A stretch of 64,000 bases of DNA from Bifidobacterium sp. ESL0704 (GTDB lineage Bacteria > Actinomycetota > Actinomycetes > Actinomycetales > Bifidobacteriaceae). Of this stretch, positions 1 to 64,000 are shown one piece after another. Both the position numbers and the translations under genes were made by a program. Below the pieces are notes generated by a model. The model saw nothing but the letters and a program-made list of their open reading frames with translations, searched no databases and had not been told where the DNA came from. Position 1 is the first letter of the stretch. Every line of letters begins with the position of its first letter. The stretch is taken from NCBI RefSeq assembly GCF_029392075.1, contig NZ_CP113929.1:992001-1056000 (forward strand), read 5' to 3'.

Positions 1-360
1 GCTGTCGACCAGATCGAGTCTTCGCCGCAATTCGGCAACCAGCAGCTGGTCGATTTCGCCAAGTCGCAGAACATCGCCGTCGAAGCCTACAGCCCGCTCG
101 GAGGCACCGGCGGTTCGTTGCTCTCTTCGCCACGGCTTGCGCAGATCGGCGAGAAATACGGCAAATCGCCGGCCCAGGTCGTCATTCGCTGGCACTTGCA
201 GCGCGGCGTCATCGTCATTCCGAAATCCACGCACGACGAGCGCATCAGACAGAACATCGATGTGTTCGATTTCGAGTTGAGCGACGAGGACATGAAGCAG
301 ATAGCGGGCCTGTCCACCGGCGTGCGAACCGGCAGCGACCCGGACAATTTCGACTTCTGA
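1..360 (+). CDS. Aldo/keto reductase, C-terminal part (5' end outside window)
   Basis: The frame is open from base 1 and stops at 358-360, giving 119 residues of the C-terminal half of a NADPH-dependent aldo/keto reductase. Visible family motifs are EAYSPLG near residue 31, the cofactor-binding IPKS followed by an R-x-x-N segment near residues 72-84, and the helix rich in acidic residues (LSDEDMKQI) that ends the TIM barrel. The substrate cannot be inferred. It is followed by a tandem-repeat region rather than a close operon partner. The catalytic Asp/Tyr/Lys/His residues lie upstream of the window. Confidence 0.9.
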   Translation, partial: AVDQIESSPQFGNQQLVDFAKSQNIAVEAYSPLGGTGGSLLSSPRLAQIGEKYGKSPAQVVIRWHLQRGVIVIPKSTHDERIRQNIDVFDFELSDEDMKQIAGLSTGVRTGSDPDNFDF

Positions 361-395
361 GGTTTGCCCTTAACCCATATGCCATCGGTTTGGTA

Positions 396-625
396 ACTGT
401 CATTGTTCTGGGAATAATCTCGAATCAGTGACGTTACCGTGCTCTTACTGTCATGAATCTGGGAATAATCTCGAATCAGTGACGTTACCGTGCTCTTACT
501 GTCATGAATCTGGGAATAATCTCGAATCAGTGACGTTACCGTGCTCTTACTGTCATGAATCTGGGAATAATCTCGAATCAGTGACGTTACCGTGCTCTTA
601 CTGTCATGAATCTGGGAATAATCTC
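396..625. repeat. 51-bp tandem repeat, about 4.5 units
   Basis: Units begin at 428, 479, 530 and 581 and are essentially identical; the last stops at 625. A partial, more divergent unit lies at 396-427. There are no unique spacers, so this is a direct tandem repeat (minisatellite-like) and not a CRISPR array. It fills most of the 416-base gap between the aldo/keto reductase and the alarmone synthetase. The unit length is a multiple of three, so it creates an open frame of 17-residue repeats that I do not regard as a gene. Confidence 0.95.
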
Positions 626-637
626 AGATTCATGACA
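602..637. repeat. 13-bp perfect inverted repeat closing the tandem array
   Basis: TGTCATGAATCTG at 602-614 and CAGATTCATGACA at 625-637 are perfect reverse complements separated by 10 bases. The left arm belongs to the last tandem unit, and the right arm appears only once, at the array edge. The structure could act as a hairpin in either transcript, but there is no T-run after it. Confidence 0.85.
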
Positions 638-776
638 CGGAGCGTTTCTTAGTGTCATTGTTTACGCAATAGTCTGCAACTGCTGACGCAAAGACTGGGT
701 ATGTGCCATCTCGCTACAACCGAAACCGGCTGAATCGATACCGGATGGCCGTTTGCTTGCCCTGGCGGTTACCGTT

Positions 777-1541
777 CTACTTGTTGGGATTGAACGTCTG
801 CGAGGTCGGGGCCTCTTCCTGCTGCGGAGCGCCGTTGATGTCACGGTGGATGTTCTGCATCTGCGTCTCGATGTTCTGCAGGCTGCGCGCGCAGTCGAGC
901 AGCGTCTGGGAATGCTCGCTCAGCTTCGCGTCGGGCAGGTCGGACTTGTAGCGCAGCGCGTGTTCCAGGCTCGCCCAATAATCCATGGCGATGGTGCGGA
1001 ACTGCACCTCGACCGGCGTGTAATGCTCGCCGTTGGAAAGGAACACCGGCACCGCGTAGATGACGTGCAGGCTGCGGTACCCGTTCTGCTTCGGGTTCTT
1101 GATGTAATCCTTGACGCGCAACACCTGAATGTCGGATTGGCTGGAAAGGTAGTTGGCCACCGAATAGACGTCATCGCGGTAGTTGCAGATCACGCGGATG
1201 CCGGCCACGTCGAAGAGGTTGTCGCGAATCGACTTCGTGCACATCGGCAGCTCGCGGCGCTTGAGCTTGCCGAGAATCGAGTTGACGGACTTCAGCCTGC
1301 GCTCCATATGGTGGATGGGGTCATGGGCGAAATGGACATGGAACTCGCTGTCAAGCACCTCGAGCTTGGTGCTGATCTCGTACATCGCGCCTTCGTAGAC
1401 CTGCATCATATCGATGAATTCGGTGATTTCATTTGCCGGAAACAGCTGTGAACCCGCGGTGTCTGTACCGTTTTGGGCTACCTTTTCGAGCCGGGCCTGA
1501 ATCTCGGTGGTGTTGATACGTTCGTGTCGATCTAATATCAC
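777..1541 (-). CDS. relQ: Small alarmone synthetase, RelQ-like GTP pyrophosphokinase
   Basis: A 254-residue protein with one RelA/SpoT synthetase domain and no HD hydrolase, TGS or ACT domains, which is the layout of small alarmone synthetases. Those enzymes transfer pyrophosphate from ATP to GDP or GTP in the cytoplasm. The conserved segment RVKDYIKNPKQNGYRSLH (about residues 142-159) and the following EVQFRT are visible. The start is a GTG at 1539-1541. A TAAGAT hexamer lies eight bases upstream with no good Shine-Dalgarno sequence, so the message may be leaderless. The C-terminal 20 residues are low complexity. A long Rel enzyme at 48143-50467 gives this genome two alarmone sources. The gene symbol is by similarity only. 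Confidence 0.88.
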   Translation of the reverse strand: MILDRHERINTTEIQARLEKVAQNGTDTAGSQLFPANEITEFIDMMQVYEGAMYEISTKLEVLDSEFHVHFAHDPIHHMERRLKSVNSILGKLKRRELPMCTKSIRDNLFDVAGIRVICNYRDDVYSVANYLSSQSDIQVLRVKDYIKNPKQNGYRSLHVIYAVPVFLSNGEHYTPVEVQFRTIAMDYWASLEHALRYKSDLPDAKLSEHSQTLLDCARSLQNIETQMQNIHRDINGAPQQEEAPTSQTFNPNK

Positions 1542-1676
1542 GCTTTCTCATCTTACCGAGAGCCGTCTATCTAAGCTGGATATTAGCTGATGGTCCTATG
1601 CAAAAATCGTAGGTGAGACCGGTCGATAGAATCACCAATATCGGGTTCGTCCGCGGTTGAAAGGAAAGATGAAGAC

Positions 1677-2681
1677 ATGGAAACGAAGAGCAACGTGACC
1701 CGTGTCGTCTCCGTTATCGGTCCTACCGCTTCGGGCAAGACCGGTTTGGGCATTGCCTTGGCACAACGGTTTGCACAAACCGGCCAGCGTGCGGAAATCG
1801 TCAATGCGGACGCCTATCAGATGTACCGACTGATGGATATCGGCACCGCCAAGGCGACTGCGCAGGAACAGGCCGCCGTCGCCCATCATCTGCTCGACAT
1901 CATTGACCCCGGCGAGACGATGACGGTGGCCAGGTTCCAGAAACTGGCTCGTAACCAAATCGCCGAGCTGCAAGGCAGGGGAGTGCGCCCGATTCTGGTC
2001 GGTGGTTCCGGGCTGTACGCCCGCGCGGCCATCGACGACATTTCGTTTCCCGGCACCGACCCCGAGGTGAGGGCCCGGCTTGAACAACGGGAGAAGGCTG
2101 AAGGCGCCGGAACGTTGTATAACGAATTGAAACGCGAGGATCCCGAAGCCGCCGAGCGTATGGACCCACACAACGCCCGTCGTACCATTAGGGCGCTGGA
2201 GGTCATCGAGATTACGGGACGACCTTATTCCGCAAGCCTTCCGCGATACCGTTATGTCATTGGTTCCGTCCAGATCGGCCTCGATCTGCCGCGCGAGGAG
2301 CTTGACCGGCGCATCGACATCCGCACCGAACAGATGCGTGAACAGGGTTTCGTGGACGAAGTGCGTCGCATCCGTCCGCTTCTCGGCGTCACCGCTTCGC
2401 GAGCCCTGGGCTATTCCCAGATCGAGGCGTATCTGGACGGCAGGATGAGCGAGGATGAGGCGTTCGCCGACATTGCGCAGAAAACGAAACGTCTGGCCCG
2501 CAAACAGATGGGTTGGTTCGGCCGCGACCCGCGGATTCACTGGCTTGATGCACTCGACGATGACCTGGCGGGCAAGGCCTTCGATATCGTCGCCCGTGCC
2601 GATGCCGGCGAATATGACGTCGCCGATGCCCATGCCGATGAGCGCCATGTCACCCATCATCTTGGCGACATCGCGCAGTAG
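1677..2681 (+). CDS. miaA: tRNA dimethylallyltransferase
   Basis: MiaA transfers the dimethylallyl group of DMAPP to N6 of A37 in tRNAs that read codons starting with U. The 334-residue length fits the family. The P-loop GPTASGKT lies near residues 14-21, the DAYQMY segment near 44-49, and the C-terminal [10 protein letters not shown] stretch that contacts the tRNA near residues 286-295. An ATG at 1669 is in another frame; the chosen ATG at 1677 has an AAGGAA element about ten bases upstream. The gene runs convergently towards the Fic-like gene. Confidence 0.95.
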
Positions 2682-2806
2682 GTGCGAACCTCTAAAAGCG
2701 ATTCCCGTGTAACCGGTTGCGAAACCCGCGAAAAGCATAAAATGGGCCCGAACAGGTGCTTTCCGCGAGAATTAAGCGCAAAGTGTTTGCTGTTGCCGTT
2801 CTCGGC

Positions 2807-3739
2807 TCAGTGTGCCGGGCCTTGGTCCCACCCGGAAATCAGGAAGATGCGGGTCGGATTGGCCAGTCGGATGATCGAGGTGAACATGCGCTCGAGTTCT
2901 GAGATGTCATGTTCGAACAGCGCGAGATCGGTCGCCTTGCGGTATTCGGAAAACGTGAGCGAGCCCCAGTCCAGATCCCAGCCGATGGCATGGGTGAGTT
3001 CGGAGGCGAACATGCGCAGCACCATGCCGTTGCCGTAGGCGAAGGGATGCAGGGCGTTGAGCTCGTCATAGACACCCGCCAGAGCACGGATGAAACCGGC
3101 ACGGTCAAGCCCGGAGAAATAATCCTGCTCGCCCAGCTGGGAAACGATATTGGCCGCCCCGGTCTCGATGAGTGAAGCCGGGAAATACGGGCTTTGTGGT
3201 CGGTGGTTGCGGCGGTGGTGGCAGCTGTCCTCAGAGTTTGGTCGCACTACGAAGTCCTCTGAATCCTCCCATGAGCGGGTGTCGCCATCGCCGCGCAACG
3301 TTCCCGCGTCGCGCATTGCCCCGACGAACAGGCCGCGGTGGATGGTTTTGAGCTCCTCAAGCCCGCCGTATGCCGGCCATCCATAGTCGATGAGTCGTAC
3401 GCAACGGGCGAAAATCCGGTCGTCGCGAAGCTGTGTTTCGTCGGATTTATCGGCTGAATGACGTCGGTTGTCGCCTTCATGGCCTCTGCTGTTAGCATCC
3501 GCGGAATCAACCGGTGAGCCTGCGGACAGACCTACGGTTCCGAAATCTCGGTTTTTCGATTCCTTCCGGTCCGCTCGTTGTGTTCGGCGCTCAGGAACCG
3601 TCACGAAATTCACAAGACCTATGGTGCCGCGCTGGTAGCCGTTCGCCGCCTCCACCATGGCGTCACTCGGCACGATTGCCGAAAGCTCGCAGTTTTTGTA
3701 GGAGAACGCGACGGCGCTCGCGCGTTCCGCAGGAGTCAT
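2807..3739 (-). CDS. Fic-domain protein with a non-canonical active-site motif
   Basis: About 310 residues. The C-terminal half carries a Fic fold signature: TIHRGLF near residue 130, then HPFAYGNGM where the canonical motif is HPFx(D/E)GNGR, then a GWDLDW segment as in Fic adenylyltransferases. The catalytic His and the GNG phosphate loop are present, but the acidic magnesium ligand is Tyr and the terminal Arg is Met. Fic proteins usually transfer AMP from ATP to a target hydroxyl; whether this one is active is open. Residues 55-90 are polar and low complexity. The start at 3739 is preferred over the in-frame ATG at 3745, because GGAGG is seven bases from the former and one from the latter. 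Confidence 0.8.
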   Translation of the reverse strand: MTPAERASAVAFSYKNCELSAIVPSDAMVEAANGYQRGTIGLVNFVTVPERRTQRADRKESKNRDFGTVGLSAGSPVDSADANSRGHEGDNRRHSADKSDETQLRDDRIFARCVRLIDYGWPAYGGLEELKTIHRGLFVGAMRDAGTLRGDGDTRSWEDSEDFVVRPNSEDSCHHRRNHRPQSPYFPASLIETGAANIVSQLGEQDYFSGLDRAGFIRALAGVYDELNALHPFAYGNGMVLRMFASELTHAIGWDLDWGSLTFSEYRKATDLALFEHDISELERMFTSIIRLANPTRIFLISGWDQGPAH

Positions 3740-3935
3740 GACCATGCCTCCATCCTAAGGCCATGGGCCTCTATCCGGTATCTGTGCGCTTGTGACGCCA
3801 TCGGTGCGGAGCGGCAGGTGCAGGAAGCCTTTCTTCAAGTAGTACGGACACGCTCGAAAATATCGGGAACCCGCCGGCATTTGAAAGGGTTGGGCAGGTT
3901 GGCGGTCCAACGCGCCCTAGGGGACGGGCTTGAAG

Positions 3936-3941
3936 TAGAAT
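3936..3941 (+). promoter_or_regulatory. Candidate -10 element of a leaderless ftsK transcript
   Basis: TAGAAT lies ten bases before the ftsK ATG and no ribosome binding site separates them, so transcription could begin at or next to the start codon. No clear -35 box is seen at 16-18 bases upstream. Confidence 0.4.
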
Positions 3942-3951
3942 CGCTGTTGTT

Positions 3952-6840
3952 ATGGCACGTAAGACACAGACGAATGGCAAAAGCGCAAAGACCCGTCGCA
4001 GTAAGGCGAACGGGTCTTCTTCGGATAAGAATATAGAGGCGACGAAGGTCATGCCTCCTGCTGACGCATCGTTCTTGGTGCGCCATTCGACTTTGTGCCG
4101 TATCGCCGGGTTCTTCGCTTTGGTGATCCTCGCCATCATGTTCTGCGCCTCGGAATGGTTCCACGTCAACGGGTTCCTGGGCCATTGGCTGCATATGGTC
4201 GCCGCGGGCCTGTTCGGGGTAATGAGCGTGCTGCTTCCCGTGTTTCTGCTGGTCGTGGCCTATCAGGTGCTGCTGGATTCTGCCAGGCACAAGCGCAATC
4301 TGCGTCTGATTATCGGATGCGCGTTGCTGTTCTGGTCGATTTGCTCCATGATCGATGCCATCGTCGCCTCGCCGTCGCGCGATTTCAATATGGACGTGCT
4401 GCGTGGTGCCGGCGGTCTGCTTGGTTTCATCCTGGGATCGCCCCTGGCGTGGGGGCTTTCCAGCGTTTTCGCCGTGATCATCTTTGTGGTGGTGGCGGTG
4501 TTCTCGATTCTTCTTATCGTCAAGCTTGACATCACCAAGATTCCTGAGCGTGTGCATGAATGGTCGCAAAACCGCAAAAGCGGTGATGGTGATGAAGACG
4601 AAGAAACCGTGCGCAGCGCAGGTGCGGACGCGCAAGGCGGGCAGTTCCCGAACGAGGTGCGTGTGGGCGACGAAACCTTGCAGTTGGCCTCCGGTGTGCC
4701 GGCCCACGATGGCAGCGAACAGGAAAACGAAAACCAAGAGCCCCGGCAGTCCCGCAAGCGCGGTATCGGTGCGTTCCTCTCCCGTATTTTCGGTCATGAC
4801 GGCAATGATGGAGGCGATGCCGCGAAACTCGAACGTTATGCCGGTGACGAGGCCTTCGACCGTGCCGCCGACCTCAACGGCCAGAACGACGAGACACGGA
4901 TCATCGAGGGACGTCGTCAGCCGATGGTCGATCCGGTCACCGGCGAGCTGCAGGGTGTCGCCGATCAAATGGCCTCTTCCGTACCCGCCCTGGGCAATCC
5001 GGGTGGATTCGGTGGTGAAGAAACTGGCAATTCTGCCGCTTCGGCCATGGCAAGAGGGACCGAGCCGAGTGCTTTTGGCGCTCCCGCTGCCGATGCAACC
5101 GGAGCGTATGCGGGCGCTGCGAATTCGGCGGCCTCAGCCGATGGTCAGGACCCGTGGGCGGCGGTCGGCAAGGACGGCAGCGCCACCGAAGCCGTTATCC
5201 CCGAAGTCAAGGGAATCGCAGGGGGAGCGGCCAATCTGCCCGCTTCCGTCGCCAACCACAACGGTGATGATGCCGCCGCCAGACATGCGGCCGAGAACGC
5301 CGAAGACGAGGAAGACAACAGGCCCTATCATCTTCCCAACCTCGATATCCTGGTGAAGGGCAAACCGCATCTGGCCCGAACGCAGGCCAATGACAACGTC
5401 ATCAAGGCGTTGAGTGCCACCTTCCAGCAGTTCCATGTCGACGCCAAGGTCATCGGATTTCTGCGTGGGCCGTCGGTGACGCAATACGAGGTCGAGCTTG
5501 GCCCGGGCGTCAAGGTCGAGAAGGTCACCAACCTGCAGCGCAACATCGCCTACGCCGTGGCTTCCACCGACGTGCGCATCCTCTCGCCGATTCCCGGAAA
5601 GTCCGCCATCGGTATCGAGATACCGAACATCGACCGCGAGATCGTGCATCTGGGAGATGTGCTGCGCAGCGACAAGGCCATGAACGACCCGAATCCGATG
5701 CTCGCCGGCGTGGGCAAGGACGTCGAGGGACATATCGTCACTGCCGACTTGACGAAGATGCCGCACCTTCTGGTCGCCGGCGCCACCGGTTCCGGCAAAT
5801 CAAGCTTCATCAACTCCATGCTCACCTCGATCATCATGCGTGCCACCCCCGAGCAGGTGCGCCTGATCATGGTCGACCCCAAGCGCGTCGAACTTTCGGC
5901 CTACGCCGGCATCCCGCACCTGTTGACCCCGATCATCACCGACCCGAAGAAAGCCGCGCAGGCGCTGGAATGGGTGGTCAAGGAGATGGACGCCCGATAC
6001 GATGACCTGCAGTTCTTCGGCTTCCGACACATCAAGGACTTCAACAAGGCGGTGCTCGCCGGCAAAGTCCATGCCCCGCTCGGCTCCAAGCGCAAGGTGG
6101 CTCCGTACCCCTACATCCTTGTGGTCGTCGATGAGATGGCCGATCTGATGATGCTGGCCAAGAACGACGTCGAAAGCTCCATCCAGCGCATCACGCAGCT
6201 CGCGCGTGCCGCAGGCGTGCATCTCGTGCTCGCCACCCAGCGTCCGTCCGTTGACGTCATCACCGGTCTGATCAAGGCCAACATTCCCTCACGTCTGGCC
6301 TTCGCCACCTCCTCGGCCACCGATTCGCGTGTCATCCTCGACGCCACCGGCGCCGAATCGTTGATCGGGCAGGGTGACGCCCTGTTCCTGCCGATGGGCT
6401 CGGCCAAGCCGATTCGCGTGCAAGGTTCCTGGGTCGGCGAGTCCGAGATTCGAAAGGCCGTCGAGTTTGTCCGCACCCAGCGCAAGCCGCACTATCGCGA
6501 GGACATCGAAGAGATGGCCAAGAAGGCCGAAGAAAACGAGATGCATCCCGATGAGGAGATCGGTGACGATATGGATACGTTGCTCGAGGCGGCGAAGCTG
6601 GTGGTCACCACGCAGTTCGGCTCCACCTCGATGCTCCAGCGCAAGCTGCGTATCGGTTTTGCCAAGGCAGGCCGCATGATGGATCTGCTTGAATCGCGTG
6701 GTGTCGTCGGTCCTTCGGAAGGGTCGAAGGCCCGCGAGGTTCTGGTCCAACCGCAGGACCTGACCCAGGTCCTCGACTTCATCCAAGGCAAGACCGGAGC
6801 CATAGCCCCGTCGTCTTCATCCGGCACCGACGAACAATAG
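3952..6840 (+). CDS. ftsK: DNA translocase FtsK/SpoIIIE
   Basis: A 962-residue septal DNA pump that clears chromosome DNA through the division plane. The N-terminus has about four membrane segments (residues 45-200), followed by an acidic, alanine- and glycine-rich linker of about 270 residues. The motor has a Walker A motif GATGSGKS near residues 609-616 and a Walker B run [12 protein letters not shown] near 720-731. The C-terminal gamma winged helix, which reads the orienting DNA motifs, contains [19 protein letters not shown]. No Shine-Dalgarno sequence precedes the ATG; a TAGAAT hexamer at 3936-3941 suggests a leaderless message. Confidence 0.96.
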
Positions 6841-7032
6841 TGCGTCGCGTCCCTTGAGGCACCCTGATCAATCCTCTTCGTTTTTGGTTAAGCGATGGTC
6901 TCGATATGATTGAGGGTACATGCGCTATTGTGACGAAACAATGATGATGACACTCGCTTTGCAGAATATAACGTCCATATAATCTTCCGTCTTCATTGCG
7001 CCAGGTATCGCCGCCGCGCTACAGTATTGGGT

Positions 7033-7722
7033 ATGCAACAACGAGATGGGAAACAATCGCTTCTGGATGGGTGGAACAGCCCGCCGAATCTGGTGACTTA
7101 CACACGCATCGTGCTGGTCCTGATATTTCTATGGGCCGACATAGCCGCCGGTGCCTGGGGGCAGCACAATCCATGGCTGCGTTTCGCGGCGGCCGTGCTC
7201 TTCGCCGTGGCCGCATCGACCGACAAGCTCGACGGCTGGATGGCCAGGACATACAACCAGGTCACTGAATTGGGCAAGCTGATGGATCCCATAGCCGACA
7301 AGCTGCTGATTTGCTCGGCGCTGGTCGTCGCTTCGGTCTTCGGCGAAGTGCCGTGGTGGGTCACGGCGCTGTTCCTCATCCGCGAGATCGGCATCACCGT
7401 CATGCGTTTCTTCGTCATCGACACCGGCGGCAAGGTCATCGCGGCGGACAAGGCCGGCAAATACAAGACCCTTACCCAGTGCGTCGGCCTGGCACTGCTC
7501 CTGACGCCGGTGTGGGCGCTCGATTCGTCAATCGGCAATCCCGGTTTGGTGGCGTTGAGGGGTGGAGGACCCACACTCGCTTATCTTTCCAAGGGGCTTC
7601 CGGCGTGGTGGTTCGCTTATTACTCCTTCGCCGATTTCATCATTGATGTCGCGCTTATACTGTGCCTGTATTCCGGATATATCTATGTCCGCAATGTGGT
7701 GAGGGCGCGAAAAACGGCGTGA
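7033..7722 (+). CDS. pgsA: CDP-diacylglycerol-glycerol-3-phosphate 3-phosphatidyltransferase
   Basis: This membrane enzyme makes phosphatidylglycerol phosphate from CDP-diacylglycerol and glycerol-3-phosphate. The CDP-alcohol phosphotransferase motif D-x2-DG-x2-AR-x8-G-x3-D-x3-D is complete at about residues 59-83 (DKLDGWMAR, then GKLMDPIAD). About five hydrophobic segments are visible in 230 residues. The start is the ATG at 7033; an in-frame TTG lies two codons earlier. It heads a run pgsA, pncC/cinA, clgR that is common in actinobacteria, but a terminator-like hairpin follows it. Confidence 0.93.
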   Translation: MQQRDGKQSLLDGWNSPPNLVTYTRIVLVLIFLWADIAAGAWGQHNPWLRFAAAVLFAVAASTDKLDGWMARTYNQVTELGKLMDPIADKLLICSALVVASVFGEVPWWVTALFLIREIGITVMRFFVIDTGGKVIAADKAGKYKTLTQCVGLALLLTPVWALDSSIGNPGLVALRGGGPTLAYLSKGLPAWWFAYYSFADFIIDVALILCLYSGYIYVRNVVRARKTA

Positions 7723-7737
7723 GAACAGATGGATTCC

Positions 7738-7789
7738 GCCCCAAACCAGTTGCTTGCCGAATGGTAGGCAGCTAAGGTTTGGGGCTATT
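7738..7789 (+). terminator. Hairpin after pgsA
   Basis: GCCCCAAACC at 7738-7747 pairs with GGTTTGGGGC at 7776-7785. An inner GCTTGCC/GGCAGC arm extends the stem, and TATTTTG follows. This is consistent with a Rho-independent terminator. Confidence 0.75.
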
Positions 7790-7857
7790 TTGTAAGTTGG
7801 GACGTAAATATTCGGCAGTTGCTCGTGAAGTTTCGAATCGCGTGATCAGGAGGTAAC

Positions 7858-8475
7858 ATGCAACAGTTTACAGAAACGAAGGATGGGGATTCCAAGGCCA
7901 TCACGGACTTCACCGGCATGACCATGAGCGGTGCGGTGTCTGAAATCCAGACACGGTGTGACGTGTTGGCCGCGCGAATGCTCGCAGGCGCCAAAGCGCA
8001 CGGACTCAAGATCGCGGCGGCCGAATCCCTGACCGGCGGGCTGCTGGCGGATGCCTTCATACGCATCCCGGGAGCCTCCGAGGTCTTCCTCGGCTCCGCG
8101 GTGACCTACGATATCAAGGCCAAGGCAAGCGTGCTTGGAGTGGATGCCGACCTGCTACAACGTGAAGGCGCCGTCCATCCCGAGGTGGCCAGACAGATGG
8201 CATTGCGTACGTCCCGGCTCTATCGCCAGCCCCAGTATGGTGACAGGGTCCTTGGTCTGGCGACCACCGGTGTGGCGGGTCCCGGCCCGGATGGCGACAA
8301 ACCCGCCGGACTCGTCTATATCGCTGTCAGTGTCCCTGCAGGCATCGGTGCGGATACCCGCCGGACAGTGGCTGCGAGGTTGCTGCTCTCCGGCTCCAGA
8401 GAGGAAGTCCGGCACTTGACGGTACTGAATGCATTGCAGCTTGTGACGCAGCTCACAACGCTCACAGAGGAATAA
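7858..8475 (+). CDS. pncC: CinA C-terminal domain protein, nicotinamide-nucleotide amidase
   Basis: A 205-residue stand-alone CinA C-terminal domain. Family members deamidate nicotinamide mononucleotide to nicotinate mononucleotide in the pyridine nucleotide salvage cycle. The hallmark AAESLTGGLLAD lies near residues 59-70, with GSAVTYD near 81 and a TTGVAGPGPDGDKPAGLVYIA run near 138-158. The N-terminal molybdopterin-binding domain of full CinA is absent. AGGAGG sits four bases before the ATG. It lies just upstream of clgR, as in many actinobacteria. Confidence 0.9.
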   Translation: MQQFTETKDGDSKAITDFTGMTMSGAVSEIQTRCDVLAARMLAGAKAHGLKIAAAESLTGGLLADAFIRIPGASEVFLGSAVTYDIKAKASVLGVDADLLQREGAVHPEVARQMALRTSRLYRQPQYGDRVLGLATTGVAGPGPDGDKPAGLVYIAVSVPAGIGADTRRTVAARLLLSGSREEVRHLTVLNALQLVTQLTTLTEE

Positions 8476-8540
8476 ACCTCCTTCTTAACTGTTGATGAAA
8501 GTGAAAGCAAGATCAACACAAGATAAAGAGGGGTGGCGTA

Positions 8541-9053
8541 ATGGAAACGATGACTCGACCACAGGAGCAGATGTCAATGAACACGCTTGCAACAGAGACC
8601 ACGCGCCCAAGCAGTGCGCGCAACAGGGATTTGACCCCTGCGCAAAAGCGTGCAGTGGCTTTTGCGCAACAACAGGTTTTGAAGGCCCGTGCCGCCAAGA
8701 AGGCGAAGGACGAACGCCAGGCGGTGCTCAACAGGATGTGGCAGGAAGAGGATGCCGAACAGTCCAAGCCCAGAGCGGCCGCGCGTAAGCGCGACTCCGA
8801 GGGGGAGGATCGCGATATCTCGTTGCGCGAGGCCATTGGCCATGTGCTGCGGGACTTGCGTACCCGCGACCACAAGACGCTGCGTGAGGTCAGCGAAAAG
8901 GCCGGTGTTTCGCTCGGGTATCTTTCCGAGGTCGAACGCGGGCAGAAAGAGGCCAGTTCCGAATTGCTGGCGTCCATCGCCGAATCGCTCGGTCTGAGCA
9001 CCTCGCAGATGCTGCGGATGGTGGCGGATTACCTCGATTGCACAGAGGCGTGA
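8541..9053 (+). CDS. clgR: XRE-family transcriptional regulator ClgR
   Basis: A 170-residue protein with a C-terminal Cro/C1-type helix-turn-helix (about residues 90-150: [20 protein letters not shown] and the following GQKEASS). In actinobacteria ClgR activates the clp protease genes under stress and is itself degraded by Clp. Identity rests on that helix, protein size and the pgsA-cinA neighbourhood. The N-terminal 80 residues are basic and Ala/Lys-rich. Three in-frame ATGs are possible (8541, 8571, 8577); AGGAG before 8577 is also well spaced, so the start is uncertain. Confidence 0.87.
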
Positions 9054-9079
9054 TTCCGGTTCATAACGCCTGAATAAAG

Positions 9080-9110
9080 AGCTCATCGGCTTACGGCTGG
9101 TGGGCTTTTA
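9080..9110 (+). terminator. Terminator after clgR
   Basis: An 11-bp stem (with G-T pairs) between 9080-9090 and 9096-9106 is followed by TTTTATATT. It lies 27 bases after the clgR stop. The stretch 9111-9322 that follows shows no other feature I can support. Confidence 0.75.
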
Positions 9111-9322
9111 TATTGCTGACGGCGTCGGATTCGCGCGATGACATTGGTTTCAGGCTCTGTGCTGATGTGGCGTAGCGGCGAAGAATGTTTTTGAACGGGC
9201 TTGCGCTGATTGATTGCGGCGATGCCGTTTGATGCCAGGCCTGCGCTTCGCGGATCGGTTCGTAGGCTTCATGCATCGTTGTATGGGGATGCGTATTCGT
9301 GTGCGCTGATAGACTGGTCGGC

Positions 9323-9556
9323 GTGAAAGAACGTGAATTTTGGCAGTTGCTGGAAGAAGTGCTTGGTCGTACATACGGGCGTTCGTTGGCACGTGACCAG
9401 GTATTGACGGCGCTTGACGACATGACCGTAGTCGAGGCGCTTGCAGACGGCGTCGAGCCGCGTGTCGTGTGGAACGTGCTGTGCGACCAGCTGCAGATTC
9501 CGGATTCTGCGCGTTGGGGCAAGAATCACAACGCGCCGCCGCTTCCATCGAAATAG
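9323..9556 (+). CDS. DUF3046 family protein
   Basis: A 77-residue protein with the DUF3046 pattern: KEREFWQLLEEVLG at the start, LARDQVL near residue 25, ALADGVEPRVVWNVLCDQL near 44-62 and a short basic tail. The family is typically encoded just before recA in actinobacteria, as here; its function is unknown. The GTG at 9323 is chosen because homology starts there. A GTG at 9299 would add eight unlikely residues. Confidence 0.85.
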   Translation: MKEREFWQLLEEVLGRTYGRSLARDQVLTALDDMTVVEALADGVEPRVVWNVLCDQLQIPDSARWGKNHNAPPLPSK

Positions 9557-9591
9557 ATTTCGTCGGGTTGGCCACGTCAGGCGCGTCCGTT

Positions 9592-9605
9592 CGAACAAAT
9601 GTTCG
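9592..9605 (+). promoter_or_regulatory. LexA (SOS) box upstream of recA
   Basis: CGAACAAATGTTCG fits the Gram-positive LexA operator pattern CGAAC-N4-GTTCG exactly. It lies 181 bases before the recA ATG, which suggests recA induction by DNA damage. Confidence 0.88.
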
Positions 9606-9644
9606 TATGTTGTTCTATGATTATTTTGAAAGCAGGAACAAATA

Positions 9645-9720
9645 AACGGGGTAGGAGGCTTGAAAGCCCGAAAAACCACGGCGTGTCGAAAAGGCAAGCA
9701 TTCGACCACATAACCCCGTT
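9645..9720 (+). other. Folded leader region between SOS box and recA
   Basis: AACGGGGT at 9645-9652 pairs with ACCCCGTT at 9713-9720. Two further stems lie inside: GGCTT/AAGCC at 9658-9669 and GTCGAA/TTCGAC around 9685-9705. Together these would form a three-stem RNA domain in the recA leader. No known riboswitch class was recognised. Confidence 0.45.
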
Positions 9721-9785
9721 GAGCTTGCATAAATAGCGGATTGCTCCGTACTCTGGTAGTGCAGGAGCGAACGTAAAGGAGAACG

Positions 9786-10979
9786 ATGGCACAGCAATCA
9801 AAAACCGCTAAGGGCGGCAAAGCCAAGAACGCCGCGCCCCAGGCCAACGGCGAGCACGGCATCGACCCACGCAAGCAGGCGGCGCTCGATACCGCGCTGA
9901 AACAAGTCGAAAAAGATTTCGGCAAAGGTTCCGCGATGCGCCTTGGCGACAAGCCCGTGCAGAACGTCGAAGTCATCCCTACAGGTTCCCTGGCTCTTGA
10001 TATGGCGCTGGGGATCGGAGGTCTGCCGCGCGGCAGGATTGTAGAGATTTACGGTCCGGAATCGTCCGGCAAGACCACGCTGGCGTTGCATGCAGTGGCC
10101 AATGCGCAGAAAGCCGGTGGCGTGGCGGCCTATATCGATGCGGAACATGCGCTCGATCCGGTTTACGCCAAGAAGCTCGGTGTCGATACGGACCAATTGA
10201 TTATTTCCCAGCCCGATAACGGCGAGCAGGCTCTTGAGATCGCGGATATGCTGGTGCGCAGCGGTGCGCTGGATGTCGTGGTCATCGATTCGGTCGCGGC
10301 TTTGGTGCCCAAGGCCGAAATCGAAGGTGAGATGGGCGACAGCCATGTCGGTCTGCAGGCCCGTTTGATGAGCCAGGCGTTGCGTAAGATGACCGGTGCG
10401 TTGGCCCAGTCCAATACCACCGCCATTTTCATCAACCAGTTGCGTGAGAAAATCGGTGTCTTCTTCGGCAGCCCGGAAACGACGACCGGTGGCAAGGCGC
10501 TGAAATTCTATGCCTCGGTGCGTCTCGACATCCGTCGAATCCAGACGTTGAAGAACGGTGACGAGGCGGTCGGCAACCGCACCAAGGTCAAGGTCGTCAA
10601 AAACAAGATGGCTCCGCCCTTCAAGTTCGCCGAGTTCGACATCCTCTACGGGGAGGGCATCTCCCGTGAGGGTTCCGTGCTCGATATGGCAATCCAATGC
10701 GATGTCGTCAAGAAGTCTGGCTCCTGGTTCACTTATGAGGGCGACCAGCTGGGGCAGGGGCGCGAGAACGTTCGCCAGTTCCTCAAAGACAATCCGGCGC
10801 TGACCGACGAGATCGAGCGCAAGGTGAAGATCAAATACGGTCTGATCGAAGACGATTCCAAGCCCGATGACGGCGGCGACGCTTCGCAGGATTCCGATTC
10901 GTCTGATGCCGGTGCCGCTGCTGATTCGACCGAGGCTCGCGAAGATGGCCGGTCCTCGGGTTCGGGTCCGAAAGCCTAG
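9786..10979 (+). CDS. recA: Recombinase RecA
   Basis: A 397-residue strand-exchange ATPase for homologous recombination that also triggers LexA self-cleavage. The P-loop GPESSGKT lies near residues 90-97, the Walker B run [12 protein letters not shown] near 167-178 and the DNA-binding loops around 180-235. There is an N-terminal extension of about 24 residues (Lys/Ala-rich) and an acidic, Ser/Asp-rich tail of about 45 residues. AAAGGAGA lies just before the ATG. recX follows after 18 bases, so the pair is probably co-transcribed and SOS-controlled. Confidence 0.98.
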
Positions 10980-10997
10980 CTTTTCGGAGCCGACTAC

Positions 10998-11918
10998 ATG
11001 ATCAGTGCCGAGGAGTTTTTGCAGGGTCGCCATCTGTCGGATGTCCCATCTGACGATGGCGGCCATGATTCAACCGCCATCGGACGCATTGCCGAAATGC
11101 GAGCGAATGGTAGGAATAGTGGTGCGTCTGGAAACGTCGATTCTGTAGATACGGTTGTTGCCGGGTCGTCCGTTTCCGATTCGCGTAGCGGCAGGACAGG
11201 CAGCAACGCGTTCTCAGCCCGGAATCGAAAACCGGCATCGTCGAAAAGACCGAACAGGGCCCATACCCATGCGGTCGCAGTAACAAGCAATTACACCAGT
11301 GGCTTCGGTGGCAGTCTCGATGATGGCGATACGTTCAACGCACCGCGTAGGCGCAGGAAATTCGGCAAGTACGCTCGTGGACGCGGCAATACTCGGTATC
11401 GCAAATATCGCAGTGGTGCGCCCATGAAACGTGTACCGGATGATCCGGCCGACCCGGACGCCTGCCGTGAGGCGGCGCTGACCCTGCTTGATGCCGCCGC
11501 CCGCTCTTCCGGGGCGTTGATCAAACGGTTGGCGAATAAAGGCTATGATCCGCAGGTCGCCGAAGACGTGGTGATGCGTCTCGTCGACGTTCATCTCATT
11601 GACGACGAGGAATATGCGCGGGCTGTCGTTCGCAGCTGTGCCACGAGGATGCTTGGTTTTCGCGGAACTGCCATGGAGTTGAGACGCAAGGGCGTCGATG
11701 ACGGGTTGGCGCGGCGTGTGGAGGCCGAGGCCCGCGAACAAGGTGTGTTCGAGGATGCCGCCTGGCAGCTGGGGCGCAAGGTTGCAGCAAAAACGGAAGG
11801 TCTGGAACTCCAGGTTCGCCGTCGTCGTTTTTGGGGTGCCGGAGGACGCAAAGGCCACGATCCGGAAACGCTGCGTCGGGTTGCTCATGAGCTGTTTGAC
11901 CATGATGCTGAAGGATGA
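10998..11918 (+). CDS. recX: RecA modulator RecX, with long N-terminal extension
   Basis: RecX binds RecA filaments and dampens their activity. The RecX repeats begin near residue 150 (DPDACREAALTLLDAAARSS) and include RLANKGYDPQVAEDVV, DDEEYARAVV and GFRGTAMELRRKGV. The first 145 residues are polar, Ser/Arg-rich and not part of the family fold, so the true start could be internal (for example the ATG at 11424). However, the frame is open from the ATG at 10998, right after recA, and codon use looks coding. Confidence 0.88.
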   Translation: MISAEEFLQGRHLSDVPSDDGGHDSTAIGRIAEMRANGRNSGASGNVDSVDTVVAGSSVSDSRSGRTGSNAFSARNRKPASSKRPNRAHTHAVAVTSNYTSGFGGSLDDGDTFNAPRRRRKFGKYARGRGNTRYRKYRSGAPMKRVPDDPADPDACREAALTLLDAAARSSGALIKRLANKGYDPQVAEDVVMRLVDVHLIDDEEYARAVVRSCATRMLGFRGTAMELRRKGVDDGLARRVEAEAREQGVFEDAAWQLGRKVAAKTEGLELQVRRRRFWGAGGRKGHDPETLRRVAHELFDHDAEG

Positions 11919-12091
11919 GCGTGCCGATTCCCACAATGATCCTTGTTTTCCGTGATTGGTCGTATCGGCTTATCCGAAAGGATGGGATTGATCGACACTC
12001 GCACGGGCATCGTCGCCGTGAAGCGGAAATGTGAAGATGGCTGAATCGGCATATGGTTCATCCGACCTCTTCAATGGGAATCAGAATAAAA

Positions 12092-12471
12092 GTGAGACCT
12101 CGTATACCCCGGGTTCTGTCGCGTGTCGCCACGCGGATGGCCATCCATCTCGACCTGACGTCGCCGCCAGGCTCTAGCGGCCTACCCGAAGGCCGGGCGA
12201 GCAGCCCGTGCCGGAACCGAAGCTCCGACGTGCCTTCTGCTTGGCCTTGCTCCCGATGAGGCTTGCCAGCGACCGACTGTTGCCAGCGGCCCGGTGGTCT
12301 CTTACACCGCCGTTTCACCCTTACCCGATCGCTCGGGCGGTCTGCTTTCTGTTGCGCTTGCTCTCAGGTCACCCCGGGCGGACGTTATCCGCCATCGTGC
12401 TCTGTGGAGCCCGGAAGTTCCTCAGCCGGCCTGGGTTCGCCAAGCCGGCCGCGACCATCAAGAGGTCTCAC
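12092..12471 (-). ncRNA. rnpB: RNase P RNA, bacterial type A
   Basis: Reverse-strand RNA of about 380 bases, the catalytic part of RNase P that trims tRNA 5' ends. Read on the minus strand, the 5' part contains a form of the conserved GAGGAAnnTCCGGGCTCCAC segment. The middle has the GTAAGGGTGAAAC and GTAAGAGACCACC elements, and the 3' part has ACAGAACCCGGGGTATAC. The ends were set by the closing P1 helix: GTGAGACCTC at the 5' end pairs perfectly with GAGGTCTCAC at the 3' end. A TATAAT lies just upstream. Confidence 0.95.
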
Positions 12472-12480
12472 AAGCATTCA

Positions 12481-12486
12481 ATTATA
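12481..12486 (-). promoter_or_regulatory. -10 element of rnpB
   Basis: TATAAT on the minus strand, ending nine bases before the P1 helix at 12471, the spacing expected for the RNase P RNA start site. No convincing -35 box is seen. Confidence 0.7.
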
Positions 12487-12652
12487 GCAAACCGTTTCCT
12501 GTGGCGTGGCGTGCAAGCGAACGGCGTATTTTTGGGGTACTCCCAGCCAGTTGCAAACGAAGACGCTAGACTGGAAATAAGCAGCATGACAGTGATGTTG
12601 ATGCTGGCACATAGGTGGAGCAAACGCCACCGAACCTAACAGGAGGTCGACC

Positions 12653-13345
12653 ATGGATATAGTCGTTACTGGACGTCACATGCAAGTCAATCAGAAGTTC
12701 CGTGATGTAGTGGACACAAAGATGAAGCGTGTCACCTCGATCGCCCCGGACACCGCGCGCACACAGATCGTCGTATCCCGTGAAGGCAACCCTCGCCAGG
12801 CCGACACCGCCAAGCGCGTCGAGATCACCATCGAGGCCGGGGCCACCGTGGTGCGTGCCGAAGCCTCAAGCTCGGATGAATACAGCGCCCTCGATATTGC
12901 ACTGGACAAGCTGACGCTTCGTCTGCGTCGTGTCCGCGATCGCCGCAAGAACCATCGTCCGACCCGGAAGGAACAGAAAACCGTGGATACGGGTGTGGTT
13001 CCTCTTGATGAGCCGATCAATACCGAGCCCACCGCCTTGCAGCAGCCCGAAGAAGTGGAGCATCCGCTTTCCACCGATCTCGGCCCTGGTGAGAGCGTGG
13101 AGGTGCAGGTCGGGGACACCCCGATTGTCATCCGTCGCAAGCTGCACGTTGCCGATCCGATGACCATTGACGAGGCTCTTTACGAGATGGAACTCATCGG
13201 TCATGACTTCTTCCTCTTCGTCAACAGCGAGACGAATCGTCCCTCCGTCGTCTATCGCCGTCACGGCTGGAGCTATGGCGTCTTTGAGATTGACACCGCT
13301 GAAAATGTCAAGAAGGCGAACAAGGCGGCCAAAAACAAAAGGTAG
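12653..13345 (+). CDS. hpf: Ribosome hibernation promoting factor, long form
   Basis: A 230-residue long-form HPF, which binds the 30S decoding region and dimerises 70S ribosomes in stationary phase or stress. The N-terminal S30AE domain (MDIVVTGRHMQVNQKFRDVV onwards) covers residues 1-105. A linker leads to the C-terminal dimerisation domain (about 168-230: DPMTIDEALYEMELIGHDFF, then VYRRHGWSYGVFEI). GGAGGT lies before the ATG. It sits between the divergent rnpB and secA. Confidence 0.95.
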   Translation: MDIVVTGRHMQVNQKFRDVVDTKMKRVTSIAPDTARTQIVVSREGNPRQADTAKRVEITIEAGATVVRAEASSSDEYSALDIALDKLTLRLRRVRDRRKNHRPTRKEQKTVDTGVVPLDEPINTEPTALQQPEEVEHPLSTDLGPGESVEVQVGDTPIVIRRKLHVADPMTIDEALYEMELIGHDFFLFVNSETNRPSVVYRRHGWSYGVFEIDTAENVKKANKAAKNKR

Positions 13346-13429
13346 ATACGGTTCAAATCCGCTTGCGGCGAGTCTCAATGTCGGAAACTCCGATTAAGTA
13401 AGCGGATTCCAGCGATTTTTGGCGTTATT

Positions 13430-13457
13430 CGACCCACCGAGATCAATCGGTGGGTCG
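13430..13457 (+). terminator. Terminator-like hairpin between hpf and secA
   Basis: A perfect 11-bp stem (CGACCCACCGA / TCGGTGGGTCG) with a six-base loop. The U-tract is weak. Confidence 0.7.
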
Positions 13458-13609
13458 ACTCATATTACGTCAGGAATTGTCCTTTTTTGTGAACTTTATA
13501 TCTGAATACGTGGAAAATCTGCGCCGTCGCGTAAGATGAACGATAGTCTGTGCCAAGCCTCGGTTGGCTTGGTCTTGCTCGTTTATGGGAAACGAACTAG
13601 GGAGCGAAA

Positions 13610-16537
13610 TTGGTAGATATCGTCGATAAGGCCCTGCGCATGGGCGAGGGCCACCAGATCAAGAAACTTGAGAACGTGGCCAAGGCGACTAATGCACACG
13701 AGGACGAGATTGCGGCCCTGAGCGACGAGGAACTCGCCGGGCAAACGGCCAAATTCAAGCAACGTCTCGACAATGGCGAGGATTTGGACAAGCTCATGCC
13801 CGAGGCATTCGCAACGGTGCGTGAAGTCTCCAAGCGTACACTCGGCCAGCGGCACTTCGATGTGCAGCTGATGGGCGGAGCGGCTCTGCACTGGGGCAAC
13901 ATCGCCGAGATGAAAACCGGTGAAGGCAAGACCTTGGTCGCCACGCTTCCTTCATATCTGAACGCTTTGGAGGGCAAGGGCGTCCATATCGTCACCGTCA
14001 ACGACTACCTCGCCAGCTATCAGAGCGAGCTGATGGGCCGCATCTTCCGCTTCCTGAAGATGAACGTCGGCTGCATCATCACCGACCAGAAGCCGGCCGA
14101 ACGCCGCAAGCAATACGAGGCGGACATCACCTACGGCACCAACAACGAATTCGGTTTCGATTACCTGCGCGACAACATGGCTTGGGAGAAAAACGAGCTG
14201 GTGCAGCGCGGCCATCACTATGCCATCGTCGATGAGGTCGACTCCATTCTGATTGATGAGGCGCGTACCCCTCTGATTATTTCCGGCCCTGCAGAAGGCG
14301 GCGTCACCCGTTGGTACCGCCAGTTCGCCAAGCTCGTCACCAAGCTGACGCGCGATGAGGATTACGACGTCGACGAAAAGAAGAAGGTCGTCGGCATTCT
14401 CGACCCGGGCATCACCAAAGTCGAAGACTTCCTCGGTATCGACAATCTCTATGAGCCCAGCAACACCGCGCTGATCGGTTATCTCAACAACGCCATCAAG
14501 GCCAAGGAACTCTTCCTGCGCGACAAGGACTACGTCGTCACCGGCGGCGAAGTGCTCATCGTCGACGAACACACCGGCCGTGTGCTTCCCGGCCGTCGCT
14601 ACAACGAAGGTCTCCACCAGGCCATCGAAGCCAAGGAAGGCGTCGAGGTCAAGGCCGAGAACCAGACGTTCGCCACGATCACCCTGCAGAACTACTTCCG
14701 TATGTACGACAAGCTCGCGGGCATGACCGGTACGGCAGAAACCGAAGCCGCCGAATTCATGAACACGTACAAGCTGGGCGTGCTGCCGATTCCGACCAAC
14801 AAGCCGATGATCCGCGTCGATCAGGACGATCTGATCTACCGTACCAAGAAGGAAAAGCTCACCGCCATCATCAAGGACGTCGCCAAGCGCTACAAGAAGG
14901 GCCAGCCGGTCCTCTTGGGCACCGCTTCTGTCGAATCCTCCGAGGTCGTGTCCTCGCTGCTGGATGTAGCAGGAATTCCTCACCAGGTCTTGAATGCGAA
15001 ACACCACGAGAAGGAAGCGGCGGTTGTCGCCGTCGCAGGTCGCAAGGGCGCCATCACCGTGGCCACCAACATGGCCGGCCGTGGTACCGACATCATGCTC
15101 GGCGGCAACGTCGAGTTCCTCGCCGATCAGAAGCTCAAGAGTGAAGGCTATTCCGCCGACGACACTCCCGAGGAGTATGAGAAGCGTTGGCCTGGCACCT
15201 TGGCCGAGATGAAGGAACAGGCCAAGGACGAGCACGAAGAGGTGACCAAGCTTGGTGGCCTTTACGTGCTGGGCACCGAGCGGCATGAGTCCCGCCGTAT
15301 CGACAATCAGCTTCGCGGCCGTTCCGGCCGTCAGGGCGACCCGGGCGAATCCCGCTTCTACCTGAGCCTCGAAGACGATCTGATGAGGCTTTTCAACACC
15401 CAGCTTGTCGCCCGTGTGATGGCCAAGGGGCTGCCGGAAGGCGAGCCGATCGAATCGAAGAGCGTCTCCAAGGGTGTGCGCACCGCGCAGAAGTCCGTGG
15501 AGTCCCGCAACTTCGAAATGCGTAAGAACGTCCTCAAATATGACGACGTGATGAACAAGCAGCGCAAGGTCATCTATTCCGAACGTCAGGCCGTGCTGCG
15601 CGGCGTCGACATCCACGAAGACATCCTGCGCTTCATCGACGAAACCATCGAAAGCTACATCAAGGGAGCCAACAACAGCAGCGACAAGCCCGATCAGTGG
15701 GATTGGGACGGCCTGTTCAGCGCGCTGAAAACGGTCTACCCGATTGCCGTTGAACAAGATGATGTCAAGCAGAAGGCCGAAGGTCTCAAGGGTGAAAAGG
15801 CCGTTGAGGCGGTCAAGGAAGTCATCGTTGCAGATGCCAAGAAGCAGTATGCGGGTTACGAGGACCAGATCGGTGCCGACGGATTGCGCCAGCTCGAGCG
15901 TCGCGTCGTGCTTGCCGTACTCGACAAGAAGTGGCGTGAACACCTCTACGAGATGGATTACTTGAAGGACGGCATCGGTCTGCGCGGCATGGGCCAGCGT
16001 GACCCGCTGGTCGAATACCAGCGTGAGGGCTTCCAGATGTACAACAAGATGATCGACGCCATCAAGGAGGAGAGCATCCAGCTGCTCTTCCACGTCGACA
16101 TTCAACAGGTTGCCAGGACCGAAGAGGTCGAAGCTGGCGAGGTCCAGGAAGCCGAATCCTCGGCCGAGGACGAGGCCGTCGACAAGGCGGCACAGGCAGC
16201 CGGGGTCGGGTCTGTCGATGACGGTGAAACTGCGGAGGCGCAAGCCACGGTCGCTTCCGCTCCGGCTGATCCGGACGCCAGTGATGAGGATGCCGATGAA
16301 GCCGACATCGCCGAAGAGACCGAGGCGGATACCAAGGTCGAGCCGGGTATCGTCGGCCCGGAGCCGATGAGCCACGCCGAAGGCAAGGTTCCGGCCAACA
16401 AGCGTCCGAAGGCTGAAGAGCTCAAGAGCCCGTGGTCTGATGGCAGGACGTTCCCCGGCACCAAGAAGAACGACCCATGCCCCTGCGGTTCAGGCCGTAA
16501 GTACAAGATGTGCCACGGACAGAACGAAAAGAAGTGA
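13610..16537 (+). CDS. secA: Preprotein translocase ATPase SecA
   Basis: The 975-residue motor of Sec export at the cytoplasmic membrane. Walker A MKTGEGKT lies near residues 101-108, the [15 protein letters not shown] motor segment near 207-221, and a [17 protein letters not shown] motif near 485-501. The C-terminal linker (840-930) is acidic, and the zinc-binding SEC-C motif [16 protein letters not shown] ends the protein. The start is a TTG at 13610 preceded by GGGAG at five bases; an in-frame alternative is not better. Long minus-strand frames inside are shadows of its codon bias. Confidence 0.97.
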
Positions 16538-16577
16538 GTCCGTGCTGATTGTCAGGTAGCTGATCGTTGCCGGATAT

Positions 16578-16618
16578 GAAAACGGTGGCTGGCAGAGATT
16601 CTGTCGGTCACCGTTTTC
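16578..16618 (+). terminator. Terminator after secA
   Basis: GAAAACGGTG at 16578-16587 pairs with CACCGTTTTC at 16609-16618; the inner CAGA/TCTG extends the stem. Its right arm carries the T-run. Confidence 0.75.
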
Positions 16619-16761
16619 TGTGTGTAGCGGTTTACGACCGGTTTGGTGATCAAGGTATCGGTTCAACGATTGAGAATAGGAAGGACACAATCAGAAAACC
16701 AGTGTCGTAAAAGCGCCGTGACAACGCCAAACCCGAAGAATAAGAAATGCCTTCGTTCATT

Positions 16762-16815
16762 CACCTGATAATGGGAGAACCACCTGACAACGGGAGAACC
16801 GCCGGCAATGGGAAC
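16762..16815. repeat. Short 19-bp direct repeat, two and a half units
   Basis: CACCTGATAATGGGAGAAC is followed at once by CACCTGACAACGGGAGAAC and then by a degenerate third copy. It lies in the 400-base gene-free stretch after secA. Nothing else in 16619-16939 could be supported; the short minus-strand frame there has no homology signal. Confidence 0.75.
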
Positions 16816-16939
16816 ACAAGGATTCATCGATTGCCGGAAATCTGTGGTTTCATGAGTATAGGATTTAACGCCGTCTTGATTGGTGAGCGATCCTGATCCA
16901 ATCGCGGGGGACCGCAAGTTTCGGGAGAGACCGGAAACT

Positions 16940-17557
16940 TCAGACCCTGGATCCGTCATCGAAATAATCCGTCCGCGTCTGCCGGTATCCCTTATGCGTG
17001 CCTAAGAGCCCCACGCCTCCGATGAGCGCGCACAACCCGAAGACGATACCCATGATGCTGGCGAATCTCGGAACGAAGAGCGCGGCGATCAACCCGGCGA
17101 TGCCGGCAATGAGCAACCCCCAGAACACGACTTTTACCGGATCGAGATGGCCAAGGTCGGGATTCGGAGGGGTGAAGTCGTCGAACCCGTCCATGACGTC
17201 ATCAACGTCCAGCCAGCTGGAACCTTCGAAATCCCTGGGGCCATGGGACTTCGAAGACGAGGAGGACGATTGCTTTGCAAAGGAATCCGGCGTGATGTCC
17301 TCAACAGAAAGCAGGGCCTTCTTCTCCCTCCGCTTTGCTCGTTTCTCAAAGCGTTTGGCATTGCGGCTGCTGCTGATATCGTCAAGGTCCTCGGCGTGTT
17401 CGTCCTCGAAGCGTTTCCAGGCTTCCTCAAGCGAGGCGGCGTCCGGACGTGTGTTCTCTGCGTTCCCGTTTTCGCCCGAACCGGCGTTGGAGCCCGCGTT
17501 GGAATCGGCATCATCCCGATTGTCGTCACTGTTGTTGCTATCCTTGAGGCTAGTCAT
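16940..17557 (-). CDS. Hypothetical protein with two C-terminal membrane segments
   Basis: About 205 residues. The N-terminal 140 are highly charged and Asn/Ser/Asp-rich, with a basic stretch (KRFEKRAKRREKK near 70). Two hydrophobic segments follow (about 143-165 and 168-187: VVFWGLLIAGIAGLIAALF, then IMGIVFGLCALIGGVGLLG). The short tail is cytoplasmic or outside. The layout resembles small actinobacterial membrane proteins of unknown role, but I cannot name a family. The ATG at 17557 is preferred; a GTG lies three codons upstream. It is divergent from plsC. Confidence 0.72.
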   Translation of the reverse strand: MTSLKDSNNSDDNRDDADSNAGSNAGSGENGNAENTRPDAASLEEAWKRFEDEHAEDLDDISSSRNAKRFEKRAKRREKKALLSVEDITPDSFAKQSSSSSSKSHGPRDFEGSSWLDVDDVMDGFDDFTPPNPDLGHLDPVKVVFWGLLIAGIAGLIAALFVPRFASIMGIVFGLCALIGGVGLLGTHKGYRQTRTDYFDDGSRV

Positions 17558-17645
17558 ACCGACCACTCTAACTCAGCGGTCGGCCAATTGCTTTCTTCAA
17601 GAGCATGCCTGTCAGACGTGCGAGATTTTAGGGAGGTAAGAGCTC

Positions 17646-18347
17646 GTGCTCTATTGGTTCTTTGTTCGTAGTCTTGGCCCGCTGGCCCGTTGGCGTATGC
17701 ATCCGGAAGGCGTCGGTGTCGACAATATCCCCAAAACCGGCGGCGGTATCATCGCTTCGAATCATCTGGCCGTCATCGATGATGCGCTGATTCCGCTGAC
17801 CAGCCCGCGCATGGTTCATTTCATGGGCAAGGCCGAATATTTCGAAGGCAAGGGTCTCAAGGGCAAGTTCATCAAATGGTGGTTCACTTCCGTCGGTGTG
17901 TTCCCGGTGGATCGTTCAGGGGGCTCGAAATCGCTCGGGGCGCTTGCTCACGCCCGTGAAATCATCGAAGACGGGCATCTTTTCGGCATTCACGTAGAGG
18001 GCACGCGTAGCCCCGATGGAAGGCTTTATCGGGGGCACACCGGCGTGGCGAAGCTTGCCCTGGAAACAGGCTGCGACATCATTCCCACGGCCGTCATCGG
18101 CAGCAGGAAGATACAGATGCCCGGACAGGTCGTTCCCAGCTCCGGGTACACCAAGGTGGTTTACGGCAAACCGATTTCGGTGCGTAAAGTCGATCCGGAT
18201 ACCATCACCCATGACGAGCTGCGCGAGTTGACCGACCATGTCATGGCCGAAATCGATAAGCTCAGCGGTCAGGAATACGTCGACGAATATGCCCAAACCG
18301 TCAAAGCGCGAATGAACAAGGTGCAACAGGCCAAACAAGCACAATAG
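17646..18347 (+). CDS. plsC: 1-acyl-sn-glycerol-3-phosphate acyltransferase
   Basis: A 233-residue PlsC-family acyltransferase that makes phosphatidic acid at the membrane. The catalytic NHxxxxD box appears as NHLAVIDD near residues 39-46. The substrate-binding FPVDR lies near 86-90 and EGTRSPDGRLYRGHTGVAKL near 118-137. The start is a GTG at 17646, with GGAGG nine bases upstream. Phospholipid synthesis is also served by pgsA in this window, but the two are not linked. Confidence 0.9.
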   Translation: MLYWFFVRSLGPLARWRMHPEGVGVDNIPKTGGGIIASNHLAVIDDALIPLTSPRMVHFMGKAEYFEGKGLKGKFIKWWFTSVGVFPVDRSGGSKSLGALAHAREIIEDGHLFGIHVEGTRSPDGRLYRGHTGVAKLALETGCDIIPTAVIGSRKIQMPGQVVPSSGYTKVVYGKPISVRKVDPDTITHDELRELTDHVMAEIDKLSGQEYVDEYAQTVKARMNKVQQAKQAQ

Positions 18348-18488
18348 CCGGACCAGGCTCAAACGTAATAACGGACGATTGGGCGGTGAGATCAGCGCAA
18401 CAAGCGGCTGGAGACACTAGCTGCAAGCAGTGTCGTGGACGTTCGTGCCGGTCAGTAGTCAGAAGTCACGGATTCTGCGAAACGATCT

Positions 18489-20957
18489 TCAGACCACGGT
18501 AAGCGTGATGACGGTGGGGCCGCCGTCATTGCCCCGCACGCGAACCTGCGCTCCGGGGTCGGGCGATTGGAAACGGACCTGATGGGTGAGGTCTCCCAAC
18601 GGCGCGGAGATCTTGACCTTCAGCCCCAAGGCCTCCAACGTCTTCTGGGCGTCGTTTTCGTTCTTGCCGCGCACGTCGGGAATGGTCACCGTCTCCGGCC
18701 CCTTGGAAACCACGACATCGACCTTGTCGCCCCAATGCAGCTGCGTGCCGGCCTTGATCGATGTGGAGACGATGGAGCCGGCCGGTACCGTATCGTCGAA
18801 CGCTTCGGTGTAGCTCGGTTTGAGTTTCGCATCGTCGAACGCAGCCTGGGCGTCGTCCTTCGTTCGACCCGTCACGTCGGGCATGCTCACCGGCATCGGT
18901 CCTTTGGAGAGGACCAGTGTCACCTTGCGGTTGTGCGCGATCGTCGTTCCGGGCTTGGGAGAGATGGATTTTGCGGCTCCCAGGGGAAGGTCTTCGGAGT
19001 ATTCGTCCTTGCTTTCCTCGTGAACGATGTTCGTGAAACCGGCTTGGGAGAGGGTCTCCATGGGCTTTGCCCCGGCAGCGCTGGTCGGGTCGAGGATGTC
19101 TTTGGGGATGGTGACGTGCCGCACGCCTTTGGAGACGACGACCTTGAGTCTTGCGTTGGTGCGCTTGCTCACATGTTCTCCCACATTTCCGGGATCGGTG
19201 GAGATGACTTCGCCTTTGGCCACGGTATCGCTGAATTGTTCGGAAACCTCATAGGGGATGCCGGCCACCTTGAGGGTGCTCTCGTACGGTTTCCATTCGA
19301 CATCGGTGATACGGCATACGCTGTTCCTGCTGCAGCTCAGGCCCTCGGGCTTGGGCACGCTGTAATAGCTTCCGGGGCCGAGGAAATACCACCATGCCAC
19401 GCCGGCGGCGGCGAGTATCGCCAAAAGTGTCAGGATGATGGTCGTGACGATGACCGGCTTGCGAAGGCGCGGACGTTTTTGCGGCGTCGTCTTGGTCGTT
19501 GGACTGTCGCCGGGTGCATCCATCAGACCGATGGTCACGGTCGGATGGTTCGCCGCAGCCGTTCCGTCGTTGGCCAGGGTCCGTCCATCGATGGCCTGCG
19601 TGGCGGCGTTGGGCGAAGAGCGGCGTTCATCCATGCCCGGTGGCAGCGTCTGAGTCGCGATGAATGTCGATGAATCGGCAGGGGAGACGGGGTTCGCCGA
19701 AGAGTCCGGGGCCATGAAGATGCCGGAGGCCCCGGAAGCATCGGAAGATCCGTACCCTGTCGACGATGCCGGAACAGGCTCCGTTTGCCCGGATACAGGA
19801 GGCACGGCGTTTGTCGCGCCTGTAGCGTTTGGTGGCGCAGGCGCTTCGGTGCGCCCCATGGCGGCTTGCTTGGCCGAGCCTGTCTCGAATGCCGCAGAAC
19901 CATTGCGATTCCAGGCGTTTGTCGAGTCATCGTCGCAAAGCGCGGGTGAATCGGCATCGCCGGCATCGTTGTGGGCAAGAGGAGAAGATGCGGCGGCGCC
20001 GGGCGTCAGAGGCGCAGCGGTGCCGACCAGTGGGGAAGAGCCTCCTTGCATGGCGGTGTTCGCGTTCTCGCGGCGAGGATTATAGCGGTATTGCCAGCCG
20101 TCGACGCCGATATGCGAGCTCAGCGTCCTGAGCTCCTGCAACGCGGCCGAGGCGTCCGCAGGGCGGCTTTCGACCGCCCGGGCCGTCAGATGGCTTACAA
20201 AAGTCGAGATCGAGGGATCGATGCCTTGACAGACTGTCTCAAGCGCCGGCACGTCTTCATGAACATGCTTGAAGACCATCGTCACCGGGTTGTCGGAGGT
20301 GAAGGGCACTTGCCCGGCGAGCATTTCCCAGGCCATGATGCCTACGGAATAGAGGTCGCCTTGCGGGGTGGCGAGATTGTTTTCGATCATTTCGGGAGCC
20401 AGATAGGCCGCCGTTCCCAAAAGCATGCCGGTGGTCGAAAGCGTCGCCTCGCTCATCGCCTTGGCCAGCCCGAAATCGGTGATCTGCACGCGGCCGCGGT
20501 CGTTCAACAGGATGTTTTCAGGTTTGATGTCGCGGTGGACCACGCCGGCCCGATGTGCGCTCGCCAGCCCGTCGAGCGTCTGGGAGATGATACGCACCGT
20601 CTCATGGACGCTGAAGGTGCCGCGTTCGTTCATCTCGTGGCGCAGATTGACGCCATGCACGTATTCCATCACCAGGTAGTCGCGTCCGCCGGCCGTACCG
20701 GAATCGTAGACCTGCACGATATGCGGGTTACTGATGGCGGCGGCGCTGCGTGCCTCGCGGTGGAACCGGGCGACGAACTGGTCGCGGTGCGGTCCCTGAG
20801 CCAGCTGCGTGTGCATCACCTTGATGGCCACGATGCGTTCGAGCCGTTCGTCGCGGGCCTTGTAGACCGTAGCCATGCCGCCATCCGCAATCGGCCCCAA
20901 GACGCGGTAACGCCCGTCGATCAGTGGGGTTTGCGGCTGCGTTTCGGCTTCGCTCAT
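18489..20957 (-). CDS. PASTA-domain Ser/Thr protein kinase (PknB-like)
   Basis: An 822-residue membrane kinase. The N-terminal kinase domain (about 15-275) has GPIADGGMATVY, the lysine in VAIKVMH, the loop HRDIKPENILL, DFGLAK and a following APE. A Ser/Ala-rich linker leads to one membrane helix (about 510-530: VIVTTIILTLLAILAAAGVAWWYFL), then four extracellular PASTA repeats ending in motifs such as VVVSKG. Such kinases sense peptidoglycan fragments and control cell wall synthesis and division. The ATG at 20957 is preferred over a frame extension to 21017. The next gene on this strand upstream makes polyprenyl diphosphate. Confidence 0.93.
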   Translation of the reverse strand: MSEAETQPQTPLIDGRYRVLGPIADGGMATVYKARDERLERIVAIKVMHTQLAQGPHRDQFVARFHREARSAAAISNPHIVQVYDSGTAGGRDYLVMEYVHGVNLRHEMNERGTFSVHETVRIISQTLDGLASAHRAGVVHRDIKPENILLNDRGRVQITDFGLAKAMSEATLSTTGMLLGTAAYLAPEMIENNLATPQGDLYSVGIMAWEMLAGQVPFTSDNPVTMVFKHVHEDVPALETVCQGIDPSISTFVSHLTARAVESRPADASAALQELRTLSSHIGVDGWQYRYNPRRENANTAMQGGSSPLVGTAAPLTPGAAASSPLAHNDAGDADSPALCDDDSTNAWNRNGSAAFETGSAKQAAMGRTEAPAPPNATGATNAVPPVSGQTEPVPASSTGYGSSDASGASGIFMAPDSSANPVSPADSSTFIATQTLPPGMDERRSSPNAATQAIDGRTLANDGTAAANHPTVTIGLMDAPGDSPTTKTTPQKRPRLRKPVIVTTIILTLLAILAAAGVAWWYFLGPGSYYSVPKPEGLSCSRNSVCRITDVEWKPYESTLKVAGIPYEVSEQFSDTVAKGEVISTDPGNVGEHVSKRTNARLKVVVSKGVRHVTIPKDILDPTSAAGAKPMETLSQAGFTNIVHEESKDEYSEDLPLGAAKSISPKPGTTIAHNRKVTLVLSKGPMPVSMPDVTGRTKDDAQAAFDDAKLKPSYTEAFDDTVPAGSIVSTSIKAGTQLHWGDKVDVVVSKGPETVTIPDVRGKNENDAQKTLEALGLKVKISAPLGDLTHQVRFQSPDPGAQVRVRGNDGGPTVITLTVV

Positions 20958-21057
20958 GACTTGGTTGTGTTCCTTGGCTACTGGTGGGTACGAATGTCTC
21001 AATATTACATGCCACAAGGTACGTCAGGGATTCGGCATGCGTTGGACTTGGAATCGG

Positions 21058-22230
21058 TTACCTCAGCTCGTCGTCAATGAAGCGCGCACAGCAATCGGTC
21101 AGCGCCGCCTGACCCTTGGAGGATATATCGATTTTGCCGATCGCGCATTGTGTCTGCTGCCATAGATCACGGATACGTTTGCGCGAGATATCGACAGCTC
21201 CGCTCGAGGCAAAGAGGCCAAGCACGTTTTGTACTTCGGCGTCGCTTCGCGTGGATTGCCGATAGATCCTGATCAACGTGTTACGATTCGTCTCGTCGAC
21301 TGATTGCAGGGCATCGGCCAGCAAGACGGTGTGCTTGCCTTCACGGATATCGCCGCCGACCGGTTTGCCGGTGGATTTGGACGTTCCGATCACATCGAGC
21401 AGGTCATCGGCCAGCTGGAACGCCACGCCCAGAGGCAGCCCGATGTCGTGTGCGGTTCGATGGGCGGTTTGCGGGGGCATGCCCGCTGCGCATAAGCCGA
21501 GTTCGAGAGGGGCGATGGTGGTATAGCTTGCCGTTTTCCATGCAAAGACGTTGAGTGAGGCTGCGATCAGTTCGTTTGACCGCTCCAGGCTGATGGTCTC
21601 GGCGCCGAGATCCAGAGTCTGGCCGATTTCCACGGCCCGTTGCATTTGGAAAAAAGTATGCAGGTTGATTTCGGAATGCTGCAATTCCGGGCATTCCAGG
21701 GCCTTCAAGGCGATGTCGGCCGAGGCTGTGGCGAGCATGTTGCCCAGCATCAGGGCCAGCCCGGTCCCGAAATTGTCCGGTGCGTTCTTCCTTGACAAAG
21801 CGACATGGGCGCTGGCGCGGCCTCGCCGTCGCGGCGAGTCGTCGATGATGTCATCGTGAATCAAGGCGCTGGTCTGGTAGATCTCGATGGCACAGGCGAG
21901 ATCAAGCATGGCTTGAGGGATGGCGTCGACGGTCTCGCCGTCATTCACACCGAAAGGGCCTGCAGCGTGTTCCTGCACCTTCGCCCGGCAATCCGGATCC
22001 TGCCTGTTCTCGGACGGGTCGTCGGCGCGGTACGCATGGAATGCCGCCAGGGCGAGGAGCGCGCGGAGCCGTTTTCCCCCGGCATTGGCCTTCAACCCCT
22101 CGTCGAAGACCGCGTTCAAGGACGGCTGCAGGTCCACCTGTACCGCATTGCGGCCATTGTCGTGCATCCAGTCCTGGCACAGTTCGGCGATACGTCGGTC
22201 GATGACACGGTTGTCCACACTTATTTGCAT
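21058..22230 (-). CDS. Trans-type polyprenyl diphosphate synthase (GGPP or longer)
   Basis: About 390 residues. Both aspartate-rich motifs of all-trans prenyltransferases are present: HDDIIDDSPRRRG near 128-140 and QLADDLLD near 270-277. The residues four and five before the first motif are Ala and Ser rather than aromatic, which fits a long product (C20 or more) rather than farnesyl diphosphate. The likely role is quinone or carrier isoprenoid supply; the product is inferred. The start is unclear: ATG 22230 fits the conserved region, while ATG 22251 lies in the same frame. Confidence 0.9.
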   Translation of the reverse strand: MQISVDNRVIDRRIAELCQDWMHDNGRNAVQVDLQPSLNAVFDEGLKANAGGKRLRALLALAAFHAYRADDPSENRQDPDCRAKVQEHAAGPFGVNDGETVDAIPQAMLDLACAIEIYQTSALIHDDIIDDSPRRRGRASAHVALSRKNAPDNFGTGLALMLGNMLATASADIALKALECPELQHSEINLHTFFQMQRAVEIGQTLDLGAETISLERSNELIAASLNVFAWKTASYTTIAPLELGLCAAGMPPQTAHRTAHDIGLPLGVAFQLADDLLDVIGTSKSTGKPVGGDIREGKHTVLLADALQSVDETNRNTLIRIYRQSTRSDAEVQNVLGLFASSGAVDISRKRIRDLWQQTQCAIGKIDISSKGQAALTDCCARFIDDELR

Positions 22231-22443
22231 AAGACCCAAGATTATCCACATCAGCCTACTTGGTTATTCACATCGTGCTATAAGCCCAAGAAACGGCGGA
22301 TTTTCAAGGCTTATGAGCATTCGACCACAGGAGGCAAAAACGACACGGAAAACAGGCGGAGTGTGCCATAGTGAATCGAACAGGATGGTTGATGCCTGTA
22401 GCGGCACAGTGCCGTAAGGGCAGCAGAAACGAAAGGAGCAACC

Positions 22444-23391
22444 ATGACAAAGCAAACAGCAATCCACGCAAGAGGTTGTACGCCACGGCGTCGCCCGACG
22501 GCAAGGCCAGAGGATGCGCGACCCCGCCGTACGGCGGACGAGGGCAGGCAATCCAGAGCGCCGTTCGATGACCCTGCTTTCGCCGGTAGGCGCGGGAACC
22601 GATCCCGGAACCCCTTGACGTCCGATGTGTCGATGGATAGCTCGGAAGCGAACCATAGCGGAGAACAGACACAACGTCCTCGCGTCGAGCGTTTTGAGGG
22701 TGGGGCCGACCATGACGCGGCGGACCGTCCCATCTTCGATGAGGCGATCGCGCAACAGCTTGAGGATTCGATCGCAGATTCGATCGAGGATTCGCAAGAA
22801 GCGATTCGTGATGAGCAATTGGAGGCATTGGCGAGACACTTGCAAGAGTGCAAGATGGAGAAGGGAATCGCCAAAGCGTGCCGCGATTGGCTTGATGCCC
22901 CGTTCTGCGAATGGAACGACAACCTGTGCAATCATCGTCATCGTATGTCAAAGCCCAATGCCACTGCCATCTGTGTGGCGATGGCGGATATGCTTTCCCC
23001 TCGTGATGCTCTGATCATGTCATTGGTGGGCGCGACGAATGCGAAGGTCGGTGTCGAGGCAATGCTCGACTTGGCGGCGGAACCCCATGATCCGGCCAAC
23101 GTCATCCGTCTTTACCGACTGCTGGATGCGGCTTTCAACGATGCCGACGCTTCGCCCGATCTCGAACGTTGCACGTGCGGGATAGACATGCTTGCCGACA
23201 TGGCCGCAATGGTCTGCGGACGTTTCGAAGTCCAGCCGTTGACCGTGGCCGCATACGGGTCATGGTGGGTGGGCGGCGGCGATGCGCTGGATTACGCGCG
23301 TCAGGCGCTTTGCCTGGATGGGCAATGCACGCTTGCACGTATTATCTGCTCTGCAATCAGTCAGGGGTTGTGTCCCGCCTGGCGTATGTAA
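22444..23391 (+). CDS. DUF4192 domain protein
   Basis: A 315-residue protein whose C-terminus has the DUF4192 pattern: AAYGSWWVGGGDALDYARQAL near 267-287, then CTLARIICSAISQGLCPAW. The DUF4192 part probably covers residues 150-313. The first 110 residues are Arg/Ser/Asp-rich and poorly conserved. The family is actinobacterial and of unknown function. GAAAGGAGC lies before the ATG. It points towards the sigma factor gene but is separated by 220 bases. Confidence 0.85.
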   Translation: MTKQTAIHARGCTPRRRPTARPEDARPRRTADEGRQSRAPFDDPAFAGRRGNRSRNPLTSDVSMDSSEANHSGEQTQRPRVERFEGGADHDAADRPIFDEAIAQQLEDSIADSIEDSQEAIRDEQLEALARHLQECKMEKGIAKACRDWLDAPFCEWNDNLCNHRHRMSKPNATAICVAMADMLSPRDALIMSLVGATNAKVGVEAMLDLAAEPHDPANVIRLYRLLDAAFNDADASPDLERCTCGIDMLADMAAMVCGRFEVQPLTVAAYGSWWVGGGDALDYARQALCLDGQCTLARIICSAISQGLCPAWRM

Positions 23392-23451
23392 AATATCGCA
23401 AAGGCGTTTCTGGCCTTGACCAGAGGGAAACCGCGGCCGAAAGGAAGGCGC

Positions 23452-23502
23452 ATGGGCATTTTCGCATTGTTTGACGAAGCCATCGCCCGTCAACGGGAAT
23501 AA
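23452..23502 (+). CDS. Possible 16-codon small ORF before the sigma factor
   Basis: ATG with GAAAGGAAG at seven bases, coding MGIFALFDEAIARQRE and ending TAA at 23500-23502. It ends 17 bases before the -35 box of the sigma factor promoter, so it belongs to an upstream transcript, perhaps that of the DUF4192 gene. There is no homology evidence; support is the ribosome binding site only. Confidence 0.35.
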   Translation: MGIFALFDEAIARQRE

Positions 23503-23519
23503 TCGTCCTTGTTTGATGG

Positions 23520-23548
23520 TTGACTCTTATAGTTACTGGTTTTGTAAT
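23520..23548 (+). promoter_or_regulatory. Sigma-70 type promoter of the primary sigma factor gene
   Basis: TTGACT at 23520-23525 and TGTAAT at 23543-23548 with a 17-base spacer. The start codon is 63 bases downstream. Confidence 0.7.
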
Positions 23549-23611
23549 GTAGTGGTTTCGCGTCTTGTAGAGGCGTGGGCATAATTATCATTCACTTTTA
23601 GGAGGGTACGT

Positions 23612-25033
<1,422 letters not shown>

Positions 25034-25047
25034 TCATAGGCTCTTCG

Positions 25048-25072
25048 CCCGCCGCTTTGCGCGGCGGGTTTT
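25048..25072 (+). terminator. Terminator of the sigma factor gene
   Basis: CCCGCCGC at 25048-25055 and GCGGCGGG at 25061-25068 form a perfect 8-bp GC stem followed by TTTTGC. Confidence 0.9.
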
Positions 25073-25293
25073 GCATATCCGACAGGATTCCACGTTCGGA
25101 GGATTGGTTGTACGGCAGAGGATTGGCTGTCGGATCTGTTTCGATATGAAGCCGGTTGATACGATGGAAATCGTCGACCGTATTGTTTTAGAGACCATGC
25201 TGTAGCGTGTACCGCTTTGGCGAGGCTGTTGGGTATGGTGATAATTCGTGGCTCAACGCCGAATCTCTTTTGTTAAGGTAGGTATGAAAGCGA

Positions 25294-27765
25294 ATGGTTG
25301 AGGAATACAGTGCCAAGGACCTGTCCGTACTGGAAGGACTTGATGCCGTACGCAAGCGCCCGGGCATGTATATCGGCACCACCGATAGCCAGGGGCTCAT
25401 GCACTGCCTGTGGGAGATCATCGACAATTCCGTCGACGAGGCGCTCGCCGGTGCCTGCAACAAGATCGTGGTCACCCTGCATACCGACGGTTCCATCGAA
25501 GTGGCCGACAACGGCCGTGGCATCCCGGTGGATGTGGAGAAGAAGACCAAGCTCACCGGTGTCGAGGTCGTGCTGACCAAACTGCACGCCGGCGCGAAAT
25601 TCGGCAATTCCTCCTACGGAGCTTCCGGCGGTCTGCACGGTGTCGGTTCCTCGGTGGTCAACGCGCTGAGCTCGCGTCTTGACGTCGAGGTCGACCGCAA
25701 CGGCAAAACCTACCATATGGCCTTCCATCAAGGGCATCCGGGTGTCTACGACGATCCGGACACACAGCATCGTTCTCCGGACAACAAGTTCAAGAAGACT
25801 CGGAAGAACAAGCCCACCGAACTTGAGGTCATCGGCAAGGTGACGCCAAAGACCACCGGCACCCGCATCCGCTATTGGGCCGATCCGGAGATTTTCAACG
25901 ACACCGCGCATTTCAGCTATGAGCAGCTCATCGATCGAGTACGGCAGACCAGCTTCCTGGTTCCGGGCCTGAAGATCATCGTCATTGACGAGAACATCCC
26001 GGAAACCGGCGACGCAGCCGTGGATGATATGTTCGAAGTGGACGGACCCCAAAAATCCGGGGATATGCGCTCTGATTCGGATACGGATTCGGATACGGCA
26101 AGCGTTGGGCAGACGCCCACGTTGGCGGCGGCATTCGACGGCAACGAAGGTGATCCTGCGCCGAAGACTCAGCAGGGCGAAGATGGCCAGAGTGATATGG
26201 CGGCGGATGGGGAATCGTCATCCGGTAGCACCGAGGAATCCACGTCAGACAATGCCGGGCAAGCCGATTCCGCAGCTCGGATGTCGGCCGATGATACGCA
26301 ATCGAAGGCAGGCGGGTCCCGGGATGGCGGCAACGCGTCGCTGAACGTGGAAACCGACGGCCATCCCGCTCATGCTCACAAGCGTGTCGAGGAATTCCTG
26401 CATACCGGAGGCGTGAAGGACTTCGTCGACTTCCTTTCGCAAGGTGAGCCCGTTTCGACGGTGTGGAATATAGCCGGCGATGCCACCTATACCGAAGAGA
26501 CGCAGGCGGTGGACGACAACGGCGACCTGCACGCCGAAAAGATCAAACGAGACTGCTCGGTCAACATCGCCCTGCGCTGGGTCAACGGCTACGACACGAC
26601 CATCCGCAGTTTCGTCAACGTGGTGGAGACCCCCGGCGGCGGCATGCACGTCGACGGGTTCCTGCAATCGATCACCAAGCAGGTGCGCAAGGCCGTCGAG
26701 GCCAACGCCCGCAAGCTCAAGGTCAATCTGAAGGATTCCAAGAGCAAGGTCGAGCGCGACGACATCCTCGCCGGTCTCGTGGCCGTGGTCACCGTACGCA
26801 TCGCCGAACCGCAGTTCCAAGGCCAGACCAAGGACGTGCTCGGTACGGCTCCGGTGCGTCCGATCGTCTCGAAGATGACCGACAAGCAATTCGGCGAGAT
26901 GATCAACGGGTCGCGCCGCGGCTTCAAGGAGCAGTCCGGGCGGGTCTTGGAAAAGATCGTCGGCGAGATGCACGCCCGCATCCAGGCACGCAAGACCAAG
27001 GAGGTCACCCGCCGCAAGAACGCGCTCGAATCCGCCTCCATGCCGGCCAAGCTTTCCGACTGCCAGCCGGGCAACGACGATGTGGCCGAACTGTTCATCG
27101 TCGAGGGCGATTCCGCTCTGGGAACGGCCAAGGCGGCCCGAAACTCCGGTTTCCAGGCGTTGCTGCCGATCCGTGGCAAGATCCTCAACGTACAAAAAGC
27201 CAGCATGACCCAGATCCTGGCCAACAAGGAATGCTCGGCGATCATCCAGGTCATCGGTGCGGGGAGCGGCGCCAACTTCGACGTCACCCAGACCCGCTAC
27301 AACAAGGTCATCATGATGACCGATGCGGATGTCGACGGCGCCCACATCCGCATTCTGCTACTGACGCTCTTCTACCGATTCATGCGACCGCTCATCACTC
27401 ACGGCCATGTCTACGCCGCCGTTCCGCCGCTGCACCGCATCGCGCTGGCCGGCAAGCACAAGGGCGAGTTCATCTACACCTATTCCGACGACGAACTGGC
27501 CGGCAAGCTCGCCGAGCTCGACAAGCAGGGCATCGCCTATAACCCCGATGTGCAGCGTTACAAGGGCCTGGGCGAGATGGACGCCGACCAGCTGGCCGAC
27601 ACCACCATGGACCCGCGCAGCCGGATGCTGCGCCGCATCTCCATAGAGGAGGCCGAGGATGCCAGTAGCATATTCACCCTGCTGATGGGCGACGAGGTGC
27701 CTCCGCGCCGTCAGTTCATCGTCGACAACGCCGACGATTTCGACCGCACCAAGATCGACACCTGA
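25294..27765 (+). CDS. parE: DNA topoisomerase IV subunit B (ParE)
   Basis: An 823-residue type IIA topoisomerase ATPase subunit. The GHKL ATP site is marked by LWEIIDNSVDEALAG near 42-56, a DNGRGIPVD loop and GGLHGVGSSVVNALS. The TOPRIM domain has EGDSALG near 604 and the metal-binding DADVDGAHI near 675. The ending VPPRRQFIVDNADDFDR is ParE-like. Its partner is parC at 40856. ParE is preferred over GyrB because of the neighbouring sigma factor and parC. An acidic, Ser/Asp-rich insertion of about 110 residues (about 250-358) lies where relatives have a short loop. No strong Shine-Dalgarno sequence is seen. Confidence 0.93.
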   Translation: MVEEYSAKDLSVLEGLDAVRKRPGMYIGTTDSQGLMHCLWEIIDNSVDEALAGACNKIVVTLHTDGSIEVADNGRGIPVDVEKKTKLTGVEVVLTKLHAGAKFGNSSYGASGGLHGVGSSVVNALSSRLDVEVDRNGKTYHMAFHQGHPGVYDDPDTQHRSPDNKFKKTRKNKPTELEVIGKVTPKTTGTRIRYWADPEIFNDTAHFSYEQLIDRVRQTSFLVPGLKIIVIDENIPETGDAAVDDMFEVDGPQKSGDMRSDSDTDSDTASVGQTPTLAAAFDGNEGDPAPKTQQGEDGQSDMAADGESSSGSTEESTSDNAGQADSAARMSADDTQSKAGGSRDGGNASLNVETDGHPAHAHKRVEEFLHTGGVKDFVDFLSQGEPVSTVWNIAGDATYTEETQAVDDNGDLHAEKIKRDCSVNIALRWVNGYDTTIRSFVNVVETPGGGMHVDGFLQSITKQVRKAVEANARKLKVNLKDSKSKVERDDILAGLVAVVTVRIAEPQFQGQTKDVLGTAPVRPIVSKMTDKQFGEMINGSRRGFKEQSGRVLEKIVGEMHARIQARKTKEVTRRKNALESASMPAKLSDCQPGNDDVAELFIVEGDSALGTAKAARNSGFQALLPIRGKILNVQKASMTQILANKECSAIIQVIGAGSGANFDVTQTRYNKVIMMTDADVDGAHIRILLLTLFYRFMRPLITHGHVYAAVPPLHRIALAGKHKGEFIYTYSDDELAGKLAELDKQGIAYNPDVQRYKGLGEMDADQLADTTMDPRSRMLRRISIEEAEDASSIFTLLMGDEVPPRRQFIVDNADDFDRTKIDT

Positions 27766-27785
27766 TAGCGATTGCAACAATTACT

Positions 27786-27825
27786 TTGCCCGTATCGGAA
27801 TCATTGCGATATGGGCAAGTCTTGT
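27786..27825 (+). terminator. Terminator after parE
   Basis: TTGCCCGTATCG at 27786-27797 pairs with CGATATGGGCAA at 27807-27818 with one G-T pair. The downstream U-tract is short. Confidence 0.65.
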
Positions 27826-28030
27826 ATAGTTGTTGAAGCTTGTCAGGACAGACCGGGTCGGTTGATGAGGCTCGAAGCAATTTGATATTCCGGCGTTGTA
27901 TGTCATGAGACGAATGCGTTTCGTTCCTGTATTCCCGTTCTCACGGTATGAGAGAATGAAAACGTTGTCTTGGATTCGGTTGCCGGAGCAGCAAAATCTG
28001 GAACCGGCGTCATGGTCTGAAGGAGTCATC

Positions 28031-29278
28031 GTGACCAATCTGTTGTTGGCCGTCATCTATCTGGCGTTCATTTCGCTGGGTCTGCCGGATTCCCTGCTGG
28101 GTGCCGCCTGGCCGAGCATGCGCCCGACGATGGGTGTGCCGCTTTCCTGGGTCGGCGGCATCTCGATGATCATTTCGGCCGGTACCATCGTCTCAGCGCT
28201 GCTTTCCGACCGTCTGACGCTACGATTCGGCACCGGCAAGCTCACCGCCGTCTCCGTGGGGCTCACCGCCGTGGCTCTCTTCGGCTTTTCGGTCGCACCC
28301 AACTACTGGATGCTTGCGTTGATCGCGATTCCCTACGGCCTCGGTGCCGGCGGGGTCGATGCGGCGCTCAACAACTATGTCGCCATCCACTACGCGAGCC
28401 GTCACATGAGCTGGTTGCACTGCATGTGGGGTATCGGCGCCTCCGTCGGTCCCTACATCATGGGATTCGCGCTCTCCAATGGTCAGGGCTGGCCGTGGGG
28501 CTATCGTTACATCTCGATCATTCAGATTGCGCTGACCGTGATCATTGTGTTCTCCCTGCCGTTGTGGAAAGGCCGCAACGACGTTGTGCTGGCAACCAGC
28601 TGTGAAGGCCGCGAGGGCGATGCACCTGCGAACAAGGTTGAGGGCGTCTCTGAAACCGAAAACGCAGCAGAAAGCAAACCCGTCAAACCGTTGGGTGTGC
28701 GTGGGGTACTTGCCATCCGTGGCGCCAAAGAGATCCTCGTCATGTTCTTCTGCTACTGCGCCATCGAGACCACCGCAGGGCTCTGGGCTTCAAGCTACAT
28801 GGTCGGTCACGACCGCATCGGCAAGGTCACCGCCGCGTCTCTGGCAAGCCTGTTCTATCTCGGCATCACTGCAGGACGTGCGTTGAGCGGGTTCATGACC
28901 ATGAGATTCGACGATCCCACGATGATTCGCATCGGACAGGTGGTTCTTGGCTTGGGGCTGATCGTCATGTTGCTGCCGTTGCCGGCTCATGTCGCCACTA
29001 TCGCAGGTCTGGTGCTGGTCGGATTGGGTTGCGCGCCGATCTATCCGTGCGTCATCCACTCCACGCCTTCGTATTTTGGCACCGAGCGCTCGCAGGCGAT
29101 TGTAGGGGTGCAGATGGCGTGCGCCTACACGGGCTCGCTGGTGATGCCTCCGGTGTTCGGCCTGATCGCCCAGCACGTCTCGGTGGCGCTCTATCCCTGG
29201 TACCTGCTGGTGCTGTTGGCGCTGATGATCGTGATGCATGAGATGTTGCGGCGCAAGGTGGCTGGTCGGGTCGGCTGA
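28031..29278 (+). CDS. MFS transporter
   Basis: About 415 residues with 12 hydrophobic segments and a charged central loop (about 190-220), typical of the major facilitator superfamily. The LPDSLLGAAWPSM opening and the GLGAGGVDAALNNYVA segment near 105-120 resemble sugar/fucose-permease-like members, but the substrate is unknown. The GTG start at 28031 has AGGAG five bases before it; the frame extends upstream without such a signal. By position it is the middle gene of the block whose ends are duplicated in the following scar. Confidence 0.88.
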   Translation: MTNLLLAVIYLAFISLGLPDSLLGAAWPSMRPTMGVPLSWVGGISMIISAGTIVSALLSDRLTLRFGTGKLTAVSVGLTAVALFGFSVAPNYWMLALIAIPYGLGAGGVDAALNNYVAIHYASRHMSWLHCMWGIGASVGPYIMGFALSNGQGWPWGYRYISIIQIALTVIIVFSLPLWKGRNDVVLATSCEGREGDAPANKVEGVSETENAAESKPVKPLGVRGVLAIRGAKEILVMFFCYCAIETTAGLWASSYMVGHDRIGKVTAASLASLFYLGITAGRALSGFMTMRFDDPTMIRIGQVVLGLGLIVMLLPLPAHVATIAGLVLVGLGCAPIYPCVIHSTPSYFGTERSQAIVGVQMACAYTGSLVMPPVFGLIAQHVSVALYPWYLLVLLALMIVMHEMLRRKVAGRVG

Positions 29279-29300
29279 TTCCATTGTGGTTTGTCTGAGT

Positions 29301-29516
29301 GTGTCGATGTCAAGGGTGAAGGCATGTTCGACGAGCCCACTTGGCAAGCCGCTTGATTGCGGATTGTTTGGATGCGTTGACGTCGAAGGTATCTTGGGCG
29401 GGTCCGCCTGGCAAAATTGCCTGGCTATGGATTGCTTGGTGGCATCGACATTGAGGGTGAAGGAATCTGGACGAGTCCACCTGACAAATCCGGCTGATTA
29501 CGGGTTGCTTGGTTGA
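29301..29516. repeat. Three degenerate tandem repeats of about 70 bp
   Basis: Units begin near 29301, 29373 and 29442 and share the order TCGA(C/T)(A/G)T..GAAGG, (C/G)(A/G)(A/G)GTCC(A/G)CCTG-like, and GATT(A/G)CGG(A/G)TTG(T/C)TTGG. Identity between units is moderate, so this is an old duplication. It lies between the MFS gene and the broken lhr copy. Confidence 0.7.
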
Positions 29517-29665
29517 GCGGTCTGAGATTGGTGTCACCTGTATGGAAGTTGTTGAAAGCAAGCTGTGAGGCGGCTGGAATGGCATGTCTTAAGTCATAAA
29601 GATGCTAGGAAACGGTCAGGTTCGCAGACGGATCAACGTCCTGAGGAGTTGCCATAATCGAACAT

Positions 29666-30178
29666 ATGTACGAATGCTTGAGTCTGTTCTCGCCACCCAC
29701 CAGGGCGTGGTTCAGACATGCGTTCTCGGCGCCAACGAACGCCCAGCAAGAGGCGTGGCCACATATCAAAGCCGGTGAAAACGTCTTGGTCGTCGCGCTC
29801 ACCAGTTCCGGCAAGACGTTGGCTGCCTTCCTCTCCGCCATTGATGGGTTGATCGGTGAACAATCCGGTGACAAGCCGTCTCGACCAGGCAAGCCGGGCG
29901 TCAAAGTGCTCTATATCTCGCTGTTGAAGGCGCTGGGCGCCGATGTCGAGCGCAATCTGCGGGTGCCGTTGGGGGGCATCGCCGCACAATGCGTCGCCAT
30001 GGACGTCGAGCCTCCCGAGAACGATGTGGCCATCCGCTCAGGGGGTACCGCGGCCAAGGAGCGTCGGCGCATCGCCGCGCATCCGCCCGATATTCTCATC
30101 ACCACGCCCGAGTCGCTGTATTTGTTGCTGACATCGAAAGCCCGGCGCATCCTCAAGGGTGTCGAGACCGTCATCGTC
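29666..30178 (+). pseudogene. Truncated 5' copy of lhr helicase
   Basis: The first 171 codons mirror the N-terminus of the intact helicase at 32857: MYECLxLFSPPTRAWF, the QQEAWPHIK run, DVERNLRVPL and LITTPESLYLLLTSKARRILK. Walker A has decayed from PTGSGKT to LTSSGKT, and a PLKALGAD segment reads LLKALGAD. The copy lacks the Lys/Asp/Ser-rich linker of about 47 residues found in the intact gene. Homology ends just after VIVD of motif II. About 39 bases upstream of the ATG match the region before the intact gene with two differences. It is not expected to make a working helicase. Confidence 0.93.
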
Positions 30179-30253
30179 GATGCGGTGCCGCCGCGTCGCT
30201 AGTTCATCGTTGACAATACCGTCGGTTTCGACCGCAGCAAGATTGACTCCTGA
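30179..30253 (+). pseudogene. 3' fragment of parE fused in frame to the lhr fragment
   Basis: The frame continues from the lhr fragment into DAVPPRR, stop, FIVDNTVGFDRSKIDS, stop. This aligns without gaps to the last 25 codons of parE (DEVPPRRQFIVDNADDFDRTKIDT); by hand count 61 of 75 bases agree. The Gln codon CAG of parE has become TAG at 30200-30202. The join lies where lhr reads GACGAAGT and parE reads GACGAGGT, a shared 8-bp patch with one difference. Confidence 0.92.
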
Positions 30254-30402
30254 CGGGAGAGTAGCTATCGCTTAGAGGTATGAGCATTATTATATTTTGT
30301 TGGACAAAATGCCGAAGATTCGAAAAGAAGAGATATTGTGATACACTGCTTGTCTGACATCTCCAGTCGTGAATATTGTTCGTGTCCATATGGGGTGGTT
30401 TC

Positions 30403-31328
30403 TAGTGATTATTGCAACACCTTGAGGTGAATCAGGATGTTGCTTGGTAGCATACGAGTTCGGCGGGAAACGCTACCCGGACGGAAATCCATGCTGAAGG
30501 GACATTACACGCGGCTGTCCAACGTCGGTATGAACTACACGCAGGCGGTCCGCATGATCAGAATCTCGAAACGCACCGGTAGGGCCTGGCGCACCGACTG
30601 TAACGAGAAGCCGAGCGTCGACAGCTACCATTAAAGGTATGGAACAGCCAAGGTCATCGACGGACGCTATCTGAGCTAGGAGAGGAACACCTTCGAATGG
30701 CTGACACGGTACTGGAGTTCGGGGCAAACCAAACGCCGCCTTGGTCATGGCGTACTTGGATATAAGACCGTGAGGGCAAGCCACAAGACCATCTCCGGGT
30801 CATATGCCTCCAGTCCAAGTGCAGGTTACGGTCCGAACTGAAACAGGCCCTACGGAAAGGACGGATGAGAAGAGAGACGTAGGACACGTCCTACGGTAGG
30901 ATGAAACGCTTCTGCGACTTGTAGACGATGATTGTCGACCGGTCGTCGGCGTGTACAACAGAAGCGCCGGCGATGAGGTCATTGAATACACCACGAGGTT
31001 CGTAGTTCTGCTGCACCTGCCAGCGCAGCGTGCCGGCATCAAAACCGCTTTGGCTCTTGACATCTACTTTTGCCAAGCGCACTCCTTGTGGCAACGCAGC
31101 ACCAGCGAGAACGCTAACGAGCTCCTGCGCCAGCGCTCCCTTAAAGCCACCGACCTGAGCGTCTACCCGGCGGGCTACTCCGACGCCGTCGTCCGGGAAC
31201 CCAACGACCGGCCCAGCAAAAGACGCTCACTGGAGATGACATCATCAAAGAAGATCACCTTGCTCCTTCAAGGCATCCGATAGCCTAAACCGATCAACTA
31301 GACAACAACGGTGTTGCAATGATTACTA
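30403..31328 (+). mobile_element. Decayed IS30-family insertion sequence
   Basis: About 926 bp bounded by inverted repeats TAGTGATTATTGCAACACC (30403-30421) and GGTGTTGCAATGATTACTA (31310-31328), which differ at two positions. Inside are pieces of an IS30-type transposase in several frames. A full element of this group is longer, so an internal deletion is likely. No target-site duplication is visible at the edges. Confidence 0.88.
30437..31281 (+). pseudogene. Broken IS30-family transposase
   Basis: Fragments in order: HYTRLSNVGMNYTQAVRMIR with SKRTGRAWR (N-terminal helix-turn-helix), DGRYLS-stop-ERN, HKTISGS, LKQALRKGRMRR, TTRFVVLLHLPAQ, and the C-terminal catalytic part IYFCQAHSLWQRSTSENANE with LLRQRSLKATDLSVYP. 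The last matches the DPHSPWQRGxNENTNGLLRQ region around the catalytic Glu of IS30 transposases, with several changes. Stops and frameshifts separate the pieces. Confidence 0.88.
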
Positions 31329-31451
31329 AAATCGCCTAGCTGGTAAATCGTTTTATACTCGTGTGCGTAGTGGGTGGAGGTTTGTTACCGATCTTCTCTA
31401 CAAAACTATATAAAAAACTGCTTAATTTCAATAACTTCCAATTTGCCATTG

Positions 31452-32672
31452 TCATTTACATTGGTAGGTGCAGTGATACCCAGTTGAAAGACCATACCAA
31501 GTTATTTTTTTATGTTCTTTTTTGGCAATAATAAAATATTCGCTTAGTGGAACATCATATCTGCAAGTAGATTTTTGGGTTATGTGAGGCATAAAAATCA
31601 TCGCGCCATTTGGATTAAAACCAGTACGCACGGCTCTGTTTATATAAGCTACGTGGTTAATTGATGCGTCGCTATCCCAATCGCCGTAGAGTAAAGATCC
31701 CTGAGGCAAATCATAAGCGGTTAATGCAGGTCTTTGTGGATTGTACAACCCAGAATAGTATCGCATATAGCGATAATTGTTTGCAGCACCACCCCATGTG
31801 TATGTAGCTTTCCCAAACCCATAATAGCCCCAAGCGTTATCGTTCTTGTAGTCCCAAAGAGAAACGTTGCGCTTTACCTGACCTCCCTCATTGTCATATA
31901 AAATCTGAGAAATAAAATTTGCACAATTATTCTTATAGTATGGATACTTCGGATTGAACTTATCTTTAGTATCTCCGTAGTGTTGACCGGTTGTCCAGTT
32001 TTTCGCATATTTGCTTGCTTGCACTACAGGAAAGTTCCAATCCGCTCCGGCCATTCTGTTCAGTTCCTGGGATAACGCAGAACCCGCTTTATTGATGTCA
32101 GTAGATAGGGGCGAGTCCTTATCGAGATTATTGTCAGTAGGATTTTCTGAGCTTGAATCATCTGACTCGGGAAGTAGATTGTCATCTAAAATATCAATAT
32201 TGTCATTTTTGGTTGCAAATCTTGGTATTTGAATTTCGTGTAAATCGTCTGAAAGGCTTTGCTGAATATCGTTTGGTGAAGCTGAGGGAGAATCTAGGTA
32301 ATCGATTGTTGTTGTAAATAAAGAGCGAACAAAAGTTGTATTCGCTGTTCTTTTCACGGATTCGACCTTATAAGTAATCTGAGCTTTCTTTATTGGCATG
32401 CCATAGTCAATGTATCCTTTTCGAAGTGGGTCCACTTGTCGTTCCGCAAATTCTCTATCATTATCACTAAATGTAGATAGAGTCTTTGCATCCTGAGTGT
32501 ATTCTGCAGATAATAAAGTTGTGTATTGATTGAGTCTGTCTCTTTCTGCGGGTTGAAGCGTTTGTGAGCCAGGTGAACTGTTAGCATTTCCTGCATAGCA
32601 TCCTGATACTATAAGCATAGATATTGTTAATGCTGCTGCTAGAACAATACTTTTATAATGTTTTTTCCGCAT
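31452..32672 (-). CDS. Lipoprotein with amidase_6-like domain, AT-rich
   Basis: A 406-residue exported protein. The signal peptide ends in a lipobox (IVSGC, Cys25). A polar Ser/Asp-rich middle leads to a C-terminal domain (about 215-395) with YYKNNCANFISQIL, a WDYKN segment, WGGAANNYRYMRYY and NHVAYINRAV. That Cys/His pattern fits the putative amidase domain of NlpC/P60-like fold seen in Gram-positive secreted proteins. The likely site of action is outside the membrane, possibly on the cell wall; the substrate is unknown. AAAGGAG precedes the ATG. Base composition is clearly more AT-rich than neighbours, and it sits beside a decayed IS, so recent transfer is likely. Confidence 0.82.
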   Translation of the reverse strand: MRKKHYKSIVLAAALTISMLIVSGCYAGNANSSPGSQTLQPAERDRLNQYTTLLSAEYTQDAKTLSTFSDNDREFAERQVDPLRKGYIDYGMPIKKAQITYKVESVKRTANTTFVRSLFTTTIDYLDSPSASPNDIQQSLSDDLHEIQIPRFATKNDNIDILDDNLLPESDDSSSENPTDNNLDKDSPLSTDINKAGSALSQELNRMAGADWNFPVVQASKYAKNWTTGQHYGDTKDKFNPKYPYYKNNCANFISQILYDNEGGQVKRNVSLWDYKNDNAWGYYGFGKATYTWGGAANNYRYMRYYSGLYNPQRPALTAYDLPQGSLLYGDWDSDASINHVAYINRAVRTGFNPNGAMIFMPHITQKSTCRYDVPLSEYFIIAKKEHKKITWYGLSTGYHCTYQCK

Positions 32673-32695
32673 TTTGATCTCCTTTGAACAATCTT

Positions 32696-32701
32696 ATTAT
32701 A
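32696..32701 (-). promoter_or_regulatory. -10 element of the amidase-like lipoprotein gene
   Basis: TATAAT on the minus strand, 24 bases before the ATG. No good -35 box is seen at normal spacing. Confidence 0.5.
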
Positions 32702-32721
32702 ACACTTGCAATTAGGGGTAT

Positions 32722-32758
32722 AGGGGCGGTGGGAAACTTTCGCCGCCCCTTGTTTTTA
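32722..32758 (+). terminator. Orphan plus-strand terminator
   Basis: AGGGGCGG at 32722-32729 pairs with CCGCCCCT at 32743-32750, followed by TTGTTTTTATA. No intact plus-strand gene precedes it; it may have ended a gene now lost from the scar region, and it insulates lhr. Confidence 0.75.
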
Positions 32759-32843
32759 TACATTGTCTTTATGAGCGGATTGTCGAGGTTTGAGATACTG
32801 GATGGAATCGCCCGATTGTAGGTATGCAGTCCTGAGGCGTTGC

Positions 32844-32849
32844 GATAAT
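32844..32849 (+). promoter_or_regulatory. Candidate -10 of a leaderless lhr transcript
   Basis: GATAAT lies seven bases before the ATG, with no ribosome binding site between. The same arrangement (CATAAT) is kept before the truncated copy at 29666. Confidence 0.45.
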
Positions 32850-32856
32850 CGAACAT

Positions 32857-35800
32857 ATGTACGAATGTCTGGATCTGTTTTCACCGCCCACCAGGGCGTG
32901 GTTCGGACATGTGTTTGCCGCACCCACGCATGCCCAGCAAGAGGCGTGGCCGCATATCAAGGACGGCGAAAACGTTCTGGTGGTCGCACCCACCGGCTCC
33001 GGCAAGACCTTGGCGGCGTTCCTTTCCGCCATCGATGGGCTGATTGACAGGCAATCCGCTCAGCACACAGAATCTGTCGCCAGGTCCAAGGCGGACAAAT
33101 CGGATAAGCCAGGCAAAAGAGAGGAATCATCGGATTGTTCCGATAAGTCTGACAAGTCTGACAAACCGACGGGTGGGGCCAAAACGGACAGGTCGGGTCG
33201 TCAAGGCAACATGAAAGGTGCGACGAAGCCTGGTGTCAAAGTCCTGTATGTCTCGCCGTTGAAAGCGCTGGGCGCCGATGTCGAGCGAAATCTGCGGGTG
33301 CCGTTGGAGGGTATCGCTGCGCAATGTGCTGCTGACGGTATCGACCCGCCTGACATCGATGTGGCCATCCGTTCGGGGGACACCACGGCCAAGGAACGCC
33401 GCCGCATCGCCGCGCATCCGCCGGATATCCTGATTACCACTCCCGAGTCGCTGTATCTGCTTCTGACCTCGAAGGCCCGGCGCATCCTCAAAAGCGTCGA
33501 GACTGTCATCGTCGACGAAGTACACGCGCTCGCAGCCACCAAGCGCGGGGCGCATCTGGCCGTGAGCCTTGAACGGCTCGACTTGCTGACAGGCCGGAAC
33601 GTGCAGCGCATCGGTCTTTCGGCGACGGTGAACCCGGCGAAGGAAGCCGCGTTTTTCCTGGGCGGAGACCAGCCAGTCACGATTGTCGACGCCGCCGACC
33701 CGGTGCATATGGATCTGAACATCGTCGAACCTGTAGCGGATATGGGGGCGCTGGGAACCGCCTCGGATGACGAGGGTGGATTCCACGTCGGAGGCGTCGG
33801 CGGGAAATCTGCAAAGCCGGGTGTAGGCCCTGCAATTCATAGCGATGGCGGCTCTCGCCGTATCAGCGGTGTCACACCCGCCATGCGTGCGTTGGCTGAA
33901 GCTCGGAAAGATTGCGCAGGCCGGAACGTGGATATTGATGATGCATCGGGTCATTCGAATTCCTTGGCCAGGCACGGCGACTATTCCTCGCCAACCGCCT
34001 CCGCCTCGCATTCCATCTGGCCTGCCGTCGAACGCAGCATCTTGGATGAGATTCTGAGCCATCACAGCACGTTGGTGTTCGTCAATTCTCGAGGGCTGGC
34101 CGAAAGACTCACCGCACGCATCAACGACCTGTACGCGCAAACCGAATGCGGCGCCGAAGTCGATAATCGTTCCTACGGAGACGGCAAACATTACGATTCC
34201 GTCGTCGGTTCCTCCACGTCTTTGGTCGGTTCGCATTCGAAGTCCGAGACCATCGCCATGGCACACCACGGTTCCGTTTCCAAGGAACGGCGCAAGATCA
34301 TCGAAGACGATCTGAAGCACGGCCGCCTGCGTTGCGTGGTCGCTACCAGCAGTCTCGAGCTCGGCATCGATATGGGTTCGGTCGACATGGTCATCCAGGT
34401 CGCGCCGCCGCTGTCCGTTTCCTCCGGTCTGCAACGCGTCGGCAGGGCTGACCATCGTGTCGGTGGGGTTTCCCATGCGTTGTTCTACCCGCTGACTCGT
34501 CAGGAGCTCATTGCTTCCACGGCTACCGTTGAGGGCATGAGGCGTAGCAAGATCGAACCTTTGGCGGTACGTCATAATCCGCTGGACATTCTGGCCCAAC
34601 AGACGGTCGCCGCAGCGGCGATGGACGACCTGAACACCGACGATTGGTATGCGGCCGTACGTCGCAGCGCCCCGTTCGCCACGCTTTCGCGTGACATGTT
34701 CGATTCGGTTGTCGGTATGCTCACCGGCGCCTACAACTCCGAGGAATTCTCGGCGTTCAGACCTCCACTGCAACTCAATGCCGAACAGGGCATCATCTCT
34801 GCCCGTCCCGGTTCCCAGCGTCTTGCCGTCACCAGCGGCGGTACCATTCCCGATCGTGGCACCTACACCGTCGTTTTGCCCGAAGCCGATGCCGGTTCGG
34901 GGCGCAAGAAGGTAGGAGAGCTGGACGAGGAGATGGTCTACGAATCCCGTGTGGGTGACGTCATCACGCTTGGCACCTCCACCTGGCAGATCGACGAGAT
35001 CACCAATGACCGTGTCGTGGTCACCCCGGCTCCCGGACGCACCGCGCGACTGCCGTTCTGGCACGGAGAGGGGCCTGGGCGCGACGCGGGATTCGGGGCG
35101 TTGCTGGGCGCGTTCGTCCGCGAGATCGGCAATGGGCTGATTCCGGCATCTGCAGCGATTTCAGCTTTGTCTTCGCAATCATCGCAATCTGATGATGACA
35201 GCGCCGAGCCTCATTTTGATGGCCCTACCGAGCAACGCCTGCGCGACAATGGTTTGGACGATAACGGCAGAGCCAATCTTGCCCGTCTGCTCGCCGAACA
35301 GAAGGCCGCCACCGCCGCATTGCCGACCGACAGGACCCTGGTCATCGAGCGTTGCCAGGACGAGGAAGGCGACTGGCGCGTCATCCTGCACTCGCCATAT
35401 GGCCGTCGTGTGCATGAGCCGTGGGCGCTCGCCATCACCAACCGGCTCAAGCGCCAATACGGCTTCGACGGGCAGACCTACGCCACCGATGACGGCATCG
35501 TGGTGCGTCTGCTCGAGCAGGACAGCCATGTGGGAGCCGCAGAACTGTTCCGGTTCGATGCCGACGAGTTGCTGCGTGACGTCGAGGAGGAGATCGGTGA
35601 CTCGGTCCTCTTCGCCACCAGATTCCGCGAATGCGCCGCCCGTTCGCTCTACATGCCGAGGATGAACCCCGGCAAGCGCGTGCCGTTGTGGCAGCAGCGC
35701 CTGCGTGCCTCCGAGCTCTTGGCCGCGGCCAAGACACAGCACAATTTCCCGTTGATTTTGGAAACCGCCCGCGAATGCTTGCAGGATGTCTACGATTTGC

Positions 35801-38157
35801 CCGCATTGAAACGGCTGATGACCGATATCGATGACGGCACAATCGAAATCCGCGACGTCGAGATGCAAAGTCCGTCGCCGTTCGCGCAAAACCTCCTATT
35901 CGGTTTCGTGGGATCGGTGATGTACGAGTACGATTCACCGCAGGCGGAACGCCGTGCTTCGCTTCTTGCGATGGACCCGGAAGTTCTGGAAGAGCTGCTG
36001 GGTAGCGGTCATATCGCCGATGTCCTCGATCCGAAGGCCATCAAACAGGTTGAGGACGAGCTGAGCCACCGGCAGTTCTGGAACGAGCTGGAACCTGATG
36101 ATGTCAACGGCAGAATGGTGCGGTTTGCCAAAACGCACGGGCCGTTCACCGCCGATGAAGCGGTCAAAGAGCTCGGCTTGGACGCGGCCACGGCTGTCCA
36201 TGAGCTCGATGGTCTCAAGGCTCGCGGCGTGCTGATGACCGGCGAATTCGTCAAGGATCTGCCCAGTCCGCAATACCTGCATCGTGAGGTCTTCCGTCGT
36301 ATCCGCTCGCGTTCGCAGACATTGACTCGCAAGTCTCTCAAGCCTGTAGGCGCTGAAACCTATCAATCGTGGCTGCTGGTGCGGCAGGGGATTGGTGCAA
36401 AAGCCGACGGTTCCGCTTTTGCACATATACCGCATAATCATCAGACTGCTGTCGATCAAGATGGAATTGACGACAAGGCAGAAGACATTCGGCCGGATTC
36501 TCAAGCTGTCTTGCCTTATTTAAGCGGGGCTGACGGCCTGTTGCGCGTCATTGAGCAGTTGGAGGGCATGCCCTTGCCTGCGGCGATGTGGGAATCATCG
36601 GTGTTCCCCGTCAGGGTGTCGGACTTCACTCCATCCATGCTGGACGAGCTGCTTTCGGCCGGTGAGATCATTTGGATAGGTTCTAAGGATGAAGGTTCGG
36701 CCTCTAATCCGGAATCAGCCACAAAGCCTGGCAGAATCGCGTTCTATCTAGCCGATTCGCCGTTGCTCGCGAATGTTGATAATCATCAGGATTTGCCCAG
36801 TCAAGAAGTTGACGAAGACATCAAACGTCGACTTCCGTGGATTCCAGCGGTTGACAAGCATGCTGACGATGGCAGATCCCAATCCGATAGTGTTTCGGCG
36901 GATCAGGAAAATTGCGTCAGTGGCGGCATCCTTTCGCTGCTGGCTCTTGGCGGTTCCTATCGTGCGGAACAAGTGGAAGCGCAATGGCGACTTCATGGCG
37001 GTGACCAACCTCAGGAGGTCGTGGATCCTCTGACCGGTGAGGTGCGTGTATCCTCACTTGGTGATTCGAGATTCGAACGAGAACTTTGGTCATTGGTGTG
37101 GCAGGGCCAGGTCACCAATTCATCGTTTGCTCCGGTTCGTGCCTTGCTGCAAAACCGAAGTAGTGCTCAACCCTCCCGTCATTCGTATGCAAGAGCATCA
37201 ATGAGCCGTCATCGTCTGTACGGCCGCGCAAGGGTCGAACGGCGTTCGCAATTGCCGGGGACGTTGGCCGGATTGTGGTCGGCTGTACCGAAGTCGCAGG
37301 ATGTGCGTCCGGAGCAACGTGCCATTGCGCAGGTCGAAACATTGCTCGACCGTTACGGCATCATTGCCCCTCCGCTGATGGATATGGATCCGGGAGACTT
37401 AAGTTTTTCGGATATCTATCCGGTTTTGAAACAGATAGAAGCCGCTGGCACGTTGGTGCGCGGCATGTTCGTTCGCGGTCTTTCCGCAGTGCAGTTCGCC
37501 GAACGTACCAACATCGACCAATTGCGGCAGTGGAGAGTGCAGGATGCCCCGCTTGCGGTGACGTTGGATGCTGCAGATCCAGCCAGTCTTGCCGGCGGTG
37601 CGGTTGCCTGGCCGTCGTTGAACACGTCCCATGATACGGCCGATATCACCAAAAAGGGCAGGGCCGAAACCGATCCAGAGAACGATTCGGTTGCTGTCCA
37701 ATCTGCTGATGTGGACGCTGCTGAAGCGATAAGAGATTCACCGGAAGATGAAGGGAAACGCGATCCAAGCAAGTCATCGGTTCCGTCGGATGGCACTGTG
37801 CCGTCTCCTGCTGTTACTGCGGTCGCGCATAGGCACGGGAAACCGGTACAGCCCCGGCGCTTGGTCGGTTCGACAGTCGTTTTCATCGAAGGCAAGCCGG
37901 TGCTTTACGCCATCCCGTCCAGTCATCATCTCCTGTGCTTCGATGCCACTGATTTTGAGCTTCAGCGTGCCATCACACAACTGGCCGATGCCTTGCGCTC
38001 GCAGTATGCGTCAGGCCGGTGGCCGGGCAACAGACGCGGCAGCATCACCTTCCGTGATGTCAACGGCGAGCCTTTGACCACTCTGAATCACTACACACAG
38101 CTGTTACGCATCGCCGGTTTCACGCCCTCCCCGCAGGGAATGAAACTGTATCGATAG
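32857..38157 (+). CDS. lhr: Lhr-family ATP-dependent helicase
   Basis: A 1766-residue superfamily 2 DEAD/H-box helicase of the Lhr type, a 3'-5' helicase linked to DNA repair. Motifs: Walker A PTGSGKT near 45-51, TTPES near 195-199, DEVHA near 220-224, SATV near 252-255, then in the second RecA domain LELGIDMGSVDMVIQVAPP and the QRVGRADHRVGG arginine motif near 525-536. The large C-terminal Lhr region follows. Three Lys/Asp/Ser-rich linkers (about 64-120, 290-345 and 1580-1640) make it longer than common relatives of about 1500 residues. A broken copy of its 5' end lies at 29666. Confidence 0.94.
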   Translation: MYECLDLFSPPTRAWFGHVFAAPTHAQQEAWPHIKDGENVLVVAPTGSGKTLAAFLSAIDGLIDRQSAQHTESVARSKADKSDKPGKREESSDCSDKSDKSDKPTGGAKTDRSGRQGNMKGATKPGVKVLYVSPLKALGADVERNLRVPLEGIAAQCAADGIDPPDIDVAIRSGDTTAKERRRIAAHPPDILITTPESLYLLLTSKARRILKSVETVIVDEVHALAATKRGAHLAVSLERLDLLTGRNVQRIGLSATVNPAKEAAFFLGGDQPVTIVDAADPVHMDLNIVEPVADMGALGTASDDEGGFHVGGVGGKSAKPGVGPAIHSDGGSRRISGVTPAMRALAEARKDCAGRNVDIDDASGHSNSLARHGDYSSPTASASHSIWPAVERSILDEILSHHSTLVFVNSRGLAERLTARINDLYAQTECGAEVDNRSYGDGKHYDSVVGSSTSLVGSHSKSETIAMAHHGSVSKERRKIIEDDLKHGRLRCVVATSSLELGIDMGSVDMVIQVAPPLSVSSGLQRVGRADHRVGGVSHALFYPLTRQELIASTATVEGMRRSKIEPLAVRHNPLDILAQQTVAAAAMDDLNTDDWYAAVRRSAPFATLSRDMFDSVVGMLTGAYNSEEFSAFRPPLQLNAEQGIISARPGSQRLAVTSGGTIPDRGTYTVVLPEADAGSGRKKVGELDEEMVYESRVGDVITLGTSTWQIDEITNDRVVVTPAPGRTARLPFWHGEGPGRDAGFGALLGAFVREIGNGLIPASAAISALSSQSSQSDDDSAEPHFDGPTEQRLRDNGLDDNGRANLARLLAEQKAATAALPTDRTLVIERCQDEEGDWRVILHSPYGRRVHEPWALAITNRLKRQYGFDGQTYATDDGIVVRLLEQDSHVGAAELFRFDADELLRDVEEEIGDSVLFATRFRECAARSLYMPRMNPGKRVPLWQQRLRASELLAAAKTQHNFPLILETARECLQDVYDLPALKRLMTDIDDGTIEIRDVEMQSPSPFAQNLLFGFVGSVMYEYDSPQAERRASLLAMDPEVLEELLGSGHIADVLDPKAIKQVEDELSHRQFWNELEPDDVNGRMVRFAKTHGPFTADEAVKELGLDAATAVHELDGLKARGVLMTGEFVKDLPSPQYLHREVFRRIRSRSQTLTRKSLKPVGAETYQSWLLVRQGIGAKADGSAFAHIPHNHQTAVDQDGIDDKAEDIRPDSQAVLPYLSGADGLLRVIEQLEGMPLPAAMWESSVFPVRVSDFTPSMLDELLSAGEIIWIGSKDEGSASNPESATKPGRIAFYLADSPLLANVDNHQDLPSQEVDEDIKRRLPWIPAVDKHADDGRSQSDSVSADQENCVSGGILSLLALGGSYRAEQVEAQWRLHGGDQPQEVVDPLTGEVRVSSLGDSRFERELWSLVWQGQVTNSSFAPVRALLQNRSSAQPSRHSYARASMSRHRLYGRARVERRSQLPGTLAGLWSAVPKSQDVRPEQRAIAQVETLLDRYGIIAPPLMDMDPGDLSFSDIYPVLKQIEAAGTLVRGMFVRGLSAVQFAERTNIDQLRQWRVQDAPLAVTLDAADPASLAGGAVAWPSLNTSHDTADITKKGRAETDPENDSVAVQSADVDAAEAIRDSPEDEGKRDPSKSSVPSDGTVPSPAVTAVAHRHGKPVQPRRLVGSTVVFIEGKPVLYAIPSSHHLLCFDATDFELQRAITQLADALRSQYASGRWPGNRRGSITFRDVNGEPLTTLNHYTQLLRIAGFTPSPQGMKLYR

Positions 38158-38290
38158 TCAAAGGCGAGAGACCGATACTTCAACGGATGAAATAGAAAAG
38201 TCGCCTGGTTGGTGATAATATCGGTTTCATTCTGGTACATGCAACTGGTGGTGTGTGTATCGTAACCGACACCGTGATCTATTAAGGAAG

Positions 38291-38439
38291 ATGATTGTGG
38301 TGTCGAAGATTCCGCTTTCTCTTGAAATCATAATTTCTCTTGCAACGGCAAAGCCCGTGTGTCAGGTAACGACGATTCGGCCGTCACCGCCGAGAAAATG
38401 ATCGGCCGCACACTCAAGGTGGTCGGCGATGACGAGTGA
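38291..38439 (+). pseudogene. Gene remnant in front of the MFS/ATP-grasp pair
   Basis: Two short frames overlap. One (38291-38401) starts ATG after AAGGA and codes 36 residues. The other ends TGA at 38437-38439 after a GC-rich, well-coded stretch (GNDDSAVTAEKMIGRTLKVV) and overlaps the start of the MFS gene. Joining them needs a frameshift. The overlap with the next start suggests the end of a former operon member. The family was not recognised. The rest of 38158-38290 shows nothing I can support. Confidence 0.4.
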
Positions 38440-39619
38440 GGATCGCGGCTATTCGTTGCTGATTGCCGTCGTCGTCACCGGGATGACGACCTATATGCTC
38501 TATCCGTTGCTGACCGTCCAGTTGCTGAAACTCGGATTCAGCGCCGCCGACGCCGGTCTGATTCTCGGAGTGCTGTCGGGAGTCGGTCCGTTGTGTTCGT
38601 CGCTCTGCGGAACGGTGACGTCGAAAATCGGCGCGAAGCCCGTCGCGGTCGCCGGCCTCGCCCTGCGTGCATGCGGATTGGCGGTTTTCGCCACGAACGC
38701 CACACTGCCTATGTATCTGTTGTGCTCCGCGGCGGCATCGCTGGGAAGCAGCAGCGCCAGTCTGGCGGTCAAGACTGAGCTGATGCGCCGCGCCACCTCG
38801 CGCAGAATGGTGACGTTGCGCTCGATGGCTGTCAATTCCGGTGCGTTGGTGGGCCCGGCGATCGGCGCAGGCCTGTTCGCGTTGCTGGGGTTCAGGCGTC
38901 TGGTGTTGGTTTCGATTGCGTTGTATGCGCTCCTTGCGCTGCTGATGATATTACTGAGGTTCAGCCCGCCGGAAGATGAGCAGGCCAATGTCGCGTCAGA
39001 AGATGTATCCGCTGGACGCGACGAGCGTGAGCAAGGCTGGAAGAAGCTGTTCAGCCGAGACAGCGCTTTCCCGATTCTGCTGGCATTGACGTTCATCTAC
39101 TGGACCGTCTACGCGCAGTGGTCGTTGGTCGTGCCGATCGGTTCCTACGCGGGGTTCCACACGCAGACCGCGTCCAACGCGATCTATATGGGCAACGCGG
39201 TCTTCATTCTCATACTGCAATATCCCTTGCTCGTCCACGCGCTTGGCAAGGTGAAGGACACCACGATCCTGCTGTTGGGATTCGCGTCGTTTGTTGTCGC
39301 GTTCGGCGCGTTGTTGGCCCCGAGCGGTGCGCCGCAGATTGTGGCATTCGCCGTAGCCTTCAGTCTTTCGGAGCTGTTGATCAGCCCGACGCTCGACCTG
39401 CTGACAGGCAGGATTCGCGTGGCGGGTTCCATGCTTTCACGTGCCTACGGGTGGACCGGCACGTTTTCCGGCGTCGCGTCGCTGGTTGGTTCGTGGCTCG
39501 GCGGATGTCTCATCGACGTGTGCCGTGGTATCTCCGGGGTACCGCTTTTCTGCCTGCCTCTGGTGGCTTGCGCGCTGTTGTTGATTGTCCTGTTCAAGAA
39601 GAAGGAGCCTTCGCTATGA
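38429..39619 (+). CDS. MFS transporter, efflux-like
   Basis: A 396-residue protein with about 12 membrane segments and no signal peptide. The central loop (about 180-205) is charged. The N-terminal half has GLILGVLSGVGPLCSSLCG and the cytoplasmic loop TSKIGAKPVAVAG, as in drug-efflux type members. Its stop overlaps the start of the ATP-grasp gene (ATGA), so the two are translationally coupled. A plausible job is export of the product of that enzyme; this is inference. Confidence 0.87.
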   Translation: MTSEDRGYSLLIAVVVTGMTTYMLYPLLTVQLLKLGFSAADAGLILGVLSGVGPLCSSLCGTVTSKIGAKPVAVAGLALRACGLAVFATNATLPMYLLCSAAASLGSSSASLAVKTELMRRATSRRMVTLRSMAVNSGALVGPAIGAGLFALLGFRRLVLVSIALYALLALLMILLRFSPPEDEQANVASEDVSAGRDEREQGWKKLFSRDSAFPILLALTFIYWTVYAQWSLVVPIGSYAGFHTQTASNAIYMGNAVFILILQYPLLVHALGKVKDTTILLLGFASFVVAFGALLAPSGAPQIVAFAVAFSLSELLISPTLDLLTGRIRVAGSMLSRAYGWTGTFSGVASLVGSWLGGCLIDVCRGISGVPLFCLPLVACALLLIVLFKKKEPSL

Positions 39620-40749
39620 TGCATTTCTATTTCGTCAACCAACGTGCCGCCGCCGCGGCCTCTGCACTGAAATGCGGCGCGACCGTGACGATGATTACAA
39701 CCAAAGATAGCCACGAATATGACGCGTTGCTCAGCAACAAACGCTTCGATCTTGATGTGGTCAACGATCCCTATGACGCGCTTGAAGTGGCTCGTTCGCT
39801 TTCGGCCAGGGGCGTCAAGCCAGGAAGTGCCTCCAGCGTGTGCATTGGCTTGGGCGACGATTCGTCCGAGGTCGCATCCCTGGTCAATGGGGCGTTGTCG
39901 CTTGCCGGCGGACGATGCGCTTCGTATCAGGCGTTGGAAAACATGAGGGACAAATACCGTCTGAGGACATTGGTCGCGATCTCGGCCCCGCAGCTGACGG
40001 GTGATTGCGTATTTGCCGCGCAGGAGGGTGAGGTCAGAGCGTTCTTCGCCGATCACCGGCATGGCATCGTGATCAAGCCCCGTGACCAGGCCGGCAGCCG
40101 TGGAGTGGTGGCCGTCGAGGATTTACAATCTCTGAAATCGGTGTTGCTCGGGTTGACCTACCCGGTGCTGGTCGAAGAGCGTTTCGTAGGGCATGAATAT
40201 TCCGTCGAATCGCTGACATGGCGTAAGCAACACACACCGTTGGTGGTGACGGCCAAGACGACCGGCGGCGAGACGGGGTTGGTGGAAACCGAACAGCGCC
40301 AGCCTGCCGATATCGGCGATGACGAACGGCTTGCGTTGACGCGTGCCGCAAGTACCGTGCTTGACATTGCGGGGTACGAATACGGGCTTTCCCATATCGA
40401 ATTCATCGTGCAGGAAGGCATGCCCAAACTGGTCGAGGCGCATGGGCGGGTTGGCGGTGACCGCATATCCGACATGATGCTCTGGTCGACGGGAATGAAC
40501 GGCTTCGAGCGTCTGGCGCGTGCCTATATCGATGACTTCGTCACAGCCCCGCAGCATACGGGCAGGGGAGCGCAGATAGTGTTCCCTGACTTGTCTGGTT
40601 ACCGCGGCAACGATGCGCAATGGTTGCGGGAAATGCAGCATCAGACAGGAACGGTGGAAGCGGCGGTTCTTCTGCCGAAGAATGAGCGGGGACCCATCAG
40701 GTGCTCATCAGACCGCCATGCATTGGTTCTTTCCGCATTTTCTCTATAG
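39616..40749 (+). CDS. ATP-grasp domain protein (carboxylate-amine ligase type)
   Basis: About 377 residues. The ATP-grasp fold is visible: IVIKPRDQAGSRGV near 155-168, LVEERFVGHEYSVES near 185-199, and the metal-binding end LSHIEFIVQEGMPKLVEAHGR near 258-278. The family includes L-amino acid ligases and other enzymes joining a carboxylate to an amine through an acyl phosphate. The start is the ATG at 39616, where GAAGGAG lies eight bases upstream and the ATGA overlap with the MFS gene occurs; the frame runs far upstream inside that gene. The substrate is unknown; a small peptide metabolite is possible. Confidence 0.88.
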   Translation: MMHFYFVNQRAAAAASALKCGATVTMITTKDSHEYDALLSNKRFDLDVVNDPYDALEVARSLSARGVKPGSASSVCIGLGDDSSEVASLVNGALSLAGGRCASYQALENMRDKYRLRTLVAISAPQLTGDCVFAAQEGEVRAFFADHRHGIVIKPRDQAGSRGVVAVEDLQSLKSVLLGLTYPVLVEERFVGHEYSVESLTWRKQHTPLVVTAKTTGGETGLVETEQRQPADIGDDERLALTRAASTVLDIAGYEYGLSHIEFIVQEGMPKLVEAHGRVGGDRISDMMLWSTGMNGFERLARAYIDDFVTAPQHTGRGAQIVFPDLSGYRGNDAQWLREMQHQTGTVEAAVLLPKNERGPIRCSSDRHALVLSAFSL

Positions 40750-40855
40750 CCATGGTATGAGGTGACGGTGTTGTACGGATGTCCGAAACGCGAATGCGAC
40801 CGTAAACGGATGAAATCGCCGATTGCGGCCGCGTTGAATGGTTAATCGCTACTTG

Positions 40856-43597
40856 CTATGCCACGAACTCGATCGGAGCGGGCAGGTCCACGCCCGAGGC
40901 GTCACGACGCATGTCGGGCTTTGGCAACTCGACCGGAGCGCCGCCGGAAGTACTGGCGTAGAGGGGATAGGTGCCGATGGCAGCGCAGGTTAGCGTGTTC
41001 TGGCCCTTGAGGAAGCGCTGTGAACGTACGCCTCCGGTGCCGCGTCCCTTGGTCGGATACATCTCCAGCGGCGTCACCTTGGCTGCACCTGTTTCGGTGC
41101 CGGGCAGGGCCGCGTCATCGCCGGCGACAGTGAGCACGACGGCTCCGGAGGCCGAATACAGCCCGTTTTCGCCCTCGTCGTAGGTCCAGGCGATCTTGCC
41201 TGCCGGCACGACGTTGAAGGCGACGACATGCTGCCCCTCGGCCAGTCTGATGCCGTTCATACCGCCTGCGCTACGGCCTTGCGGACGCACCACCTTGGCC
41301 TCAAAAGTCAGCAGCGAGGAATCAGAGGAGATGAAGACGATACGGTCATCGTCGGCGGCGGGCGCGGCGAATACGACCGCATCTGCGTCCTTCAGATCGA
41401 TGACGGGCCAGGAATCCATGGTACTGGGCGATTCGCGGTTCCAGCGCTTGACGATGCCGTTGCGCGTGCCGATCGCCAGCGGGGTAGTGGCGGCGCCGGT
41501 GTCGGATGCCTTTGCGGCATCTGCGTTCCCGGGTTCGTCCTTGCCGGAAGCGTCGCCCATGGCGATGGCCGCCACGACGTGCTCGCCGGCAACCGGCTCG
41601 GTGCTGGTGGTCATGCCCAGCAGTTCGTCGGCGTTCACCCCGCCGGAAACGCTGAGGTTCTCACTTGCCGGCAGGTTCGGCAGGTCCGCGACATGTGCCA
41701 GAACCAAACGTCCCGCAGAGGTAACGAGTCCGTAGCTGGCAAGCGTCGTTGAGGCGAAGATCGAAACGATCTGGTCGTCGTGTGTGCGTTGTCCGTTTGC
41801 CTCGCGAGTCTGCCAAAGGTCGACAGCGCTCGAAGACGTGCGGGCGATGAGCCCGGTGGCGCTCAACATGACGGCGCAGGGCTCATCGTCGAGGCGCAAC
41901 GCGGCGGTGGCTTCCTCTACGTTGCCGGCCTTCTTGGCTTTCTTCGCGGCTTCGACATCCTGTGCTGCCTGGGATACCGTATTCTCCACGCGGATGGCGG
42001 CCAGAGCAGAGGAGTCCGGGTTGGCGTTGGCGCCGTCGGCGGAGCTTGAGGAAGCCAGGGAACGCACCGGCGTCAGACTGCCATCCTCGTGACGTTCCAG
42101 CAATACGGTGCGGCGCGGATCGCCCCATTTCTCGACGGCCTCGTCCATTTCGGAAACGATGACCTCGTCAAGGCGTTCGCCGGAAGCGAGGATTTCATTG
42201 AGACCCGCGATCTGTTTTTTGAGATCATCCTGTTCGGCCTCGAGCTCGATACGGCTCATCTTGGTCAGGCGACGCAGCCGCAGGTCAAGGATGTATTGCG
42301 CTTGGATCTCGTCAAGGTCGAAGACGGCTATCAAGCGCGTCTTGGCGGCGTCGGCGTTCTCGGAGGTGCGGATGACCTGGATGACCTCGTCGATGTCGAC
42401 CATCGCCAGCAGCATGCCTTCGACCAGATGCAGCCGTTCCTGCGCCTTGCGTAGCCGATATTCGCTGCGACGGTGGATGACGTTGCGTCGGTGCTCCACC
42501 CACACCTCGAGCATCTCTTTGAGGCCCATGGTGTGCGGCCGGCCGTGGACGAGCGCCACGTTGTTCATGGTGAAGTTGTCTTCCAACGGCGTGTACTTGA
42601 ACAGTTGGGCGAGTACCGCGTTGGGGTCGAACCCGGTTTTGATCTCGATGACGATGCGTGTGCCGTTGTGCCTGTCGGTCAGGTCGATGGCACCGGAAAC
42701 GCCTTCGATGTGGTGGTTCTTCACGCCTTCCGAGATACGTTCGAGCACGCGCTCGGGGCCGACCATGAACGGCAGTTCGGTGACGACGATGGCCTTTTTG
42801 CGGGCCGTCACGTTTTCGATATGAGTGGCGGAGCGCGTGGTCAGGGTTCCTCGGCCGCTCTCATAGGCCTCGCGGATGCCGTCTCGACCGATGATGATGC
42901 CGCCGCCCGGCCAGTCCGGCCCTGGCACATAGTCCATCAGCTGCTCAAGCGTGGCGTCGGGATGCTTCATCAGGTACTTCGCCGCCGCGACCACCTCGCC
43001 GAGGTTGTGGGTGGCCATGTTGGTGGCCATGCCCACCGCGATGCCGGAAGCGCCGTTAACCAAGAGATTCGGAATGGCGGCCGGCAGCACGTCCGGTTCC
43101 TTGAGCTTGTTGTCGTAGTTGGGGGAGAAATCGACCGTGTCCTCGTCGATGTTCGCGTTCATGCCCAGCGCTGCGGGTGCAAGCCTGGCTTCGGTGTAAC
43201 GCGAGGCCGCCGGTCCGTCGTCAAGCGAACCGAAATTGCCGTGCCCGTCTACCAGCGGCAGACGCATCGCGAACGGCTGGGCGAGGCGCACCATGGCCTC
43301 GTAGATGGAGGAATCGCCGTGCGGGTGCAGCTTGCCCATCACCTCGCCGACGGCGCGTGCGGACTTCATATATGGCTTGTCGGGGGTCAGGTTCATCTGA
43401 CCCATCTGATAGATGATGCGTCGCTGCACCGGCTTCATGCCGTCGCGCGCGTCAGGCAGTGCACGCGCGTAGATCACCGAGTAGGCATACTCGAGGAACG
43501 ATTTGCTCATTTCATCGTCGAGTGGTGTTTCGACGATGTTCTCCTTGACCGTGTGCGGGTCATAGGATGGTTTGGCCGTTTTGCGACGTTGAGCCAT
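40856..43597 (-). CDS. parC: DNA topoisomerase IV subunit A (ParC)
   Basis: A 913-residue breakage-reunion subunit, partner of Par[16 protein letters not shown] lies near 50-64, the quinolone region [10 protein letters not shown] near 91-100, and the catalytic Tyr in [10 protein letters not shown] near 134. Ser and Glu occupy the positions altered in resistant mutants, so the site looks unaltered. A C-terminal beta-pinwheel region with repeated GGxxG-like turns follows residue 550. The ATG at 43597 is preferred, with AGAGGTG nine bases upstream, over a GTG four codons earlier. It converges with the ATP-grasp gene. Confidence 0.93.
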
Positions 43598-43638
43598 ACT
43601 GAAAAGCACCTCTATCTGCTAAAAAACAATCCGTCCCA

Positions 43639-43818
43639 TCATATCGGTTGCCCTCGTCGGGCAGATGCCATGGCTTGACGCACAACGTCGTTGAATCCGT
43701 TGGTGGCGAGGAAGCCGTGGTCTGAGTTTATGCAGAAAACGGGCAGGGCCGACGTCGATGGTTCTTTGACATCACCCTGACCATTGAGATTGGAGATCGC
43801 GAATGAGCGATTCAAGGC
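43639..43818 (-). pseudogene. Possible gene remnant just upstream of parC
   Basis: An open minus-strand frame of 58 codons with good codon use reads through INSDHGFLATNGFND and VVRQAMASARRGQPI to TGA at 43639-43641. An in-frame stop blocks it upstream and no ribosome binding site is seen, so it looks like the 3' end of a lost gene. The family was not recognised. Confidence 0.3.
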
Positions 43819-43871
43819 TCAGCCATGAAAAGGATCGCGTAAGCTCAGTGCTGTTCTTCGGGGATCGGTCC

Positions 43872-44447
43872 CTACATTGGCGTGGATGCTTCCTGTGGTG
43901 TGTATTTTGTTGGTTCCGCTCTGTGAATTTCATGGACAACAACCACGAATGACGAGTCGTGGGGGCCGCTGAAAGCTATGGATTCGGCCTTGGGAAAGAG
44001 ACGGATGGGCAGTGATACCGATCTGACGGTATTGCCCACGCAACCGTCTTCCTTGACTAGGAAACGTTGTTCGCTGCCTTTCTGCAAGGTAACGGAAAAT
44101 GCGGAAGCGTGATTTGGCTTGCACATATATTCCACGTCGTAAGTATCTGCTGGGTCGTCCGCTTGTTCCACGATGATGCTGCCGTTGCCGACAACCGTGC
44201 CGGATCCCAACGATTGGATATCGGTGACGGAGGGATCATCAGTGTAGATTTCGTCCTTCAGGTATTGCTCCAAGGCTGTGACGGTAAAGGAGTGGTAAGC
44301 CATACTGGCCGGGTTGTTTTGGCTGGTATCGGTTTCGGTTTGCCGATCAGGCTTTCCGACGCTGTCGGCATTTCCGGAACACGCCATGCATAACGACAGC
44401 GCCAGCGCTGATACCAATCCTAAAAATCTTCTGGTACGGGTTATCAT
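43872..44447 (-). CDS. Hypothetical exported protein, probable lipoprotein
   Basis: 191 residues with a basic start (MITRTRR), a hydrophobic core and Cys23 in SLCMACSG, a weak lipobox. The rest is polar with no recognised domain; two further Cys (in EYMCKPN and EDGCVGN) could form a disulfide outside the cell. GAGGAG precedes the ATG at four bases. It sits between parC and the phosphodiesterase gene, with no clear operon. Confidence 0.75.
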   Translation of the reverse strand: MITRTRRFLGLVSALALSLCMACSGNADSVGKPDRQTETDTSQNNPASMAYHSFTVTALEQYLKDEIYTDDPSVTDIQSLGSGTVVGNGSIIVEQADDPADTYDVEYMCKPNHASAFSVTLQKGSEQRFLVKEDGCVGNTVRSVSLPIRLFPKAESIAFSGPHDSSFVVVVHEIHRAEPTKYTPQEASTPM

Positions 44448-44634
44448 CTTGCTCCTCGTCGAGACGTCATCAATAAAAAGCGTGAATCAGCTTCGATCCT
44501 CATAAGAAGGCCTTTACAATCTTGAGAGCATTGTCACAGAATCATGGAAGCATGTCAAATCGAACTAATAGCCCCACAGGCAAGGGACGACGAGGAAATT
44601 GATGCTTTTCGGCGCGCGGTGATTCAATGGGGGC

Positions 44635-45831
44635 ATGAGTGTTGAAGTAGAGCCGCTCGATGAGCTGCTGAGATTCCGTGATGTCGATTCGTATGCAAGC
44701 GATCGCCATATTTCCGCGGTGTTGCCTGCGTTGAGCGCCGTCATCGGCCATCCGCAGCCCACACCCGTCCATCCGGATCCGGAGGCCTCGCGCGTGGCTT
44801 TGGGCTTTCCGCGGGCACAGTCGGCCGTCATCGTGCTGGTGGACGGCCTCGGCTTCTGGAACCTGGCGATGCGCGAGGGCCATGCGCCCTACCTGCGTGG
44901 ACTGATGAACCGGGAAGGCAACAGCGCCCCGATCGCCACCTGCATTCCCAGCACCACGCCAATCGTCATGGGCTCGTTCGGCACGGGCACCTGCCCCGGC
45001 ATGACCGGCATGACCGGATTCACTCAGCTCAACCAGGAAACGGGGGGAGTGGGACAGCTCATCAGCTTCGCCGGTGCACCTGATCCGGAGGATCTGCAGC
45101 GGCAACCTACGGTTTTCGAGCGTCTCGTCGAGGCCGGCGTGCGTGTCACGAGTGTCGGCCTGCCGAAATTCGCCCATTCGGCGTTGACCCGAGCCGCCTT
45201 GCGAGGTCCGGACTATCAGGGATCGCAGCATGAAGAGCTTCGTGTGCGTGCCGCGATCAAAGCCGCCGCCAAGCCCGGGATTACGTATTACTACGTCGAT
45301 GACGTCGACAAGGCCGGCCATCATTACGGCCCGTTCAGCGAGCAATGGGCGAGTGCACTTGAAAATGTGGATGGGCAGTTGCAGGCGTTGAGGCGTGGGC
45401 TGAAGCCCGGGACCCTGATGGTCGTCGTCGCCGATCACGGGATGGTGGAAGCCGATTTCGGCAACCAGATCGATATCGCAGACCGGGAGAGCCTGACGCG
45501 TGACGTCGCGTTGGTCGCGGGAGAACCCCGGATGACGATGCTCTATGCGCGGCCAGATGCGGATATCGAGGCCATGGCCATGCGTTGGCGTGAGGAGTTG
45601 GCCGAGCATGCGCGAATTTTCACGCGCGTTGAAGCCATCGAACACGGTCTGTACGGCAGCGTCGAGGAACGTGTGCAGCCGTTGATCGGCGATGTGGTTG
45701 TCTGTGCCGCAGGCAACACGACGATTGTCGATTCACGAACGCAGAGCGAAGGATCGATGGGACTGAAGGGCGTTCACGGCTCATTGACGCGTCTCGAACG
45801 CGAGATCCCTTGTCTGATCGATGTGGCGTGA
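44635..45831 (+). CDS. Alkaline phosphatase superfamily / nucleotide pyrophosphatase-like protein
   Basis: A 398-residue type I phosphodiesterase/nucleotide pyrophosphatase-like protein. The metal site shows VDGLGFWN near 65-72, CIPSTTPIVMGSFGTG with the nucleophile Thr near 103-118, DDVDKAGHHYG near 221-231 and VVADHGMV near 264-271. No signal peptide is seen, so it probably acts in the cytoplasm. The substrate is unknown. A relative of this gene neighbours sepH in other actinobacteria, and here it converges with sepH. Confidence 0.87.
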   Translation: MSVEVEPLDELLRFRDVDSYASDRHISAVLPALSAVIGHPQPTPVHPDPEASRVALGFPRAQSAVIVLVDGLGFWNLAMREGHAPYLRGLMNREGNSAPIATCIPSTTPIVMGSFGTGTCPGMTGMTGFTQLNQETGGVGQLISFAGAPDPEDLQRQPTVFERLVEAGVRVTSVGLPKFAHSALTRAALRGPDYQGSQHEELRVRAAIKAAAKPGITYYYVDDVDKAGHHYGPFSEQWASALENVDGQLQALRRGLKPGTLMVVVADHGMVEADFGNQIDIADRESLTRDVALVAGEPRMTMLYARPDADIEAMAMRWREELAEHARIFTRVEAIEHGLYGSVEERVQPLIGDVVVCAAGNTTIVDSRTQSEGSMGLKGVHGSLTRLEREIPCLIDVA

Positions 45832-45873
45832 TCGGCTGATTGGATGACGGGCGTTGAACGGGCCGTCCGGAAA

Positions 45874-47139
45874 TCATTCCCCGAACAGGATCTCATCCCA
45901 GCTCGGCACCGCGGATCGACCTGATTTGCGCCTGCCGTGCCTGCGGCCGTCATGGGCTTGCTCGGTGCCGGCAGGTTGGGCATCTGCCTGACCGTCGGCG
46001 TTTCGTGAAATATCGGAATCGTCGTCGCTTCCTGCTGGCGCCGCGGGCTGATCGCCGAACGGTGTGAATACCTGCTGCTGTGTCGCAGGCGTGCGATCGG
46101 GGAGAGACAACGACAAAGAATCGGCCGGTGCGGTTGTCTCCACCGGTGAATCCGGGATTTGCCCGTTCGCGGAAGCTGGTTGGGTTTGGTTGATGCTCGG
46201 TGCCGGATAGGGCAGGGAGAAGGAACCGGTGGTGTCTGATTCCTTTCGATCGGCGTCGCCATGGTCCGTGTTCGTCACGTCAGGGGAGTCCGAGGTCGCA
46301 ATTGCGTCATTGTCCTGTTCCTGCATGGCGGCCACGGTGCTGGCGATTCGGGCAGAACGCACGGAATTACCCGGCAAAGCCGGATTCGTCCTGAACGTCG
46401 AAGCGGCTACCGCCTGGTCTTCAGGGTTTTGTGCCGAGGTCTGATCGTCTGGTGCGGCTATTCCATTCGCGTGTTCCTGCAATTGGCCGGAGCCTTGGCT
46501 TGGCACATGCGCATCGGGCATCCTGCCGTCGGTCTGGTCGGATTGCCGTGTGGAGTCCGTTTCGCCGAGCAGTATCTGTGCTGCCGCATTCTGGCATTCG
46601 ACTGTGTTGTCGTGCATGTTCCATGCCCATTCGGCACGTATGCGATTGCGCTGGGTGCTGAATGTCGCCGTAATGAGCCAAGGTTCCCTTCCTCGGCGTG
46701 TCGCGCCCCACTTGACGGATTCCATTCCGATACGAGCGGCCGCGAGCGTGCGTGCGATGAGGTCTTCGATTGAGTGGACCCTGCTCCCTTTCGGTGCCGA
46801 GACCGCGAGGAACTGTTCGATGGCGTATTGCTTTTCCGTTTCGACCGCAGCCGAAAAACGTCGTACCAAAGCCTGGCTCAGACCGTATTTCTCAGCTACT
46901 TTTTCGGGTTGCGCGCCAGCGCGGATGAGTGCCTGAATGCTTGATATCGGTAGGGTTTGAGCCAGTCCTGGGCTGTTGACCTCGTCGGCTTCGCTCATAA
47001 TCTGACGTGCCTCGAGAATGGCGCGTTCCAGTGTATCGTTCACCGGTATCCGGAACTTCAATCCCTTCGATACGAACACCAGCTCGCCGTCCTCGTCGAC
47101 ATGGTCGAACCGAGCATCCGCAACTGAACTGATTGACAT
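45874..47139 (-). CDS. sepH: Septation protein SepH (DUF3071)
   Basis: A 421-residue actinobacterial cell-division protein that binds FtsZ and helps organise the Z ring. The conserved N-terminal part (1-190) starts SISSVADARFDHVDEDGELVF and includes IQALIRAGAQPEKVAEKYGL (helix-turn-helix) and WGATRRGREPWLITATF. The remaining 230 residues are Ser/Pro/Asp/Gln-rich and disordered, as usual for SepH. Identification rests on the DUF3071 pattern and the neighbouring DUF4193 and dut genes. Confidence 0.88.
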   Translation of the reverse strand: MSISSVADARFDHVDEDGELVFVSKGLKFRIPVNDTLERAILEARQIMSEADEVNSPGLAQTLPISSIQALIRAGAQPEKVAEKYGLSQALVRRFSAAVETEKQYAIEQFLAVSAPKGSRVHSIEDLIARTLAAARIGMESVKWGATRRGREPWLITATFSTQRNRIRAEWAWNMHDNTVECQNAAAQILLGETDSTRQSDQTDGRMPDAHVPSQGSGQLQEHANGIAAPDDQTSAQNPEDQAVAASTFRTNPALPGNSVRSARIASTVAAMQEQDNDAIATSDSPDVTNTDHGDADRKESDTTGSFSLPYPAPSINQTQPASANGQIPDSPVETTAPADSLSLSLPDRTPATQQQVFTPFGDQPAAPAGSDDDSDISRNADGQADAQPAGTEQAHDGRRHGRRKSGRSAVPSWDEILFGE

Positions 47140-47313
47140 GCGAGCACCACTTTCCTACAACAATAAAACTACAAGAATTTTACTTTATTCCATTATGTCC
47201 CTCGTGTCGTACTTTACGAATTTGCTAAATCGTGTATCCTTTTGCCCGTAAAAGACATTTTGATATGAACGCCATCGGTATTGCTACCGAGAACCCAAAG
47301 AAAGGAACGCGAG

Positions 47314-47604
47314 ATGGCTCAGGATTATGATTCCCCCCGCAACAAGGACGAGGACGAGGAATCCCTTCAGGCGTTGAGCAAAAGCAGCAGGGAGAGCGCA
47401 GAGGACATCGACGACGACGAGAACGCCATCGCCGAGGACTACGAGCTGCCCGGTGCGGACTTAAGCAACGAGGACTCCTCGGTGACCGTCATCCCCATGC
47501 AGGGTGACGAGTTCATCTGCTCGGAGTGCTTCCTCGTCAAGCATCGCAGTCAGCTTGACCATATGGGCGCCAACGGCCCGGTCTGCAAGGAGTGTGCCGC
47601 CTGA
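47314..47604 (+). CDS. DUF4193 family protein
   Basis: A 96-residue acidic protein (AQDYDSPRNKDEDEE at the start, YELPGADLSNE near 46). The C-terminus holds two CxxC pairs (ICSECFLVKHRSQL and VCKECA), probably a zinc ribbon. The family is actinobacterial with no firm function. AAAGGAAC precedes the ATG. Its stop overlaps the dut start (TGATG), so the pair is coupled. Confidence 0.92.
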   Translation: MAQDYDSPRNKDEDEESLQALSKSSRESAEDIDDDENAIAEDYELPGADLSNEDSSVTVIPMQGDEFICSECFLVKHRSQLDHMGANGPVCKECAA

Positions 47605-48083
47605 TGGCCTATGCCGAAAGCTACAACGAACCGGAAAACGTCGAAGTCCTCTTGAAGACCGATGCCGACGGGAACGTGCCTGCCTTGCGGTATGCCCATG
47701 CGGGCGACGCCGGTGCCGATCTGACCTGTACGCGCGACGTCGAGCTCAAGCCGTTCGAACGCGCCTTGGTGCCTACGGGCGTCTCGATCGCGCTTCCCAA
47801 CGGCTACGTCGGTCTCGTCCATCCGCGCTCCGGGTTGGCGATCAAGTCGGGCGTGACGGTTTTGAACGCTCCCGGCACCATCGATGCGGGGTACCGCGGC
47901 GAGATCAAGGTGCCGCTGATCAACCTCGACCCGGAACACACCGTGATTCTGCATGCGGGCGACCGCATCGCGCAGCTGGTCATCCAACGTTACGTTGAAG
48001 CCCGATTCGTACCTGCGACGACACTGCCCGGCAGCGATCGGGCCGAGCGCGGGTTCGGCTCCACCGGGATGGCGAGCAGATAG
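47604..48083 (+). CDS. dut: dUTP diphosphatase
   Basis: A 159-residue trimeric dUTPase, which hydrolyses dUTP to dUMP and keeps uracil out of DNA. Motifs: DAGADLT near 32-38, PRSGLAIKSGV near 75-85, GTIDAGYRGEI near 92-102, GDRIAQLVI near 118-126 and the mobile tail RGFGSTG. The start is the ATG at 47604 that overlaps the preceding stop. Confidence 0.96.
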   Translation: MAYAESYNEPENVEVLLKTDADGNVPALRYAHAGDAGADLTCTRDVELKPFERALVPTGVSIALPNGYVGLVHPRSGLAIKSGVTVLNAPGTIDAGYRGEIKVPLINLDPEHTVILHAGDRIAQLVIQRYVEARFVPATTLPGSDRAERGFGSTGMASR

Positions 48084-48142
48084 CGGCGCTCCGTCCTGCA
48101 ATCAGATAGAATGAAGCCAGAGAAAAGGTGATGGGAGCGGGC

Positions 48143-50467
48143 ATGGCAGATACGGTTTCGGACAACAATTCGGCGAGGATGCTGGGCTGCGAGATCAGCA
48201 CGGATCCGCTTGACCCGTTGCAGCCCATTGTGCGTGCCTGCCGTGCCCACCATCCTGACGCCGACCTTTCCGTTCTCGAGCGCGCTTACCGCAGGGCCGT
48301 GTGGCAGCACCGTGCCCAGCGTCGTCGTTCCGGCGAGCCTTATATCATCCATCCCTTGGCCGTCGCCCAGATTCTGGCCGATCTCGGCATGGGGTCGTTG
48401 GTGGTGGCTGCAGGGCTGTTGCATGACACCGTCGAAGACACCGATTACACGCTTGAGCAATGCCGTGAGGAATTCGGCGATACCGTCACCGGTCTGGTCG
48501 ACGGGGTCACGAAGCTGACCCGCATGGAGGTCGGCGATTCGGCCCAGGCCGAGACCATCCGCAAGATGGTGGTGGCCATGAGCCGCGACGTGCGTGTGCT
48601 CGTCGTGAAATTGGCCGACCGCCTGCACAACGCGCGTACCTGGCGTTACGTCAAGCCTTCCAACGCCCAACGCAAGGCCCGGGAGACCCTTGACGTCTAC
48701 GCGCCCCTTGCCAACAGGCTCGGCATGAACGCCATCAAGACGGAACTCGAGGAACTGAGCTTCAAAGTTCTTTATCCCAAGATCTACAACGAAATCGTCG
48801 TGCTCGTCAACCGCCGTGCCGGGCAGCGCGACGTCTATTTGAAGCAGATCATCAGCGAGATCAACGAAGACCTTGCCGACCAGCATATCAAGGCCACCGT
48901 CACCGGCCGGCCGAAGGACTACTTCTCGATCTATCAGAAGATGATCGTGCGAGGCCACGATTTCTCCAACATCTACGATCTTGTAGGCGTACGCATCATC
49001 GTCGACACCATACAGGACTGCTATGCGGTCCTTGGCGCTGTCCACGCCCGCTGGAGCCCGATTCCCGGCAGGTTCAAGGACTACATCGCCATGCCGAAGA
49101 TGAACATGTACCAGAGCCTGCACACCACGGTGGTCGGTCCCGGCGGCAAACCCGTCGAAATCCAGATTCGCACCTGGGACATGCACCGGCGCAGCGAATT
49201 CGGCATCGCCGCCCACTGGAAATACAAGGAGAACGGTCAGGCCGGCCGCAAGCTGAGCGAACCGGACAAGGGCGACCGCAAGCGCGAAAACGAAGAGAAC
49301 CAGGACCTGAGCGAGGCCGACAACCTCAAATGGATCCAACAACTGGCCGACTGGACCAGCGAGACGCCGGACTCCGACGAGTTTCTCGGTTCCCTGAAAG
49401 AGGATCTGGGCAGTGCCGAGGTCTACGTATTCACGCCGAAAGGCAAGATCATCTCGCTGCCGGCCCACGCCACGCCTATCGATTTCGCCTACGCCGTGCA
49501 CACCGAGGTCGGCCATCGCACCATGGGCGCGCGCGTCAACGGCCGTCTCGTCCCGCTCGACACCGTGCTCGAGAGCGGAGACACCGTCGAGATCCTGACT
49601 TCTAAGTCCGAGACCGCCGGACCTTCGCGCGACTGGCTGAGCTTCGTAAAAAGCCCGAAGGCCCGCAACAAGATCCGCCAGTGGTTCAGCAAGGAACGGC
49701 GCAGCGAGGCCATCGACGAAGGCCGCGACGAGCTCACCCGAGCCATGCGCAAGCGCAACCTGCCGGTCTCGAACCTTCTGACGCCCCAGGCATTGGTCGG
49801 AGTGGCCGACGAACTGAACTTCGACAACGCCGACGCCGTATTCGCCGCCATCGGCGACGGACAGGTCTCCACGCAGAACGTCATCTCTCGACTGGTCAAG
49901 GACGCAGGCCGTGACGAGGTCGAAGAGGATGTCGAACAGGAGGCGCTGCCGCTCAAGCATACCGGGCGCCGTCGTGACACCAACAAGCTCGGAATCTCGG
50001 TCAAGGGCGTGGAAGGGGTGTGGGTCAAGTTGGCCCGATGCTGCACCCCGGTCCCGGGCGACAAGATCGTCGGCTTCATCACCAAGAACGAGGGCGTTTC
50101 GGTGCATCGTGCCGATTGCCAGAACATGCTGAACCTCGAAAGTCAGCAGCCCGATCGGGTGGTCGAGGTTGCCTGGACCAGCGCCAAGGGCCTGTTCATG
50201 GTCAAGATCCAGGTGGAGGCGCTCGACCGCCCGCACCTGTTGACCGACGTCACCCAAGTGCTTTCCGACCACGGCGTCAACATCATCAGCGCCACCGTCG
50301 CCACCGGCTCCGACCGTGTGGCCACCAGCCAGTTCTCCTTCGAAATGGCCGATCCGCAGCACATGAACACGCTCTTAAGCGCCGTGCGCAAGATCGACGG
50401 CGTCTTCGATGTCTACCGCCTTACCGGTGCCAAGGATTCCGCCGTTCCGCACATGCGCAAGATGTAA
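48143..50467 (+). CDS. rel: Bifunctional (p)ppGpp synthetase/hydrolase (RSH)
   Basis: A 774-residue long RelA/SpoT homologue. The HD hydrolase core HDTVEDTDY lies near 94-102. The synthetase has GRFKDYIAMPKMNMYQSLHT near 308-327; the RFKD form is that of bifunctional enzymes. A TGS domain (VYVFTPKGKIISLPA near 428), zinc-finger/helical parts with ARCCTPVPGD near 630, and a C-terminal ACT domain (MVKIQVEALDRPHLLTDVTQ) follow. HD and synthetase residues look intact. The ATG at 48143 is chosen, with GGGAG five bases upstream; ATG 48131 is possible. Confidence 0.96.
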   Translation: MADTVSDNNSARMLGCEISTDPLDPLQPIVRACRAHHPDADLSVLERAYRRAVWQHRAQRRRSGEPYIIHPLAVAQILADLGMGSLVVAAGLLHDTVEDTDYTLEQCREEFGDTVTGLVDGVTKLTRMEVGDSAQAETIRKMVVAMSRDVRVLVVKLADRLHNARTWRYVKPSNAQRKARETLDVYAPLANRLGMNAIKTELEELSFKVLYPKIYNEIVVLVNRRAGQRDVYLKQIISEINEDLADQHIKATVTGRPKDYFSIYQKMIVRGHDFSNIYDLVGVRIIVDTIQDCYAVLGAVHARWSPIPGRFKDYIAMPKMNMYQSLHTTVVGPGGKPVEIQIRTWDMHRRSEFGIAAHWKYKENGQAGRKLSEPDKGDRKRENEENQDLSEADNLKWIQQLADWTSETPDSDEFLGSLKEDLGSAEVYVFTPKGKIISLPAHATPIDFAYAVHTEVGHRTMGARVNGRLVPLDTVLESGDTVEILTSKSETAGPSRDWLSFVKSPKARNKIRQWFSKERRSEAIDEGRDELTRAMRKRNLPVSNLLTPQALVGVADELNFDNADAVFAAIGDGQVSTQNVISRLVKDAGRDEVEEDVEQEALPLKHTGRRRDTNKLGISVKGVEGVWVKLARCCTPVPGDKIVGFITKNEGVSVHRADCQNMLNLESQQPDRVVEVAWTSAKGLFMVKIQVEALDRPHLLTDVTQVLSDHGVNIISATVATGSDRVATSQFSFEMADPQHMNTLLSAVRKIDGVFDVYRLTGAKDSAVPHMRKM

Positions 50468-50525
50468 GGGGCTGTTTGCCTTTTATGTTTGCCTTTTGCT
50501 GTCTTGCTTTCAGATCCCCGCAAGT

Positions 50526-50630
50526 GTGATTATCTCCGTGTACATGGCTAATATGCAGAGATAATCACAAAAAATGCCGCAAAATCGTGATTATCTTTGC
50601 ATAGAAACCGCAGATGCAGAGATAATCACG
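50526..50630. repeat. Two adjacent inverted repeats sharing one core
   Basis: First: GTGATTATCTC at 50526-50536 with GAGATAATCAC at 50558-50568. Second: a 17-bp stem, 50586-50602 with 50614-50630, with one G-T pair. Both right arms share ATGCAGAGATAATCAC. The repeats fill the 327-base gap between rel and the cyclophilin gene. Neither is followed by a T-run on its plus side. Confidence 0.85.
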
Positions 50631-50737
50631 AAAATTGGTCTAAAAGTGTGTTTTTCTCTGTACGCGCGCTCCGCATTACGTGATCGATAGTGAACTCGGA
50701 TGAAAAAGGGCGGTGCACAGGAAGGTATGAATGCGAA

Positions 50738-50766
50738 ATGCCACGCTGCTTTTGCTGGCGTGGCAT
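50738..50766. terminator. Hairpin at the end of the cyclophilin gene
   Basis: ATGCCACGC pairs with GCGTGGCAT with an 11-base loop; TTTTA follows on the plus side. It lies 29 bases beyond the minus-strand stop and could work in both directions between the convergent genes. Confidence 0.75.
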
Positions 50767-50794
50767 TTTATGGGTTCAACGGATGACGGCGACT

Positions 50795-51334
50795 CTACTT
50801 CACGATTTCGACCGAAACAATGCCGGCCGGCTCCAGAGGCATGTCGTTGCCGTCAGTGGGCAGGTTCTGCAGGCGGTCGACCACGGACTTGCCGGCCTCA
50901 TCCGCCACCTCGCCGAAAATCGTGTGATGCTTGTCGAGCCACGGGCAGGGCACGGTGGTGATGAAGAACTGCGAGCCGTTGGTGCCATGCTGTCGGCCGT
51001 CGCGTCCGCGGCGCAGTCCGGCGTTGGCCATGGCCAACTTGTAAGGCTGGCTGAAGTCGAGGTCGTCGGCGAACTCGTCGTCGAACTCGTAGCCCGGGCC
51101 GCCGGTGCCGTTGCCCAGCGGGCAGCCGCCTTGGATCATGAAGTCCTTGATGATGCGGTGGAAGGTGAGTCCGTCGTAGAAGGGCTTGTTCGACTTCTCG
51201 CCGGTGGCGGGATCGGTCCATTCCTTTTCGCCGGTGGCCAGCCCGATGAAGTTCTTGACGGTTTTCGGCGCTTTGTCGTCGAAGAGGTTCAGGGCGATGT
51301 CGCCCTCTGTGGTATGCATGATTACATTTGTCAT
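50795..51334 (-). CDS. ppiA: Cyclophilin-type peptidyl-prolyl isomerase
   Basis: A 179-residue cytoplasmic cyclophilin that speeds proline isomerisation in protein folding. The active-site pattern FHRIIKDFMIQGGCPLGNGTGGPGY lies around residues 59-82 (Arg60, Phe64, Gln67), with GSQFFITT near 120-127 and the HTIFGEV segment near 141-147. No signal peptide is present. The gene symbol is by family name only. Confidence 0.95.
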   Translation of the reverse strand: MTNVIMHTTEGDIALNLFDDKAPKTVKNFIGLATGEKEWTDPATGEKSNKPFYDGLTFHRIIKDFMIQGGCPLGNGTGGPGYEFDDEFADDLDFSQPYKLAMANAGLRRGRDGRQHGTNGSQFFITTVPCPWLDKHHTIFGEVADEAGKSVVDRLQNLPTDGNDMPLEPAGIVSVEIVK

Positions 51335-51581
51335 AAGTTTTATTTTCCCACCGATTGAGGACTTGAAGGACGAAGAGGCCGGCAGGCTAAGGGTCCTGTG
51401 GGTCGTGCGCCGTGTGATATAAGTCTCTGTCGTTGAGAAGAATGGGACGCTGAAAATATTGTCATTGCGCAGTTATTGTTCGCGTCATTACCAGAATCTA
51501 TAAGGCTTTTGCCTGTCAAGCTCGTGTCTGAAGACGATGTTCGGGTATGGTTGCAACAGAGATTCACTACAAGGGGAGCAT

Positions 51582-52592
51582 ATGACGTCATCCGATATTC
51601 ATCAGCACGACGATTCCTCGGACATCGCCGCGTTGCTTGCCGATTTCCAACGTACGGATGAGGTGGTCAGAGTCAACCACACCCCGCGCAACATCATCAT
51701 AGCCGTGGTGGTCGCGGTCTTGGTCGTCGGCATCGCGTTCTTCGGCCATCAAGGTTTCGTAATGGGCCAGGCCGGTCAGGCCAAGGGGTCGCCGTCGAAC
51801 CCGGTCAAGATCGGCGTGGTCGGTGTCACCAACCCGGAATGGCCGATCTTCAAGTCCGAAGCGCAGAAGCAGGGCATCTATGTCGACCTGGTCGATTTCC
51901 AGGACTACACTTCCGAGAACCCGGCCCTTGATGCCGGCAATCTCGATCTGAACGAGTTCCAGCACATCCTCTACCTTGCCAACTACGACATGAAGAACCA
52001 CAAGGACCTGCAACCCATCGGCGGGGTCGCGGTCTACCCGTTGGGCATCTATTCGAGCAAATACAAGGACATCAAGGACATCCCGGCGGGAACCACCGTC
52101 CCGGTGCCGAACGACGAGACCAACCAGGCCCGCGCCCTGGGCGTCCTCAAGTCCGCCGGCCTCATCAAGCTCAAGCACCGCTGGACGGCGTTCACTACGC
52201 CTGCCGATATCGACTCTGTCGCCTCGAAGGTGAAGGTGACGCCGCTCAAGGCCGAGCAGGTCGCCAATTCGTTGAAGGATCCGCAGGTCTCCGCCGGTGT
52301 GGTCAACAACGACTATGTCAAGGACGCGGGGCTCAAGGCCACCGACGCGATTTATCAGGATGACGCCGAAAGCAAGGAGGCCCGCCCCTATATCAACATC
52401 TTCGCCTCCCGCGCCGCCGACGTGAGCAACCCCACCTACCTCAAGCTGATCAAGATCTTCCATTCCAAGAAGGTCTCGGCTGGGGTCATGAAGAAGTCCG
52501 ACGGCAGCGCGTCGTTGGCCGGCAAGTACAGCACCGCCGACCTGCAGGGCTTCCTGAAGGATATCGAAAAGGATGCCGCGGATGCCAAGTGA
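51582..52592 (+). CDS. metQ: MetQ/NlpA-type substrate-binding protein with N-terminal membrane anchor
   Basis: 336 residues. A cytoplasmic stretch of about 38 residues comes first, then one membrane helix (39-60: IIIAVVVAVLVVGIAFFG), then the NlpA lipoprotein fold (KIGVVGVTNPEWPIFKSEAQ, DFQDYTSENPALDAGNLDLN, VAVYPLGIYSSKYKDIKDIP). It should deliver methionine or a related ligand to MetNI. There is no lipobox, so it is held by the helix instead of lipid. The ATG at 51582 has GGGGAG five bases upstream. Confidence 0.9.
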   Translation: MTSSDIHQHDDSSDIAALLADFQRTDEVVRVNHTPRNIIIAVVVAVLVVGIAFFGHQGFVMGQAGQAKGSPSNPVKIGVVGVTNPEWPIFKSEAQKQGIYVDLVDFQDYTSENPALDAGNLDLNEFQHILYLANYDMKNHKDLQPIGGVAVYPLGIYSSKYKDIKDIPAGTTVPVPNDETNQARALGVLKSAGLIKLKHRWTAFTTPADIDSVASKVKVTPLKAEQVANSLKDPQVSAGVVNNDYVKDAGLKATDAIYQDDAESKEARPYINIFASRAADVSNPTYLKLIKIFHSKKVSAGVMKKSDGSASLAGKYSTADLQGFLKDIEKDAADAK

Positions 52593-52811
52593 CGTATATC
52601 GGCGACGTTGTTCGGCCGGATGGGGAGGCTTGATGGCATCGGCGGTTGCGGCGGCCGAGAAACGTCTGGAGTTGCCGGACAACCGCAATCAGCCGTGACG
52701 GCATCGGTATGCCTGTTAGTATTGGCGGGCATGCCGGCAGACGGTGAATAGGATTTGAGCGGGCTTGGACAGAGCGCGCGAACAACGAAATACTGAGGTG
52801 AGAACAGGAAC

Positions 52812-54017
52812 ATGGCGGAACCAATCATTGAACTTGACCATGTGGTCAAGGAGTTCAGGGCGAAAGGCGCCCGAACGTCGACCCGTGCCGTCGACGACGT
52901 GTCGCTGAGCGTCGACAAAGGCGACATCTTCGGTATCATCGGCTATTCGGGAGCCGGCAAGTCGACCTTGGTGCGCATGATCAACGCCTTGGAACGTCCG
53001 ACAACCGGCACGGTGCGCGTGCTCGGGCAGGACATCACCTCACTGGGCGAGTCGTCGCTGCGGCCGCTGCGCCAGAAGATCGGCATGATCTTCCAGCAAT
53101 TCAACCTTTTCTCCACCAAGACGGTGGCGCAGAACGTCGCCTACCCCTTGGTGCTCGACCATTGGCGCAAGGACTATCAGGAGCGTCGTGTCAACCTGCT
53201 GCTGCGCTTCGTCGGCCTTGAGCAACAGGCGGACAAGTATCCCTCGCAGCTTTCCGGCGGTCAGAAGCAGCGCGTCGGCATCGCGCGCGCCCTGGCCACG
53301 AATCCCGAGATCATCCTGGCCGACGAGGCGACCAGCGCCCTCGACCCCGAGACTACCGGCGAGGTACTCGATCTGCTCAAGCAAGTCAACCAAGTGCTTG
53401 GCGTCACCATCGTGCTGATCACCCATCAGATGAACGTCGTACAGCAGATCGCGAACCGTGTCGCGGTGATGAGCAAGGGCAAAGTGGTCGAGCGGGGAGA
53501 CGCATACAGCCTCTTCGCCGCGCCTGAGCAGGAGGTGACCAAGCGGTTCATCGCCACAGCCATCTCAGGGCTTCCCGACGCCGAGCGCGTCGCCGACATC
53601 CATCGCCAATGGGCCGGCCGCATCGTCACGGTGCTCATCCGCCAGAAGGAATCACGCAACGAGTTGAACGGCTCGTGGGTTTCCGCTTCCGGCCAGAACA
53701 TCTCTGAGCTGATCTCCAAATACGCGATACCCACCAATCTGGTGTACGGCGGCATCGATACCGTGGCCGGTTCGGCCATCGGCGCGATGACCTACGAGCT
53801 GGCAGGGGACGCCGCCCTTGTCGAAGACTTCCTCGCCGAGCTCGCCCTGAACAGCGACGTCTTCGATTTCGGTACCCGGCAGGCGCCGGTGGAGTACAGT
53901 CAGGCTGTACTGCACCCCCTGCCGCGCAAGGCAGGCACGGTTTCGGCCGCAGCGGATGGCTCCGGGCAATCGCAAGAGCGGACGGACGAAGAACATGATG
54001 GGGGAGAGACACGATGA
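52812..54017 (+). CDS. metN: Methionine ABC transporter ATP-binding protein
   Basis: A 401-residue ATPase of the D-/L-methionine importer. Walker [10 protein letters not shown] lies near 39-47, the signature [15 protein letters not shown] near 147-161 and Walker [11 protein letters not shown] near 168-177. A C-terminal ligand-sensing NIL domain covers about 275-350, and the last 35 residues are polar. Its stop overlaps metI (ATGA). The specificity is inferred from the metQNI arrangement. Confidence 0.93.
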
Positions 54018-54736
54018 ACGCTATCAGCGCTATCAATAACACGGCGTCCGGCGTCGTGACCTTGGCGTCGACGCAGGATTGGTCGGTGCTCAAACCGATG
54101 CTCTTTCAATCCATAGCCCAGACCTTGGAGATGGTGTTCGTCACGCTGGTCCTCGGCGGCATCCTGGGCCTCGTGCTCGGCGTGGTGCTTTACGGTACGC
54201 GCCCGGGCAACCTGTTCGCCAACGCCACGGTCTACCGGGTGCTCGACATCATCGTCAACATCGTCCGGCCCATCCCGTTCATCATCTTCCTGGCGGCGAT
54301 GCAGCCGTTGACCATCAAGGTCATCGGCACCTCCATCGGCACCATGGCGGCGATCTTCCCGATGGTCATCATGGCCACGTTCGCCACTTCGAGGCTGGTC
54401 GAGCAAAACCTCGTGCCTGTCGATCCCGGCGTGATCGAGGCGGCCCGGGCCATGGGCGCCTCCAAGTTCACCATCGTGCGCACCGTGCTCATACCCGAGG
54501 CGCTCGGCCCGCTCATCCTGGCCTACGCCTTCCTGTTCATCTCGATTCTCGACATGTCCGCGATGGCGGGCTACATCGGCGGCGGCGGCCTTGGTAATTT
54601 CGCCATCGCCTACGGCTACCAGAAGTTCGACCCGTCTGTGACCTGGACCGCTGTCATCATCATGATCGTGCTGGTCCAGGTGGTGCAGGCCATCGCCAAC
54701 ATGTTCGCCAAGCGCATTCTCAAGCGCCAGCAGTGA
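54014..54736 (+). CDS. metI: Methionine ABC transporter permease
   Basis: A 240-residue membrane protein with about five helices. The EAA loop ([26 protein letters not shown], around residues 143-168) contacts MetN. The ending [20 protein letters not shown] is typical of MetI. It is coupled to metN by a 4-base overlap. Confidence 0.94.
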
Positions 54737-54827
54737 GATGATGGGACGAACCGGTTCGGTCGAAGCCCCGGGTGGGCGCGGCCGGACCGGTTCGTCGTAA
54801 GGCGAGGCAGGAAGAAAAGAGGATTTC

Positions 54828-55991
54828 ATGACAGAGCAGAGCGTACATATCGACGTCACCAACGAGCTTCTCGCCATACGCCGTCATCTCCACGAATACC
54901 CGGAACTGGGCTTCAAGGAGGTGAAGACCACCGAGTACCTGGCCGGGCTGCTGCAGGCGCACGGCATCACCGTGCTCGATACGGCATTGGATACCGGATT
55001 GGTGGCAGAAATCAAGGGCGACAACCCGGGCCCTCGTATCGCCCTTCGTGCCGACATCGACGGATTGCCGGTTTGTGAACGTTCCGGTGTCGACCGCCCG
55101 TCTAAAAACGCAGGCGTCATGCATGCCTGCGGCCACGACATCCATATGACCGGACTGCTCGCCGCCGCTTTCTGGCTGGCCGAACACACCGATCGCATTC
55201 GCGGGTCCGTCGTCATCCTTTTCCAACCTGCGGAGGAGACCAGCGAAGGCGCGCAGCATGTCATCAAGGTCGGTGCGCTGGGCCAGATCGACGGCATCGT
55301 CGGCACCCACAACAACCCTGATTACGCGCCCGGGCAGGTGGCCGTCGGCGTAGAGCCCATGATGGCCGGCTGCGTGCGTTTCCATGTCACCTTCAACGCG
55401 GATGGCACTCACGGCGCCTATCCCGAGGCCGGAACCGGCCCCATGGAGGCGATGGCATCGACCATTCTCGCCTTGCAGGGCATCGTGAGCCGTAATGTCT
55501 CGCCGTTCCGTCCGGTCGTGCTCTCGGTCACCGAAGTCCATGGCGGCGATGTCTGGAACGTCATTCCGGCACATGCCGGTTTCATGGGCACTGTTCGTTA
55601 TTTCTATCAGGACGACGGCGATTTGGTGGCGCGCAGGTTCCGTGAGGTGGTCGAGTCCACCGCGGCCGCATACGGCATCACCGCCGATATCGTCTACGAC
55701 ACCGTTGCCGGTCCTTTGGTCAGCGACGCGCATCTGGCGCAGGACGTCGCGCGTGACGTTCCCGATTACGCCGAGCTCGCGCCCATTAAGCCGTCCATGG
55801 CCGGCGAGGACTTCTATAACTACGGCGAACTGGCCCCCATGGTCTTCGCTTTCATCGGATCCAACGGGCAGCCGGGCCACCATGGCCTGCACAACCCCGA
55901 GTTCGTCGCGCTTGACGGAGCCATCAAGCCCACCGCGCAATTCTATGCCAACGCCGCGTTGCGTCTGGGCGAGCAATTGGGCCGTAGCTGA
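54828..55991 (+). CDS. M20 family amidohydrolase (N-acyl amino acid or hippurate hydrolase type)
   Basis: A 387-residue zinc amidohydrolase. RRHLHEYPELGF lies near 15-26, the metal ligands in HACGHDIHMTGLL near 98-110, the catalytic Glu in PAEETSEGAQHV near 132-143, and the dimerisation domain in between. Members remove acyl groups from amino acids. It follows metQNI closely, which may mean uptake and trimming of acylated methionine or dipeptides; this is inference. Confidence 0.9.
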   Translation: MTEQSVHIDVTNELLAIRRHLHEYPELGFKEVKTTEYLAGLLQAHGITVLDTALDTGLVAEIKGDNPGPRIALRADIDGLPVCERSGVDRPSKNAGVMHACGHDIHMTGLLAAAFWLAEHTDRIRGSVVILFQPAEETSEGAQHVIKVGALGQIDGIVGTHNNPDYAPGQVAVGVEPMMAGCVRFHVTFNADGTHGAYPEAGTGPMEAMASTILALQGIVSRNVSPFRPVVLSVTEVHGGDVWNVIPAHAGFMGTVRYFYQDDGDLVARRFREVVESTAAAYGITADIVYDTVAGPLVSDAHLAQDVARDVPDYAELAPIKPSMAGEDFYNYGELAPMVFAFIGSNGQPGHHGLHNPEFVALDGAIKPTAQFYANAALRLGEQLGRS

Positions 55992-56058
55992 TTGTTGTTT
56001 TGCCGACATTTGGCGTCACCGGTAGCCTCTCAGCCACACCAGCGGATATGATGAAGAC

Positions 56059-57765
56059 ATGACTCAACTACGTTTCGCTTTGGCCCAGATCGACACCTGC
56101 GTCGGGGAGCTCAACGGCAATGCCGCCACCGTCCTGCAATTTGCGCGTATGGCCGCGCTCAAGAAAGCCCAGGTCGTCGTTTTCCCGGAAATGACGTTGA
56201 CCGGTTATCCGATCGAAGACCTCGCCTTCCGTGCCACCTTCCGCAAGGCCGCTGCCGACAAGGCCGACGAGCTGGCGCAAACCTTGCAAAAGGAAGGGTT
56301 GGGCCAGCTCTACGTGGTGGTCGGAACTGTGGGAACCTCTTCGGCAAGCGATGCCGAAGGCAAACCCACCAACCGTCTGGTGGTGCTGCACGGCGGTTCG
56401 GTCTTCTCGACCTACGACAAGCATTTCCTGCCGAATTACGGGGTGTTCGACGAATTCCGTATCTTCGAGGCAGGCCAGCATTCCGTTGTTCTCGATATCG
56501 AGGGCGTGAAGGTCGGCGTCGCCATCTGCGAGGACATCTGGCAGGACGGTGGGCCGGTAGCCGAGCTGGCTGAACAGGGCATCGACGTATTGCTGACGAT
56601 CAACGGTTCGCCGTATGAGGAAGGCAAAACCCATACCCGGTTCGATCTGGCGGTCCGGCGTGCGCACGAGGTCGACGCCCCGCTGATTTACTTGAACCAG
56701 GTCGGCGGGCAGGACGACCTGATCTTCGACGGCGGCAGTTTTGTGGTCGATGCCGACGGCACGCTTCTCGAGCGTTCTCCGATGTTCGTCGAAGACCTGA
56801 GTTATTTCGATTTTGATTCCGCAGCCGGCCACCAGCAGGTCGGCACGCTCGCCGCATTGCGAGATCCGGACGAAGAGGTCTATACGGCCTGCGTTTTGGG
56901 GCTTAAGGATTATATGGCCAAGAACCATTTCACCGGTGTCGTGCTCGGACTTTCCGGTGGCATCGACTCTGCGTTGGTGGCTGCGATGGCAGCAGACGCT
57001 GTGGGCGGCGAGCATGTGCAGGGCGTCTCCATGCCCAGCATGTATTCCTCCGACGGTTCCAAGGACGATGCGGCCGACCTGGCCCGTAACATCGGTGCCC
57101 ACTACGACGTCCAGCTCATCGAACCGTTGTTCAAGGCCTTCCAGTCTCAGCTTGACCTCGAGGGCGTCGCCGCCGAAAACCTGCAGGCGCGCATTCGTGG
57201 CGTCATCGTGATGGCCTATTCGAACTCCAGGAACCTGCTGGCGCTCGCCACGGGCAACAAGTCCGAGCTGGCCTGTGGCTATTCCACCATCTACGGCGAT
57301 GCGGTCGGTGGCTACGCCCCGATTAAGGATTTACTCAAGACCCGGGTTTGGGAACTCTCGCGTTGGCGCAATCGTGCGGCCGCGGCCGGTGTTGGCGTCG
57401 GCGGCCTGAAGATTGTGGGAAACGAGAACGGGGGAGCGGGTGTGCCGCTCAACGACGGCGTGATGATTCCGGTTTCGAGCATCGAGAAGGCCCCGAGCGC
57501 CGAGCTGCGTCCCGGACAGAAGGACTCCGATTCGTTGCCTGAGTACGCGTTGCTTGACAAAGTCCTTGCAGCCTATATCGAAAAGGCGCACGGGCGTGCC
57601 AACCTGCTGCGTGACGGTTTTGACGCGGGTACCGTGGATACAGTGATGCGTCTGGTCGACCGAGCTGAATGGAAGCGTCGCCAATACCCGCTTGGTCCCA
57701 AAGTCACGTCGTTGGCGTTCGGCCGTGACCGTCGCCTGCCGGTGACCAGCGCTTTCCGCGAATAA
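56059..57765 (+). CDS. nadE: Glutamine-dependent NAD+ synthetase
   Basis: A 568-residue two-domain enzyme. The N-terminal nitrilase-type glutaminase has the triad Glu (VVFPEMTLTGYP near 40-51), Lys (STYDKHFLPNYG) and Cys (GVAICEDIW near 151-159). The C-terminal NAD synthetase has the SGGIDSAL pyrophosphate loop near 299-306 and GNKSELACGYSTIYGD near 401-416. It amidates deamido-NAD with ammonia from glutamine, the last step of NAD synthesis, to which the pncC gene also relates. Confidence 0.96.
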   Translation: MTQLRFALAQIDTCVGELNGNAATVLQFARMAALKKAQVVVFPEMTLTGYPIEDLAFRATFRKAAADKADELAQTLQKEGLGQLYVVVGTVGTSSASDAEGKPTNRLVVLHGGSVFSTYDKHFLPNYGVFDEFRIFEAGQHSVVLDIEGVKVGVAICEDIWQDGGPVAELAEQGIDVLLTINGSPYEEGKTHTRFDLAVRRAHEVDAPLIYLNQVGGQDDLIFDGGSFVVDADGTLLERSPMFVEDLSYFDFDSAAGHQQVGTLAALRDPDEEVYTACVLGLKDYMAKNHFTGVVLGLSGGIDSALVAAMAADAVGGEHVQGVSMPSMYSSDGSKDDAADLARNIGAHYDVQLIEPLFKAFQSQLDLEGVAAENLQARIRGVIVMAYSNSRNLLALATGNKSELACGYSTIYGDAVGGYAPIKDLLKTRVWELSRWRNRAAAAGVGVGGLKIVGNENGGAGVPLNDGVMIPVSSIEKAPSAELRPGQKDSDSLPEYALLDKVLAAYIEKAHGRANLLRDGFDAGTVDTVMRLVDRAEWKRRQYPLGPKVTSLAFGRDRRLPVTSAFRE

Positions 57766-57783
57766 GGTACGGTATCGCCAAGA

Positions 57784-57838
57784 GCACAGCGGTTCGCAGG
57801 TCTGCGTGTCCATGTTGGCATGCCAAGAATCGCTGTGC
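57784..57838. repeat. Nested hairpin with a 12-bp palindrome after nadE
   Basis: GCACAGCG at 57784-57791 pairs with CGCTGTGC at 57831-57838. Between them lies TTGGCATGCCAA at 57815-57826. There is no T-run. It may be a structured 3' end of nadE or a protein site. The remaining gap to 58097 shows nothing else I can support. Confidence 0.55.
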
Positions 57839-58097
57839 GTCTTCAGTCGGTATGAGGGCATGACCCGTTGGCATTGCAAATGAATTGGTTGCTGTTGTGT
57901 TGTGCCGAAGATTCTGTTGTAGACGCTACGCTGTTCATCTGCATCGAATAGCCGATGGCGGTCGATGCGATTTGCACAGATGGCGACCAGCGCGGTTGAG
58001 AGTCTGCGCCATACGCTTTAGGGTGAGCCGACCGTGATGCGGAACCGATCCGGGCTAAGCTTGAGAAAACTCACGTTGACAATAAAGAGGAATGGCG

Positions 58098-58349
58098 ATG
58101 ACGGACAATATGCAGAATGCGAATGATGACCGGCAATGGTATTTCAATACGGTGACGGGCAAGCCGGAGCTGGGCAAGCTTTCGCCCGTAGGGCAGCGCA
58201 GTGGTCCATACAAGTCCCGCGAGGACGCGCAGGACGCGTGGAAGATCGCCAAGGAACGCAACCTGATCTGGGATGAGCAGAACCGTAAATGGAACGCATG
58301 GGACCATGATTCCGACAGCGATGGCGGGCAGGGCGACCGAGAATCGTAA
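58098..58349 (+). CDS. Small hypothetical protein
   Basis: An 83-residue soluble, charged protein with the pattern WYFNTVTGKPELGKLSPVG, then GPYKSREDAQDAWKIAKERN and WDEQNRKW. Similar small actinobacterial proteins share the WYFNTxTGxxExG and GPYxTREEA pattern; function unknown. The ATG at 58098 is chosen, since AGAGG lies seven bases before it and only one or two before the ATG at 58092. Confidence 0.82.
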   Translation: MTDNMQNANDDRQWYFNTVTGKPELGKLSPVGQRSGPYKSREDAQDAWKIAKERNLIWDEQNRKWNAWDHDSDSDGGQGDRES

Positions 58350-58433
58350 CCGGGAGGTTGAGCGGAAACACACGATCTGGTTTATAGACAAATACTGTTC
58401 TATTGACCAGATTTTTTTATCTTGTCACGTAAA

Positions 58434-58449
58434 AGTGACGTATGTCACA
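58434..58449 (+). promoter_or_regulatory. Upstream palindromic operator before pflB
   Basis: AGTGACGTATGTCACA fits the CRP/GlxR pattern TGTGANNTANNTCACA except for the first base. It lies 248 bases before the pflB ATG, with an additional GTCACGT half-site just upstream. Confidence 0.65.
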
Positions 58450-58574
58450 TTTTTGGAGGAGATGCATACAACCGGTCCGCAATGAGCCGTTGCCCTTAAA
58501 ACCGTTGTCTTTATTGAGTTTATGTAAATTCCTAACATTTTCGGAAAATGTTGTAAGACAAGAAAACGCAGAAA

Positions 58575-58590
58575 AGTGACGTATGTCACA
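58575..58590 (+). promoter_or_regulatory. Downstream palindromic operator before pflB
   Basis: An identical copy of AGTGACGTATGTCACA; the identical stretch extends over 22 bases including flanks. It lies 141 bases from the first copy and 107 bases (site start to ATG) before pflB. The region between is AT-rich. Confidence 0.7.
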
Positions 58591-58681
58591 TTTATTTGGC
58601 TGTGTTTGTGACGAAGACCACTCTACAATGGAAATCGAACGCAACGTGAAGATGCGTTGCTCCACTAATAAGGAGTGCTAA

Positions 58682-61057
58682 ATGACCGCAGTAGATCAGA
58701 CTGCTTTGTCTGCCGAGGAGCTTCAGGCGAAGGCTTGGAATGGCTTCGTCGGAGGAGACTGGCAGAAGGAAATCGATGTTCGCGATTTCATTCAGAAGAA
58801 TTATACGCCGTATGATGGCGATGAGTCCTTCCTCGCCACGGCGACCCCGAAGACGAAGGAAATGTGGGAGTATCTCGACAACAACCAGCTTGCTGTTGAG
58901 CGTAAGCAGCGTATTTATGACGTTGATACCCACACTCCGGCCGGCATCGACAACTTCGGCCCCGGCTACATCATGGACAAAGAGCATGATAACGTCATCG
59001 TCGGCATCCAGACCGATGAGCCTTGCAAGCGCGCCATGATGCCGAACGGCGGCTGGCGTATGGTCGAGCAGGCCATTATTGAGGCCGGCAAAGAGCCTGA
59101 CCCCAACATCAAGACGATCTTCACCAAGTATCGCAAGACCCATAACGACGGCGTGTTCGGCGTCTACACCAAGCAGATCAAGCTTGCTCGCCACAACAAG
59201 ATCCTCACCGGTCTGCCTGATGCCTACGGCCGCGGCCGTATCATCGGCGACTATCGTCGTGTCGCTCTCTATGGCGTCAACTATCTGATTGCCAAGAAGA
59301 AGGAAGACAAGGATTCGATTCCTTATCGCAACGACTTCACCGAGGCCGAGATCGAGCACTGGATCCGCTTCCGCGAAGAGCATTCGGACCAGATCACCGC
59401 TTTGAAGCAGCTCATCAAGCTGGGCAACGAGTATGGCCTCGATCTTTCTCGTCCGGCTCAGACCGCTCAGGAAGCCGTGCAGTGGACCTACATGGGCTAC
59501 CTCGCCTCCGTCAAGAGCCAGGATGGCGCCGCCATGAGCTTCGGCCGTGTCTCCGCCTTCTTCGATACCTATTTCGAGCGCGACCTCAAGGCCGGCAAGA
59601 TCACCGAATCCGATGCTCAGGAGATCATCGATCAGCTCGTCATGAAGCTGCGTATCGTCCGCTTCCTGCGCACCAAGGACTATGACAACATCTTCTCCGG
59701 CGATCCGTACTGGGCCACTTGGTCCGACGCGGGCTTCGCCGATGACGGACGCCACATGGTCACCAAGACCTCGTTCCGTCTGCTCGCCACCCTGGCCCTG
59801 GATCACCTTGGACCTGGCCCTGAGCCGAACATCACCATCTTCTGGGATTCCAAGCTGCCTGAAGGCTACAAGCGTTATTGCGCTCGTACCTCCATCGCCA
59901 CCTCGGCCATCCAGTATGAGTCCGACCGCGACATCCGCGACCACTGGGGCGACGACGCCGCCATCGCTTGCTGCGTCTCCCCGATGCGTATCGGCAAGCA
60001 GATGCAGTTCTTCGGTGCTCGCGTGAACTCTGCGAAGGCTCTGCTCTACGCGATCAACGGTGGCCGTGACGAGATGACCGGTATGCAGGTCATCGACAAG
60101 GGCATCATCGATCCGATCAAGCCCGAAGCCGACGGCACCCTTGACTATCAGAAGGTCAAGGATAACTACGAGAAGGCCCTTGAGTGGCTCTCGGAGACCT
60201 ACATCGAAGCGCTGAACATCATTCATTACATGCACGATAAGTATGCATATGAATCCATCGAGATGGCTCTGCACGACAAGGAAGTCTACCGCACCTTGGG
60301 TTGCGGCATGTCCGGTCTGTCGATCGCCGCCGATTCGCTCTCCGCACTGAAGTATGCGAAGGTCTATCCTATCTACAACAAGGATGCGAAGAACCTCGAA
60401 GGCCATGAGAACGAGTATGTCGAAGGTGCCGATGACGACCTGGTGGTCGGCTATCGCACGGTCGGCGACTTCCCGATCTACGGCAACGACGATGATCGTG
60501 CCGATGATCTCGCCAAGTGGACCGTCTCCACGGTTATGGATCAGATCAAGGCTCTGCCGGTCTACCGCAACGCGGTTCCGACCCAGTCCATCCTGACCAT
60601 CACCTCCAACGTGGTCTACGGCAAGGCGACCGGTTCCTTCCCGAGCGGACACAAGAAGGGCGAGCCTTACGCCCCTGGTGCCAACCCGGAGAACGGCATG
60701 GATTCGCACGGCATGCTGCCGTCCATGTTCTCGGTCGGCAAGATCAACTACAACGATGCGCTGGATGGCATTTCGCTGACCAACACGATCACCCCTGACG
60801 GCCTCGGCCGTGACGAGGAAGAGCGCGTTACCAACCTGGTCGGTATTCTCGACTCGGGCAATGGCCACGGCCTCTATCACGCCAACATCAACGTGCTGCG
60901 CAAGGAGCAGCTTGAGGACGCCGTCGCGCATCCTGAGAAGTATCCGCACCTCACCGTGCGTGTCTCGGGCTATGCGGTCAACTTCGTCAAGCTCACCCGC
61001 GAGCAGCAGCTCGATGTCATTTCCCGTACGTTCCATCAGGGTGCCGTCACCGAGTGA
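58682..61057 (+). CDS. pflB: Formate C-acetyltransferase (pyruvate formate-lyase)
   Basis: The 791-residue glycyl-radical enzyme that cleaves pyruvate with CoA to acetyl-CoA and formate, used in anaerobic fermentation. The Cys pair lies at about 430-431 ([11 protein letters not shown]) and the radical Gly at about 763 ([10 protein letters not shown]). Both are intact. AAGGAG lies six bases before the ATG. Upstream are two identical palindromes and no other gene for 330 bases; its activase follows. Confidence 0.98.
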
Positions 61058-61090
61058 CGCACACGCTTGAAGTAACGTGGTGAAATAGTT

Positions 61091-61130
61091 GATTTGAGGG
61101 GGCGGAGCATCAGCTCCGTCCCCTCAAATC
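61091..61130 (+). terminator. Long hairpin after pflB
   Basis: Arms 61091-61108 and 61113-61130 form an 18-bp stem with one G-T pair and a 4-base loop. There is no T-run, so it may protect the 3' end or only partly terminate. ATGTTCCACG follows directly and recurs at 61194-61203. Confidence 0.8.
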
Positions 61131-61294
61131 ATGTTCCACGGGCTTGGAAACCGGACCTAGGGGGATAGAGGACGCCAGGTTTTCACCTATGGAATGTTCC
61201 ACGATCATCGTCGTACTTCAGGCACACCGAGCGACTGGGATTTAGGTTTGATATCAGTTAGTATGGAATGAAGAATTTACAAGGAGGGGCAATG

Positions 61295-62176
61295 ATGTCC
61301 GATACCACTCAATTTAGGACCACAACGCAGCATATGCTCAAGGTTTCGAAAGTGTATGCCAAACATACGTTGATGGGCGGCCTTTCGGGCTTTCAGTCTC
61401 CTATAGGCCTGGACCGCCACGATCGCATCAATGCACTGCGTACCGGCGACATGGGATTTGTGCATTCGTGGGACATCAACACGTCGGTGGACGGGCCGGG
61501 GACCCGAATGACCGTGTTCATGAGCGGTTGCCCGCTGCGTTGCCAGTTCTGCCAGAACCCCGACACTTGGAAGATGCGTGACGGCCAGCCGGTCTATCTC
61601 GACGATATGATCGAACGCGTCACCCGTTACAAGGACGTTTTCCAGAGCACCGGCGGGGGAGTCACTTTCTCCGGCGGCGAGTCGATGATGCAGGGCAAGT
61701 TCGTCTCGCGCGTCTTCCACGCGGTGCACAAAGAAGGCATCCATACCTGCCTCGACACTTCCGGCTTCCTCAACAAGGACTGGACCGACGAGATGCTTGA
61801 GGATGTTGACCTGTGCCTGCTCGATGTCAAGTCCGGCGATGAAGAGACCTATCACAAGGTGACCGGCAGCCAGCTTGCGCCGACCATTCAGTTCGGTCAG
61901 AGGCTCAACAAGGCCGGCAAGAAGATCTGGGTGCGTTTCGTTCTTGTTCCCGGACTTACCGATAGCGTCGAAAACGTCGAGAACGTGGCCAAGATCTGCG
62001 AGTCCTTCGGCGATGCATTGGAACATATCGATGTCCTCCCGTTCCACCAGCTCGGCCGTCCGAAGTGGCATGAGCTGCACTACGACTATCCGCTCGAGAC
62101 CAAGGAGGGCCCTTCCAAAGAGCTGAAAAAGCGTGTCCGCGACCAGTTCAAGGCCCACGGCTTCGAGGTCTTCTAA
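61295..62176 (+). CDS. pflA: Pyruvate formate-lyase activating enzyme
   Basis: A 293-residue radical-SAM enzyme that makes the glycyl radical of PflB. The iron-sulfur motif CPLRCQFC has Cys at about 79, 83 and 86, preceded by VDGPGTRMTVFMSG. FSGGES lies near 126-131. AAGGAGG is seven bases before the ATG at 61295 (four before the adjacent ATG at 61292); an earlier in-frame ATG at 61268 lacks such a signal. Confidence 0.96.
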   Translation: MSDTTQFRTTTQHMLKVSKVYAKHTLMGGLSGFQSPIGLDRHDRINALRTGDMGFVHSWDINTSVDGPGTRMTVFMSGCPLRCQFCQNPDTWKMRDGQPVYLDDMIERVTRYKDVFQSTGGGVTFSGGESMMQGKFVSRVFHAVHKEGIHTCLDTSGFLNKDWTDEMLEDVDLCLLDVKSGDEETYHKVTGSQLAPTIQFGQRLNKAGKKIWVRFVLVPGLTDSVENVENVAKICESFGDALEHIDVLPFHQLGRPKWHELHYDYPLETKEGPSKELKKRVRDQFKAHGFEVF

Positions 62177-62210
62177 AGAGGCTGAAAGTCGTATATATTT
62201 ATTGTTCATG

Positions 62211-62246
62211 CACCGGACAGAGCGATTTCACAATCCTCGTCCGGTG
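62211..62246 (+). terminator. Terminator after pflA
   Basis: CACCGGAC at 62211-62218 pairs with GTCCGGTG at 62239-62246, followed by TTATAGT. Its tail overlaps the promoter of the ileS leader. Confidence 0.6.
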
Positions 62247-62253
62247 TTATAGT
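62226..62253 (+). promoter_or_regulatory. Candidate promoter of the ileS leader
   Basis: TATAGT at 62248-62253 with TTTCAC at 62226-62231, spacer 16. Transcription would begin near 62260, at the start of the T-box. Confidence 0.5.
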
Positions 62254-62257
62254 ATGC

Positions 62258-62557
62258 ACCATAAGCGCTGATCCGTTATCGGCGGGGAGCTTTCGGAAGA
62301 ACGGTTGCGTCACATGTGTGTGGCCGGCTTATTAGAACCGACGGGGTGGCCCGAAACAGCCTGTTTCAAGCGGTCGTATAACGTTGCGATCTCGGGAATC
62401 AAGGTGTCGATTACATCGATGGCCTAATTGCCCGGGTGGCGATTGAATATGACAAGCGGGGTGGTACCGCGGTGTGCGGGTGTCGCGTCAATGACGCGGT
62501 GAAGCTGCATCGTCCTCGCAGGACATGGCAATGAAACCTGCAAGCGAGGAGAGTGCG
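62258..62557 (+). ncRNA. T-box riboswitch for ileS, actinobacterial translational type
   Basis: Contains GCGCTGATCC, then GGCGGGGAGC and TTCGGAAGAACGG, typical of short-stem-I actinobacterial ileS T-boxes. The T-box GGTGGTACCGCGG lies at 62460-62472; its TGGT can pair with the ACCA end of tRNA-Ile. AUC triplets at 62271 and 62278 are specifier candidates. Near the 3' end TCCTCGC (62513-62519) can pair with GCGAGGA (62544-62550), covering the ribosome binding site, so control is probably at translation initiation, released when uncharged tRNA-Ile binds. Confidence 0.92.
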
Positions 62558-64000
62558 GTGAGCGAAACCACCAATTCACATGTGTACCCCAAAGCGTCCG
62601 TAGGCGAGCAGAGCGCGCACGTCGCGCCGAACCCGAGCTTCCCGAAGATGGAAGAATCGGTGCTCGACTATTGGGACAAGGATGATACCTTCAACAAATC
62701 CGTCGAGCGTAACCCCAGCGGCGACCACAGTGACAACGAATTCGTCTTCTTCGACGGTCCGCCGTTCGCCAACGGCCTGCCGCACTACGGCCACCTGTTG
62801 ACCGGCTACGCCAAGGACGTCATTCCGCGCTATCAGACCATGAAGGGCCGCAAGGTCAACCGCGTTTTCGGCTGGGATACCCACGGTCTGCCGGCCGAAC
62901 TCGAAGCGCAGAAGGAGCTCGGCATCGAATCGGTCGACCAGATTGAGGAGATGGGCATCGAGAAGTTCAACGCCGCCTGCCGCACCTCCGTCCTCAAATA
63001 CACCAACGAGTGGAAGGACTACGTCCACCGCCAGGCCCGCTGGGTCGATTTCGAGCACGGCTACAAGACCCTGAATACCACCTACATGGAGTCGGTGATG
63101 TGGGCCTTCAAGACGCTCTACGACAAGGGTCTGGCCTACAAGGGCTATCGCGTGTTGCCGTACTGCCCGAAGGACCGCACCCCGCTTTCCGCACACGAGC
63201 TGCGCATGGACGCCGACGTCTATCAGGACCGTCAGGACACCACCGTCTCCGTCGCCGTCAAGATGCGCGATGAGGATGACGCTTACGCCGTTTTCTGGAC
63301 CACGACGCCCTGGACCACGCCCACCAACTTCCTGATCGTTGTGGGCAACGACATCGATTACGTCGAGGTGAAGCCCACCGAGGGCAAATTCGCCGGCAAG
63401 AAGTTCTACCTGGGCAAGCCGTTGCTGGGTTCGTACGCCAAGGAACTCGGCGAGAACTACGAGGTCGTTCGTGAGCTGAAAGGCAAAGAACTGGTCGGCC
63501 GCCGCTACTGGCCGGTCTTCCCGTACTTCGCAGGTGACGAGGCCGAGTCCGAGGGCCATGTCCCCGGCCCGAACGCCTACCAGATCCTCGCCGCCGACTA
63601 CGTCGACACCGTCGAGGGCACCGGCCTGGTCCATCAGGCACCTTATGGCGAAGACGATATGAACACGCTGAACGCCGCCGGTGTCAACTCCATCGACGTG
63701 CTCGATGCCAGCTGCACCTTTACCTCAGCCTGCCCTGATTATGAGGGCATGTACGTCTTCGACGCCAACCTGCCGATCCTGCGCAACCTGCGCGCCGGCG
63801 ACGGCCCGTTGGCACGCGTTCCCGAGGAACACCGCGCCCTGCTCTTCCAGGAGAAGAGCTACGTGCACTCCTACCCGCACTGCTGGCGCTGCGGCACCCC
63901 GCTGATCTACAAGCCGGTCTCCTCCTGGTTCGTCTCCGTGACCAAGGTCAAGGACCGTCTGCTGGAAAACAACCAGAAGATCAACTGGATTCCCGAGAAC
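62558..64000 (+). CDS. ileS: Isoleucyl-tRNA synthetase, N-terminal 481 residues (3' end outside window)
   Basis: A class I synthetase charging tRNA-Ile. The HIGH motif appears as HYGH near residues 76-79, preceded by DGPPFANGLP. The editing domain has WTTTPWTTPTNFLIVVGND near 247-265 and GTGLVHQAPYGEDDM near 354-368. The frame is open to the window end; KMSKS is not reached. The start is a GTG with GAGGAGAG four bases upstream, the element hidden by the T-box 3' hairpin. Confidence 0.97.
   Translation, partial: MSETTNSHVYPKASVGEQSAHVAPNPSFPKMEESVLDYWDKDDTFNKSVERNPSGDHSDNEFVFFDGPPFANGLPHYGHLLTGYAKDVIPRYQTMKGRKVNRVFGWDTHGLPAELEAQKELGIESVDQIEEMGIEKFNAACRTSVLKYTNEWKDYVHRQARWVDFEHGYKTLNTTYMESVMWAFKTLYDKGLAYKGYRVLPYCPKDRTPLSAHELRMDADVYQDRQDTTVSVAVKMRDEDDAYAVFWTTTPWTTPTNFLIVVGNDIDYVEVKPTEGKFAGKKFYLGKPLLGSYAKELGENYEVVRELKGKELVGRRYWPVFPYFAGDEAESEGHVPGPNAYQILAADYVDTVEGTGLVHQAPYGEDDMNTLNAAGVNSIDVLDASCTFTSACPDYEGMYVFDANLPILRNLRAGDGPLARVPEEHRALLFQEKSYVHSYPHCWRCGTPLIYKPVSSWFVSVTKVKDRLLENNQKINWIPEN

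Follow-up and report, generated by a model that had tools for sequence, protein, structure and literature searches.

Organization of the parE-lhr Locus

The window analyzed here is a stretch of 64,000 nucleotides that corresponds to bases 992001–1056000 of the single-contig, 2.4 Mb genome of Bifidobacterium sp. ESL0704 (G000 in the comparisons below). Within it lie, in this order, parE, an MFS transporter gene, a scrap that joins the start of an lhr gene (lhr′) to the end of a parE gene (′parE), foreign DNA and an intact lhr, an arrangement for which the original prediction had given both the gene order and the coordinates correctly.

The intact parE (positions 25294–27765, forward strand) encodes a member of the DNA gyrase/topoisomerase IV subunit B family with the Pfam domains DNA_gyraseB, DNA_gyraseB_C, Toprim and HATPase_c. 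The name parE, rather than gyrB, follows the original prediction; a second, more distant gyrB-like gene is found elsewhere in the same genome. The gene upstream of parE (23612–25033) differs at 33.4% of its third codon positions from the nearest relative, G029, and at 30.4% from G117, and its product, unlike that of parE, is less similar to that of G029 (83% amino acid identity) than to that of G117 (90%). Being nearer to other species than to G029, this gene may be recombinant. The intact MFS gene (27896–29278, forward strand; Pfam MFS_1) is followed by a spacer (29279–29635, read on the forward strand) that contains one imperfect 46-nt direct repeat, its copies 73 nt apart. The spacer has no match among the 111 other genomes of the genus, and a tandem repeat finder run on 29200–29700 returned no rows.

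The DNA that separates the scrap from the intact lhr is of mixed character. A decayed element at 30400–31331, bounded by 22-nt inverted ends (inverted repeat 86%), is presumably IS30-like, the family name being that of the original prediction; it has one match in its own genome, and its best pieces are 71–81% identical to sequences of G121. On the reverse strand, positions 31452–32672 hold a gene with an Amidase_6 domain (PF12671, E 2.2e-15), a putative lipoprotein in the wording of the original prediction. Relatives of this gene occur in 14 of the 111 other genomes of the genus and are distant (27–39% identity), and given its low G+C content and the lack of closer relatives it was probably acquired. 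The G+C content is 39% in the Amidase_6 gene, 41% in 30254–30399 and 55% in the IS30-like element, versus 58% in the window as a whole, so that the foreign look of the region is borne out by composition for the first two. The intact lhr helicase gene (32857–38157, forward strand) carries the Pfam domains DEAD, Helicase_C, WH_Lhr and DEAD_assoc and is preceded on the same strand by a stretch (32827–32856) whose conservation is apparent from the sequence and from comparison with relatives.

A Chimeric lhr′/′parE Pseudogene

The scrap opens with its own copy of this conserved leader, about 30 bases long (29636–29665), which both lhr copies have retained ahead of the start codon. It continues with lhr′ (29666–30178), the 5′ end of an lhr gene recognized by its Pfam DEAD match and its alignment to the intact lhr, and probably a xenolog, and ends with ′parE (30179–30253), the last 25 codons of a parE; all three parts are on the forward strand. 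Aligned locally with the intact lhr, lhr′ plus its leader has 486 identical bases out of 583 (83%), a length that takes in the leader and a few bases beyond the join. The fragment corresponds to lhr over some 170 codons, lacks most of the hypervariable linker and is cut at the DEVH box. A search of the scrap against its own genome recovered the intact lhr (E 2.7e-83 and 1.3e-61) and the end of the intact parE (E 4.1e-14), values that rule out a chance match of either half.

The passage from lhr′ to ′parE is in frame and the similarity to parE spans all 25 codons, as had been predicted; the earlier estimate of about 14 differences in 75 bases agrees with a count of exactly 14. At 30200–30202, in the eighth codon of ′parE, a TAG replaces the CAG of the intact parE and ends the fused reading frame at 178 amino acids. 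The DEAD domain of lhr′ is matched only to residue 172, and Helicase_C, WH_Lhr and DEAD_assoc are present in the intact lhr alone; with its helicase core incomplete, the product falls short of a working Lhr helicase. The join sets the 3′ end of an upstream gene after the 5′ end of a downstream gene, the novel junction to be expected of a tandem duplication. The segment 29636–30253 is a decaying chimeric pseudogene, a small scar that most likely has no function.

The Locus in Related Bifidobacteria

The parE-lhr locus was compared across 32 relatives, of which 14 belong to the near clade; the relatives include Bifidobacterium sp. ESL0784 (G002), ESL0763 (G034) and ESL0682 (G015), B. bohemicum DSM 22767 (G008) and a Bifidobacterium MAG (G116). 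B. bohemicum is a bumble-bee species, and from this host the clade may be bee-associated. The nearest relative, G029, is identical to the window at 95% of amino acids in parE, 87% in MFS and 86.5% in lhr. It shares the order parE-MFS-lhr with 12 of the 13 other near-clade genomes, parE and lhr being separated by 1518–1636 bases, and the MFS gene thus holds the same position in 13 of the 14. The remaining genome, that of ESL0763 (G034), lacks an MFS gene at this place, and only 148 bases separate its parE from its lhr.

Intermediates with a second MFS gene, which the original prediction proposed to look for in relatives, did not turn up in the loci compared. The more distant G007 has two MFS genes at the locus, and was rejected as such an intermediate since the two, 61 and 35% identical to that of the window, are paralogs. 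A 160-base query across the join, searched in 189 genomes of the family with at most four candidate places scored per genome, matched in 87 of them, and both halves were covered only in the genome of origin. In the other matching genomes the halves match at separate places or one half matches alone, no match extending more than 16 bases past the join on its weaker side. No intermediate covering both halves was thus found among the 188 other genomes at the places scored. Nor was the scrap found at an unrelated site in the genomes searched, where its presence would have spoken against the predicted duplication. A protein search with the fused reading frame, limited to candidates of 0.55–1.75 times its length, gave one 100% identical match on a 61,580-base contig, marked like the proteins of the window itself and perhaps no independent assembly, and a next best match of 65%. 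No second lhr start was seen in the loci of the 32 relatives or among the genus-search matches listed. None of the titles listed in the literature searches deals with this locus, and no paper of the collection searched names Bifidobacterium together with ESL0763.

Divergence and Placement of lhr′

Over the 167 codons that can be compared, lhr′ differs from the lhr of its own genome at 18 first, 15 second, and 64 third positions, and from that of G029 at 18, 14, and 59, while the two intact genes differ from each other at only 8, 6, and 44. The junction has the geometry of the tandem duplication originally proposed, and the resident parE and lhr are not well supported as its parents, with 64 of 167 third positions separating lhr′ from the resident gene against 44 for G029. 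A long linker common to the intact lhr and its G029 counterpart is also absent from lhr′. None of the 15 sequences compared qualifies as the donor of lhr′: they differ from it at 18–27% of bases.

In the free tree, the resident lhr pairs with that of G029 (96/96), and lhr′ falls outside the pair without a settled position. In this setting without a fixed backbone, a tree that groups lhr′ with the resident lhr is 11.6 log units worse (AU p 0.09); for grouping with G000+G029 the loss is 3.4 (AU p 0.32), with G034 0.5 (p 0.32), and with G004 12.8 (AU p 0.20). The AU test thus rejects lhr′ neither with G000 nor with G000+G029 or G004. When 27 placements were scored on a fixed backbone built from parE and the rest of lhr (a tree from an incomplete run, carrying no support values), the best five lay within 1.5 log units of one another around the base of the G034/G025/G029/G000 group, namely on the branches G034+G025, G034+G025+G029+G000, G029+G000, G034, and G025. 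Placement on the G000 tip was 11.4 log units worse (AU p 0.038, KH p 0.022, SH p 0.18) and on the G029 tip 11.3 log units worse (AU p 0.034); three deep placements had AU p 0.050–0.058, just above 0.05. As judged from these placements, lhr′ belongs to the neighborhood of G034, G025, G029, and G000 but probably not to the tip of the resident lhr. The G000-tip values, together with the unconstrained AU p of 0.09, the codon positions and the excess divergence of ′parE, lean against the derivation of both halves from the flanking resident genes. Informative sites are limited to 167 codons in lhr′ and 25 in ′parE.

Codon Positions and the Loss of Function of lhr′

From the node that unites G000 and G029, the lhr′ branch carries 14, 11.5, and 39.5 changes at codon positions 1, 2, and 3. 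The resulting ratio (1+2)/3 is 0.65 (bootstrap 0.39–0.99), compared with 2.0 in simulated neutral decay and with medians of 0.30 (G000) and 0.42–0.86 (six others) on the branches of working lhr genes; by this ratio alone lhr′ looks like a working gene. Its branch lengths on the fixed tree agree with this, being 0.10, 0.067, and 0.44–0.62 at positions 1, 2, and 3. Because the divergence of lhr′ lies mostly at third positions, the fragment appears to have worked as a gene for the greater part of the time since it separated. Truncation from the outset would be expected to leave equal change at the three positions, so the pattern points to long selection before truncation.

If lhr′ had lost its function at or before the G000/G029 split, a minimum of 35–49 changes at positions 1 and 2 would be expected, versus 25.5 seen. 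Four yardsticks give neutrality P-values of 0.0001, 0.0005, 0.011, and 0.053, the borderline value coming from the parE yardstick; in all of these the third positions of working genes serve as a lower bound of the neutral rate and base-composition bias is ignored. At the same time, lhr′ has six changes among 103 residues that are invariant in the other sequences, including one at the join; each of the other 15 sequences has changed at 0–5 of 103–108 by the same count (five in G025). The residues invariant in 15 relatives and changed in lhr′ include P45L, G47S, P86L, G113D, and D127G, two of which presumably lie in the Walker A motif, and these replacements fit a recent decay. The intact reading frame of lhr′ itself is not decisive as a clock, the simulated probability of finding no stop dropping from 0.6 to 0.01 as divergence rises from 4% to 60%. 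Import of a relative's recently truncated gene fits both the third-position pattern and the signs of decay. Of the two options left by the original prediction, that the event is old or that one copy was imported, the codon positions favor the latter.

The parE Half and the Join

The 14 differences between ′parE and the resident parE exceed the 3–5 predicted from second positions of lhr′. The rates used were 0.067 per site and, once the constrained share had been subtracted by hand, 0.042; P is then 6e-6 to 7e-4, and 1e-4 to 0.006 if the two codons at the join are left out. The excess persists when all change at positions 1 and 2 is taken as neutral (P 0.008–0.014). For eight of the 14 differences, the base in ′parE is also seen in other species, in one case in G034 alone. 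Distributed as 3, 4, and 7 over the three codon positions, the changes taken alone also fit neutral decay of an old copy. Over no more than 25 codons, the excess is suggestive of a ′parE that is foreign too, and so speaks against a join to the resident parE.

Both resident genes contain the sequence GACGA(A/G)GT at the positions originally reported (27691–27698 and 33514–33521), within CGACGAGGT on the parE side (27690–27698) and CGACGAAGT on the lhr side (33513–33521), both read on the forward strand. The exact stretch that the two genes have in common where the join lies is CGACGA, six bases long, and when the two gene ends are joined at random, a match of at least six bases across the join has a frequency of 0.003. 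The scrap itself reads CGATGC at this point. Microhomology at the join, as originally proposed, is likely, but it is deduced from resident genes that are probably not the true parents, these being more likely unsampled.

Formation of the Scar

The most satisfactory account, which we consider probable, is that the scrap is a decaying chimera whose lhr′, and probably also ′parE, came from a related, unsampled Bifidobacterium by homologous recombination. We infer that the donor's segment from the end of parE to the start of lhr had its two ends joined at short homology, whether by forming a circle in the recipient or through a tandem duplication that the donor already carried, and that homologous recombination would then have placed it between MFS and lhr. 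A single crossover of a donor circle comprising the end of parE, MFS, and the start of lhr would give exactly the order observed, and the same order would result if a donor with a tandem duplication passed the region on by homologous recombination. An extra MFS copy, if there was one, would have been lost later, when the IS30-like element and the Amidase_6 gene came in. The original prediction had assumed such a replacement of a second MFS copy, and it finds no backing in the DNA between ′parE and lhr: nothing in 30254–32856 matches MFS beyond chance, the only low E-value belonging to the lhr leader. A more tentative proposal, and one we would regard as rather doubtful, sees in the scar a natural record of a housekeeping segment from a related species, circularised or duplicated, that came in through homology and whose join can still be read.

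A tandem duplication within this genome of its own parE-to-lhr segment, long ago, would account for the gene order and the six-base identity at the join with no donor at all; it agrees with the order parE-MFS-lhr in the clade, with ′parE changes that look neutral by themselves, and with a position of lhr′ as sister of G000+G029 that the trees do not reject. The junction fragment of such an event would have been dead from birth, and it therefore fits poorly both after and before the G000/G029 split: after it, because the tip placement loses 11.4 log units, and before it, because too few changes have accumulated at positions 1 and 2, one borderline yardstick notwithstanding. It must also contend with the linker missing from lhr′ and with the lack of a second MFS remnant. 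On placement, codon positions, linker, and MFS, internal duplication, recent or old, was rejected as the sole cause, and we hold this origin to be unlikely. Less probable still is a homology-facilitated illegitimate recombination in which foreign DNA carrying MFS-lhr′ recombined within MFS and an illegitimate join linked its other end to the end of the resident parE, leaving a foreign lhr′ and a native ′parE. It yields the same order, and PMC3240628 cites earlier work with 3 to 10 bp of micro-homology at most such joins; the four such clones it describes had 0, 0, 0, and 1 base of homology, its account has a deletion of similar size as the general observation, and the divergence of ′parE beyond the decay of lhr′ weighs against a native origin. 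An old duplication of the full gene, giving two working lhr genes, one of them truncated afterwards when it recombined with a copy of parE, would explain long selection on lhr′ without import. Against it, no second lhr start was seen in the relatives' loci or the listed matches, and it calls for a long-lived duplicate lost elsewhere; it seems very improbable.

Comparison with Known Systems

In E. coli receiving conjugated plasmids cut on entry, a duplication PCR product was obtained from 56 of 60 clones, with 14 sequenced, and the duplications were ascribed in PMC3240628 to a shortened, recircularised molecule and one crossover. As that report describes it, recircularised linear DNA integrated by a single crossover leaves, like the present locus, a partial duplication of the target beside a new end-to-end join. 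Its setting was a plasmid under laboratory selection, whereas the preferred origin of the scrap in a related species is drawn from one scar with no second MFS gene. Homology-facilitated illegitimate recombination, as outlined in PMC3240628, likewise combines one homologous with one illegitimate join, but would leave a native ′parE, disfavored here by its divergence, and generally goes with a deletion of resident DNA. The transformation-driven merodiploids of Streptococcus pneumoniae (PMC3784515) resemble the present case in being tandem duplications aided by incoming DNA; those presented there span about 100–900 kb and use existing chromosomal repeats, in contrast to a segment of about 2 kb and a six-base match here.

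The event is of an ordinary kind and the scrap is a minor evolutionary relic that changes nothing known about lhr or parE. Its interest is that of a small scar, datable in rough terms, left by recombination between bifidobacterial species, and of an example in which codon positions tell an old internal duplication apart from a look-alike import. If the more tentative reading, that of a natural record of entry by homology, is true, duplications and chimeric genes can arise at core loci through exchange between species of Bifidobacterium.

Integration of a circle by single crossover predicts a hybrid MFS gene with a 3′ end like the donor's, and the resident MFS gene was scanned for traces of such a crossover. 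In nine windows along the gene, G029 is the best or tied best match in seven, and in the last (29113–29262) G015 reaches 84% and G029 82%. A scan of shared sites gave no clear breakpoint, and a mosaic MFS gene was accordingly dropped as proof of a crossover point. At 28363–28512, several other species are 90–91% identical to the window versus 83% for G029, a possible sign of recombination in this genome or in G029.
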